Below are positions 1 through 43,436 of a stretch of 43,436 nt of DNA, piece by piece. A program made the position numbers and the translations under genes. The notes below the pieces were generated by a model. That model searched no databases and was not told where the DNA came from. It saw nothing but the letters and a program-made list of their open reading frames with translations. Source of the DNA: Candidatus Saccharimonadota bacterium (GTDB lineage: Bacteria; Patescibacteriota; Saccharimonadia; Saccharimonadales; Saccharimonadaceae); assembly GCA_017964025.1 (NCBI GenBank), contig JAGCST010000007.1, positions 1 to 43,436 of the forward strand, written 5' to 3'. Position 1 is the stretch's first letter, and each line of letters opens with the position of its first letter.

Positions 1-34
1 AGAAGCGTTCCTAGGAAACGCTTCTTAGATTTTT
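1..34. terminator. Hairpin at left edge, probable terminator
   Basis: Inverted repeat AGAAGCGTT/AACGCTTCT (1-25). On the plus strand it is followed by a short T-run (31-34). On the minus strand it closes the candidate ncRNA, but the bases after it lie outside the window, so the direction cannot be fixed. Confidence 0.5.
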
Positions 35-223
35 CACTCCAGTGGTTTTGTGCCTATGAAAGAAAATGCGTAAGAGATTAAATCTACTACGGTCATTTCA
101 TCTACTTTCTAGTAACCTGAATACCTAGAATACCGTTTAATGGTTGTCTCACACCACACAAGCTAAACATCTTGCGCTTGTAAACTTCGGTCAATTACAA
201 CCATTAAACTCTGAAGTCAACCC
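1..223 (-). ncRNA. Structured non-coding RNA, class unknown
   Basis: A promoter at 230-258 (minus) points into this stretch and a strong hairpin (1-25) lies at the far end, which suggests an RNA of about 220 nt or longer. Seen in the sequence: a 13-bp perfect inverted repeat (135-147 with 197-209) enclosing a 6-bp stem (158-163 with 176-181), and a second unit with a 6-bp stem (107-112 with 125-130) inside a short ACGG/CCGT pairing (about 89-92 and 133-136). No convincing coding frame exists. I looked for tmRNA (no T-loop or CCA end), RNase P (no conserved GAGGAAAGUC/ACAGAA cores), SRP RNA and 6S RNA and could not match any. The RNA may continue beyond the left edge of the window. Confidence 0.5.
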
Positions 224-229
224 GTCTAC

Positions 230-258
230 TTATTATCATGGTATTATTTTATTTTCAA
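230..258 (-). promoter_or_regulatory. Promoter of the candidate ncRNA
   Basis: Minus-strand TTGAAA (253-258), 17-bp spacer, TAATAA (230-235). Transcription would start near 223, at the base of the structured RNA. Confidence 0.6.
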
Positions 259-269
259 CCCCCTACCAT

Positions 270-291
270 AAAAAATACCCTATTAGGGGTA
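270..291 (-). terminator. Intrinsic terminator of tRNA-Val
   Basis: On the minus strand a 5-bp hairpin TACCC/GGGTA with a 6-nt loop (276-291) is followed by six Ts (270-275), directly after the tRNA 3' end. Confidence 0.75.
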
Positions 292-293
292 AT

Positions 294-370
294 TGGTGGG
301 GATTACAGGGCTTGAACCTGTGACCTTACGAATGTGAATCGTACGCTCTAGCCAGCTGAGCTAAATCCCC
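294..370 (-). tRNA. tRNA-Val (anticodon CAC)
   Basis: A 77-nt cloverleaf on the minus strand: acceptor GGGGATT/AATCCCC, D stem GCTC/GAGC, anticodon stem TACGA/TCGTA with loop TTCACAT, T stem ACAGG/CCTGT with TTCAAGC, discriminator A. The CCA end is encoded in the DNA. The anticodon CAC (334-336) reads GUG valine codons. The tRNA starts 13 bp from the -10 of the palindromic promoter it shares with prfA. Confidence 0.95.
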
Positions 371-375
371 AACAT

Positions 376-393
376 ATGGTATAATTATACCAT
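376..393. promoter_or_regulatory. Palindromic bidirectional promoter, tRNA-Val / prfA
   Basis: The 18-bp palindrome ATGGTATAATTATACCAT contains an extended -10 (TGGTATAAT) in each direction: 377-385 for prfA and 384-392 for tRNA-Val. Six bases separate the plus-strand -10 from the prfA ATG at 392, so prfA mRNA is predicted to be leaderless. A near copy of this element drives dnaG and its neighbour at 38805-38826. Confidence 0.8.
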
Positions 394-1435
394 GGTTTTA
401 GATAAGTTTAAAGAGGAGCTAAAAGATATTGAAGATTTTTTGGCGCAACCCGATGCCTATGCAGATTCTGAGTTTGCAACAAAATCAAAACGTGCGACAC
501 TGCTGCGTGAGATTTTGGATTTGAATAAAAGAATTGAACAGATGAAAAATAATTTAGAGGAAGCTAATTCCCTGTTAAATGATCCTGAGTTGGGTGAAAT
601 TGCAAAAGAGGATTCAGAAAAATTAAAAAATGAGATCAAAGTATCAGAAGAAAAGTTAGAAGAGCTTTTGATTCCACGTGATCCAGAAGATGACAAGCCA
701 GCAATTGTAGAAATTCGAGCTGGTGCGGGTGGTGATGAAGCTTCATTATTTGCGGCAGAATTATATAGATTGTATATGAAATATGCAGAGCGACATGGTT
801 TAAAATTTGAATTAATTTCGGAAAATCAAAATGAAGCTGGCGGAATGAAAGAAGTAATTTTCAAAATTTCAGGTGACAATGCTTATGGGCAAATGAAATT
901 TGAAGGTGGCGTGCACCGAGTGCAACGAGTACCAGTAACAGAATCCCAGGGACGTATTCATACTTCTACGGTAACTGTTGCTGTATTACCAGAAGCTTCA
1001 GAGAAAGATTTAGAAATCAAATCGGAGGATTTGCGCATTGACATCTATCGTTCTGGTGGCCATGGCGGTCAAGGGGTAAATACTACAGATTCAGCGGTAC
1101 GTATCACGCACTTACCAACTGGTATTGTAGTAGCAATGCAAGATGAACGTTCGCAACAACAGAACCGAATTAAAGCCATGAATGTTTTAAGAACTAGACT
1201 CTTAGAGCGAAAGAAAGAAGAGGAACGAAAGAACGCTTCAGAAGCACGAAAGTCATTAATTGGCACGGGTGATAGAAGTGAGAAAATTAGAACCTATAAT
1301 TTTCCGCAAGATAGAATTACTGATCATAGAATTCATTACTCGCGTTCGAATTTACCTGCTGCAATGGATGGGGATATTGATGATTTGGTGACGGAGTTAA
1401 CCCGTAATGAACGCGAATTATCCAAAAGCTTATAA
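392..1435 (+). CDS. prfA: Peptide chain release factor 1
   Basis: Reads UAA and UAG stop codons on the ribosome and triggers peptide release. The protein has 347 residues, the normal RF1 length. The codon-recognition tripeptide is PVT (residues 181-183) in the RF1 context [15 protein letters not shown], and the catalytic GGQ is at 225-227 ([10 protein letters not shown]). The N-terminal helical domain (about 1-100) is Glu/Lys-rich, as expected. The start is fixed by the TATAAT at 380-385; no ribosome-binding site precedes the ATG, so translation should be leaderless. It is followed by prmC, whose product methylates the GGQ glutamine, with a 29-bp overlap. UGA is used as a stop elsewhere in the window, so an RF2 gene is expected outside it. 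Confidence 0.97.
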
Positions 1436-2066
1436 GAAAGGCTTACAAAATTTTTACGGGCGAGATTTCGTAGTGAATCGGGATGTTTTGATTCCCCGCC
1501 CTGAGACAGAAATGGCCATCGATATGGTTTTGAATTTAGTTGGCAAACCATATTTACCTGGAGTAAAACCGAGTAAAGCAGTGCTTGATAAAAATCTAAT
1601 AATTGCAGATGTAGGAACTGGGTCGGGTTGTATTGGAATTACTTTAAAATTGGAGTTGACAAAAGCTAAAGTGATTGCGACAGATATTTCAAAACGAGCT
1701 CTTGATGTAGCAAAAAAGAATGCTGAAAAATTTAATGCTAAAATAGAATTTTTGCAATCTAATTTATTGGATGAAATTGATTCTCAGATTGATTTAGTAG
1801 TAGCTAACTTGCCGTATGTAGATAAAGAATGGGAGTGGTTAGATGAGGCTTTTTTATCGTATGAGCCGAATATAGCTCTATATGCAGAAAATCATGGTCT
1901 AAAGTTGATCTATGAACTAATTGATCAGACATCGTCCAGGAAAATTAAGTACTTAATTTTAGAAGCTGATCCGTGTCAACACCAACAAATCATTGACTAT
2001 GCCAAAAAACGAGGATATATTTTTGGTGATGTTCGTGGTTTTATATTATATCTTTATTTAGAATAA
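1407..2066 (+). CDS. prmC: Release factor glutamine methyltransferase, catalytic domain only
   Basis: N5-glutamine methyltransferase that modifies the GGQ motif of release factors using S-adenosylmethionine. Motifs seen: [20 protein letters not shown] near the N-terminus, the SAM-binding segment [12 protein letters not shown], and the substrate motif NLPY in place of the usual NPPY. The protein is 219 residues, whereas typical PrmC is about 280. The N-terminal helical domain that docks the release factor is missing: the reading frame is closed by a TAA at 1398-1400, just before the ATG at 1407. A GGAG lies 10 bases upstream, inside prfA. The 29-bp overlap implies coupled translation with its substrate. 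The 3' end overlaps the convergent protease gene by 13 bp. Confidence 0.9.
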
Positions 2067-3238
2067 CCTTCTAAGGTGACGTTGACGGCAATTTCCTTAC
2101 CTTCACGAATAACAGTGAGTTGGACAGTATCTCCAGGTTTATATTCGCCAATAAGATTGGCAAGTGAGCCAGCAGAGCCAACTTCAACACCATTGACTTT
2201 GGTGACGATATCTTTGTCTTTGAGACCAGCTTTAGCGGCAGGACCGTTTTTAATAATGGCTGAATAAGCAGAAGGACTGTATAGATAAGCTCCAGAAGTA
2301 ACGGGAAGATTGTTTTCTTTAGCAGCTTCTGGAGTAATTTCAGAAGAATAAACGCCGATATAAGCACGTTCAGCTTTACCTGTTTCAACGAGCTGTTTTA
2401 ACATGCCTTTAACACTGGATATCGGGATAGCAAACCCCATATTTTCAGCGGTAGATGATGTTGCGGTATTAATACCAATAACTTCGCCGGCGGCATTAAC
2501 CAGTGGGCCACCTGAGTTGCCCGAATTGATAGCGGCATCAGTTTGGATCATGTCAGACAGAGTTTCAGCGTTACGGCCAGATTCATCTGTCGCAGTAACC
2601 GAGCGACCAGTACCTGAAACAATACCAGCGGTTACAGTGTTTTGATATTCACCAAGAGCGTTACCAATGGCAATAACTTGTTGACCAACATTAATAGTTT
2701 TAGAATCACCTAAAGTAGCAGCGGCAAGGTTGGAAACGTTTTTAATTTTAAGGAAAGCTATATCATTTAATGGATCAGTGGTAGCCACTTCAACATCTTC
2801 ATATGTAGTACCATCATCCAAGATGACAATAACTTTATTAGCGCCATTAATAACGTGCTTATTAGTCAGAATATAGCCATCACTACTGACAATAACGCCA
2901 GTACCAGCAGCTGCAGAATCAGTACTCTCCCCAAAGAAATTAATAGTTTTTGTAGATGTTACAATCGAGACTACGCTCTTTGAAACCTTATCGGCAATGT
3001 CAGCAATGGAACCTTCAGTAAAATTAGCAGAATTACCATCAGACCCACCGCCCAAAAAAGTAATCGGCGTCTCTGTTTTTTGATAAGCCATAATACCAAA
3101 ACCACAACCACAACCGCCTAACAACAAGGCAATTATTGAAATAATGATAGCGGTTTTACTATCGGCTTTTTTATCTGTATGTTCAACAGTGGTGACAGCT
3201 TCTTTTGCTTCAACAATTTTACCCTTTTCTTCTTCCAT
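2054..3238 (-). CDS. Membrane-anchored HtrA/DegP-type serine protease
   Basis: Envelope quality-control protease with a trypsin fold and one PDZ domain. The 394 residues comprise a cytoplasmic tail (1-28), one membrane segment (about 29-51, Gly/Cys-rich at its end), a Ser/Gly/Asn linker, the protease domain (about 78-280) and the PDZ domain (about 295-390). The catalytic triad is visible as H128 (TNKHVI), D159 (NDIAFLK) and S242 (GNSGGPL). A clear AAGGAGAG ribosome-binding site precedes the ATG, as expected for the second gene of an operon: it lies 11 bp behind the membrane-protein gene at 3250-4032. Its end overlaps prmC by 13 bp with no obvious terminator between them. Confidence 0.93.
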   Translation of the reverse strand: MEEEKGKIVEAKEAVTTVEHTDKKADSKTAIIISIIALLLGGCGCGFGIMAYQKTETPITFLGGGSDGNSANFTEGSIADIADKVSKSVVSIVTSTKTINFFGESTDSAAAGTGVIVSSDGYILTNKHVINGANKVIVILDDGTTYEDVEVATTDPLNDIAFLKIKNVSNLAAATLGDSKTINVGQQVIAIGNALGEYQNTVTAGIVSGTGRSVTATDESGRNAETLSDMIQTDAAINSGNSGGPLVNAAGEVIGINTATSSTAENMGFAIPISSVKGMLKQLVETGKAERAYIGVYSSEITPEAAKENNLPVTSGAYLYSPSAYSAIIKNGPAAKAGLKDKDIVTKVNGVEVGSAGSLANLIGEYKPGDTVQLTVIREGKEIAVNVTLEGYSK

Positions 3239-3249
3239 TTTCTCTCCTT

Positions 3250-4032
3250 TTATATATTAAATATTGGGTTACTCGTAAATAAAACTATAATACCAATTAA
3301 AACGACGCCAAAAATAACAGGACCGAGAATATGTTTAAAGCGAAAATCGTCTTGATATCTAATCATAGCTTGACGAGCATAATTGTAAACGAAGGCAAAA
3401 ATTGTCAGGATAATTGCAAGTTGAGGAATGCGTACTCCGGTGTTACCAAAAGTATAGATAATAGACCAAGAGTGGCAGAGCCAAGCAATTTCTGAAAAAA
3501 CTAATCCGCATACTAAGGTTGTAAGGGTAAAATTTTTATCATTACTCTGAATAAGAATATGGCGGCTGGCAGCGTAACCTATCATGAAAGCAAGCAAAGT
3601 GATAACTACGGCATCGAGGTTTGCTGACATAATAGTAGCTGCACACATACCCATAAAGACAGCAAGAAGGGATTGTATCATGGCGGCTCTTTCGGATGAT
3701 TGTGGTTTGATGAAAAGAAGCCAAATCGAGTAGAATGCCATCAGGATAAAGTCAACCAATAAAAGATTAGATCCAGCATAATAAGCTAAGATAACTACGC
3801 TAAGACCAACGATAATATCGACAAGATTTGCCTTAATATTAAGCCAAAGGTAGCGGGCACGGACAGCAAAAACGCGCCATTTAGACATAAGTACCAATAT
3901 GACACCAAGTACAGGGTTATTTGATAAGACAGTGATCAAAACAGCGCCAATACCAAGCAAGAGATTAAGAAAAATATGTACCATGCTACTGGCAACGTTG
4001 CGAGATTTTCTAACCAATACATAATCTGCCAT
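3250..4032 (-). CDS. Polytopic membrane protein, function unknown
   Basis: About 260 residues, strongly hydrophobic, with roughly eight predicted membrane segments and a basic N-terminal stretch (VRKSRNVASS). I do not recognise a family. An in-frame GTG lies six bases upstream at 4038, but the ATG at 4032 fits the promoter better: an extended -10 TGATATAAT (4042-4050) lies 9 bases before it, predicting a leader of only two or three bases. It is co-transcribed with the HtrA-type protease, so a role in the envelope is a reasonable guess and no more. Confidence 0.7.
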   Translation of the reverse strand: MADYVLVRKSRNVASSMVHIFLNLLLGIGAVLITVLSNNPVLGVILVLMSKWRVFAVRARYLWLNIKANLVDIIVGLSVVILAYYAGSNLLLVDFILMAFYSIWLLFIKPQSSERAAMIQSLLAVFMGMCAATIMSANLDAVVITLLAFMIGYAASRHILIQSNDKNFTLTTLVCGLVFSEIAWLCHSWSIIYTFGNTGVRIPQLAIILTIFAFVYNYARQAMIRYQDDFRFKHILGPVIFGVVLIGIIVLFTSNPIFNI

Positions 4033-4041
4033 ATACACTAT

Positions 4042-4050
4042 ATTATATCA
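4042..4050 (-). promoter_or_regulatory. Extended -10 of the membrane-protein/protease operon
   Basis: Minus-strand TGATATAAT, 9 bases before the ATG at 4032. No good -35 is seen. Confidence 0.7.
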
Positions 4051-4075
4051 AATATTTTAATCGAAGCTGAAAAAA

Positions 4076-4084
4076 TGATATAAT
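4076..4084 (+). promoter_or_regulatory. Extended -10 of lepB
   Basis: TGATATAAT, 7 bases before the lepB ATG; leaderless mRNA predicted. Confidence 0.75.
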
Positions 4085-4091
4085 AGCTGTT

Positions 4092-4772
4092 ATGGAAACT
4101 ATTGAGCCGAAATTTTTTCAGAAACACCCGCTTCTCAAAGATTTATTGAGTTTAGCAGGGTTTGTTGGTGCAATTATTCTTGGTACTTTGTTTTTAAACA
4201 CTTTTATTTATCGTTCATACAATGTAGTTGGCGGGAGCATGGAAAATACGCTACATGGCGATGATCGTGTTATTGTAAACCGAGCGGTAGTTTCATGGTC
4301 ACACTTTATGGGGCAAGAATATGTGCCTGAACGTGGACAAATTATTGTATTTTTGAACGAAGATGAGAAAAAAGTAGAAGAATATAAAGCTGCTGGAGTG
4401 GCTAACCCAATGACTTGCGACGTGCCATCAAATGTAAGCGATCAATATATCATAAAAAGAGTAATTGCCTTCCCTGGTGAGAGAGTGGTGGTGAAAGATG
4501 GAGAAATGAAAATTTATGCTGATGCAGACTCCACTGAGGGTATAGTATATGATTCTGAATGGCGTACTTCTGAAACTGATGGGCCAAAAGAATATACTTC
4601 TGGTGAAGTTGATATGGTGGTGCCTAATGGCGAGTTATTCGTGTCAGGAGACAACCGTGAAGGCTCGAACTCGTGGGATTCACGTAATGGCCTAGGAACA
4701 ATTCCTTATTGCCGTATTGTAGGCCCGGTGATCATGCGATTATTCCCGATTGATAAAATCAAAGTTTTCTAG
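4092..4772 (+). CDS. lepB: Signal peptidase I
   Basis: Cleaves signal peptides from exported proteins at the outer face of the membrane. The protein has 226 residues. One N-terminal membrane anchor (about 18-40) precedes the catalytic serine S49 in GGSMENTL. The general-base lysine is K122 in YIIKRVIAFPGE, and the conserved SGDN block (about 185-198, SGDNREGSNSWDSR) follows. No ribosome-binding site is present; the ATG sits 7 bases behind an extended -10. It is transcribed divergently from the membrane-protein/protease operon and converges on parB, leaving a 12-bp gap. Likely clients in this window are the DUF11-type surface protein and the cutinase-like hydrolase. Confidence 0.95.
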   Translation: METIEPKFFQKHPLLKDLLSLAGFVGAIILGTLFLNTFIYRSYNVVGGSMENTLHGDDRVIVNRAVVSWSHFMGQEYVPERGQIIVFLNEDEKKVEEYKAAGVANPMTCDVPSNVSDQYIIKRVIAFPGERVVVKDGEMKIYADADSTEGIVYDSEWRTSETDGPKEYTSGEVDMVVPNGELFVSGDNREGSNSWDSRNGLGTIPYCRIVGPVIMRLFPIDKIKVF

Positions 4773-4784
4773 ACTTTGAATCTA

Positions 4785-5624
4785 TTATTTTAAAAGTTTA
4801 ATTAGTTTTTCAAGCTCAGCACCGCTTTTGCATTTGAAGGAGAGAGTGCGGCCAGTAATTTTGACTGATACACCATATTTGGTAGTAAGAGCATTTTCAG
4901 CTTTGAGATATTCACCGTGTTTGATGGCGGTAGCACTGGACTTTTTCTTATGTTCAGCAAAATAACGTTCAACTTTACGAGCGGTCCAACCTTCGTTAAT
5001 AATTTTTGGCAAAACTTTTTTAATAGTAGCTTCATCTCGAGAAACTAATGGGCGCATGACACCTTCAGTGAGTTTTTCTTTTACCATGATTTTTTTGACA
5101 TCATCAGGGAGATTCAAAAGTCTCATAGTATTATGAATGGATTGCTCTGATTTGCCAACTTTGACGGCGATGTCTTCTGGAGAAAGATTAAATTGAGCAC
5201 TAAGTTTAGCATATGCCGTAGCAAGCTCAATAGCATTCAAGTCCTCACGTTGAGCGTTTTCAATAATGGATAATTCAAGACGATTTTGAGAATCTAGAGT
5301 TCGAATAATAGCTGGGATTTTATCAAGGCCGGCAATTTTACTAGCACGCCAACGGCGCTCACCGGCGACTATTTTATATTTCCCTTCTTCTTTGGTTACT
5401 ACAATAGGCTGTAAGACACCGTGCTCTTTGATAGAGGCAGCAAGGGCTTCGAGCGCAGCTTGGTCAAATTCACGACGAGGCTGTTCTTCGTCTCTAAATA
5501 TTTCCGAAAGCTTTAACTCTTTTAATTGGCTCTCTTTCTTATCTTCTACTGCCGTAGGATCAAATTCTTCGTCAATTAACTCTGTAGGAATTAAAGATTC
5601 AAAACTTCTACCTAAACCTTTCAT
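4785..5624 (-). CDS. parB: Chromosome partitioning protein ParB
   Basis: Centromere-binding CTP-dependent clamp of the ParAB segregation system. In its 279 residues the ParB/Spo0J N-domain (about 36-110) contains EQPRREF, the nucleotide-binding GERRWRA (88-94) and ENAQREDLNAIE (122-133). A helix-turn-helix (about 148-170) and a C-terminal dimerisation region follow. It overlaps parA by 4 bp (ATGA), a classic translational coupling. I searched by eye for a parS palindrome (TGTTTCACGTGAAACA) in the window and found no convincing match. Confidence 0.95.
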   Translation of the reverse strand: MKGLGRSFESLIPTELIDEEFDPTAVEDKKESQLKELKLSEIFRDEEQPRREFDQAALEALAASIKEHGVLQPIVVTKEEGKYKIVAGERRWRASKIAGLDKIPAIIRTLDSQNRLELSIIENAQREDLNAIELATAYAKLSAQFNLSPEDIAVKVGKSEQSIHNTMRLLNLPDDVKKIMVKEKLTEGVMRPLVSRDEATIKKVLPKIINEGWTARKVERYFAEHKKKSSATAIKHGEYLKAENALTTKYGVSVKITGRTLSFKCKSGAELEKLIKLLK

Positions 5625-6397
5625 TTTGCTCTCTCCTCTACTTCTCTAGTAAATTCTTTGTAAGCTTTGGCACCTTTACTAAACTTATCATACGCGCCAA
5701 TTGGTACACCATGAGATGGAGCTTCAGCTACACGTACATTACGTGGAATAGTAGTCTTGAAGGTCAAATGTTTGAAATACTTCTTAATTTCATTGTAAAC
5801 TTGAGCTGAAAGACTAGTACGTTTATCGTACATGGTGGCAACTACGCCAAGAAGTTTAAGTTTTGGGTTAGCTTGTTTCATCACTAATTTCATAGATTCT
5901 AATAATTGCGCTACTCCTTCTAAGGCGTAGAACTCGGTTTGCACTGGAAGTAAGAGATAATCTGCTGCAATCATACCGTTAACAGTGAGTAAACTAAGTG
6001 ATGGTGGTGAATCAATAATAATAAAATCGTAGTTAGTTTCTACGCTACGCACTGCGTCACGGAGACGTACAAATTTGCGTTGCATATTAGTGATTTCAAC
6101 TTCAGCGTTAGCAAGCTCTGGAGTAGTAGGTGCAAGATCAAAATTTTTGTACTTAGTAGGACGAATAGCACTCGCTAATGGAGCGGTGCCAAGTAAAACT
6201 TCTGTCATGGTGATTCCAAGTTTTTTCGTGTCGGTCTTTTCAATACCAAGACCGGAAGAAGCATTGCCTTGTGGATCAAAGTCAATTAAGAGAGTGCGGT
6301 GTTTATCTTTAGCGAGATAATAACTCAAATTAACGGCAGTAGTGGTTTTTCCTACGCCGCCCTTCTGATTTGTAACACAAATTACCTTCGCACTCAT
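5621..6397 (-). CDS. parA: Chromosome partitioning ATPase ParA
   Basis: Deviant Walker ATPase that moves ParB-bound origins. The 258 residues show the P-loop QKGGVGKTT (11-19), DFDPQGN (39-45) and Walker B FIIIDSPPS (about 125-133). The frame stays open upstream into rplU, but the ATG at 6397 is the right start: it gives the standard MSAKVICVTNQKGG N-terminus and lies 9 bases behind an extended -10 (6407-6415), downstream of the rplU terminator. A two- or three-base leader is predicted. It overlaps parB by 4 bp. Confidence 0.95.
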   Translation of the reverse strand: MSAKVICVTNQKGGVGKTTTAVNLSYYLAKDKHRTLLIDFDPQGNASSGLGIEKTDTKKLGITMTEVLLGTAPLASAIRPTKYKNFDLAPTTPELANAEVEITNMQRKFVRLRDAVRSVETNYDFIIIDSPPSLSLLTVNGMIAADYLLLPVQTEFYALEGVAQLLESMKLVMKQANPKLKLLGVVATMYDKRTSLSAQVYNEIKKYFKHLTFKTTIPRNVRVAEAPSHGVPIGAYDKFSKGAKAYKEFTREVEERAK

Positions 6398-6406
6398 AAT
6401 GCTTAT

Positions 6407-6415
6407 ATTATAACA
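6407..6415 (-). promoter_or_regulatory. Extended -10 of parAB
   Basis: Minus-strand TGTTATAAT, 9 bases before the parA ATG, squeezed between the rplU terminator and parA. Confidence 0.75.
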
Positions 6416-6446
6416 TAAAAAATAAACCCTTGCGGGTTTATTTTTA
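6411..6446 (-). terminator. rplU terminator
   Basis: Minus-strand AAACCC/GGGTTT hairpin with a GCAA loop and a following T-run. The stem begins right at the rplU stop codon. Flanking A and T runs could let it work in both directions. Confidence 0.75.
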
Positions 6447-6752
6447 ACCGATTTTGGTAATTTCGATTTCGGTATATTTCTGGCGATGTCCAGTTTCTTT
6501 ATGGACGCGTTTCTTAGCTTTGTAGCGAATAACGCGAATCTTATCACCCTTAACTTCGAGCGTCTTAACTTTAGCTGAAACCTTTACGCCCTTTACTGTA
6601 GGTGTGCCGACGGTAGTTTTGTCGCCATCAATTAATAGTAAAGCGTCAGTTTCGAGCTCTTTGGTGCCTGCCGGGAGGAGGTCCACCCGTAGGGTCTCTT
6701 TTTCGGCGACGAGATATTGTTTTCCGCCAACCAAAATGACTGCTTTCTTCAT
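6444..6752 (-). CDS. rplU: 50S ribosomal protein L21
   Basis: Large-subunit ribosomal protein of normal length (102 residues). It starts with KKAVILVGGKQYLV and ends with the family signature RKHKETGHRQ-like segment KKRVHKETGHRQKYTEIEI. An AGGA ribosome-binding site precedes the ATG. In most bacteria rplU is followed by rpmA (L27); here a terminator follows at once and parA comes next, so rpmA must lie elsewhere or be absent. Confidence 0.95.
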   Translation of the reverse strand: MKKAVILVGGKQYLVAEKETLRVDLLPAGTKELETDALLLIDGDKTTVGTPTVKGVKVSAKVKTLEVKGDKIRVIRYKAKKRVHKETGHRQKYTEIEITKIG

Positions 6753-6791
6753 ATTATTCCTTTATTTATCTTTATAATTGTATCATATTTC

Positions 6792-8081
6792 TTAGATTTT
6801 GTGAAGTAGATAGAGGTAAAGCGCTGATAGAATGGCGCCATCATGCATAGTACCAACTTCGGGACCTATAAAATTCCCTGCCCAAGAAAGTGGTATAGAT
6901 TCAATTTCTTGAATAAGATTAGTATATTTATTTGCATGTTCAGGATGTTCTGAGACGTCTCGATAGGCTTTTGAAAGTCTTTTAAAAATACTACCAGCAT
7001 CATAAAGATATTGTCTAGGATATTTATTAAAAATATTATTAAATGGTTTATCCGCCTCTGGTTGACCTTTTAAAATTTGGTCATAACTTTTCTGAATAGA
7101 CATAGGAAGATATTTTTTTCGTGTTTTAATATAATCTGTAATCGTTTCAGCAAAAGATTTTTCTTTGCTATTCTCTATATCTTCAAACCAATCCATCACT
7201 AAATCTGGAATGTTGATATGTGTGACTGGTGTAAAATTTGGCCAACCAGCAGCAATATTGGTTTCTAAAAGGTAATAATTGTCTGTATCTTTCTCTTTTA
7301 TAATATCAATACCAGCATATTCCAATTTGGAGATGGCAGCAGCACGGGTAGCAATTTCTGCTAATAATTCCAATGTCTGTGGATTATTTTCGGGATATTT
7401 TTTGCGACCAGCACTCCAAGCGATAAAATCGCCTGGATTTTGCTCATCGCCAATTTTACGCATAGTACCAACCGCAACTCCACCTATCACAAATACACGA
7501 TAATCACATTCTGGTTGAATATATTGTTCAATTAATAATTCACTAAAATTATCTATTTTATCTAGATCTTCTTGAGCCTTTATTAATGTAATGCCTTTCC
7601 CAGCCGTTCCACGACGATCTTTAAGAACAATAGGATAATGCACGCGATTAGCTTCAATATAGGATATCACATTATCTTTATGCTTAGCTTCAAAGGTAGA
7701 AAGAGCATATTTCTTAAGAAATGGATCCATTAAAAACAAGCCTTGCTGAAAGTGTTTATCTGAGGTAGACATACGTCGTCCTGCAACATCTATATTAATA
7801 CAAACTTTATGGTTTTGTTTGAGCCAATACATGAGACGTTCAGCTTCGTGATAATTGTTTTTGGAAAGTTCGCGAAAAATTACATGGTCCAATGGAATAT
7901 CATCAAGGTCAAAACGTGCTAATTTATCAGAATTAATACCTAAGAGTTGGCAAAAATTCCAACCACGTCTTTTGGCAGCAGAGGCAAAACCGTCAACCAT
8001 GTGACGGTTTTCCTCCCTGCCTTCCATAACAGTTAAAGTAGGACGATTTTTATTTGAGTTCTTCGGAACCTGTGTTGCCAT
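6792..8081 (-). CDS. ATP-grasp ligase, RimK/glutathione synthetase-like
   Basis: Predicted ATP-dependent carboxylate-amine (or thiol) ligase. From the ATG at 8081 it has 429 residues. An N-terminal Rossmann-like domain starts at RPTLTVMEG. The ATP-grasp core shows VLKDRRGTAGKG, LLIEQYIQPECDYRVFVIGG, and the Mg-binding block AGIDII...YYLLETNIAAG. A helical C-terminal extension of about 130 residues follows and I do not recognise it. The frame is open to 8117, but the ATG at 8081 is enough to include the first strand; the ATG at 8027 would cut into it. It overlaps the upstream surface-protein gene by 32 bp, so coupled translation is likely. Substrate unknown; context suggests an envelope-related ligation (inference). 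Confidence 0.8.
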   Translation of the reverse strand: MATQVPKNSNKNRPTLTVMEGREENRHMVDGFASAAKRRGWNFCQLLGINSDKLARFDLDDIPLDHVIFRELSKNNYHEAERLMYWLKQNHKVCINIDVAGRRMSTSDKHFQQGLFLMDPFLKKYALSTFEAKHKDNVISYIEANRVHYPIVLKDRRGTAGKGITLIKAQEDLDKIDNFSELLIEQYIQPECDYRVFVIGGVAVGTMRKIGDEQNPGDFIAWSAGRKKYPENNPQTLELLAEIATRAAAISKLEYAGIDIIKEKDTDNYYLLETNIAAGWPNFTPVTHINIPDLVMDWFEDIENSKEKSFAETITDYIKTRKKYLPMSIQKSYDQILKGQPEADKPFNNIFNKYPRQYLYDAGSIFKRLSKAYRDVSEHPEHANKYTNLIQEIESIPLSWAGNFIGPEVGTMHDGAILSALYLYLLHKI

Positions 8082-9429
8082 TGTCTTTTGGAGTTTTACC
8101 TGAGACACCACCTTCAACAGTCTTTAATGTTTTTTGAGTTCTGTAGAGATAATAACCACCACCGCCAATACCGATGATAATCACAGCTGCCATAATGATT
8201 TCAACTGGACCAGTATTTGGAAGTTCTTGACAACCTTCCATCTCTGGGTTAATCTTACAGTTTTTCTCTTGGCATTCTGGGAGACTTGGATTAGTTTCAC
8301 AGTTGTCGAGCGGTTCGTCTGGTTCTTCACAATCGGTGCGTTTAACTGTAATGGTAGTAGAAGCTTCTTTGGTTTCACCGCTACTTTGGTCACTATCGTA
8401 AGTTAAAGTAGCTTTATTGGTAAGCTCTGTACCATTACAATCGAAGTCAGCGCCAGCTTTAACTTTGTAAGTAATATATACTGTGTTGCCTGTGCCAATG
8501 GTCCCAAGGTTATATCCGTCCCCAAAGATATTATCAGATAAAGTTTCAGGGTTGGTAGAATCATTAGCTGTAAGTTGTACGCTGCCTGGGACTAAGGAAA
8601 GTCCAGCTGGTAAAACATCTTTGATAGTAGCATTAGTAAGAGCTATATCACCGGTGTTTCTAATGACGAGTCTGTAAGTGGCTTCTTCGCCTGGTGCGAG
8701 ATTAACACTTTCAGTAAACTTGTCGCCATCTTTAGAAACAGATTTTTCGATTGAGCCACCGAGCTCTTCAGCTTGAAGAACATAAGTGACTACACCATGA
8801 TATTCTTCACAACCTGGAATGACGCCATTTAAGGAGTTAAGCCCTACAAGAGCACCTTCTTCAGTAAATAGAGACGACGGCATGACAGACCCACTAGCTT
8901 TCCAATCGCTATAAATCTTAGCAGATCCAGAAACGTAATGCATTAAAACTTTTTCAGTTTTAGTAGTCATATAGGCTTCATCCCAAACTGAACCTGGGTT
9001 GCTATTGTCAGCTGTAATGGTTGCCGATATGGTTCCCTTCTTATCAGGAGTTAAGACAGTAGAAAAGGCAGTGGCCATACGCGTTCTAATAGCCACACCT
9101 GAATGATCGTGAGCCGAATCGTTAAAGGTTGATGAGGCATTATTGTGGAAGTAGACATACACTAAATATTGTCTGCCAGGTACTACTTCCAACTCATTTT
9201 TCAAGTCGGTAACTTCAGCATTAATTTCGCCTACCCTTACAAAATCACGTTCATCGCCAATAGTTGGATTATTGGTGATTGAGTTAAATGTTGGATAAGT
9301 AGCTGGCTTTTCCATTGTGAACGTAGTACGCTCTGGTCCCCAAGCAGAAGCGCTAGCGAAAGTAGCCAAGCTCACACCTGCAGTAGCAAGTACACTCAGT
9401 ACTTTTAATTTAGTTTTATAATTTTTCAT
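8050..9429 (-). CDS. Secreted surface protein with DUF11-type domain and LPNTG C-terminus
   Basis: The protein has 459 residues. A signal peptide (1-29) ends at SASA/WG. An N-terminal region (about 30-225) of unknown fold is followed by a DUF11-like beta-sandwich (about 235-365; VNLAPGEEATYRLVIRNTGD, KDVLPAGL, LTNKATLTY). A Cys-rich linker with six cysteines comes next, then LPNTG (403-407) and one membrane segment (about 409-427). Sortases use LPxTG for anchoring, but the tail after the membrane segment is about 30 residues, much longer than in a usual sorting signal, so simple membrane anchoring is also possible. It has an AAGGAG ribosome-binding site and sits 20 bp behind the repeat-protein gene in the same operon. 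Confidence 0.85.
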   Translation of the reverse strand: MKNYKTKLKVLSVLATAGVSLATFASASAWGPERTTFTMEKPATYPTFNSITNNPTIGDERDFVRVGEINAEVTDLKNELEVVPGRQYLVYVYFHNNASSTFNDSAHDHSGVAIRTRMATAFSTVLTPDKKGTISATITADNSNPGSVWDEAYMTTKTEKVLMHYVSGSAKIYSDWKASGSVMPSSLFTEEGALVGLNSLNGVIPGCEEYHGVVTYVLQAEELGGSIEKSVSKDGDKFTESVNLAPGEEATYRLVIRNTGDIALTNATIKDVLPAGLSLVPGSVQLTANDSTNPETLSDNIFGDGYNLGTIGTGNTVYITYKVKAGADFDCNGTELTNKATLTYDSDQSSGETKEASTTITVKRTDCEEPDEPLDNCETNPSLPECQEKNCKINPEMEGCQELPNTGPVEIIMAAVIIIGIGGGGYYLYRTQKTLKTVEGGVSGKTPKDNGNTGSEELK

Positions 9430-9449
9430 GGTCTCCTTTCTCCTACCAT

Positions 9450-11147
9450 TTAATCAATCCCTAAATCGCTAAGGGCATCATTAACTTCTTGTTTACTAGT
9501 TGGGGCATCTTTAACCTTTGTCTCAGATTCATCGGCCTTTTTCTGGGCTTCTTTGTTTTCTTTGACTGGGGCATATTCACTAGAATTTTTGCCTCCTTTA
9601 TCTTCGCTATAATTGTTCTCCTGTTTTTTAGGTTCAACTTTTTCAGCTGGTTTAGAAGTCTCATTTTGGACAGTCTTTGGTTTGGTCCCTTCATAATCAC
9701 TTCCGGAAGGCTTTTCAGTTTTTTCCTTTTCACTAACACCTGGATTAGGATTATGTTTAATTTCTTTGGTACCAATATCTTTCTCGATTTCTTTATCAAT
9801 TTTTTCATCAATACGTTGGAGATTTTCAGAATCTTTTGGCTTGATATCAGTTCCTTCGGAACCAGTACCTTCAGATCCGGTACCTTCAGATCCAGTGCCT
9901 TCAGAACCAGTACCTTCAGATCCGGTGTCCTCGGAACCAGTACCTTCAGATCCGGTACCTTCATTACCGGTACTTTCAGAACCAGTACCTGGTTCTGGAT
10001 CTGGGATTTCATCCAAGCCATCGTACACTGGTGAATCTTTATCACTAATAACCTGCATGCAACCCTTAAATCCAACGATATTGCCATTCTCATCATACAC
10101 TGGCGTCATTTTAACCATCATAGAGCCAATTTCATTACCATTTTCATCTAACCAATAAAACTCGGTGACTTCAAGATTGCTCTCGTTGGTAGTGCACTTA
10201 ACTAATTCCATATTCTCGTGCACAACATCACCACCCTTGTGGCGCATGTAAGCGTTATTTTTCTCGCCATTTACAGTAACTCGACGAGTAAAGGCTCTGT
10301 CCATAGTCCCATTATATTGTTTTTGGATAGCTTCGTATTCTTCATCACTAAGACTTTCGAGTTTTTTCTCGGTTTCGAGAATAGAAAGCCCCTTGAAACC
10401 TTCTGGTTGTTCTTCTTCTGGTAAATTGGCTAGATAATCAGCGAATGACTCTACTTGATTATCAGCTGCATATTTCATCATTTCACATTCATCGTTGTCG
10501 CAAACTTCGGCAACTTCTTCAGCGCTGGTGAAAGCATTTTGGCTAGTTTTTTTCTCAGATAACCACATGCCCTTTTCACCATAACCATCTTTAATGCCGA
10601 TTGTTTCCTTTTCAAAATTTTCATCGCCACCAATAACTTGTTCAGCTACTCCTTGATTATTGTCTGGAGATGGTGCTGTAGAATGACCAATAAAATAACC
10701 TCCGGTGGCACCAGCTAAAATGGCAACACCAAGACCTATAGCTATAGCTTTCTTACTAAACCACCCTTTGGCTTGGGGATTTTCCTTAGTTCTGTTTAAG
10801 GTAGCTCTGGCTGTTTCAGCACTAACGGTTTCGGCAGCTGGCGCAGCAACTTCGCGAGCGACTGGAGCTGGGGTTTCAGGAGTGGCTGGAGCAGCAGCTT
10901 CTTGTTCAAGCTTGGCCTTCATTTCTAAAAGTTCGCGATAAGCTCGTCGTTGTTCTTCAAGACTCATTTTACTAACGTCTTTGCTAATGAATTCTTCACG
11001 ACTTATTCCCTGGAAAATGGAATCTCCTGCTCCACTTTCTATAAAAGCTTCATTAGCCTTTTGACCACGAGCTTGATTTATCTTTGCGCTCTCACCACCA
11101 GTTTCAGCAGATGATGAGAAAGAATTAAAACTTTCTGGGTTAGGCAT
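9450..11147 (-). CDS. Membrane protein with GTGSE repeats, function unknown
   Basis: The protein has 565 residues. A cytoplasmic N-terminal region carries a coiled-coil-like Glu/Lys stretch (about 60-84) and a Pro/Ala-rich linker; one membrane segment follows (about 133-153). The extracytoplasmic domain (about 170-385) has paired cysteines (CDNDEC, KCTT...KGCM). Next comes a run of about nine TGSEG-type pentapeptides (about 393-437) and a long Lys/Glu-rich tail ending in SKQEVNDALSDLGID. No family is recognised. It overlaps the preceding small gene by 8 bp (ATGCCTAA). Its last residues resemble the negatively charged ends of the neighbouring small protein family only loosely. Confidence 0.7.
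   Translation of the reverse strand: MPNPESFNSFSSSAETGGESAKINQARGQKANEAFIESGAGDSIFQGISREEFISKDVSKMSLEEQRRAYRELLEMKAKLEQEAAAPATPETPAPVAREVAAPAAETVSAETARATLNRTKENPQAKGWFSKKAIAIGLGVAILAGATGGYFIGHSTAPSPDNNQGVAEQVIGGDENFEKETIGIKDGYGEKGMWLSEKKTSQNAFTSAEEVAEVCDNDECEMMKYAADNQVESFADYLANLPEEEQPEGFKGLSILETEKKLESLSDEEYEAIQKQYNGTMDRAFTRRVTVNGEKNNAYMRHKGGDVVHENMELVKCTTNESNLEVTEFYWLDENGNEIGSMMVKMTPVYDENGNIVGFKGCMQVISDKDSPVYDGLDEIPDPEPGTGSESTGNEGTGSEGTGSEDTGSEGTGSEGTGSEGTGSEGTGSEGTDIKPKDSENLQRIDEKIDKEIEKDIGTKEIKHNPNPGVSEKEKTEKPSGSDYEGTKPKTVQNETSKPAEKVEPKKQENNYSEDKGGKNSSEYAPVKENKEAQKKADESETKVKDAPTSKQEVNDALSDLGID
9849..9992. repeat. 15-bp tandem repeats coding for TGSEG pentapeptides
   Basis: On the plus strand, units such as ACCAGTACCTTCAGA and CCGGTACCTTCAGAT recur with a 15-bp period across about 140 bp, with synonymous changes and a few Asp/Ser/Asn substitutions. 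Such arrays often vary in length between strains. Confidence 0.8.
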
Positions 11148-11469
11148 TTTGACCTCCTAAGAATTCTGCACCAAATGCGTTCATAGCATCAGTAATTTTT
11201 TGTTCGACATCAAGACCGATACGATTGAAGAAATTTTCAAAATCGCTTTCTTCTACGTTGCCACGATCAAGCAGTTGATTAAATTCAGTATTTTGTTCTG
11301 CAGTAAGACTGCCAAATACGGCTAGACCAATCTTGTCGTCAAGTGACTTAATTGATTCTTCCCTGAGATTATTAAGCTCTTCCGGTGTGTTAACTGGCAA
11401 AGCTTTCCTTTTGATGAGTTCATCGACAAACTTACCAAGAGTTTCTCGATCTATGAGATAATTGTCCAT
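11140..11469 (-). CDS. Small acidic protein, DUF5663-like
   Basis: The protein has 109 residues and is predicted helical and acidic. The pattern of an N-terminal LIDRETLGKFVDELIKRK helix, LDDKIGLAVFGSLT and the segment FNQLLDRGNVEESDFENFF resembles the DUF5663 proteins I associate with Patescibacteria. That assignment is from memory and unverified. It has no signal peptide or membrane segment. It is the first gene of the envelope operon, expressed from a -35/-10 promoter at 11515-11543 with a leader of about 40 nt but no clear ribosome-binding site next to the ATG. It overlaps the repeat protein by 8 bp, so the two are probably made in a fixed ratio. Confidence 0.6.
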   Translation of the reverse strand: MDNYLIDRETLGKFVDELIKRKALPVNTPEELNNLREESIKSLDDKIGLAVFGSLTAEQNTEFNQLLDRGNVEESDFENFFNRIGLDVEQKITDAMNAFGAEFLGGQNA

Positions 11470-11514
11470 AGCTTTTTTGTTAAATTATTTTATTGGTAGA
11501 CCTTTCTGGTTTTA

Positions 11515-11543
11515 AGTTTAACATAAGCTTGATTATTGGTCAA
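11515..11543 (-). promoter_or_regulatory. Promoter of the four-gene envelope operon
   Basis: Minus-strand TTGACC (11538-11543), 17-bp spacer, TAAACT (11515-11520). Confidence 0.7.
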
Positions 11544-11589
11544 CTCATTTATGTTTATTTTTTTGAAAATTTTTGTTTTAGTTCCCATT

Positions 11590-11618
11590 AAAAAACCGAA
11601 CATGTTGTTCGGTTTTTT
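11590..11618 (-). terminator. Terminator of the small-protein unit
   Basis: A 12-bp perfect stem AAAAAACCGAAC/GTTCGGTTTTTT with a 5-nt loop. It is symmetric, so it can work in both directions. It ends the minus-strand transcript from 12107-12135 just before the next operon promoter. Confidence 0.85.
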
Positions 11619-11641
11619 AGGTAATTTATGGTTTTTTATGG

Positions 11642-11761
11642 CTAGATTATACTGGTAAGTAATATCGCTAGCTCATAAATTGTTTGAAAGTTATTAATAT
11701 TTAATGGGCTATATCTTACATTGGTCATCCTTTCAATTAAAGTTGATATTTTGGCACTCAT
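11642..11761 (-). CDS. Candidate 39-residue small protein
   Basis: An open frame too short for standard calling. The ATG at 11761 is preceded by AAGGAG 11 bases upstream, and the frame ends in TAG at 11642-11644. The product would begin MSAKISTLIERM and end in a hydrophobic stretch YELAILLTSII. It lies 54 bp behind the 69-residue gene and before the same terminator, so it would be in the same transcript. The ribosome-binding site and position support it; the short length leaves real doubt. Confidence 0.4.
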   Translation of the reverse strand: MSAKISTLIERMTNVRYSPLNINNFQTIYELAILLTSII

Positions 11762-11815
11762 CTATTAATGTACTCCTTTCTGGAAAACTATTTAGGTATT
11801 CAGTGTTCTTTCCGT

Positions 11816-12025
11816 TTAGGCAGAAAGACTTCTTTGAATCTTTTCCCAATCTACCATATTTCTAATTGCAAGTTTGATTGGTGATTTTTTGATTCTAGTG
11901 ATGGTAGTCTTTTTGACTTCATCTGGAGAGATATAAGTTCTCTCGTCTTTATATGTTTCGTAATCGATGTCATCCTTCCATTCAGAGTCGATTACTTCTT
12001 TTGGTAGATTGATAGTTTCTTCCAT
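11816..12025 (-). CDS. Small charged protein, unknown function
   Basis: A 69-residue protein with an acidic first half (IDSEWKDDIDYETYKDERTYISPDEV) and a basic second half (TRIKKSPIKLAIRNMVDW). It has no signal or membrane segment and no family is recognised. An AAGGAAAAC ribosome-binding site precedes the ATG. It is driven by the best sigma-70-type promoter in the window (TTGACA-17-TACACT at 12107-12135) with a leader of about 75 nt that holds a 7-bp hairpin GTTAGAA/TTCTAAC (12072-12098). The -35 lies inside an inverted repeat, suggesting repression. Confidence 0.65.
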   Translation of the reverse strand: MEETINLPKEVIDSEWKDDIDYETYKDERTYISPDEVKKTTITRIKKSPIKLAIRNMVDWEKIQRSLSA

Positions 12026-12106
12026 TTTTTTGTTTTCCTTTTTATTTTTATTATGTTTTTATTTTTTGTTTGTTAGAATTTTTATTTTATTTTCTAACTT
12101 GTTTTG

Positions 12107-12135
12107 AGTGTAGCACACTTTATTGATTTTGTCAA
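12107..12135 (-). promoter_or_regulatory. Strong promoter with possible operator
   Basis: Minus-strand TTGACA (12130-12135), 17-bp spacer, TACACT (12107-12112). The -35 lies within the inverted repeat TATTGA/TCAATA (12121-12137). A second TTGACA occurs at 12164-12169. Confidence 0.75.
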
Positions 12136-12140
12136 TAGTG

Positions 12141-12217
12141 TTTATGCTAAAAAATTATATATTTGTCAAATTAACAGAGACAAAAATCAAAAATAAATCT
12201 TGTACTTTTAGCATAAA
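12141..12217. repeat. 12-bp inverted repeat upstream of the small-protein promoter
   Basis: TTTATGCTAAAA (12141-12152) and its exact inverse TTTTAGCATAAA (12206-12217) flank an AT-rich 53-bp segment between the ileS stop and the promoter. They could pair in RNA as an ileS 3' hairpin or bind a regulator. Confidence 0.6.
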
Positions 12218-12229
12218 ATGAAGTTAATT

Positions 12230-15187
12230 TTAGACTTTTTCCAATGAAATAGTAATGTTTTGGCCGCCTAATTTGACTATTTCGTCGTGAGAGTAGTTGC
12301 CGTTTTTGATAATTGATTTAGTGCCAGTTTCGGTCTTGATAAGTTCTTCATGGCCTTTTGGCAAATCACATGAAAGAGATAGTTTAATTTGGTCGTCTAC
12401 GCTTAATTTTGCGTGTTTACGAGCGGCTTGGACAGCACGGATGAGTTCACGTGCTCTTCCCTCTTCTAGGAGTTCTGGAGTCAGTGTTTTATCTAAAGTA
12501 AGTTCTTTACCTACTGCTACTGACTTGACATTAACTTCGTCAGTAATAATTTGTTCGTAGAAATCATCAAGCTTATCACCATTATAAGTGAGCTTGGAGA
12601 GAGGCTGACGAATTTTAATCTGATCCTCGGTTTCAGATTTTTGCATTCTAAGAGCTAAGGCATCAGTAATGATTTGGCGAGTACGAGCCATCTTTTCTAG
12701 GATTTCAGTATCGATGACGCCTGGTTCAGGCCAGTCTAATAAATGGACCGATTTAGTATCGCCGGTTACCTTTTGATATAGCTCTTCAGCTAAGAAAGGC
12801 GTAAAGGGCGCGAGTAATTTAGACAAGTATATGAGTATATAGTAAAGAGTGGTAAAGGCTTGTTTTTTGTCTGTTTTGTCATCATTTTTACTGAAACGAC
12901 GACGAGAACGACGAACAAACCAGTTACTCATATCATCAATAAATGGTAAAACGCCTTCTAGAGCTTTTGGCAAGTTATATTCCTCCATACCTACTGTAAT
13001 TTCATCGCGAAGTTGGTATAGGCGAGATATAATCCATATATCAAACGGATTGGAACTTAAAATATTGCTATTCTCAAGTTCTTCAGAAGACAAACCTTCT
13101 ACCTCAGCATATGTGGTGAAAAAGTCGTAGACATTCCAAATCATGGCAAGTTTACGATTAACGTCAGAGACGTCTTTGTCTAAGAGTGCAAAATCTTCGC
13201 CGGAGAGAACTGGAGAGCTGAGCAAGAGAAAGCGGAGAGCGTCGGCGGAGTATTGATCCATGAGTTCGTTCGGATCGGTATAATTTCCGAGCGATTTACT
13301 CATTTTGCGACCATCATTCCCTGCCAAGGTACCAGTGGTAATAACATTTTTGTAAGCGTTTTTGGCACCGGTTTTGGCTTTATCGCCAAAAGCACCAATG
13401 CTAGCGAGAGTGGTATTAACAGCGTGAACGTAGTAGAACCAAGCACGAACTTGGCCAACATATTCTACGATAAAGTCTGCAGGGTAATTAGCCTCAAACT
13501 TTTCCTTATTTTCAAATGGATAATGCAACTCAGCAAACGGCATAGAACCGGACTCAAACCAGCAGTCGAGGACTTTTTCAATACGAACGAAATGCTCGCC
13601 ATCAATATCAAAGGTGATGTCGTCTACCCATGGGCGGTGGTAATCTTCGAGCTCTTTACCAGAGAGTTCCTTAAGTTCGGCATAACTGCCGATTACTTTA
13701 ACTGAACCTTTATCACCTTTCCAAACAGGCATAGCGGTGGCCCAGAAACGATCGCGGGATAGATTCCAATCAGGAGCAGCTTCGATGTTTTTGGCGAAGC
13801 GACCATGTTTTAGATAACCTGGGAACCAGTTGATGTTTTCGTTCTCATCGAGCATGAGCTTCTTTTGGCCTTCGATATCAAAGAACCAAGATGGGAAAGC
13901 GCGATACATGATGCGCTCTTTGGAACGAGGATTGAAAGGATACTCATGTTGGATATATTCAATCTTATAAACAACACCTTTCTCTTCTAGACATTTAGCA
14001 ATAAATTTGTTAGCAGCCCAGATTTGGATACCGTGTTCGTCGGTGTCGCGAACACCAAAATTATGTAATTCTTCAGCCATATCTGATAAATAATAACCAT
14101 TTTCATCAAGGCAATCAACAAAATCAAGTTCATATTTATCCATTAAGGTATAGTCATCTTCGCCGTAGGCAGGAGCACAGTGAACAATACCGGTGCCATC
14201 CTCGGCAGAAACAAAATCGCCAGCAACAACGGTGTAGGTGTCTTTACGTGTTACTGTACCCTTGTCACCACGCAAGCCAAGATCAAAAAGGCCATCGGCA
14301 ACTTTAATAATTGGTTCATAATGTTTGCCAACCAATATTTTTCCCTTAAAAGCTTCTTCGGGTTTTTGGTCTTCAAAGAGAACTTTGCCACGTTCTAGGG
14401 CAACGATATATTTCTCGTCATCTATTTTATAAATTCCGTAATCGAGTTTGGGATTAATTGCAAGACACATATTACCTGGTAAAGTCCATGGGGTAGTAGT
14501 CCAAGCTAATAGATAGGTATTTTTTCGTTCACTATCTTTTAATTTGAATTTTACATAAGCACTAGGGTCAGTGACAGTTTGGTAAGCGTCGTTGTCCATG
14601 GTAACTTCAGCTTTAGAAACTGGAGTAGCAAACTTAGTATCATACATTAAAACTTTACGGCCTTCGTAAATCTTACCGGCGTCGTAGAGCTGTTTAAAAG
14701 CCCACCAGACAGATTCCATAAAGTCTTTATTCATAGTGCGATAGCAATTATCGAAATCAACCCAGCGACCAACACGGTCGATGGTAGAGCGCCAAGTTTC
14801 GGAATTTGCCACCATTGATTCGCGGGCTTTAATAATATAATCCTCTAGACTCCATTTGGTGCCAATATCGCGGCGATCGGTAATGCCAAGCTGTTTTTCA
14901 ACGAAGTTTTCAGCGGGAAGACCGTGACAATCCCAACCCCAACGACGTTCAACTCGATAGCCATTCATAGTCCAGAAACGTGGCACGGCATCTTTAACGA
15001 TAGAGCTGAGTAAAGTACCGTGATGTGGATTGCCAGTGATAAACGGAGGACCGTCATAAAAGACATATGATCTGTTAATCGGCCTATTCTCTACCGATTT
15101 TTCAAAGGTTTGATTCTTTTTCCACCACTTTGTGATAGCTTTTTCATATTCTACGGCTTTTCGCCTCTCTCCAGCTCTATATTTCAT
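12230..15187 (-). CDS. ileS: Isoleucyl-tRNA synthetase, eukaryote-like (IleS2) type
   Basis: Charges tRNA-Ile. The protein has 985 residues. The class I HIGH element reads HHGT (55-58, in GNPHHGTLL), so the second histidine is threonine here. The editing domain has WTTTPWTLPGN, and KMSKS is intact (GRKMSKSLGNY). The segment MYDTKFATPVSKAEV, without cysteines, and the long C-terminal region resemble the eukaryotic/IleS2 form (known for mupirocin tolerance in some bacteria) more than E. coli IleRS; this is from memory of the family. The ATG lies 7 bases after an extended -10 (15195-15203), so the mRNA should be leaderless. Confidence 0.95.
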   Translation of the reverse strand: MKYRAGERRKAVEYEKAITKWWKKNQTFEKSVENRPINRSYVFYDGPPFITGNPHHGTLLSSIVKDAVPRFWTMNGYRVERRWGWDCHGLPAENFVEKQLGITDRRDIGTKWSLEDYIIKARESMVANSETWRSTIDRVGRWVDFDNCYRTMNKDFMESVWWAFKQLYDAGKIYEGRKVLMYDTKFATPVSKAEVTMDNDAYQTVTDPSAYVKFKLKDSERKNTYLLAWTTTPWTLPGNMCLAINPKLDYGIYKIDDEKYIVALERGKVLFEDQKPEEAFKGKILVGKHYEPIIKVADGLFDLGLRGDKGTVTRKDTYTVVAGDFVSAEDGTGIVHCAPAYGEDDYTLMDKYELDFVDCLDENGYYLSDMAEELHNFGVRDTDEHGIQIWAANKFIAKCLEEKGVVYKIEYIQHEYPFNPRSKERIMYRAFPSWFFDIEGQKKLMLDENENINWFPGYLKHGRFAKNIEAAPDWNLSRDRFWATAMPVWKGDKGSVKVIGSYAELKELSGKELEDYHRPWVDDITFDIDGEHFVRIEKVLDCWFESGSMPFAELHYPFENKEKFEANYPADFIVEYVGQVRAWFYYVHAVNTTLASIGAFGDKAKTGAKNAYKNVITTGTLAGNDGRKMSKSLGNYTDPNELMDQYSADALRFLLLSSPVLSGEDFALLDKDVSDVNRKLAMIWNVYDFFTTYAEVEGLSSEELENSNILSSNPFDIWIISRLYQLRDEITVGMEEYNLPKALEGVLPFIDDMSNWFVRRSRRRFSKNDDKTDKKQAFTTLYYILIYLSKLLAPFTPFLAEELYQKVTGDTKSVHLLDWPEPGVIDTEILEKMARTRQIITDALALRMQKSETEDQIKIRQPLSKLTYNGDKLDDFYEQIITDEVNVKSVAVGKELTLDKTLTPELLEEGRARELIRAVQAARKHAKLSVDDQIKLSLSCDLPKGHEELIKTETGTKSIIKNGNYSHDEIVKLGGQNITISLEKV

Positions 15188-15194
15188 AGAGTAT

Positions 15195-15203
15195 ATTATA
15201 TCA
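15195..15203 (-). promoter_or_regulatory. Extended -10 of ileS
   Basis: Minus-strand TGATATAAT, 7 bases before the ATG; leaderless mRNA predicted. Confidence 0.75.
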
Positions 15204-15243
15204 TAATTGACTCTTGTTTTTCTCTTATTGATTAATGAAAATA

Positions 15244-16044
15244 TTATTTTTTATTATGCACATCAAGTTGAGAATACGGAATATGAATTTTATTTTTCTC
15301 TAAAGTGGTGATAATGGTACGAAGAGCCTTGCGGCGAGTTTGGAGTTTAAGACTGGGAGAGCAATTAATAATAAAGAGGTATTCCTTGGCCGAATCTGAG
15401 AGCTTACTAAGACCTTTGAATTCTGCATTGGTGACATTTTCATCTTTTTTGATTTGAAGAATAGTAGAATTAAGAATTTTTTCGGCTTTCTCAACGGAAA
15501 GTTCATATGGTAATGGTATGTTGATGTAAATGGCATCAGAAACAACCTCTACTTGACTAATATTACGATTTGCAATAGAGACAATATTATTAGTATTAAT
15601 ATCTCGGATTTTAGTAGTACGTAGACTCATAGAAATAACTTGGCCAGTATTCCCGCCAAAAATGATCACATCACCGATATTATAATAATCGTCCGAAACA
15701 ATATCAAAACCACGGAAAATATCTTTTAAAGCATCTTGAAGAGCAAGACCAACGATAATACTAATAATACCTACGCCGGCGAGCATTGAGGTGACGTCTA
15801 CACCGTAAATTTGTAAAACCATGAGAATTGTGACAATAGCTAGAACATAACCTACAACGCTTTTAATCAATCGTATGAAAGTCTTATTTTTCTTTTGAGA
15901 AATAAGTTTAGTGTTCTGCTTCTCTTTTTTATTAAGGAATCTGGAAATAAGATAATAAATGAAGCCGCTAAATAAAACAACTATAAAAGCCCATAAACCT
16001 CTTTGGAACCAAATGTTGTTAATAACTTTCTCAAAAATACTCAT
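15244..16044 (-). CDS. MscS-family small-conductance mechanosensitive channel
   Basis: Releases solutes under hypo-osmotic shock. The 266 residues include three membrane segments (about 15-35, 60-82, 85-112); the last is the pore-lining helix with the Gly/Ala pattern SMLAGVGIISIIVGLALQ. The beta domain (about 118-165) and the mixed alpha/beta C-domain follow. The promoter -10 (16051-16056) overlaps the stop codon of the upstream thioredoxin-like gene and is 6 bases from the ATG, so this gene can be expressed independently as a leaderless mRNA. A second mechanosensitive channel gene, mscL, is at 39459. Confidence 0.92.
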   Translation of the reverse strand: MSIFEKVINNIWFQRGLWAFIVVLFSGFIYYLISRFLNKKEKQNTKLISQKKNKTFIRLIKSVVGYVLAIVTILMVLQIYGVDVTSMLAGVGIISIIVGLALQDALKDIFRGFDIVSDDYYNIGDVIIFGGNTGQVISMSLRTTKIRDINTNNIVSIANRNISQVEVVSDAIYINIPLPYELSVEKAEKILNSTILQIKKDENVTNAEFKGLSKLSDSAKEYLFIINCSPSLKLQTRRKALRTIITTLEKNKIHIPYSQLDVHNKK

Positions 16045-16050
16045 GTTTTG

Positions 16051-16059
16051 ATTATATCA
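16051..16059 (-). promoter_or_regulatory. Extended -10 of mscS-like gene, inside a stop codon
   Basis: Minus-strand TGATATAAT, 6 bases from the ATG. The TAA stop of the upstream gene (16052-16054) is part of the -10 box. Confidence 0.75.
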
Positions 16060-16309
16060 TATAAAATAGAACGTCGTTGATAAGAGGTAAACTATCTTTA
16101 CCACGCCAAACAGCACGAGCACTAGCATCGTGACCAATAGCAATAACGGTGGGATATTCTACGATATCATAGGCTTCACAAAAGCCAGGATTTTTGTCGG
16201 GATCCATAATTTCTATCTCTCGGCCAGTTTGATGGTGAAAATTCTCAAGCCACTCATCTACGGTTCTAGTATAATCTTGGTTGTCACGATAAACACACAC
16301 CACCCGCAT
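16052..16309 (-). CDS. Thioredoxin-fold small protein without CXXC
   Basis: An 85-residue protein with thioredoxin-like features: first strand MRVVCVYRDNQD, helix, second strand EIEIMDPDKNPGFCEAYDI, and the cis-proline segment YPTVIAI. The CXXC redox pair is missing; only isolated cysteines C5 and C44 are seen, so classic dithiol chemistry is unlikely. The start lies 3 bp behind nrdR, in the ftsZ-nrdR operon. A structural or binding role is possible. The family assignment rests on pattern alone. Confidence 0.65.
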   Translation of the reverse strand: MRVVCVYRDNQDYTRTVDEWLENFHHQTGREIEIMDPDKNPGFCEAYDIVEYPTVIAIGHDASARAVWRGKDSLPLINDVLFYMI

Positions 16310-16312
16310 AAA

Positions 16313-16762
16313 TTATTTTTTCCTTTTTTGCTCTTTTAAAATGTTTTCAAAATCTTCGAGAGTTTTAAACTCACGAAAAACGGATGCAAAACGAACATAC
16401 GCAACTTCATTAACTTCGGCGAGAACGTCAAGTACGGCTTCACCAATTTGTTTACTGGTTATTTCATCTGTACCATAAGAATATAAAATATCTGAGGCTT
16501 TATTAACAACTTCCTCTACTTCTAATTCTGAATTAAAGAATTTCCCAACGCTGCGACGAACAGCGAGAAGAAGTTTATCACGATCATAGATTTCTTTGTT
16601 GCCACTGCGTTTAATAACGGTAAGTGGTGGCATCTCGATACGCTCATAGGTAGTAAACCGATGTCCGTCACTAGATTCGCGACGACGACGAATCATGGTG
16701 CCATCTACTGTTTCGCGGCTTTCTAGAACTTTACTGTCCCCTATTTTGAACTTGCGTTCCAT
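16313..16762 (-). CDS. nrdR: NrdR-type ribonucleotide reductase repressor lacking zinc ligands
   Basis: NrdR binds (d)ATP through an ATP-cone and represses ribonucleotide reductase genes through an N-terminal zinc ribbon. The 149 residues keep the overall pattern: VLESRETVDGTMIRRRRE and RFTTYERIE near the N-terminus, then the ATP-cone (about 46-135; VIKRSGNKEIYDRDKL, YVRFASVFREF). All four ribbon cysteines are gone: the usual CPxC reads RKFK (3-6) and the usual CxxC reads SSDG (30-33). The reading frame is intact, so this is substitution and not a frameshift. AAGGAGGG precedes the ATG, 17 bp behind ftsZ. A NrdR-box candidate lies at 26053-26068. Confidence 0.88.
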   Translation of the reverse strand: MERKFKIGDSKVLESRETVDGTMIRRRRESSDGHRFTTYERIEMPPLTVIKRSGNKEIYDRDKLLLAVRRSVGKFFNSELEVEEVVNKASDILYSYGTDEITSKQIGEAVLDVLAEVNEVAYVRFASVFREFKTLEDFENILKEQKRKK

Positions 16763-16779
16763 ACGCAGCCCTCCTTTTA

Positions 16780-17949
16780 TTATTTGCGTTTCTTGCTCTT
16801 AAGACGTTCTCTTAAGGATGGTGGAACATCTAGCTCATCATCATTGGTAGCGGCTGGTTGTTCTGGTTCTGGTTCGTGCTTGATAGAATCCCACATATTA
16901 GACTTGTTCTCAAGAGCGAAATCTTTAGCTTCAACAGCTGGTTTCTCGTCTTTAAAACTGCTGGTTGATTCGACTTCTGGCTCTGGCAATGGCTCATTAT
17001 AATAATCAGAATCAAAACCAGTGGCGACGACAGTAACGATTAGCTCATCTTCTAATTCTGGGCGGATGGATGCACCAAAGATAATATTAGCATCTGGTGA
17101 AACGGCACCAGTAATAACTTCAGCGGCTTCTTGAACTTCACTCATAGACATATCGTAGCCACCTGCAACTGAGAATAATACGCCACGAGCACCTTCTATC
17201 TTGACTTCAATGAGAGGCGACTCGACCGCTTGCTGAGCCGCAACAACAGCGCGATTTTCTCCAGAAGCACGACCAATACCCATAAGGGCAGAGCCGGCGT
17301 TTTTCATGATGGCTTTGACGTCAGCAAAGTCGAGGTTAATAAGTGAATGTTCGGTGATAAGTTCGGAAATTCCCTGAACGCCTTGACGTAAAACATCATC
17401 AGCAATCTTGAAAGTTTCAAGGAGTGGAGTACGAGGATCAATAGTTTGTAATAATCTATCATTAGGAATAGTAATTAATGCATCTACTTGGCGAGCAAGT
17501 TTATCGATAGCAACATCAGCATTAGCACGACGACGTGCTCCTTCAAAAGTGAATGGTTTAGTTGCTACACCTACAGTAAGGATATCTTTTTTGCGAGCTT
17601 CTTCAGCAACGATTGGGCCAGCACCAGAACCAGTACCGCCACCGGCGCCTAAAGTAATAAATACCATATCAGCACCATCAAGGGCTTTATCAATAGCTTC
17701 TCTGCCCTCTTCAGCAGCTTCACGACCTTTTTCGGGGTCTCCACCAGCGCCTAAGCCTTTGCCAATATGAACTTTAACATCAGCTGGAGAATGATGCAAT
17801 GCTTGCGCATCAGTATTGATGGCGACAAATTCAACGCCAGAAAGGCCTACCTCTTTCATGCGTTCAACTGCGGAACCGCCGGCACCACCTACACCTACTA
17901 CTTTAATACTTGCTTTACTTTCCACCTCTGTTGGTTTAACCTCTGGCAT
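16780..17949 (-). CDS. ftsZ: Cell division protein FtsZ
   Basis: Tubulin-like GTPase that forms the division ring. The 389 residues include the GTP-binding GGGTGSG (about 103-109), nucleotide-contact segments GVGGAGG (19-25) and the synergy-loop segment NLDFADVKAIM. An acidic, Pro-rich linker follows from about 325. The C-terminal peptide LDVPPSLRERLKSKKRK keeps the D-x-P core used to bind FtsA. The promoter at 17976-18004 gives a short leader with a GAGGT ribosome-binding site, so ftsZ is expressed apart from ftsA as well as with nrdR and the thioredoxin-like gene behind it. Confidence 0.97.
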   Translation of the reverse strand: MPEVKPTEVESKASIKVVGVGGAGGSAVERMKEVGLSGVEFVAINTDAQALHHSPADVKVHIGKGLGAGGDPEKGREAAEEGREAIDKALDGADMVFITLGAGGGTGSGAGPIVAEEARKKDILTVGVATKPFTFEGARRRANADVAIDKLARQVDALITIPNDRLLQTIDPRTPLLETFKIADDVLRQGVQGISELITEHSLINLDFADVKAIMKNAGSALMGIGRASGENRAVVAAQQAVESPLIEVKIEGARGVLFSVAGGYDMSMSEVQEAAEVITGAVSPDANIIFGASIRPELEDELIVTVVATGFDSDYYNEPLPEPEVESTSSFKDEKPAVEAKDFALENKSNMWDSIKHEPEPEQPAATNDDELDVPPSLRERLKSKKRK

Positions 17950-17975
17950 AATTTACCTCGCTTTAATTTATTTAT

Positions 17976-18004
17976 AGTATACACCTAATGTGAGGTTTTT
18001 TCAA
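17976..18004 (-). promoter_or_regulatory. Promoter of ftsZ-nrdR operon
   Basis: Minus-strand TTGAAA (17999-18004), 17-bp spacer, TATACT (17976-17981), in the ftsA-ftsZ gap. Confidence 0.75.
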
Positions 18005-18026
18005 GGGTCTATTATTTTTGGAATGA

Positions 18027-19250
18027 CTAAAATTTAGAAAAAAACTTTTTAAGAAAACCGTCTGAAGTTGCCTTGGTTTTTTTGGATTTTTTACTAGAAT
18101 AAGTTTGGTACTGGATATCTTCTGCGGCGAGTATAGCAAGGCCGACAGCAGTGGCAAATTCTGGTTTGGCGACGGCATCTGAAACACCGTCAAGACCAGT
18201 TGGAATACCAATTTTGACAGATGCTTCGAGGCATTTTTTGGCAAATAGATCAATGTCGCGCATTTTAGCGCCGCCACCTGTCATGATAATACCCTCTGGG
18301 AGACGCTGATCATAATGAACAGCTTTCAATTTTTTGCGAACTTCTGCGAAAATTTCTTCAAGACGAGCCACAACAACATCTTCAACTTCTTTACGATCAA
18401 AAGTACGCTCACCGTGCTTCCCTACTTTAATAGCGGGAGATTTATCAGATTTAAAATTGCCGGTAATGAAGCGTGTTTTGATTTCTTCGGCTAATTCAGG
18501 ATCAATAGCGAGAACAATAGCAAGATCGTTAGTAATATTATTAGAGCCGATTGGTACTACACCAACATATTGCAAGTCACCTTCTTCATAAACAGCTATG
18601 GAAGTAGTAGTAGCGCCGAAATCAACGACAGCTACACCATTTTCTTTTTGACGCTCATTTAGAACAGCTCTAGCAGCGGCAATTGCTGTAGGAATTAATC
18701 TAAGAGCTTGAACATCAGCATTCATAGTAGCACGTTTTAGGTTCTCACAATTAGGACTAAGAGCTGAGACAACATTAGCACGAATTTCAAGACGAGCACC
18801 CGACATCCCCATGGGATCTTTAATACCAGCTTGTCCGTCAAGTGCATATTCTAATGGAATAACATCTAAAACAGTGCGGTTAGCGGGAATGCAACCTGAT
18901 ACGGCAACATCTTCGACGCGGTCCAAATCTTCGCTATTGATTTCGTGTTCAGCGTTGCCTACGGCAATCATGCCTTCGGTATGAACAGAGGTTACGGTAG
19001 AACCATTAATTGAAACATATGCACTACGAACGTCGTATCCGCCCATACGTTCAGCGTCCCCAAGCATTCTGTCGATAGCGCCAGCAGGACCAGCAAGATT
19101 GGCTGGGATTCCTTTGCGCATACCAGCAGATTTGTCTTCATTATAACCGACGATGGCGATTTTACCTTCGTTATTAACGCTGGCGATGACAGCACGAACA
19201 TTTTCGGTACCAATATCAAGGCCTGTAACAAAACGATTGTCGTTATCCAT
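18027..19250 (-). CDS. ftsA: Cell division protein FtsA
   Basis: Actin-like ATPase that tethers FtsZ to the membrane. The 407 residues show the phosphate-1 loop LDIGTENVRAVI, phosphate-2 VVDFGATTTSIAVYE, and the adenosine motif GIIMTGGGAKM. The C-terminal amphipathic helix GFLKKFFSKF is a typical membrane-targeting end. The ATG is 6 bases from an extended -10 (19257-19265), with no ribosome-binding site. ftsZ follows 77 bp downstream with its own promoter. Confidence 0.96.
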   Translation of the reverse strand: MDNDNRFVTGLDIGTENVRAVIASVNNEGKIAIVGYNEDKSAGMRKGIPANLAGPAGAIDRMLGDAERMGGYDVRSAYVSINGSTVTSVHTEGMIAVGNAEHEINSEDLDRVEDVAVSGCIPANRTVLDVIPLEYALDGQAGIKDPMGMSGARLEIRANVVSALSPNCENLKRATMNADVQALRLIPTAIAAARAVLNERQKENGVAVVDFGATTTSIAVYEEGDLQYVGVVPIGSNNITNDLAIVLAIDPELAEEIKTRFITGNFKSDKSPAIKVGKHGERTFDRKEVEDVVVARLEEIFAEVRKKLKAVHYDQRLPEGIIMTGGGAKMRDIDLFAKKCLEASVKIGIPTGLDGVSDAVAKPEFATAVGLAILAAEDIQYQTYSSKKSKKTKATSDGFLKKFFSKF

Positions 19251-19256
19251 AAGTTT

Positions 19257-19265
19257 ATTATAACA
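19257..19265 (-). promoter_or_regulatory. Extended -10 of ftsA
   Basis: Minus-strand TGTTATAAT, 6 bases from the ATG; leaderless mRNA predicted. Confidence 0.75.
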
Positions 19266-19294
19266 TATTATTTAAAATTGGAACTAGCTCTCAC

Positions 19295-20080
19295 TTATTG
19301 AGTTAGTACTTCGTAGCCATCGTGGGTAACAAGAATTGTGTGTTCACAATGACAGCCAATACTGCCATCTTTCATCTTAACGGTCCAATTGTCGTTTTTA
19401 TCAATATAGTTAGTTGGTTTTCCTAGACAAGACATAGGTTCAATACAGATAGTATCACCTTCAACAAGTTTATAACCGTGGCCTTTTTTACCATAATTAG
19501 GAACTTCAGGTGATTCATGCATAGTTTTACCAATACCGTGACCAATATAATTCTCAATGACGCCAAGATGACCTTTTCTTAAAACTTTTTCGACAGCGTG
19601 ACCAATATCGCCAATGTAGGCACCAGGTTTTACTTGTTCAATTCCCTCCCACATAGAAGATTCGGTAACTTGAATCATTTTTTTGACGGCTGGGCTGCCT
19701 TTATCCCCAACAAGCATAGTAAAGGCTGAGTCGGTAAAATAACCTTTATAATAAATATCCAGGTCGAAAGAAACTTTATCGCCTTCTTCTAGAGGTTCGT
19801 CGGTGGGAGCACCATGGACTAATTCGTCATTGACCGAAATACAAATAGCACCTGGAAAATCGTCTTCAAGCATATCGTAAGCAACTCCAGCGCCGTGTTT
19901 AATAATTTCAGATCTAACCCAAGCATCAATTTCCTTACCAGTCATACCAGGTTTAACATATGTTCTAAGATTTTTAAAAATTTGAGCGTGAATTTTGCCA
20001 CATTCACGCATTGCAGAAATTTTTTCTTCAACTTCTTTTTTGGTGGCAGTTTCTATATTAATAGGACCGTTATTCGCCAT
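19295..20080 (-). CDS. map: Type I methionine aminopeptidase
   Basis: Removes initiator methionine. From the ATG at 20080 it has 261 residues, the usual MetAP1 length. Metal ligands are visible: the two aspartates in SFDLDIYYKGYFTDSAFT, the histidine in IGHGIGKTMHESPEVPN, and the glutamates in CIEPM and CEHTILVT. Earlier in-frame starts exist (up to 20131), but the ATG at 20080 gives the standard N-terminus before the KISAMRECGKI helix and overlaps the adk stop by 11 bp. The adk-map pairing is the ancestral bacterial order, here without secY. Confidence 0.94.
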   Translation of the reverse strand: MANNGPINIETATKKEVEEKISAMRECGKIHAQIFKNLRTYVKPGMTGKEIDAWVRSEIIKHGAGVAYDMLEDDFPGAICISVNDELVHGAPTDEPLEEGDKVSFDLDIYYKGYFTDSAFTMLVGDKGSPAVKKMIQVTESSMWEGIEQVKPGAYIGDIGHAVEKVLRKGHLGVIENYIGHGIGKTMHESPEVPNYGKKGHGYKLVEGDTICIEPMSCLGKPTNYIDKNDNWTVKMKDGSIGCHCEHTILVTHDGYEVLTQ

Positions 20081-20663
20081 AACTCTTTTCAATTTCTCCA
20101 CCATTAACATCTTGAGATTGTTCAGTTGCATCTGGATTTAATTTTTCAACTACTTCCACTAGTCTTGCAGTTACATCTTCAATTTTACCAACACCATCTA
20201 CACGTTCTACTGGAATATTTTTAGATTTCAACAGGGGTAAAATTGAATAAATATTTTGTTCAAATACCTCAAAACGACGATCAATGCTAGCTTTTTCTTT
20301 GTCATCATCACGACCACGTAGAGCCAAGCGTTCGTAGAGTTCTTCTTTGGGCACTTCAAGAATAATGGCACCATCAATCTTGTCAGCCATTGTATTCATA
20401 ATATATTCAGCCTGTGCTTTATCGCGTGGATAACCATCTAAAATTACGTCAAAGCCTTCATCCTCAGCTTTTTTGATTTGTTTGTCCATTAGATTAATAA
20501 CATCTTGATCAGGGATTAAACCGCCATTATTAATGATTTCTTCATAGCCGCCGTGTTCACGAATAGCTTCACCAACAGATAACCAACGCCAACCGAAAAT
20601 CTCAGATAGTGCTTTGCCTTGAGTCCCCTTGCCTGAACCAGCCAGGCCAAATAATATGATCAT
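20070..20663 (-). CDS. adk: Adenylate kinase
   Basis: Interconverts ATP + AMP and 2 ADP. The 197 residues include the P-loop GLAGSGKGT (about 6-14), the AMP-binding DGYPRDKAQAEY segment, and the LID region at RGRDDDKEKASIDRR, which is short and has no zinc cysteines. A C-terminal Asn/Gln/Glu tail of about 20 residues is unusual. The extended -10 TGATATAAT (20682-20690) and an AAGGAG ribosome-binding site precede the ATG, so adk-map has a short leader. Confidence 0.95.
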   Translation of the reverse strand: MIILFGLAGSGKGTQGKALSEIFGWRWLSVGEAIREHGGYEEIINNGGLIPDQDVINLMDKQIKKAEDEGFDVILDGYPRDKAQAEYIMNTMADKIDGAIILEVPKEELYERLALRGRDDDKEKASIDRRFEVFEQNIYSILPLLKSKNIPVERVDGVGKIEDVTARLVEVVEKLNPDATEQSQDVNGGEIEKSYGE

Positions 20664-20681
20664 AATTCTCCTTTTGTTATT

Positions 20682-20690
20682 ATTATATCA
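20682..20690 (-). promoter_or_regulatory. Extended -10 of adk-map
   Basis: Minus-strand TGATATAAT with 18 bases to the ATG, leaving room for the AAGGAG ribosome-binding site. Confidence 0.7.
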
Positions 20691-20692
20691 TT

Positions 20693-20713
20693 AAAAAATC
20701 CCCCGGAGGGGAT
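20693..20713 (-). terminator. rpsU terminator
   Basis: Minus-strand ATCCCC/GGGGAT hairpin with a TCCG loop followed by six Ts, 4 bp behind the rpsU stop. Confidence 0.85.
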
Positions 20714-20716
20714 ATT

Positions 20717-20935
20717 TTATTTGAGTCCTAATTTAATACGCTCGGTTTTTTCTGCCTTGCGAGCTTCGCGAATGATAGCTTTAAGACGACGTTCGCGTTT
20801 AGATATTGGTTTTGAAAAACGCATTTGCGACTTTTTCAAAGGCATCATACCACTCTGAAGGACTTTGCGATTGAAACGACGAATGATATTCTCGTTAGCC
20901 TCGCCTTGATCTTTTCTTGTAACTTTAATAGCCAT
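20717..20935 (-). CDS. rpsU: 30S ribosomal protein S21
   Basis: Small basic ribosomal protein of 72 residues (MAIKVTRKDQGEANENIIRRFNRKV). The frame is open further upstream, but the ATG at 20935 matches the family start and lies 10 bases behind an extended -10 (20946-20954), so the leader is about three bases. S21 helps 30S subunits engage Shine-Dalgarno sites in other bacteria, which makes its own near-leaderless mRNA notable. In E. coli rpsU heads the dnaG-rpoD operon; here dnaG and rpoD are 16 kb away. Confidence 0.93.
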   Translation of the reverse strand: MAIKVTRKDQGEANENIIRRFNRKVLQSGMMPLKKSQMRFSKPISKRERRLKAIIREARKAEKTERIKLGLK

Positions 20936-20945
20936 ATTAGGGTGT

Positions 20946-20954
20946 ATTATATCA
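20946..20954 (-). promoter_or_regulatory. Extended -10 of rpsU
   Basis: Minus-strand TGATATAAT, 10 bases from the ATG. Confidence 0.7.
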
Positions 20955-20979
20955 CAGAGTAAAGAAAATAACAAGGGTC

Positions 20980-21008
20980 TTGTGCTCTAGCGAAAAATGA
21001 TATATAAT
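20980..21008 (+). promoter_or_regulatory. Promoter of tRNA-Asp
   Basis: TTGTGC (20980-20985), 17-bp spacer, TATAAT (21003-21008), 9 bases before the tRNA. Confidence 0.7.
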
Positions 21009-21017
21009 ATAGATAGT

Positions 21018-21094
21018 GGAATCGTAGCTCAGTTGGTTAGAGCGCTGCCCTGTCACGGCAGAGGTCGCGAGTTCGAGTCTCGTCGGTTCCGCCA
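21018..21094 (+). tRNA. tRNA-Asp (anticodon GTC)
   Basis: A 77-nt cloverleaf: acceptor GGAATCG/CGGTTCC with one T-G pair, D stem GCTC/GAGC, anticodon stem CTGCC/GGCAG with loop CTGTCAC, T stem GCGAG/CTCGT with TTCGAGT, discriminator G (the aspartate identity base). The CCA end is encoded. Confidence 0.96.
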
Positions 21095-21102
21095 CTTCAA
21101 AG

Positions 21103-21120
21103 GCCCGAGGGGCTTTTTTT
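21103..21120 (+). terminator. tRNA-Asp terminator
   Basis: GCCC/GGGC hairpin with a 3-nt loop followed by seven Ts, 8 bases after the CCA end. Confidence 0.85.
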
Positions 21121-21126
21121 CGTGAT

Positions 21127-21153
21127 AAAAAAATAAGCCCTCTAGGGGCTTAT
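21127..21153 (-). terminator. Terminator of the DHH-like gene
   Basis: Minus-strand ATAAGCCC/GGGCTTAT hairpin followed by seven Ts. It converges on the tRNA-Asp terminator. Confidence 0.8.
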
Positions 21154-21158
21154 ATATT

Positions 21159-23396
21159 TTACATGCCTGGAATCTTAAAAGCACTAGGATCAGCAGCTTG
21201 TGGAGCATAAATTTGATCTTGCATAGCAGGTTGACTACCTAGCGATTCAGGAGTCGGTTCAGGTTTAGGTGCAGCTGGAACAATCGGTTCGGCTGGCGGT
21301 AAAGGTGGTACATTAGGATTTGGCGTAGCAACATTTGCCATATCGATTGGAGGAGCTGGAGGTGGCGGTAAAATTTCATCACTCGGCATCGGCATATAAT
21401 TCATCTCTGGAACACCATTAATTTCTGGTTTTTCTGGTACAGAAGGTGTACTAGCAGCAGCTGGATTGGTTCCTGACATAGGATTAGATTCATTATTTAA
21501 ACTTTGAAGAGCAGCTTCTAGCATTTGCCCATATTTATTGTCAGCTGGATCACCCGTGCCGATAGTAGATAAATCGGTAGTTGGCTGAATAACTTTTTCA
21601 CTTCCTACTGGATTAATAATTCCCTCGGAGTCTGACTTCACTTCTTCCTCTTCTTCAGAATTCTGAATCGGCTCTACAAGAAATTGAGAATTAGATGTTG
21701 GCTTTGATTCGATAGCTGGCGCAGTGGCTGGTTCGGGTTGAGGTGCTGGCGCAGGTGTTGGTTCAGGAGTGGGAGTTGGTTTAGGAGCTAGTTCGGGTTG
21801 AGGTAAAGGAGCTGGTACTGATTCAGGGGTAGGTTCGGGTTGAGGCAAAGAAGCTGGTACTGATTCAGGGGTAGGTTCGGGTTCTGGAATCGGTGCTGTA
21901 GATTCAGATTCAGCTTCAGGTGGCATAGATTCTATCTCTTTAGTTAATTCAGCGGTAGTTTCTTCTAAGGAATCGTCTAGAGATATATCTTCAGGTATCT
22001 CTTCGGATGTTTTTTTGGATACTTCTTTGGGTTTTTCAGACGGTGCTTCTGGTGGTATTTCTTCAGGTGTTTCATCGACTATTGTTATGGGAGTTTCCTC
22101 AACTTTTTCATCGGCTGGTTCTTCTAAAATAGGTGCTATTGGAGGTTCTGTTAAAGATGGCTCTTTTTCGTCACTGCTGATTTTGAGGGCAGCAGGATTT
22201 TCTTCTGGAGTAACTTCTGTGACAGCACCAGCTAAACTAGCCTCAGCAGCCTTAAGTTCATCAAGAAGAGTACTTTCTTTTCCGCTGATAGCGTCGTCTA
22301 TTTCTTTAGTTTCATCTACGATAGGTTCATCGTCATGTTGGATATCAAGTTTAGTAGGATCAGCCTGAGAATTCAATTCGCTAGACATCGCTGACATACT
22401 AGAGATTGAAGCCATTTCATTTTCAACATCTGGGGTGATGTTTTTGGAAACGAGTTGTTGATTAGCACCGGACTCCATCAACTTTGAAGCAAGTTTCATG
22501 GTAGTTGGTGTAGTAGTAGCATTGGAAAAACGATTGGTAGCTGCAACAATACCAGTAAGGAATGCAGTCGCTTCTTCTTTTTCAACCTTAGCATCGGTAA
22601 TCTTATATAATAATCCAGCAATCATTTCAGAAACAGAGCTAGCAGTCTTGTCGCTCCATTCAATTTCACCAAACTTACCTGGTTTACCAGTAGTAATGTT
22701 AATTATTACTGCGTCATGCATAATGCGACCATGCTCACGCAAGGCCGAATCTAGGTCAATACCGTTAGCAACATCAAGTGCAAGAACGAGATCTACATTG
22801 AAATCACCATAAGAAAAGTCTAAATCCTCTTCTGAAATACGAGTTCGATATGGTGTGATGTAGATTTTCACAAAATCACCGTCAAGCTTATAGCGTAAAT
22901 GATCAGCTTTATCTTTATTAAGAGCAATTACGAAGTCCTGGAGAGTATCAGCAGTAGGCTCAAAGGTTTCTTCTGGTTTAAGAAACTCCAGAGCGTTAGG
23001 AGTAGAGCCGGAATAAATGGCGGTAGCACGTTTGCCAATTTTATCTAAGAAAAGTGAAAGACCAATAGCAGCGGCCATTTCATCAACTGATGGGTCGCTA
23101 GAAAGTGCGATGAGAACATTTTTTGAAGCTGCAATTTTTTTAGCAACTTCAACATGTATAGAATCGTTAGAAATAGGTTCTGATTTTTGATTTGCATCAG
23201 CAGGTGGTAAAACTGGTTCGACGACGGTGCTGTCGGTTGGCGTAGGGGTAGGTTCGGGAACTGGATTAGGCGTAGTAGTAGGTTCTGAAGGAGCAGGAGC
23301 CGAAGCAGAAGCCGGTTCATCAGCAACTGGAGTAGTAGCCACTGTAGGATCTACTGGTGGCATGGATGGAGTTGCTTTTGTGTTGTCTTCTGGCAT
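21159..23396 (-). CDS. Degenerate DHH-family protein with long disordered Pro/Glu regions
   Basis: A 745-residue protein. Residues about 83-325 follow the DHH phosphoesterase pattern: the segment KNVLIALSSDPSVDEMAAAIGL aligns with the usual NPDGDALGS block, and FLTGIVAATNRFSNATTTP aligns with the DHHA1-side GIVTDTGRF block. The metal-binding residues are not kept: the DGDA region reads SVDE and the expected VIDHH reads INIT. Catalysis is doubtful. Residues 1-80 and about 340-745 are low-complexity (Pro, Glu, Thr, Ala), with an imperfect repeat of PEPTPESVPA type, and look disordered. There is no signal or membrane segment. The promoter is TTGCGA-17-TAATAT and the ribosome-binding site AAAGG. 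Confidence 0.75.
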   Translation of the reverse strand: MPEDNTKATPSMPPVDPTVATTPVADEPASASAPAPSEPTTTPNPVPEPTPTPTDSTVVEPVLPPADANQKSEPISNDSIHVEVAKKIAASKNVLIALSSDPSVDEMAAAIGLSLFLDKIGKRATAIYSGSTPNALEFLKPEETFEPTADTLQDFVIALNKDKADHLRYKLDGDFVKIYITPYRTRISEEDLDFSYGDFNVDLVLALDVANGIDLDSALREHGRIMHDAVIINITTGKPGKFGEIEWSDKTASSVSEMIAGLLYKITDAKVEKEEATAFLTGIVAATNRFSNATTTPTTMKLASKLMESGANQQLVSKNITPDVENEMASISSMSAMSSELNSQADPTKLDIQHDDEPIVDETKEIDDAISGKESTLLDELKAAEASLAGAVTEVTPEENPAALKISSDEKEPSLTEPPIAPILEEPADEKVEETPITIVDETPEEIPPEAPSEKPKEVSKKTSEEIPEDISLDDSLEETTAELTKEIESMPPEAESESTAPIPEPEPTPESVPASLPQPEPTPESVPAPLPQPELAPKPTPTPEPTPAPAPQPEPATAPAIESKPTSNSQFLVEPIQNSEEEEEVKSDSEGIINPVGSEKVIQPTTDLSTIGTGDPADNKYGQMLEAALQSLNNESNPMSGTNPAAASTPSVPEKPEINGVPEMNYMPMPSDEILPPPPAPPIDMANVATPNPNVPPLPPAEPIVPAAPKPEPTPESLGSQPAMQDQIYAPQAADPSAFKIPGM
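21780..21880. repeat. Imperfect 42-bp repeat coding for a Pro/Glu motif
   Basis: Two adjacent copies containing GGTACTGATTCAGGGGTAGG and GGTTCGGGTTGAGG encode the PEPTPESVPA(S/P)LPQ unit inside the DHH-like gene. Confidence 0.65.
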
Positions 23397-23415
23397 ATTT
23401 TACCTTTCTTTTTTC

Positions 23416-23444
23416 ATATTACCATAAGCTTGAAAAAATCGCAA
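23416..23444 (-). promoter_or_regulatory. Promoter of the DHH-like gene
   Basis: Minus-strand TTGCGA (23439-23444), 17-bp spacer, TAATAT (23416-23421). Confidence 0.65.
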
Positions 23445-23455
23445 GATTTTTAGTC

Positions 23456-23484
23456 TTTACTTTTTCAGGGGAATGAGGTATAAT
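23456..23484 (+). promoter_or_regulatory. Promoter of rpsT
   Basis: TTTACT (23456-23461), 17-bp spacer, TATAAT (23479-23484). The leader of about 34 nt ends with the ribosome-binding site AGGAAG. Confidence 0.7.
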
Positions 23485-23524
23485 AAATGAAAGTCATTAA
23501 TTTTTAATTCAAACAGGAAGATAG

Positions 23525-23878
23525 ATGCCGATTATTAAATCTGCCAAAAAGGCTGCTCGTCAAGCTGAGAAGCGTACTGAGCATAATCAACAAATTAAGA
23601 AAGATATCAAAGCCGCGTTAAAGGCTTTTCGTGAGAATCCTTCGGCTGAAACTTTGGCAAAAGCACAATCTGAATATGATAAGGCCGTGAAAAAAGATTT
23701 GATGAAGAAAAATACCGCTGCGCGTCGTAAAGCAAAACTTCATGATATAGCTAAAGCTGCTAAAGTTAAGCTAGAAAAAAAGGTTGCTAAGAAAGCTGCA
23801 CCAAAAGCCAAGGCTACTACAAAGAAGACAACCGCAGCAAAAAAGACTGCACCAAAAGCCAAGGCTCAAAAGAAGTAG
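23525..23878 (+). CDS. rpsT: 30S ribosomal protein S20 with Lys/Ala tail
   Basis: Binds 16S rRNA early in 30S assembly. The S20 body (1-87) is normal: MPIIKSAKKAARQAEKR, then NTAARRKAKLHDIAK. It is followed by a Lys/Ala/Pro/Thr tail of about 30 residues, so the protein has 117 residues where about 88 is usual. The tail resembles histone H1-like basic tails and may add RNA contacts. Its last 62 bp overlap, on the other strand, the end of holA, so the tail's composition is constrained by the antisense HolA codons. Confidence 0.93.
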   Translation: MPIIKSAKKAARQAEKRTEHNQQIKKDIKAALKAFRENPSAETLAKAQSEYDKAVKKDLMKKNTAARRKAKLHDIAKAAKVKLEKKVAKKAAPKAKATTKKTTAAKKTAPKAKAQKK

Positions 23879-24422
23879 ATTTAAGTTTTAAATCAAGCTG
23901 AGAGAGTTCGTGAAGAACTCTCTTTTCTTTAGTTCCCTGGTTTCTAGAATAATCCTTAAGTACCTGTGAAATCAAAAGACCACAAAATCTAATGGGATCT
24001 TCGTCTTGTTTGATTTTGTCTAACATCTTAAGAGCTTTTGGACCGTTCTTTTTAGCGGTGTGATAAATATCAAATACTAAATTAAAGTTAGAGTTTTTAG
24101 ACATGGTAAATTCTTTAATCTCGACTTGATCTTTGAGGATTTTATAAACATTCGAGCGTTTATTGAGTTTTAGCTCTAAAATAATGATGTTGTGTGGAGT
24201 GTTTAAATACTCAGGAATTTTTTCAAACACTGGCGTATTTGGACTAAGATCACGAATAAGGATATTTCTTTTTTCAGCGAAAAGTGAAGCTCCCTGGAAA
24301 ATACTTGGTAAATCGGTGGGTACCAAGTCAGCTCCTTCGATAATTTCGTAATTTGGGCCAAGCATTGCAGTGATTTCTTGGTTGGCATGAACACGATCTT
24401 CTCCAGTAAAAATTTTAAGCAT
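23817..24422 (-). CDS. holA: DNA polymerase III delta subunit, compact form
   Basis: Clamp-loader subunit that opens the sliding clamp. From the ATG at 24422 it has 201 residues (MLKIFTGEDRVHANQEI), against about 330 in E. coli. The N-domain (IIEGADL, SLFAEKRNILIRDL) and C-terminal collar (LHELSQLDLKLKSTSFEPWLLVQSFLL) are recognisable, so the shortening is internal. The start overlaps mutM by 8 bp, with AAAGGAG upstream. The 3' end overlaps rpsT by 62 bp, and the rpsT terminator hairpin lies inside its coding sequence. Identification is by pattern; the family diverges strongly. Confidence 0.8.
   Translation of the reverse strand: MLKIFTGEDRVHANQEITAMLGPNYEIIEGADLVPTDLPSIFQGASLFAEKRNILIRDLSPNTPVFEKIPEYLNTPHNIIILELKLNKRSNVYKILKDQVEIKEFTMSKNSNFNLVFDIYHTAKKNGPKALKMLDKIKQDEDPIRFCGLLISQVLKDYSRNQGTKEKRVLHELSQLDLKLKSTSFEPWLLVQSFLLRLSSL
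23901..23930 (+). terminator. rpsT terminator inside holA
   Basis: A 9-bp stem AGAGAGTTC/GAACTCTCT with a 5-nt loop (23901-23923), then TTTCTTT. On the other strand these bases are holA codons. Confidence 0.75.
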
Positions 24423-25344
24423 TTTTTGAAGCTCCTTTGTGAGGTGAGAGATTAATTTCGGAAGAAAGTTCAGCGCTTGGTTGAAATTTTGACTGAGGTA
24501 ATTGTTGACAATGAGGACAAATATGGGTGCCGCGCCCGGCAACTTTAATTTTTTCAATCTTAGTGCCGCAAACTACGCAAGGTTTCCCTGTTCTGTTAAA
24601 GACTTGAGCAAATTTATCCAAATAATCACCGCGAGTACCATCGGCTTTAACGTAGTCTTTCATAGTAGAACCTCCGGAGGCAATAGCAATGTTCATGGCT
24701 TTATCAGCCATGTTTAAGAGAATGTTAGCTTCAGTTTTGGTAAGAGTGCCAGCTTTCCTCATAGGGTGAATGTTCGACATGAAAAGACTCTCGTCGGCAT
24801 AGATATTGCCAAGGCCACAAATAATGGTTTGATCTAAAATTACGGTTTTAATAGGTGAATTTTTGTGTCTCTGCAGTTTTTCATAAAAATCTTCAAGTTT
24901 AATATCCCAGGGTTCTGGGGCAAGTTTTTTGATGAAAGAATCCTTTTCTATATCTTTAGTAGTAATAGATTTGACAAAACCAAATTTGCGTTGATCATTA
25001 AAATATAAAGTGCCGTTGTCAAAATGTAAAATAACGCGGGTTTGCTTGTTAGGAAGAGTGCTAGTGAAATTATCACTAGGATGACCAGCGGCGTAGCGAT
25101 CTGTGTTTTGAGTTGAATCAAAGATAAGTTGGCCCGTCATACGAAGATGAATCATAAGAGATTGGCAATTGTTTAGGTCGATAACAAGTGCTTTGCCAAA
25201 ACGACGGATGGCTTTAACCTTGCCAACAATAGGAGTGCCGATAAAAGATTTTTCACAAAGGATTTCAGTGCTGATTAATCGATGGCTAATAATAAATTTA
25301 CCAAGTCCGCGACGGATAGTTTCAACTTCGGGTAACTCAGGCAT
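24415..25344 (-). CDS. mutM: Formamidopyrimidine-DNA glycosylase
   Basis: Excises 8-oxoguanine and formamidopyrimidines. The 309 residues begin with the catalytic PELPEVE (2-8), followed by the H2TH region (QTIICGLGNIYADESLF) and a C-terminal zinc finger with four cysteines (CVVC...CPHC). A tail of about 28 residues after the finger is longer than usual. It overlaps genes on both sides by 8 bp (ATGCCTGA upstream, ATGCTTAA downstream), which points to tight coupling in the operon. Confidence 0.95.
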   Translation of the reverse strand: MPELPEVETIRRGLGKFIISHRLISTEILCEKSFIGTPIVGKVKAIRRFGKALVIDLNNCQSLMIHLRMTGQLIFDSTQNTDRYAAGHPSDNFTSTLPNKQTRVILHFDNGTLYFNDQRKFGFVKSITTKDIEKDSFIKKLAPEPWDIKLEDFYEKLQRHKNSPIKTVILDQTIICGLGNIYADESLFMSNIHPMRKAGTLTKTEANILLNMADKAMNIAIASGGSTMKDYVKADGTRGDYLDKFAQVFNRTGKPCVVCGTKIEKIKVAGRGTHICPHCQQLPQSKFQPSAELSSEINLSPHKGASKNA

Positions 25345-25975
25345 AATTCCCCCTGATATAATCGTTTATAAAACTCTCTAACATATCTTCTAAAAGATTA
25401 TCAAGACGTTTTTGTGAATAAAAAATATATTTTCTCTTTTTATTGATAGTAGCAAAACGATTTTCAACGAGAATATTTTCGATTTCTTGAATTTCAGAAG
25501 GAGTAATTTCTGTAACACTGATTTGGTTAGCACAATCAGCGAGAGGTTTTAAATCTTCAGGTTTAATACCTAAATGATGGCTAAAGCAGGTATCATAATG
25601 AAAAAAATCGTTATGTTTAATTTGATTTTTCTCGTCGTGAGTTTTACCTTCGCCAAGTTTATGGCGTTTAATGGTGCGATAAAAATCATAATTGAAATAA
25701 CCATCGGTATAAAGATGAAAAAGATAACCAAGATAGATTGGTTCTTTATCGAGAATTTTTTGTCGATTTTCAGCATAAAAATTAAGGGAGCTTTTTTGAT
25801 CGAAAGCATAGTGAGTTTCTCGATGTTGTTTAACAATTTTAACTTGGTTGGCATAGCCATTGTTAATGTCCGGGAGAATACAACCCAACAAAAATTCTTT
25901 CCGTTTTTGACCAGAAAGTTTGAGTTTTTTAGCAAGGCGTTCACCCGCCTCTAAATGAATATTCCAACCTGGCAT
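25337..25975 (-). CDS. Zinc-dependent phospholipase C-like protein
   Basis: A 212-residue soluble protein. The pattern MPGWNIHLEAG, LLGCILPDINNG, GYLFHLYTDGYFNYDFY with further histidines (HHLG) matches the helical Zn-dependent phospholipase C/HD-like family often seen as hypothetical proteins in Firmicutes. No signal peptide, so secretion is not supported. It is the first gene of the mutM-holA operon, with AAGGAA before the ATG and a TAAAAT -10 candidate just upstream; the -35 is poor. The activity is unproven. Confidence 0.6.
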   Translation of the reverse strand: MPGWNIHLEAGERLAKKLKLSGQKRKEFLLGCILPDINNGYANQVKIVKQHRETHYAFDQKSSLNFYAENRQKILDKEPIYLGYLFHLYTDGYFNYDFYRTIKRHKLGEGKTHDEKNQIKHNDFFHYDTCFSHHLGIKPEDLKPLADCANQISVTEITPSEIQEIENILVENRFATINKKRKYIFYSQKRLDNLLEDMLESFINDYIRGNYA

Positions 25976-26019
25976 AACTTATTCCTTATTTTACCACAAA
26001 ATGCCTAAATTGTGGAAAA

Positions 26020-26068
26020 CCCCCACATTTAGTGTGAAAAAGGTCTTGACACACACTATATATGGGGT
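26020..26068 (+). promoter_or_regulatory. Candidate NrdR boxes in the 26140 promoter
   Basis: The segment ACACTATATATGGGGT (26053-26068) matches the NrdR-box consensus acaCwAtATaTwGtgt at 14 of 16 positions and fills the space between the -35 and -10. A weaker half-matching copy ends in TTTAGTGT at 26035, starting 33 bp upstream (11 of 16), close to the tandem spacing known for NrdR sites. Confidence 0.6.
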
Positions 26069-26073
26069 ATAAT
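26046..26073 (+). promoter_or_regulatory. Promoter of the NrdD-like gene
   Basis: Perfect TTGACA (26046-26051) and TATAAT (26068-26073), 16-bp spacer. Leader of about 60 nt. Confidence 0.85.
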
Positions 26074-26105
26074 GATTTCTAGGTAATGCTTATAAAATAA
26101 TCGGT

Positions 26106-26133
26106 GGGCAGTTGAAAGGAAGCCCTGAAAGGA
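26106..26133 (+). promoter_or_regulatory. Leader hairpin with duplicated ribosome-binding site
   Basis: GGGC (26106-26109) pairs with GCCC (26122-26125). The loop holds GAAAGGA (26114-26120), and an identical GAAAGGA (26127-26133) follows 6 bases before the ATG. Confidence 0.45.
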
Positions 26134-26139
26134 AAAACC

Positions 26140-26580
26140 ATGAAGAAAATTATATATAAAAACGCTAATGAGATAGAAAATTTCGATCTAAAAAGATTTG
26201 TAAAATCTATATCTCGCTATGCTAAGGTTTCGGAAAAAGAAGTAAAGGAAGCTTTGACTGATTTTGAACAATATGAAAATATGCATGTTTCTTGCTTGGT
26301 GGAAGTGGGAATGAAATTGATTGGTGAAAAAGCGGGCGATTTAGCGATGAAAGAATATTTTGATGAACATGCTGAATGGTTTGAAGAGGGTAGGTTCGAA
26401 AGACTACGCCGAATTACTGGATATTTGGTTGGTACTTTAGACCGTTGGAATGATGCAAAAAAGGCTGAAGAATCGGCTCGCGTGAAACATTCAGTCAATT
26501 CCGCAATTGATGATGCAGAACGTTTGGTAGCACTTGAAACCCAAGCGATGGAACATAATATTGCTTACGCAACTAGATAA
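26140..26580 (+). CDS. Small NrdD-like protein with glycyl-radical-type C-terminus
   Basis: A 146-residue protein. The segment RRITGYLVGTLDRWNDAKKAE followed by RVKH (90-117) closely resembles the C-terminal glycyl-radical loop of anaerobic ribonucleotide reductase NrdD; G94 aligns with the radical glycine. The zinc cysteines before the loop in NrdD are absent, as is the rest of the reductase. The N-terminal 65 residues (IENFDLKRFVKSISRYAK) look weakly like an ATP-cone. It could be a spare radical domain (as GrcA/YfiD is for pyruvate formate-lyase) or a regulatory subunit. The strong promoter carrying a NrdR-box candidate supports a link to deoxyribonucleotide synthesis. A terminator follows at 26594-26615. 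Confidence 0.65.
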   Translation: MKKIIYKNANEIENFDLKRFVKSISRYAKVSEKEVKEALTDFEQYENMHVSCLVEVGMKLIGEKAGDLAMKEYFDEHAEWFEEGRFERLRRITGYLVGTLDRWNDAKKAEESARVKHSVNSAIDDAERLVALETQAMEHNIAYATR

Positions 26581-26581
26581 T

Positions 26582-28348
26582 TTATACCTGTTGGCGCCCA
26601 GTATTGGGCGCTTTTGGTATAAAAATGTTGGGTGTGATTTGTTCTTTTGAATTGTTTTTGTTGAATTTTATGGGAATAGATACGGGTTCACCACGACGAT
26701 TTTCATTCAATGGTACTAAAGTGATAGTATTCATTTGATTATCTTTAATCTCAGTAAGATGAAATTTAGTTTCTGAAGTAATTCCAAGAATAGCATCATT
26801 TAAAATAACGATGGTTTTGGTGCCAGTACTAGAAAAAGATATACTAACTTCACTATTTGAGACTATTTTGGTCTCATTAATTTCTAGAGTGGGGATGTCA
26901 TTGTTGTAATTTTCATCTTCATATTCTTCTTCTACTTGAGGAAGAAAATCGAGGCGTGAGACGATTTTGTCAGGAAGGTTCATCATATCCTGCTCGGTAG
27001 AGATCACCGCACCAGCAGTTGCGTCAGTTAGAGATTGATATGAGTTAGTTAATTCTGGGTTTGTGACTATATAAAAATTTACTGGATCAATTTGACGACT
27101 AAGCTTATAGACATCGTAAAATTTCGTGCCGTTTGCGTCTGGCGTTTGATAATTATCGTTTGTAAAAATAACCAAGGATTTTGTAGCACCGAATCGCCAA
27201 TTTAATTGCCTCATAGTGTGTAAAGAACTAGAGAGCAATGGATTAGAGTTTTGAGGATGTGCATCTCGTATAATATCATCAAGAATAATTTTAAGATTAT
27301 CTGAATGGCAAGAGTCAAAATTGCACCTTTCTGTGGGAATAATACTAGAACCTGAACCGTGATAATCATAAATAGCAACACGACCGCCAAATTCAAGAAT
27401 GCGATAAGCTAGCTCATTAGCTGCAGAAGTATATTCTAGAAGCGAGTCAAATGTAGGTGGAGTAGAATTAATAAGTATAGCAACATCATTTAAGGATGTA
27501 TAAGGATTTTTAAACCCGAAATCGGCAGCGATTTTGCCAAAAATATAACGAGATGCGCTTTCATAAATATCGTCTTCAATATAATGAGTGTGGTCTTGGA
27601 TAATATAATGTGAACTACAAATAATATCATGCTTATTACACCAAGTCCCAAATTTATTATTATATGCGGTTTTGATGTATGGTTTTTTGGCACCTAAGAT
27701 GCCTTTATGAGCACGACAGTCTGGGACGTAGATACGATAGCTAGATAGATTCTTACCACTGCAGGCGGCTGGAATAAAACCACGGCCTTCTGGCAAATAT
27801 ATTTTTGGATCGCCAAAAGTAGCAGCATAGGTGATTTTATTTGGATCAACATTATCAAGGGCGTTTAATACCACGATAGCTCCTTGTGAATAACCTGCTA
27901 GAACATATTTGGTATTGCTACATTTGTTGTTATTGATGATATTGGATAATTTTTTGGCTCCCTTTTTGACGCTTTCTCCAAAATCATAAGCGTCACCACC
28001 ACCAAAATAAGCGCCAAGCAAAGTCCCTAGATGACCTTCCTTGGTATTAATGCTGATAGCTGGATAATCTAAGTCGTCGAATTCGTAAGTAAGATGGGAA
28101 GTTTTGAGTTTATTCTCTAAAGTATTCTTAAATACTATATAATCTTCATTGGTGTAACGTTTCCCGCCGGAACCACGAGCAAAAATAATTTTAAGATTTG
28201 GACAACTAGTGGCGTATGTAATATTTGTGGTAGGCCAATATCCTAAGCTAAGAAATGTGGATAGCAACAACAGCACTATTCGAACTGGGATTTTGTATTT
28301 TTGCGCGAAAGACTTAACATGTATGACGCTTTTGGTTTTTAACGGCAT
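26582..28348 (-). CDS. Secreted cutinase-like serine hydrolase with C-terminal extension
   Basis: A 588-residue protein. A signal sequence (about 20-47) is followed by a cutinase/acetylxylan-esterase-like alpha/beta hydrolase (about 50-275): FARGSGG, the nucleophile elbow GYSQG with S154, and probable acid/base D241 and H256 (HDIICSSHYI, DHTHY). A second domain (about 280-465) resembles a von Willebrand A fold (DVAILINSTPPTFDSLLEYT) but lacks a DxSxS metal site. A beta-type domain and the end PKAPNTGRQQV follow. The last codons lie in the terminator hairpin of the convergent gene, 1 bp away. The promoter is TTGCAA-18-TATAAT and the ribosome-binding site AAGGAG. Likely substrates are host or partner lipids or esters (inference). 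Confidence 0.8.
   Translation of the reverse strand: MPLKTKSVIHVKSFAQKYKIPVRIVLLLLSTFLSLGYWPTTNITYATSCPNLKIIFARGSGGKRYTNEDYIVFKNTLENKLKTSHLTYEFDDLDYPAISINTKEGHLGTLLGAYFGGGDAYDFGESVKKGAKKLSNIINNNKCSNTKYVLAGYSQGAIVVLNALDNVDPNKITYAATFGDPKIYLPEGRGFIPAACSGKNLSSYRIYVPDCRAHKGILGAKKPYIKTAYNNKFGTWCNKHDIICSSHYIIQDHTHYIEDDIYESASRYIFGKIAADFGFKNPYTSLNDVAILINSTPPTFDSLLEYTSAANELAYRILEFGGRVAIYDYHGSGSSIIPTERCNFDSCHSDNLKIILDDIIRDAHPQNSNPLLSSSLHTMRQLNWRFGATKSLVIFTNDNYQTPDANGTKFYDVYKLSRQIDPVNFYIVTNPELTNSYQSLTDATAGAVISTEQDMMNLPDKIVSRLDFLPQVEEEYEDENYNNDIPTLEINETKIVSNSEVSISFSSTGTKTIVILNDAILGITSETKFHLTEIKDNQMNTITLVPLNENRRGEPVSIPIKFNKNNSKEQITPNIFIPKAPNTGRQQV
26594..26615 (+). terminator. Terminator of the NrdD-like gene
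   Basis: GCGCCCA/TGGGCGC, 7-bp GC-rich stem with a 4-nt loop, then TTTT. On the minus strand it encodes the KAPNTGR end of the hydrolase. Confidence 0.8.
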
Positions 28349-28374
28349 AAAGCGTCTCCTTTTTAAGATAACGC

Positions 28375-28404
28375 ATTATAGACACAGAGCAAAAAGAATT
28401 GCAA
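28375..28404 (-). promoter_or_regulatory. Promoter of the cutinase-like gene
   Basis: Minus-strand TTGCAA (28399-28404), 18-bp spacer, TATAAT (28375-28380). Confidence 0.7.
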
Positions 28405-28430
28405 CCCCCTACTTTAAAATTATATCTAGA

Positions 28431-30761
28431 TTATAATGTTCCCCAATTTTTACCAGTAGTGACTTCAACGGCTAGCTTAATATTTAATTCGGGAGCTATT
28501 GATTCCATTTCTTGTTTTAGAATCTTAGATACATCTGTGGCTTGATTATCATCACATTCAACGATGAGCGAGTCATGAACTTGCATAATAAGATCAGCAC
28601 CTTGAGGAAGTTTAGCGTTTACTCTAATCATGGCGCGTTTCATAAGATCGGCTTCGGTGCCTTGAATAGGCATGTTTTCGGCAGCACGCTCAGCAGCTTG
28701 ACGAATTACAAAATTGCTTGATTTAACATCTGGAGTAGGACGACGACGCCCATAGAAGGTTTCAACATAACCCTCTTCTCTAGCTTGGCGTAAAATATCA
28801 TTAAGTTTATCTTTGATAGGAGCACGAAGATTAAAATAATTGTCAATAAATTGTTTGGCTTCATAATACGGCATTTTAGTGGCGTCAGATAAACCTTTAA
28901 CGCTCATACCATACAAAATACCAAAATTTATTACTTTAGCGGCACGACGCTGAGTTTTAGTGACTTGGCCCATCGGAACATTAAAAACCTCGGATGCAGT
29001 TTTGGTGTGGATATCAATACCGTTATTAAAGTCATCAATGAGAGATTGGTCGCTGCTAAGGATAGCAGCAAGACGAAGTTCAAATTGAGAATAATCAGCA
29101 GAAATTAATGTACGACCTTCTGGCGCGATAAATCCGGTGCGTATACGCTTACCCTCGTTAGTGCGGATTGGAATATTTTGAAGATTTGGGTCTTTAGAAC
29201 TTAGACGACCAGTAGCTGTAACATTTTGGGTAAAGGTAGTATGAATACGATTATTTTCATCGGCGAGAGTTGGTATGGGGATAATATAAGTATTAAGTAG
29301 TTTGGTGGCTTCACGATATTCAATAATCTTGTCAATTATTGGATGAGAGCCCTTTAATTTATCAAGTTCTTTGGCGCCGGTGGAATAACTGCGAGTAGTT
29401 TTTTTGATACCTTTTGTGGGAAGTTTTAAATCGATAAAAAGCACGTCTGATAATTGATATGGTGAATTAACATTAAAGTTTTTTCCTGCTAATTGGCAAA
29501 CCTCTTGTTCTAGTTTGGCAACTTCTTTAGTATATTCTTGACGAAGTTTTTCAAAATATTCCCGATCAATTAGCATGCCTTTTGTTTCCATTTTATATAG
29601 AATGGGAATAAGTGGTAAATCGAATTGAGTATATATATTATATAGTTTAGGATATTTTTTAAACTCGCTAAGTTGTTTCTGATATTCTTCTTCCGGAATA
29701 GATAAACGTGGCTCTTCCCTAGCTAATGGGTTCAATAAAAATGCGGCTTGACCAAGATCCCAAAAAGATTGGCCAGACAAAATCTTTTCTGCGAAATTAT
29801 TATCGCTGTGCATTAAAAATTTGATGTCATAATCTATAATGATATCTTGTGAATTTGGAATGGTAGTTGGTTGATAATTATATTCTTGAGATACATCAAA
29901 TTTGGGTTGATCAATTTTTCGAATAAGAGAGTTGAACTCTAGCTTTTTAAGACCGGCGATAACTTGATCGTGATTAAATTTAAAATCAGGTAAATCAGCA
30001 AGGTTGATAGGTGCATCGAACATAATTTCAGCAAGTTTGCGCGACATGTAAGCAGAATCTCGACCAGCTTCAAGTTTGGTTTTAGTTGATCCAGTGATTT
30101 GCTCTAAATTATCGTAGATGCCATCTAGAGTCTCGTAATCATTTAATAATTTAGCAGCAGTTTTTTCACCAATGCCAGGAACACCCGGAATATTGTCAGA
30201 TGAATCACCTTTTAAGCTTTTAAGGTCTAAAAATTGAGATTTTTTAATGCCGTATTTAGTTTCAAGTTCTGGGACATTAATTTGTTCAATATTAGTGAAG
30301 CCTTTTAAAATGCGCCACATATGAGTATTGTCATCTACAATTTGAAGCATATCAAGATCCGAAGAAATGATATAAGTTTCATAATCACCAGCTTCGTCAG
30401 CCTCACGGCTTAAAGTCCCAATAATATCGTCAGCCTCATAATCGTTAATTTCAACAAAACTCCAACCAAGATCGTTAATTAAAGTTTTTAGGAGTGGAAT
30501 TTGGGTGTAAAAATCTTCACCAGGTTTTACGCGCCCGGCTTTGTAATCTTTATAAATAGCACGCCGTTTAGAAACAGAAGTCTTAGAATCCCAAGCTACA
30601 ACAACCTTAGTGGGGTTGATTTTTTTAACAATTTCCATAACAATAGCAGCAAAACCATAGACGCCGCCGGTAGGGGTACCATCGGCTAAAGATAAAGCTC
30701 CCATAGCATAATACCCACGGTAAAATACTGATTTACCGTCAATTAAAACTAAACGTTTCAT
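28431..30761 (-). CDS. polA: DNA polymerase I without a working proofreading domain
   Basis: Okazaki-fragment and repair polymerase. The 776 residues include a 5'-3' nuclease (about 1-285; LIDGKSVFYRGYYA, YEADDIIGTL, SSDLDMLQ, GVPGIGEKTA), a shortened middle region (about 290-380) and a full polymerase domain. Motif A is DYSQFELRLAA, motif B RRAAKVINFGILYG, motif C VHDSLIVE. The middle keeps a DIKFLMH remnant of the 3'-5' exonuclease fold but no DxE metal motif, so proofreading is not expected. E. coli Pol I has 928 residues. The ATG lies 2 bp behind the membrane-protein gene, so it is third in an operon starting at 31767. Confidence 0.96.
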   Translation of the reverse strand: MKRLVLIDGKSVFYRGYYAMGALSLADGTPTGGVYGFAAIVMEIVKKINPTKVVVAWDSKTSVSKRRAIYKDYKAGRVKPGEDFYTQIPLLKTLINDLGWSFVEINDYEADDIIGTLSREADEAGDYETYIISSDLDMLQIVDDNTHMWRILKGFTNIEQINVPELETKYGIKKSQFLDLKSLKGDSSDNIPGVPGIGEKTAAKLLNDYETLDGIYDNLEQITGSTKTKLEAGRDSAYMSRKLAEIMFDAPINLADLPDFKFNHDQVIAGLKKLEFNSLIRKIDQPKFDVSQEYNYQPTTIPNSQDIIIDYDIKFLMHSDNNFAEKILSGQSFWDLGQAAFLLNPLAREEPRLSIPEEEYQKQLSEFKKYPKLYNIYTQFDLPLIPILYKMETKGMLIDREYFEKLRQEYTKEVAKLEQEVCQLAGKNFNVNSPYQLSDVLFIDLKLPTKGIKKTTRSYSTGAKELDKLKGSHPIIDKIIEYREATKLLNTYIIPIPTLADENNRIHTTFTQNVTATGRLSSKDPNLQNIPIRTNEGKRIRTGFIAPEGRTLISADYSQFELRLAAILSSDQSLIDDFNNGIDIHTKTASEVFNVPMGQVTKTQRRAAKVINFGILYGMSVKGLSDATKMPYYEAKQFIDNYFNLRAPIKDKLNDILRQAREEGYVETFYGRRRPTPDVKSSNFVIRQAAERAAENMPIQGTEADLMKRAMIRVNAKLPQGADLIMQVHDSLIVECDDNQATDVSKILKQEMESIAPELNIKLAVEVTTGKNWGTL

Positions 30762-30763
30762 AA

Positions 30764-31204
30764 CTAGAATCCTATGTATTCGCGAGGAATTTTATGCGAA
30801 ATTAATTTTTTGATGGCAGTAAGTACTTTTGGTTTATCTACACAATTACCTTCGTAACAAACTTTGGTAGTTTCTTCGGCGTTGTATTTTAGATTTGAAG
30901 TGTTAACACCATCATAAATTAAAACTGAGCGATTAATTTTATCTTTTTCATAACCTTCAGTTTCGGTAAGAATTTGGTTATCATAAACATAATAGTTAAT
31001 GTGGACTCTGCTATCACCTTCGCCATATTCGTCAGAAACAGCGAATTTATATCCTTCTGGAACAGAAGCAGAAACTTCACTACTCATCATTTTCATAAAT
31101 GTAAAAACTAAAATAAAAATACAGATTGCAGCTAGTCCCCATAAGGTATAACGCATCCAATTACCTTTTTTATATGCGATTGTTGATACTTGATTGGCTG
31201 TCAA
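30764..31204 (-). CDS. Single-pass membrane protein, unknown
   Basis: A 146-residue protein with a basic N-terminus, one membrane segment (about 19-40, LWGLAAICIFILVFTFM) and an external domain with one cysteine pair (VCYEGNCVDKP), likely a disulfide. No family is recognised. The start is probably TTG at 31204: it overlaps the upstream TGA stop by 4 bp (TTGA) and has GGAG 9 bases upstream. The ATG at 31156 is the alternative but would remove the basic segment before the membrane helix. It is sandwiched between a kinase and polA. Confidence 0.6.
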   Translation of the reverse strand: MTANQVSTIAYKKGNWMRYTLWGLAAICIFILVFTFMKMMSSEVSASVPEGYKFAVSDEYGEGDSRVHINYYVYDNQILTETEGYEKDKINRSVLIYDGVNTSNLKYNAEETTKVCYEGNCVDKPKVLTAIKKLISHKIPREYIGF

Positions 31205-31767
31205 AATTCAATCTCCTTTAAAATTTTATCGGTAGCGGTTTTAACATCTTCTATAGTGCCATTATTTAAAATGTAATAATCGGCAGCAACGATAGGACCG
31301 CCTTTTTCGAGGTTTTCAATTTCGGAACGATCGCGCTCACGAATCGCTTTGCCATCAAAAGCACGATTTTTGCGTTTAGCGACGCGTTCATAACGAAGAT
31401 GTTTGTCAACTACAATGGCAATAAAGGTAAGACATTTTGGGAACTCATGCTTTAAAATCTTGTATTCAGTCCAAGAATAAACGCCGTCTAGAATGATGCG
31501 TTTTTGCCCAGCCCTAATTAAATCTTTAGTTTCGGCAATAACTTGATTAACAACCCAATCTTTGCCTTCTTTTTCTCGAATTTCTTCGCGAAACTTTTTT
31601 TCGGATTCACCGTCCTCGGTACGTTCGATGCCGCGTTTTTCCATCTCTTTGTAAATCATACCGCCAAAATAAACTTTAGGGTAGCCTTTCTCGGTAAGAT
31701 AATCTACAATGACAGATTTGCCAGAGCCGCTCATACCGACAACAGCTAGAATTTTTACATTATCCAT
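31201..31767 (-). CDS. P-loop nucleotide kinase-like protein, UPF0200/dephospho-CoA kinase-like
   Basis: A 188-residue protein. Walker A is GMSGSGKS (11-18). VYFGGMIYKEMEKRGIE, FREEIREKEGKDWVV, RIILDGVYSWTEYKIL and RERDRSEIENLEKGGPIVAADYYILNNGT follow the layout of the UPF0200 family, which I know mainly from archaea, and distantly CoaE. The substrate is unknown. The frame is open to 31917, but the ATG at 31767 gives the proper first strand and lies 6 bases behind a -10 box (31774-31779). Only 16 bp separate it from the divergent kinase-like gene at 31784. Confidence 0.75.
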   Translation of the reverse strand: MDNVKILAVVGMSGSGKSVIVDYLTEKGYPKVYFGGMIYKEMEKRGIERTEDGESEKKFREEIREKEGKDWVVNQVIAETKDLIRAGQKRIILDGVYSWTEYKILKHEFPKCLTFIAIVVDKHLRYERVAKRKNRAFDGKAIRERDRSEIENLEKGGPIVAADYYILNNGTIEDVKTATDKILKEIEF

Positions 31768-31802
31768 GATATCATTATAGAATATGAACAAGTTTTTTAC
31801 AA
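31767..31802. promoter_or_regulatory. Overlapping divergent promoters in a 16-bp gap
   Basis: For the minus gene: TTGTAA (31797-31802, inside the plus gene), 17-bp spacer, TATAAT (31774-31779), 6 bases from its ATG. For the plus gene: extended -10 TGATATCAT (31767-31775), 8 bases from its ATG, with its TG in the other gene's start codon. The two -10 boxes share two bases. Confidence 0.65.
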
Positions 31803-32602
31803 CTTCTGATCCTCTAGATAAAATCATTGCTGAGACGATGACGGATAAGGAAGTTTTGGGTTCGAAACATATTTTAACTGGATGGACAAATATTGTAATG
31901 GAAGTGACTACTGACAAGGGTTCTTATTTTTTCCGTTTTCCTAGAAACCCATTTTGGTCAAAAATGATAGTAAAAGATGCAGCAGTATGTAATTTTGTAG
32001 ATGGAAAAACCTCGTACTATACACCTCAAATGAAATTATGTTATGATTCCAAAGGCCGACCGTTTTCGGTACATAAAAAAATTGAAGGGTATACATTGGG
32101 AGACAGGATCTATCATTTGTCGCATACGGCTTTGACGGGAGCAGCGTATGATGTAGCAAAATTTATTAAAGAGTTGTCGGGAATAGATTTAAGAGGGGCG
32201 CCAGAAGAGGTAAAGTACCCTCTGAGTGATTTTTTACATGAATTAGATTACGAACACTACGACAAGCACATTGATGCAGATCATAAATATATTAAAGCTA
32301 CTGAAGGCTCTTCTCTAGTACATGGTGATTTGAATCTTGGGAATATTTTATTGGATGAAAATGATAAAGTGATTGGAGTGATTGATTTTTGTTTTGCAGG
32401 TACAGGAAACCCGAACATGGATGTAGCGCGAATAGTATCTAGACCTGCACCAAAAGAATTTGAAAAAGCATTTCTTGATAATTTCGACAAGGCGGATGCA
32501 AAAGAAATCTCACGAATGAAAAAAGCATGGAAAAATATCGATAATGGTTATGCAGAACATATTCGAGCGAAATTCCCAGAGATTAATTTGAACCAATTAT
32601 AA
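31784..32602 (+). CDS. Aminoglycoside phosphotransferase/choline-kinase-like protein
   Basis: A 272-residue protein with a protein-kinase-like small-molecule kinase fold. The catalytic loop is LVHGDLNLGNILL (HGDxxxxN) and the metal motif is VIDFCFAGTGNPNMDVARI. The N-lobe has FRFPRNPFW, with the lysine position uncertain. Such enzymes phosphorylate aminoglycosides, choline, sugars or other metabolites; the substrate cannot be told from the sequence, and calling it a resistance gene would be unjustified. It has no ribosome-binding site and is predicted leaderless. Confidence 0.75.
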   Translation: MNKFFTTSDPLDKIIAETMTDKEVLGSKHILTGWTNIVMEVTTDKGSYFFRFPRNPFWSKMIVKDAAVCNFVDGKTSYYTPQMKLCYDSKGRPFSVHKKIEGYTLGDRIYHLSHTALTGAAYDVAKFIKELSGIDLRGAPEEVKYPLSDFLHELDYEHYDKHIDADHKYIKATEGSSLVHGDLNLGNILLDENDKVIGVIDFCFAGTGNPNMDVARIVSRPAPKEFEKAFLDNFDKADAKEISRMKKAWKNIDNGYAEHIRAKFPEINLNQL

Positions 32603-32628
32603 AAATTAGCTTTGATTAATTATTGGTG

Positions 32629-32634
32629 TATAAT
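32629..32634 (+). promoter_or_regulatory. -10 box of the first serpin gene
   Basis: TATAAT with a leader of about 20 nt carrying AAGGAG before the ATG at 32662. The -35 (TTAGCT) is weak. Confidence 0.6.
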
Positions 32635-32661
32635 AAACATAAGTGCTAAAAAAGGAGACTT

Positions 32662-34392
32662 ATGGATCAAGGCCAAGAAAAAACTACTGATGTAGTACAA
32701 CAGCCTATCGTTAAAAGTGTTGAAGAAAAAATAGGTGTAGATGAGCCAGTTGAGCATCAGACCGATGAAGAGCTAGAAAAAGCTAATAAACCAAAAATGT
32801 TTAAAAAGAAAAAGGTTTTAATTAGTCTACTAGTCGCGTTGATTTTGGCTATAACCGGAGTGTTAATTTGGTATTTTATTTTTAGGACTCCAGCTGAGCC
32901 TAAAAATGATCAAGTAGATTTTGAAAGCACGCCAGAACAAATTGCAAAACTTACTCTTGATGGTAATGAGCTAAGTGATTTTGATTTAGTCTTTTTAAAA
33001 CTTAACGGTAATTCCGAAAATATTATATATAGTCCTCTTTCTATTAAGTACGCGCTCAGCATGTTAGCTGATGGGGCTGACGGAAATTCTAAAGCCCAGA
33101 TTACCAATTTACTCGGAAGCTATCAGTCTAAAGCATTCATAAATAGTGCTAATCGTTCTTCGGCTAATGCGATGTTTGTGCGAGAAGAATCGGAATTTCA
33201 AGATTTAATTAAAGATTCATATACTGACAGCTTAAGTACTAAGTATGGCGCTAGTGTAATTTATGATTCATTTGAAACACCAGACAATGCTAATAAATGG
33301 GTCAGTGATCAGACACTTGGAATTATTAATGACGTATTTAATGAAGATAATTTTAACACTGGAAGAGATTTTGCTTTAGCTAATGCTCTAACCATCGATA
33401 TGGAGTGGAACAATCAACTCCAATGTACTAATGATATTTTTGCTGTCATTTATCATAATCCCGATAAAGAGGGTCTGAGATGCAAGCGTTATAACGTTTG
33501 GTATAGTCATGAAAACTACCATGATTATATTAATATAATATTTAATGACGACGGTTTTTCAAAACTATTGTTTAATAACGAGCAAGAAGTCCGTGCTGCA
33601 GTAATTGGCGCTAGTGCTAATCGCTACAATATTATTGAGGAACTTGGTGAAGATTACATTCGTGCAACCGTTCAGGCAGAACGTGAAAAATGGTTACAAG
33701 AGGGCAATGAAGACGACGAAAAATTTCCTTTTAATTTAGATGAATATATGGAAAGATTGGCTGCCAACTATGGTAGGTTGGACGAATCTACAGATTTTTT
33801 GTTTTATGATTCTGAATTCGAAAAAGTTTTTGCTAAAGATTTAATGGAGTACGATAGGGCAACGCTAGAATATGTTGGTATTATGCCAAAAACAGAAGAA
33901 CTTAATAAATATATCAATCAGCTTGATGCAGAAAAAGTCACAAATATCATCAACAACCTTAAAACTTCATCTAATATCGACAGTTATAAAGATGGCGTAG
34001 TCACGAAAATTTATGGTTCTATACCGTTCTTTAAATATAACTATAATATGAAAGATTTTGAGGACAACTTAGAAAAGCTAGGGGTAATTGATGTATTTAA
34101 TGAAGCAGCCGCGAATTTAGCTAATATGGTAGATTTAAGTAAAGCCAGTGATAATGCATATATCATGGACGCTTCCCATAAAGCTGACATCGACTTTAGC
34201 AATAACGGTATTAAAGCTGCAGCTGTCACAGTAGTAGATGGTGGTATGGGATCTGCTAGCGGTGGGTTTGATTATGAATGGGAAGTCCCAATTGAAGAAA
34301 TTGACTTTACTTTCAACAAACCATTCTTGTTTATCATCCGTGACAAAACTTCTGGTGAAGTCTGGTTCACTGGTGCTGTTTATAATATATAG
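32662..34392 (+). CDS. Membrane-anchored serpin (1) with large insertion
   Basis: Serpins trap serine or cysteine proteases by a one-time conformational change. The 576 residues include a cytoplasmic tail, a membrane anchor (about 51-74) and an extracytoplasmic serpin domain (from about 95). Family marks: IIYSPLSIKYALSMLADGA, the hinge GIKAAAVT (516-523) after HKADIDFSNN, and PFLFIIRD...WFTGAVY at the end. The small hinge residues suggest an inhibitory serpin. By register from the hinge the scissile bond falls near G-M-G-S. Compared with the second serpin, about 100 extra residues (roughly 265-400) sit in the central sheet region and contain a cysteine pair. It abuts the convergent zeta-like gene with no gap. 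Confidence 0.85.
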   Translation: MDQGQEKTTDVVQQPIVKSVEEKIGVDEPVEHQTDEELEKANKPKMFKKKKVLISLLVALILAITGVLIWYFIFRTPAEPKNDQVDFESTPEQIAKLTLDGNELSDFDLVFLKLNGNSENIIYSPLSIKYALSMLADGADGNSKAQITNLLGSYQSKAFINSANRSSANAMFVREESEFQDLIKDSYTDSLSTKYGASVIYDSFETPDNANKWVSDQTLGIINDVFNEDNFNTGRDFALANALTIDMEWNNQLQCTNDIFAVIYHNPDKEGLRCKRYNVWYSHENYHDYINIIFNDDGFSKLLFNNEQEVRAAVIGASANRYNIIEELGEDYIRATVQAEREKWLQEGNEDDEKFPFNLDEYMERLAANYGRLDESTDFLFYDSEFEKVFAKDLMEYDRATLEYVGIMPKTEELNKYINQLDAEKVTNIINNLKTSSNIDSYKDGVVTKIYGSIPFFKYNYNMKDFEDNLEKLGVIDVFNEAAANLANMVDLSKASDNAYIMDASHKADIDFSNNGIKAAAVTVVDGGMGSASGGFDYEWEVPIEEIDFTFNKPFLFIIRDKTSGEVWFTGAVYNI

Positions 34393-35190
34393 TTATTTTG
34401 TAAGATAAGCGATTTTGGCGTTGCGGCGAGCGTCATCATCCTTTTTGGGTAAAGTTTCACGCGATGAATAATCGGCAAAAATGTCTAATACATTTTTGAT
34501 AGGGCCATCGTAAATGGGCGGCTTGTTATAAACACTCCATAATATAATACGGAGGTCTGGAGCATTTTTAGCATAGAATTCGATTGCGTGAGAAGTAGCT
34601 CGAATAAATTCTTGTTCAGTTTCTTTAGAGTGACGCCAAGCGCGACCACGTAAGTAGTGTTCAGTAATTTTAGGAGATACAGCAATCATAAGAAGCAACA
34701 TTTCATAGTTCCCCACCTTTAAGAGTTTTAATAAGATTGCTTCCATTTCGGGATCTAATAAAGTTACGTCTAAGATAATGTCATAGCCACCTTTGATAAG
34801 TTCTGAAAGTGTAAGAAATAGCATAATAGTAGCGAATTCGTCAGTCATTTTACGAAGATTTTCATCGCCATAAAAATCTTTAATTTCTTGGTAGTGCGGA
34901 TGATATTCGACAAAACGACGGGCGGCAAGAAGAATAGGCTCAAAATTATTTTTAGCGCAGTAAGCTTCAACAGCGGGGAGAATTTGAGTGGTTTTGCCAG
35001 AGCCAGAAAGACCGGCAATACGAATTAAATGGTGATTTTTGGTGGAAGCAAGTGTAAAATCTTCGATAACTTGTTTTAAAATAGTTGGATATTCAGTAAG
35101 TCTAACTTGCCATTCAGGTTTAACCTTTGATGGCCAATGAGACTTCATATATTGAATAATTTTTTCTAATTCTGAATTACTTTCAGACAT
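34393..35190 (-). CDS. Zeta-toxin-like P-loop kinase
   Basis: A 265-residue protein. P-loop GLSGSGKT (60-67), then AARRFVEYHPHYQEI, ELIKGGYDIILDVTLLDPE and AVSPKITEHYLRGRAWRH resemble the zeta-toxin/UDP-N-acetylglucosamine kinase family. No epsilon-type antitoxin gene is adjacent, so a toxin role is not supported; a metabolic or envelope kinase is equally possible. It overlaps the lipid-kinase-like gene by 25 bp, with AAAGGGAA before its ATG. Confidence 0.65.
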   Translation of the reverse strand: MSESNSELEKIIQYMKSHWPSKVKPEWQVRLTEYPTILKQVIEDFTLASTKNHHLIRIAGLSGSGKTTQILPAVEAYCAKNNFEPILLAARRFVEYHPHYQEIKDFYGDENLRKMTDEFATIMLFLTLSELIKGGYDIILDVTLLDPEMEAILLKLLKVGNYEMLLLMIAVSPKITEHYLRGRAWRHSKETEQEFIRATSHAIEFYAKNAPDLRIILWSVYNKPPIYDGPIKNVLDIFADYSSRETLPKKDDDARRNAKIAYLTK

Positions 35191-36074
35191 TTAATTCCCT
35201 TTCTGATTTCAATTTTATGAATATTTTTGAAAGTATGATATTCACCCTCAGCTTGAAGTTCAATAGTGGTGGGCTCGGTAAATTCTAGGATGTCACCCGT
35301 CGTTTCAGAACCTGGGATACGATGAAAAATACTTTTTGTCATTAATTTAAGAAGACGCCAAAAATTAGCAAGATGATCGGTTTCACTACGAAAGACTTTG
35401 GGCTTTAAATAATCCTCACCACCCTTCATCACACGAGCCATAGAACGGCCATTGATAGCGGCGTAATCTGAAGTTTTAGGATGTTGGATTTCGCCATTCA
35501 ATTTAAAATTGGGTAGAAAAATTTTTTTATGACGATTTTTAAAATACCATCCAGTTAAACTGGTATAGGAGCTAATTTTGCGGCCAAAGTTGGTTTTTAA
35601 TTTCTTACGCATATTGGGAGTGTCGTAAAGTTTGACGGCTTCAGCAGTCATGCCAATAGTGACATAACAGGTAGCATAACGAAAAAATTTATTATCAACA
35701 AAAATTTCAAGTGGGTAAAGTTTTGCAGTATATGAATTGCTGGAAAAAATATCCTCAAAAGTAGTACTTCTCAGAGTTCTGGCAAGGTCATTAAAATTAC
35801 CGTAAGGTAAAACTGCTAATTTTACATCTTTATTTGAATGTAAAATACCATTTGCAGCGATAGAAGCAGTAGCGTCACCACCAGCAGCGATAACGAGATC
35901 GCCATTCTTCAAGATTTTAGTAAATTTGGCAGCATTTTTATCTACGTTAGTAGGTTCAACTTCGTATTTCCCTATCATATAGCCTTTGAGAGTAGTAGTT
36001 TTTGAAAGAACTTCTTGCTTAACCGTATTAAAACGTGATGAGCGAGGGTTGTATATTAATATAATACGTTGCAT
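35166..36074 (-). CDS. Diacylglycerol kinase-family lipid kinase
   Basis: A 302-residue soluble protein of the DAGK catalytic family. Marks: YNPRSS (8-13), the nucleotide loop AAGGDATAS (63-71) and LPYGNFNDLARTL, where GNFNDLAR is the usual GTxNDxAR. The C-terminal beta sandwich includes the acidic EGEYH segment. It probably phosphorylates diacylglycerol or a related lipid at the membrane; the substrate is unproven. An AAGGAT ribosome-binding site precedes the ATG, and TTGACA at 36125-36130 may be its -35, though no good -10 is seen at the right distance. It is first in a two-gene operon with the zeta-like kinase. Confidence 0.85.
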   Translation of the reverse strand: MQRIILIYNPRSSRFNTVKQEVLSKTTTLKGYMIGKYEVEPTNVDKNAAKFTKILKNGDLVIAAGGDATASIAANGILHSNKDVKLAVLPYGNFNDLARTLRSTTFEDIFSSNSYTAKLYPLEIFVDNKFFRYATCYVTIGMTAEAVKLYDTPNMRKKLKTNFGRKISSYTSLTGWYFKNRHKKIFLPNFKLNGEIQHPKTSDYAAINGRSMARVMKGGEDYLKPKVFRSETDHLANFWRLLKLMTKSIFHRIPGSETTGDILEFTEPTTIELQAEGEYHTFKNIHKIEIRKGIKCLKVIQN

Positions 36075-36146
36075 ACAATAATCCTTTGAGTATTAAACTA
36101 GGCTAAATAAACTACCATAATTAATGTCAAAAATTTTTCATAAATG

Positions 36147-37121
36147 TTACCTTAAATATTCGTGCAATTTTTTGGTGTCTTTATTTTTGCGGAGTTTGCT
36201 AAGGGCTTTAGCTTCGATTTGGCGAATACGTTCGCGCGTAACATCAAATTCAGCACCAACTTCTTCTAGCGTATGAGGACGACCACCACCAATACCAAAT
36301 CTTAAACGAATAATTTTTTGTTCACGGTCTGTTAGAGTAGCAATAATTTCAGAAAGTTGTTCTTTAAGAATTTGGTTAGCGGCGGAATCTTCGGGACTAT
36401 CGCGTTCTTCATCTTCAACAAAATCACCGAGCACGGAATCTTCATCGTCACCTTCGCGACCAATAGATGCGTCGAGCGAGGCAATATCTTGTTTAATGCG
36501 CATGACATAATCAATTTTTTCAGGCTCCATGTCTAGAGCTTTAGCGATTTCTTCGTTAGTGGGTTCACGATTTAATTCGGCAGTGAGTTTACGAGTAGTA
36601 CGGAGAACTTTATTGATGGTTTCTACCATGTGAACTGGAATACGAATAGTGCGAGCCTGATCGGCAATGGCGCGAGTGATAGCTTGGCGTACCCACCAAG
36701 TGGCATAAGTAGAAAATTTAAAACCTTTTGCTGGGTCAAATTTTTCGACGGCGCGAAGAAGACCAGTGTTTCCTTCTTGAATCAAATCAAGAAAATCAAG
36801 ACCACGGCCGCCATAACGTTTGGCGATAGAAACAACAAGGCGCATGTTGGATTCGACCATTTTGTCCTTGGCTTTTTTGTCGCCTTTAACGATGCGCTGA
36901 GCAAGATCGGCCTCTTCTTCTGGAGTAAGTAGAGGAATTTTACCAATTTCACGCAAATAAAGCCGAACTGAATCATCGGCAAATGAATCAACATTCTCGG
37001 CAGTAATAGCGAGTTCTTCGTCGGAAAGTTCTTCTTCTTGTTCTAGGTCATCAGTCTCTGGTTCATCGATGTCTAGAGTTAAATCTTTTGCATTCAAAAT
37101 ATCGTCTTTTTTCGAGCTCAT
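36147..37121 (-). CDS. rpoD: Primary sigma factor (sigma-70 family)
   Basis: Housekeeping sigma factor. The 324 residues have a short acidic N-terminus with no full region 1.1, then region 1.2/2 ([41 protein letters not shown]), the -10 reading [18 protein letters not shown], and region 3.0 with VHMVETINK. Region 4.2 follows ([20 protein letters not shown]). The H and E of VHMxET are the residues that contact the TG of extended -10 promoters in E. coli sigma-70, which fits the many TGnTATAAT boxes here. Its own promoter (TTGATT-17-TATACT) ends 8 bases before the ATG. It follows dnaG by 51 bp, the classic order. Confidence 0.97.
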
Positions 37122-37129
37122 TAATAAAG

Positions 37130-37158
37130 AGTATAACTCATATCTAAAGATAAATCAA
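37130..37158 (-). promoter_or_regulatory. Promoter of rpoD
   Basis: Minus-strand TTGATT (37153-37158), 17-bp spacer, TATACT (37130-37135), 8 bases before the ATG; near-leaderless mRNA. Confidence 0.65.
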
Positions 37159-37172
37159 TAATTTTATGCTAT

Positions 37173-38807
37173 TCACTCAGTGTTCATATAATTGTTGATT
37201 TCAGATAGGATTTCGTTGTATTCTTCGCTATCTTCTTCAAATTTTGAAAGCTGTTCGGTAAGAGTATTGATTTTAGTTTTATTTAATTCGGACATATAAC
37301 GAGCGAGAAGTTCGGTAGCTTCATTTTCAAAATCCGTATCTTTGATAAATTCATGTTCGCGATTAAATATTAGCTCGAGTTCGGCAAGTTTAGTATCGTC
37401 ATCTGGAACTTCGATTGGTATATCAGTTTTGGTGATACCGCCAAAAACCTTAAGGGCAAGCAAAGAATTTTCAAGTTGTCCTAATTTATCATTTTTAGCT
37501 TCGGTTTTGGGTTTTTTGAGATATTTTTTGGAAGATTCAGAAAGTTTTTTATTTAAACGATTACCTTTTTCACGGAGAACTTCAACGGTAACACCAAGCT
37601 TTTTGGCAACTTTTTCTTCATAGCTAGCTCGCTCAACTTCATCTTTAACATAACTTAAAAGTTTTAATGCAACATCAGAATATTTACGCTTGCCCGGAGA
37701 TGTATGGAGACTAAGATTCTCTTCGTATTTTTCTAAAAGCCAATCTACGGCTGGCACACTACTTTGAACAGCTTGTTGCCATAGCTTGGGATCTTTCTGG
37801 ATAAGTTCATCAGGGTCCTTGGCTCCGTGATAGTCGGAAATTACTGTAAGATCAATACCAAGATCACCAGCCATCATAATGGCACGTTCGGTAGCTTTAA
37901 TGCCTGCTTCATCACCATCGTAGGCAAGACGAATATCATTTGTAAGTTTAGACAAAGCCTTAAGGTGTTGCTCAGTCATGGCAGTGCCAGAAGTGGCAAC
38001 AGCTTCTTTAACACCAGCTTGATGCGACGAAATAACATCCATATTCCCTTCAACAATCACTACATATCCACTGTGACGAATAGATTCTTTAGCTTGATAA
38101 AACCCAAAAATAAATTTAGATTTATTAAATAAAATTGTTTCTGGAGTATTAAGATATTTAGGTTCTCCTTTACCTAAAATACGAGCTGTGAAACCAATAA
38201 CATTTCCAGTAGTATCAATAAATGGAATAGTCATGCGATCTCTAAACATATCTGATTTGAAGCGATTGAGAAGTCCAGCAGCATCAAGTTCTGACTCGGT
38301 GAAGCCACGTTTTTTAAGTACAGTAATAAGGGCTTTGCCATTTGCAGGAGCATAGCCAATTTTGAATTCGGCAACTGTGGCACGATTTAAATTACGTTTG
38401 TAAAAGACATACTCACAGACTGATTTATTGCGAACGAGACATGCCTGATAATATTTAGTAGCAAGAGTTAAAGCTTCTTTGGCACGAGTTTTACGTTTAG
38501 TCACTTGAGGATTACTCCCTTGGTATTTGGAAAGATCAACGCCAGCCATTGCTGCAAGCTTTTCAAGAGCTTCACGAAAACTAATGCCTTCTACTTCCAT
38601 TACAAAAGTAAAAATATCTCCACCTTTATTAGCAGAAAAATCATGCCAAATGCCTTTTTCGGGTGATACCATGAAAGATGGAGTCTTATCTACTCCCCAA
38701 GGTGAACGGCCTTTAAGATTACGACCGGCACGTTTTAGTTCCACGTACTGCCCCACCACGTCTTCTACTGCAAGTCGGGATTTGATTTCCTCCTTTGCGT
38801 CGTACAT
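37173..38807 (-). CDS. dnaG: DNA primase lacking zinc-ribbon ligands
   Basis: Makes RNA primers for replication. The 544 residues include an N-terminal ribbon region (about 1-100), the TOPRIM core (YVVIVEGNMDVISSHQAG, LAYDGDEAG) and a C-terminal helicase-interaction region. The ribbon normally binds zinc through CPFH...CFGC; here these read SPWG (35-38) and DFSA (56-59), so all four ligands are lost while neighbouring residues (KTPSFMVSPEK, KGGD) are kept. The ATG is 8 bases from an extended -10 in the 16-bp divergent gap. Total length is a little short (E. coli 581). Confidence 0.95.
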   Translation of the reverse strand: MYDAKEEIKSRLAVEDVVGQYVELKRAGRNLKGRSPWGVDKTPSFMVSPEKGIWHDFSANKGGDIFTFVMEVEGISFREALEKLAAMAGVDLSKYQGSNPQVTKRKTRAKEALTLATKYYQACLVRNKSVCEYVFYKRNLNRATVAEFKIGYAPANGKALITVLKKRGFTESELDAAGLLNRFKSDMFRDRMTIPFIDTTGNVIGFTARILGKGEPKYLNTPETILFNKSKFIFGFYQAKESIRHSGYVVIVEGNMDVISSHQAGVKEAVATSGTAMTEQHLKALSKLTNDIRLAYDGDEAGIKATERAIMMAGDLGIDLTVISDYHGAKDPDELIQKDPKLWQQAVQSSVPAVDWLLEKYEENLSLHTSPGKRKYSDVALKLLSYVKDEVERASYEEKVAKKLGVTVEVLREKGNRLNKKLSESSKKYLKKPKTEAKNDKLGQLENSLLALKVFGGITKTDIPIEVPDDDTKLAELELIFNREHEFIKDTDFENEATELLARYMSELNKTKINTLTEQLSKFEEDSEEYNEILSEINNYMNTE

Positions 38808-38826
38808 ATGGTATAATTATAGCATG
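38805..38826. promoter_or_regulatory. Palindromic bidirectional promoter, dnaG / 38824 gene
   Basis: TATAATTATA forms the -10 in both directions: TGGTATAAT (38809-38817) for the plus gene, 6 bases from its ATG, and TGCTATAAT (38816-38824) for dnaG, 8 bases from its ATG. The surrounding 24 bp differ at only one position from the tRNA-Val/prfA promoter. Confidence 0.8.
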
Positions 38827-39441
38827 GACGGGCAAGAATATCTTAATCAAATCTCAGCCTCTACGCGACCAACAAATCCACCAAAATCGAATGGGATTTT
38901 TTCTTCAAAATTTTTCTTGATTGGCGCAATAGGGCTAGGGACACTAATTGTAATTATAATTATTGGAGCAATTTTAGGCAGTAACAAAGGTGGAGAGAAA
39001 GAGGACAGCATCAAATTATTCTTACATTTAAACAATACTGTGGAATTAATTGATGAATATCAACCTTCAGTAGAATCCTCAACTTTAAGATCTAGCAGTG
39101 CATCACTGAAGGGGTCATTGTCTGATACTAGCAAAAAAATGGAAGAATATTTAGTAGCAAAATATAATTTTAAAGAGAAGGATGTTGATAAGAAGACACT
39201 GCAGCAATTAACTTCTGAAAAAGAAAGTTTGAATGAAGAATTGTTTGAAGCCAAAATTAATGGGATTTTGGATCGTATCTATGCGCATAAGATGTCTTAT
39301 GAAATTCAAGTATTTATAGCAGAAAATAGCAAAGTTTTAAAAGTTGCTAAAGATGATGTTATAAAAGAAATTTTGGATACTTTTAATTTGAGTCTGGAAA
39401 ATTTATATGATCAATTCAATGATTTTTCAGAGGGAAAATAA
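38824..39441 (+). CDS. Single-pass membrane protein, unknown
   Basis: A 205-residue protein with a short Pro/Ser-rich cytoplasmic N-terminus, one membrane segment (about 31-52) and a charged, mostly helical external or cytoplasmic domain rich in Lys, Glu and Leu, with coiled-coil character. No family is recognised. The frame is open upstream inside dnaG's antisense strand, but the ATG at 38824 fits the promoter. It is co-transcribed with mscL 17 bp downstream. Confidence 0.6.
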   Translation: MDGQEYLNQISASTRPTNPPKSNGIFSSKFFLIGAIGLGTLIVIIIIGAILGSNKGGEKEDSIKLFLHLNNTVELIDEYQPSVESSTLRSSSASLKGSLSDTSKKMEEYLVAKYNFKEKDVDKKTLQQLTSEKESLNEELFEAKINGILDRIYAHKMSYEIQVFIAENSKVLKVAKDDVIKEILDTFNLSLENLYDQFNDFSEGK

Positions 39442-39458
39442 TTTAAGAAAGGAGTTTT

Positions 39459-39860
39459 ATGGCGAAATCTGCAGAAGCAGAAAAACTAAAAGAAAAGAGT
39501 GGGCTAAAAGAAGAATTCATTGAGTTTATCAATCGTGGATCGATGATTGACCTAGCTGTAGGTGTGGCAGTAGGTGGAGCATTTACCGCAATCGTCAATT
39601 CATTAGTGAATGATATCGTCATGCCGATTGTCGGTTTGATTTTAGGTGGCGTAGATTTTACTAATCTTGCAATACGAATACCAAATTTCTTTGGTACGGG
39701 CGATGAAGCAGTAATTGCTTATGGTAATTTCATCCAAAATGTTGTGCAATTCTTGGTAATCGCATGGGTTATCTTTATGGTAATTAAAGCGATGAATCGT
39801 ATGAATCGAAAACGTGAAGCAAGAAAAGAAAAAGCTGAGAAGAAAACAGAGAAAAAATAA
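39459..39860 (+). CDS. mscL: Large-conductance mechanosensitive channel MscL
   Basis: Emergency valve opened by membrane tension. The 133 residues are typical: an N-terminal amphipathic helix ([44 protein letters not shown] contains the conserved pore helix), a second membrane helix (about 86-107) and a basic, Glu/Lys-rich C-terminal bundle. AAAGGAG precedes the ATG. A terminator follows at 39875-39897. Confidence 0.95.
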
Positions 39861-39874
39861 TCACGATTTAATGA

Positions 39875-39897
39875 AGCCCCGTTTTGCGGGGCTTTTT
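39875..39897 (+). terminator. mscL terminator
   Basis: AGCCCCG/CGGGGCT, 7-bp stem, 5-nt loop, then TTTTT. Confidence 0.9.
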
Positions 39898-39899
39898 GA

Positions 39900-40184
39900 T
39901 TATGAAAGATCGTAACTTAGACGAATTAGATCTGCAATTTCATCGGTCTTCAGTTGTCCGGAAAGTACGATTTCTATACCACCACGACCAAAATAACGTG
40001 ATTCCATGACTGATTCATATTTTTCTTCTAGAACATTGCTGAGTTTTTCATCGCAACGAACTTCGATAGTATTTTTATTAACAACAAGAAAAGTTTTGTC
40101 CTGTTTCTGATATAAAACACGGGATTTTTCTGGCTTGGTAGTATAACCATCGAGACCATTTATTTGAGAAAGGTCAGGTACCAT
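39900..40184 (-). CDS. MmcQ/YjbR-family small protein
   Basis: A 94-residue protein with a CyaY-like fold expected. The pattern KTFLVVNKNTIEVRCDEKLSNVLEEKY, ESRYFGRGGIEIVLSG and a final IADLIRLSYDL matches the MmcQ/YjbR family (proposed DNA-binding, function unclear). It overlaps orn by 25 bp, with AGAGGAA before the ATG, so the two are translationally coupled. Confidence 0.75.
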   Translation of the reverse strand: MVPDLSQINGLDGYTTKPEKSRVLYQKQDKTFLVVNKNTIEVRCDEKLSNVLEEKYESVMESRYFGRGGIEIVLSGQLKTDEIADLIRLSYDLS

Positions 40185-40684
40185 TTTAATTCCTCTATTG
40201 ACCCATTAATGTCATCTAAAGCACGGTGATTTTCTGGTTTAATAAATTTTTTATTCAAAGCATTTTCAAAGTAAATCTTCCAGGCAGAAACATCAAGCAT
40301 ACGATAATGCAAACGTTTATTTAATTCTGGCATTTCTATTTCGATAAAACGGCGATCTTGATGGATAGAATTGCCAGCAAGATAAACTTCTTCATCAAAA
40401 TACTGATCAACAAATTTTAATAATTCTCTTTCGACGGTTTTAATATCTTTGCCAGTTGTATTCTGCTGAATGAGAGCATCACGAGATTCGCTATTTTTCT
40501 CCCAAAAATCACCAACCATGCGTTTTTTCATAAAATTTTCATCAACTTTAACAACTGCCTCATATTTTGCAATTTCGTCGAGTTTCATATCGGTGGCGAT
40601 AACAGCAATCTCGCAAATTTTATCTTTTGCGGGGTTCAATCCAGTCATCTCTAAATCTACCCAGAGTAGCTTGGCCTTTTTCAT
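40160..40684 (-). CDS. orn: Oligoribonuclease
   Basis: DEDDh 3'-5' exonuclease that clears RNA di- to pentanucleotides. The 174 residues include VDLEMTGLNP (first D and E), AGNSIHQDRRFI (second D) and HRALDDI (H and last D). Length and motifs match the family closely. The ATG is 6 bases from an extended -10 (40691-40699); no ribosome-binding site. Confidence 0.95.
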   Translation of the reverse strand: MKKAKLLWVDLEMTGLNPAKDKICEIAVIATDMKLDEIAKYEAVVKVDENFMKKRMVGDFWEKNSESRDALIQQNTTGKDIKTVERELLKFVDQYFDEEVYLAGNSIHQDRRFIEIEMPELNKRLHYRMLDVSAWKIYFENALNKKFIKPENHRALDDINGSIEELKWYLTFLK

Positions 40685-40690
40685 GCAATA

Positions 40691-40699
40691 ATTATATCA
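40691..40699 (-). promoter_or_regulatory. Extended -10 of orn
   Basis: Minus-strand TGATATAAT, 6 bases from the ATG, in a 20-bp gap after the serpin stop. Confidence 0.75.
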
Positions 40700-40704
40700 T
40701 AGAA

Positions 40705-42039
40705 CTAGTAATTTGGTTTGTAAGCTTCGGCATCATCAGCCCAGAGATTAGGCTGATAGACAGCACCGGTAAACCAGATAGTATCATTAGCAGCATCACG
40801 AATGAGAAAAAGAAATGGATGATCAATGTCGATAATAATTGGCTGAGGCTCTTCTTCTGGCATTGCTGTAGCATCTATCATGGCAAAAGCGGTTACGGCA
40901 GCTGCTTTGATGCCCTTTTCAGAGAAATCAATGTTGGCTTTATGAATAGCTTGGCCTACATATAATGGGTAGGAAGCCATATTGGAAAAATCGGCAGTCT
41001 TTTTGTTAAAAGCGGTCTGAATGCCTAAGGCCTGTAAATCTTCTTTGAATTTCAATTGATAGTCAAATTTAAATTTAGGCATATTAATGACGACACCATC
41101 TTTAGAATCACTAGCGGATATAAAATTATCTACAACAGTGGCAACTTGAGATTGATCAACAGTACCAATATATTCATCAAGATTACCTGATGGCATGATG
41201 GCGATAAAATCTAACTTAACGTCTTCAACTGTAGAGTCTAATGGCATAGAGATAGCTGTGATAGTATCATTGGTATAATATTTAATATCTTCTGCCTTAG
41301 TTTTTTTGTACATGGTAGTAGCTTCCATTTCAGAACCATCTTTTTTATAAAAAGTACGACCACGAGTGTCGTCGGTATCAAATGGATATTCCCAATCCAT
41401 TTGGATGGCAAGAGCGTTAGCAAGAACCATTTCCAAATCTTCGGTTGGTTGAATACCTATGCTATCAATAAGATTAAAAGTTTTTTGTTTGACCCAATTA
41501 TCCATATTAGCACTTGATGTAAATGGGTCATAAAGTATTTCACTACCAAGGTTGTTTTGAGCTGATTCAATATAAGTTGAAAGAACTTTATCTTTAAAAG
41601 TATCACGAATAAAAACTGCATTAGCGAGCGAAAGAGTATCTGGAATATTTTGATATTTGGTAATTTCGCTATCCCCTAATACTTTCTCAATTTCGGTTTT
41701 AGTAGTACCGTTAGTTCCAACGTTTAATAATGCAAGGCCATTTCTAATAGAAAGTGGACTATAAATAATATTATCAGAGGCAGATTCTAATTTTAGAAAA
41801 TCGTAGCTAATATCATTCGATCCTTGAGAACATTTTGGACATTGACAGTCTGGGCAAGGTTGAGTTTGTCCTGTAAGTTTAGTGAGGCCATAGATTCCTG
41901 CTGCCCCGATAACAAGACCAGCAACAGCGCCAATAGCGCCTGCAGCAGCAGGACGTATACGACCATGCGCTTTGGGGGCTGTTGGAGTTTGCTCTTTAAT
42001 ATTATTAGTTGTTGGTTGTTCAAGTGAATTAGTATCCAT
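40705..42039 (-). CDS. Membrane-anchored serpin (2)
   Basis: A 444-residue protein with one membrane segment (about 31-52) and then the short cysteine cluster CPDCQCPKC (62-70), which is unusual and could bind metal or form disulfides. The serpin domain (about 78-430) has NIIYSPLSIRNGLALL, NAVFIRD, LANALAIQMDW, the hinge GIKAAAVT (376-383) and HPFLFLIRD...WFTGAVY. By register from the hinge, P1 is about A391 (MIDA/TAM), a small residue typical of elastase-like targets; this is an estimate. The hinge and C-terminus are nearly the same as in serpin 1, so they are paralogues. Predicted leaderless, 7 bases from an extended -10. Confidence 0.88.
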   Translation of the reverse strand: MDTNSLEQPTTNNIKEQTPTAPKAHGRIRPAAAGAIGAVAGLVIGAAGIYGLTKLTGQTQPCPDCQCPKCSQGSNDISYDFLKLESASDNIIYSPLSIRNGLALLNVGTNGTTKTEIEKVLGDSEITKYQNIPDTLSLANAVFIRDTFKDKVLSTYIESAQNNLGSEILYDPFTSSANMDNWVKQKTFNLIDSIGIQPTEDLEMVLANALAIQMDWEYPFDTDDTRGRTFYKKDGSEMEATTMYKKTKAEDIKYYTNDTITAISMPLDSTVEDVKLDFIAIMPSGNLDEYIGTVDQSQVATVVDNFISASDSKDGVVINMPKFKFDYQLKFKEDLQALGIQTAFNKKTADFSNMASYPLYVGQAIHKANIDFSEKGIKAAAVTAFAMIDATAMPEEEPQPIIIDIDHPFLFLIRDAANDTIWFTGAVYQPNLWADDAEAYKPNY

Positions 42040-42046
42040 ACTTTAG

Positions 42047-42055
42047 ATTATACCA
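42047..42055 (-). promoter_or_regulatory. Extended -10 of serpin 2
   Basis: Minus-strand TGGTATAAT, 7 bases from the ATG, between the argS stop and the serpin. Confidence 0.75.
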
Positions 42056-42064
42056 CGCTTATGA

Positions 42065-43436
42065 TTACATAGATTCAGGAATTTCGATGCCAAGAATATT
42101 AAGGCCATGAGTCATAGTATCTAAATAGATTCTTACTAATTTCAGACGTTCTGATTCCTCGGCGCTACCCACACATTGACAGTTTTCATAAAAACGTGAA
42201 AATTCTTGAGCAAGTTCAAACAAATAATTCGCTAATTTGTGTGGAGCCATTTCTTGAACACATATATTTAATATTTCCTTATATTCTAAGATTTTTTTGG
42301 CCAAATTTCTTTCAAATGTATTATATGAATAATTTTCGACCGTTTGGTCAATCTGATGGCTTAATAAGATTTTTTTGGCGCGAACGCAAGAATATAGAAG
42401 ATACGGGCCAGAATTACCAGTCATTTTGACGGATTCTTTAGGGTCAAAAATAATATTGCCGCCCATTTTATATTTCAAAAATGCATATTTAGTAGCAGCG
42501 AGAGAGACTTTCTCATCATTAGAATTATATTCAGACTTGAGCGCATTCTTGACCATATTAAGAACGTCGACGGCTTTTAAGAAATTGCCTTTTCTGGAAG
42601 ACATTTTGACGCCGCCTGGAAGTTTAACAAGACCATGAGTGAGGTGGCAAGTTTTTTCAACCAATTCAGGAGCGTATTGTTCTACCGATTTTAAGACTAC
42701 TTTCATGTATTCTAATTGTTCGGAGCCAGTGATGACAATCGATTTATCAAAATGATAATCTTGCCATTTGGTAAAAATAAGACCAACGTCTTTGGCTTCA
42801 TAAGTCGGAACGCCTTCTTTGTTGATGAATACACGAGTATGTAGGCCAAATTTATCACCGTTGAAAATAACAGCGCCGTTGGAAAATTCGTAAACACCTT
42901 TTTCTAATTGTTCTTTGACTGTTTTTAAACCAAGAGTAGCTACGGTAGATTCAGGATAATACTTATCGAAATTGACACCAATTGAATCGTAGAACTGGTC
43001 AAAATAATCGTAGGATAATTCTCTACCTTTCCAATATAATTTAGCTAAGTCAGAGTCATGAAAATTTTCGGCATTGATTCTATAAATTTCTTTGTTTAGT
43101 TTAGTAATTTCTTCATGTGCTTCTTCATTGTTGTCATAGGCGGCAGTACCTTCAACATAACATTTAGCGATGTCTTCGATAGTAAGTTTTTCAAAAGGTT
43201 TTTGCTGCAAAATATACATGGTTTTGGCGACATGAAGTCCAACGTCGCCACCAAAATTAGCTCTGATAACTTTGGCACCAGCGTATTCAAAAAGTTTGCC
43301 AATAGAATCACCGACAATACTAGTATAGAGATGGCCAACATGTAAAACCTTAAATGGATTTGGGTCACTAAATTCACAAATAACAGTTTTGCCAGCAAAG
43401 CTATGAGAAGCAATTTGCTTTTTAAAATTGTCAGAC
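42065..43436 (-). CDS. argS: Arginyl-tRNA synthetase (5' end outside window)
   Basis: Charges tRNA-Arg. About 457 residues are seen; the reading frame is open to the right edge, so the N-terminal part, including the tRNA-recognition domain, is missing. The class I HIGH motif is HVGH in FSDPNPFKVLHVGH near 43340. The KMSKS equivalent is VKMSSRKGN, and the C-terminal anticodon-binding helical domain is complete and ends in ILGIEIPESM. An internal ATG at 43219 is not a start: coding similarity continues upstream of it. Confidence 0.95.
   Translation of the reverse strand, partial: SDNFKKQIASHSFAGKTVICEFSDPNPFKVLHVGHLYTSIVGDSIGKLFEYAGAKVIRANFGGDVGLHVAKTMYILQQKPFEKLTIEDIAKCYVEGTAAYDNNEEAHEEITKLNKEIYRINAENFHDSDLAKLYWKGRELSYDYFDQFYDSIGVNFDKYYPESTVATLGLKTVKEQLEKGVYEFSNGAVIFNGDKFGLHTRVFINKEGVPTYEAKDVGLIFTKWQDYHFDKSIVITGSEQLEYMKVVLKSVEQYAPELVEKTCHLTHGLVKLPGGVKMSSRKGNFLKAVDVLNMVKNALKSEYNSNDEKVSLAATKYAFLKYKMGGNIIFDPKESVKMTGNSGPYLLYSCVRAKKILLSHQIDQTVENYSYNTFERNLAKKILEYKEILNICVQEMAPHKLANYLFELAQEFSRFYENCQCVGSAEESERLKLVRIYLDTMTHGLNILGIEIPESM

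Follow-up and report, generated by a model that had tools for sequence, protein, structure and literature searches.

The ATP-grasp ligase gene A is the optional last gene of D-R-S, a near-universal surface-protein module of Saccharibacteria, and its presence co-varies, imperfectly, with the type of repeat in the stalk of the membrane protein R. The co-varying partner of A is this repeat stalk and not S, the LPNTG protein encoded between R and A. We give an even chance to the reading that A is a dedicated protein-modifying ligase that acts on the Thr/Ser-Glu repeat stalk of R before export, a proposal built on sequence comparison and structure models. The window analyzed here is the whole 43,436-nucleotide stretch of contig JAGCST010000007.1 from a Candidatus Saccharimonadota bacterium, the source genome comprising 705 kb in 51 contigs.

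An optional ligase gene in a conserved surface module

ORF calling in the window places D, R, S and A on the minus strand, between ileS and rplU:

12230–15187, minus strand: ileS, conserved left flank of the slot
11140–11469, minus strand: D, 109-aa acidic DUF5663-like protein, first in the core module
9450–11147, minus strand: R, 565-aa single-pass membrane protein with an ectodomain, a Thr-Gly-x-Glu stalk and a C-terminal tail
8050–9429, minus strand: S, 459-aa protein with a signal peptide, a conserved N-terminal domain, DUF11 and LPNTG
8209–8223, minus strand: LPNTG sortase-like motif of S, followed by a hydrophobic helix and a basic/polar tail of about 35 aa
6792–8081, minus strand: A, 429-aa RimK-like ATP-grasp ligase (residues ~11–305) with a helical C-terminal extension
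6444–6752, minus strand: rplU (L21), conserved right flank, directly after S where the locus is without A

D and R overlap by 8 bp, R and S are separated by 20 bp, S and A overlap by 32 bp, and A, which starts at an ATG at 8081, is followed by rplU after 39 bp. These ORFs and coordinates confirm the four closely packed genes described in an earlier note on this DNA, and the features the note had read in two of them are also genuine: the GTGSE repeat in R is recovered as an array by TRF, and S combines LPNTG (8223–8209) with a DUF11 match above the Pfam cut-off. The small DUF5663-like protein of the note stands as an ORF, with a weak domain assignment, as D scores 19.3 bits against DUF5663 (PF18908), below the Pfam cut-off of 23.7. 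A single promoter for all four genes is plausible: a sigma-70-like site (9/12 match) lies at 11543–11515 and a strong hairpin at 11588–11620, in a region where a promoter scan finds 15 promoter-like sites against 16.4 in shuffles, that is, no excess. A 69-aa protein of unknown function, kept in many relatives, is encoded at 11816–12025 between ileS and the module.

Gene order compared across about 90 loci of this genus and its family, in Saccharibacteria metagenome-assembled genomes (MAGs) of which many are from ruminant gut, revealed a shared slot with the order ileS–(69-aa gene)–D–R–S–(A)–rplU–parA–parB. D-R-S is nearly constant among these relatives, D is kept upstream of R with or without A, and 115 of the 118 genomes sampled from the genus have S. 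Within the genus, 18 of 174 genomes carry A; across the order 20 of 393 do at E ≤ 1e-25, where a few weak matches are other RimK-type enzymes. Because most of the genomes are MAGs, absence of A is safest where S adjoins rplU. In more than one genus A was seen nowhere but in this slot, and it directly follows S in 23 of 25 loci; in genomes G116 and G153, which carry a second D and R, A instead directly follows the second R (8 and 13 bp). The earlier note had proposed a four-gene system and suggested examining co-occurrence across Saccharibacteria. There the genes are not scattered, with D-R-S together in nearly all loci and A in the same slot when present, but the four do not form a fixed unit, since D-R-S occurs mostly without the ligase.

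Two further arrangements of these genes were observed. The duplicated D-R block of G116 and G153 (loci L042, 4571–13704, and L059) encodes a second R of about 1,320 aa with a longer T-G-x-E array. The genome that contains the window has a second R-S pair (L127, G000:C29, 4980–8236) with a KPDKPDKP linker and no ATP-grasp ligase; its S is without a canonical LPxTG, a TrbL/VirB6-like protein comes next, and the pair is possibly a paralogous surface module tied to a secretion apparatus.

Ligase presence follows the repeat type of the R stalk

R proteins encoded with A typically carry Thr/Ser-Glu arrays in their linkers (GTGSE, GTGNE, GTGTE, ETGNE, SEKE, KETDEKTT, TNPEG), whereas linkers without A are mostly PTPEP-like, Ala-Glu-rich or non-repetitive. 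We defined a Pro-poor Thr/Ser-Glu motif as a 30-residue stretch containing no more than 16 distinct dipeptides and 5 Pro, together with 4 or more Glu and 5 or more Ser/Thr, a criterion fixed only after most data had been viewed. By this criterion 19 of the 23 R proteins encoded with A contain the motif, against 3 of the 58 encoded without A (Fisher p value 7e-12, which disregards relatedness). Exceptions occur on both sides: the arrays of L052 and L137, which have A, are Pro-containing or imperfect, and repeats of the Glu-Thr/Ser type occur at L107, L092 and L114, where A is absent. The association excludes L090, L097 and L117, where it could not be told which gene follows S; L097 has Gly/Thr/Glu repeats, and its contig ends about 470 bp past S.

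A scan of all 174 genomes of the genus with a DNA pattern for (TGxEx)3 gave a concordant picture. The strict pattern occurs in 9 genomes, comprising 8 of the 18 with A and 1 of the 156 without, and among the matches listed in A-bearing genomes it falls at the A locus. The sole A-less genome, G213, has a single match, which does not code for TGxE in the long ORF at that place, and the ten A-bearing genomes that escape the strict pattern have other Thr/Ser-Glu spacings.

Architecture of the R and S proteins

The N-terminal region of R is followed by a single hydrophobic helix and then the ectodomain, from which a low-complexity linker leads to the tail; searches for a usable Pfam family returned none for R or for the duplicated R2 and D2. 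Three features were mapped within R:

10689–10745, minus strand: predicted transmembrane helix (residues 135–153), with the hydropathy maximum at residue 135
9993–10607, minus strand: ectodomain (residues 181–385), with a confident AlphaFold2 model and no solved-structure match
9848–9990, minus strand: T-G-x-E-G tandem array, a 15-bp unit repeated 9.5 times with 76% DNA identity (TRF)

The Lys-rich N-terminal flank of the helix suggests an N-in/C-out orientation. AlphaFold2 models the ectodomain with very high confidence as helices followed by long curved strands; against solved structures the best Foldseek match has E 0.21 and VIA returns nothing at Z ≥ 2, and the modeled domain is possibly a new fold. 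Away from their ends, the longest arrays keep T and E invariant and leave x free (N, E, D, Q or H in G153; N, E or D in G116), and Thr and Glu codons differ synonymously within arrays. Given also the DNA identity of only 76% in the window array, this pattern seems to reflect selection at the Thr and Glu sites and not a recent origin by copying.

S scores 36.3 bits against DUF11 (Pfam cut-off 24.6) and goes with features of a sortase substrate: an LPxTG motif, a hydrophobic helix, basic residues and a sortase in the genome, where two sortase genes (PF04203) score above cut-off. The [LMI][PV]xTGP motif is conserved in S of most relatives, and the NCBIfam LPXTG_anchor model gives 13.2 bits, below its cut-off of 15.9. 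The module resembles sortase-anchored LPXTG stalk proteins in its signal peptide, LPxTG-helix-tail arrangement, two genomic sortases and repeat-rich stalk proteins, and differs from them in having a ligase tied to the repeat type of a neighbor's stalk.

A is a RimK-like ATP-grasp enzyme

A scores 62.5 bits against RimK (PF08443), above the Pfam cut-off of 21, and the whole-protein subfamily model TIGR00768 gives 72.6 bits, below its cut-off of 143.4. Residues K154, R195, D259, E273 and N275 are invariant in the 23 A members and align with RimK catalytic residues. An AlphaFold2 model of A from 23 relatives (pLDDT 89, pTM 0.88) has as its nearest solved folds RimK (Z 25.5), ArgX (25.2), LysX (25.0) and PsnB (22.4), followed by Ddl, glutathione synthetase and microviridin ligases (Z 20–21; MdnC 20.0). 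RimK, ArgX, LysX and PsnB all act on peptide or protein carboxylates.

The closest relationship is to RimK, the ribosomal protein S6:L-glutamate ligase (5zct, 5zk6, 7qys), which gives the best sequence profile, shares the ATP-grasp fold of A residues 14–305 and the catalytic Lys, Arg, Asp, Glu and Asn, and ligates onto a protein carboxylate. A differs in its identity of about 20%, its score below the family cut-off, its helical C-terminal extension, its coupling to a surface-protein operon and the lack of a Pfam match to RimK_N (PF18030) at E ≤ 1. The extension is absent from the 297–301-aa enzymes of L044, L132 and L137 and so is not essential. LysX and ArgX activate the Glu carboxylate of the acidic carrier protein LysW and attach an amino acid. 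A has the same fold (3vpb, 3vpd; Z 25), but no LysW or lysine/arginine pathway genes lie beside it and its candidate substrate is a long exported repeat stalk. PsnB and MdnC share the fold as well (Z 22.4 and 20.0) and act on Thr/Ser and Glu/Asp, sometimes with several cores per polypeptide; graspetide precursors are short leader peptides, whereas the candidate here is a 500–1600-aa membrane protein.

Two conventional identities for A were rejected. A is not the housekeeping RimK of the cell, because this genome encodes RimK at another locus, next to a retropepsin-like protease partner. A glutathione synthetase or other small-molecule pathway enzyme was rejected, as no pathway genes are present and both GshB and Ddl score lower than RimK in fold and sequence comparisons; the earlier note had given a glutathione synthetase with its own pathway genes as an example of a known cytosolic enzyme that would undo its proposal.

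Other RimK-like arrangements were observed alongside. The separate RimK locus (L214, G000:C2, 2489–4655) encodes RimK, a retropepsin-like putative zinc protease and, on the opposite strand, a third small ATP-grasp-like gene. At L055 (G121:C6, 3332–6561) a 773-aa fusion of a RimK-like ligase and a putative ATP-dependent zinc protease lies beside a canonical RimK, and a RimK-like neighbor at this locus matches PF18030 at 3e-35. Tandem RimK-like ATP-grasp genes of 590+289 and 319+297 aa occur at L147 and L148, on Moraniibacteriota and Shapirobacteria contigs.

Proposed function of A and alternatives

From gene order, co-variation, fold and catalytic residues we infer a candidate substrate, chemistry, timing and purpose for A. 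In the cytosol, ahead of R export, A would form an ATP-driven acyl-phosphate on the repeat glutamates, as do RimK, LysX/ArgX and PsnB. The likeliest nucleophile would be the amine of free glutamate or another free amino acid, yielding a (poly)amino-acylated acidic stalk as with RimK and LysX/ArgX, and the main alternative would be the hydroxyl of the Thr three residues before Glu (T-G-x-E), yielding a stapled stalk. By analogy, amino-acid ligation appears somewhat likelier than Thr-Glu ester stapling, because RimK and LysX/ArgX are closest by sequence and fold; the co-invariance of Thr and Glu and the (S/T)xxE spacing favor stapling. The modified stalk may be stiff, charged or protease-resistant and keep the R ectodomain off the membrane, a job that proline-rich stalks would do in relatives without A. 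Two points count against this mechanism: a modified R must still cross the membrane, and A is without a visible export signal. Other genes could also be the true target, the stalk co-varying for another reason. Of the two outcomes raised by the earlier note, modification of the surface proteins or synthesis of a surface-linked peptide, modification of a neighboring surface protein is best supported, with R alone picked out as target rather than both.

The alternative that survives best, although we consider it improbable, is that A acts in the manner of a graspetide ligase, making Thr/Ser-Glu side-chain esters within each repeat (i to i+3) and stapling the stalk of a full-length surface protein. 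T and E, and not x, are invariant in the arrays; (S/T)xxE is enriched with A (median 8 with A versus 3 without, per 50 residues); the plesiocin ligase PsnB is among the best fold matches of A; and a single ATP-grasp ligase can process several cores per polypeptide (PMC5934393). However, RimK and LysX outscore PsnB by fold (25 versus 22) and by sequence, no graspetide (ATP-grasp ribosomal peptide) maturase model matches the window A, and TIGR04187 matches just 4 of the 23 A relatives (best E 2e-6). A short precursor with a leader and a Thr/Ser-Asp/Glu core is absent from the locus, where the repeats sit in a 565-aa membrane protein, and the i+3 spacing is missing from the A-bearing loci L067, L054 and L052.

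It is less probable still that the correlation mostly reflects shared ancestry, with a few clades inheriting both A and Gly-rich linkers. On a species tree of IleRS, ParA, ParB and L21 (78 rows, including two loci added after the first association count) A is indeed clustered, with 8 changes against 20 in shuffles. Yet A changes state at least 8 times on supported branches of this tree, and in 8 independent pairs differing in A the motif is concordant in 6.3 and opposite in 0.3 (median sign-test p 0.03); a looser motif cut in the same pairs gives 6.9 concordant (median p 0.016). The independent pairs are few (8), which limits the association; an earlier tree of 76 rows gave only 5 usable pairs. 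Genome G282 and its sister G180 also speak against ancestry. Ahead of the linker the two R proteins share 56% identity, each S has the other as its closest counterpart, A is present in G282 only, and at the same place the linker is TNPEGTK-type in G282 versus poly-Thr/PEPEP in G180. As the A of G282 groups with the window/G001 clade (100/100 support) while its R and S are closest to those of A-less G180, G282 probably gained A laterally.

We regard it as similarly improbable that A modifies S, at its DUF11, tail or sorting region, or makes a small S-attached peptide, the R repeat being incidental. The position of A right after S in most loci and the 32-bp overlap in the window fit this idea, but nearly all relatives have S without A, S adjoining A may be without DUF11 (L054, L065 and L067), A comes after R2 in G116 and G153, and the feature that co-varies with A belongs to R. 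Equally doubtful is a cytosolic metabolite or RimK-type housekeeping ligase merely parked in the operon, which would fit the match of all 23 A members to RimK-family profiles, a family that includes the cofactor ligases MptN and CofF, but sits poorly with the canonical RimK and retropepsin-like partner elsewhere in the genome, the single slot of A across genera and the co-variation with the R linker.

Discussion

The preferred reading, modification of the R stalk by A, may be extended to a fuller picture that we hold tentatively, at somewhat less than an even chance: a RimK-like ligase would covalently rebuild long T-G-x-E arrays, by stapling or by Glu-chain addition, in place of a proline-rich stalk, and the ligase gene would come and go with the repeat type. 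ATP-grasp ligases with short Thr/Asp-containing precursors have been predicted in graspetide loci of CPR bacteria (branches 1 and 2); as set out in the sections of that source covering these loci, they differ in having small precursors, peptidases or cluster-23 genes, and no D-R-S loci are described there (PMC8939145). A search of the open-access literature, with subscription literature outside its scope, found no paper joining Saccharibacteria ATP-grasp ligases with surface proteins.

Next to nothing is known of the surface chemistry of Saccharibacteria and other candidate-phyla bacteria, which spend their lives attached to host bacteria. If the preferred reading is true, A would be the dedicated enzyme of a post-translational modification with a readable sequence code, the T-G-x-E repeats. 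The range of ATP-grasp protein modification would then reach beyond ribosomal proteins, carrier proteins and short peptides and take in long surface stalks, and a genetic marker for stalk type in epibionts would become available.
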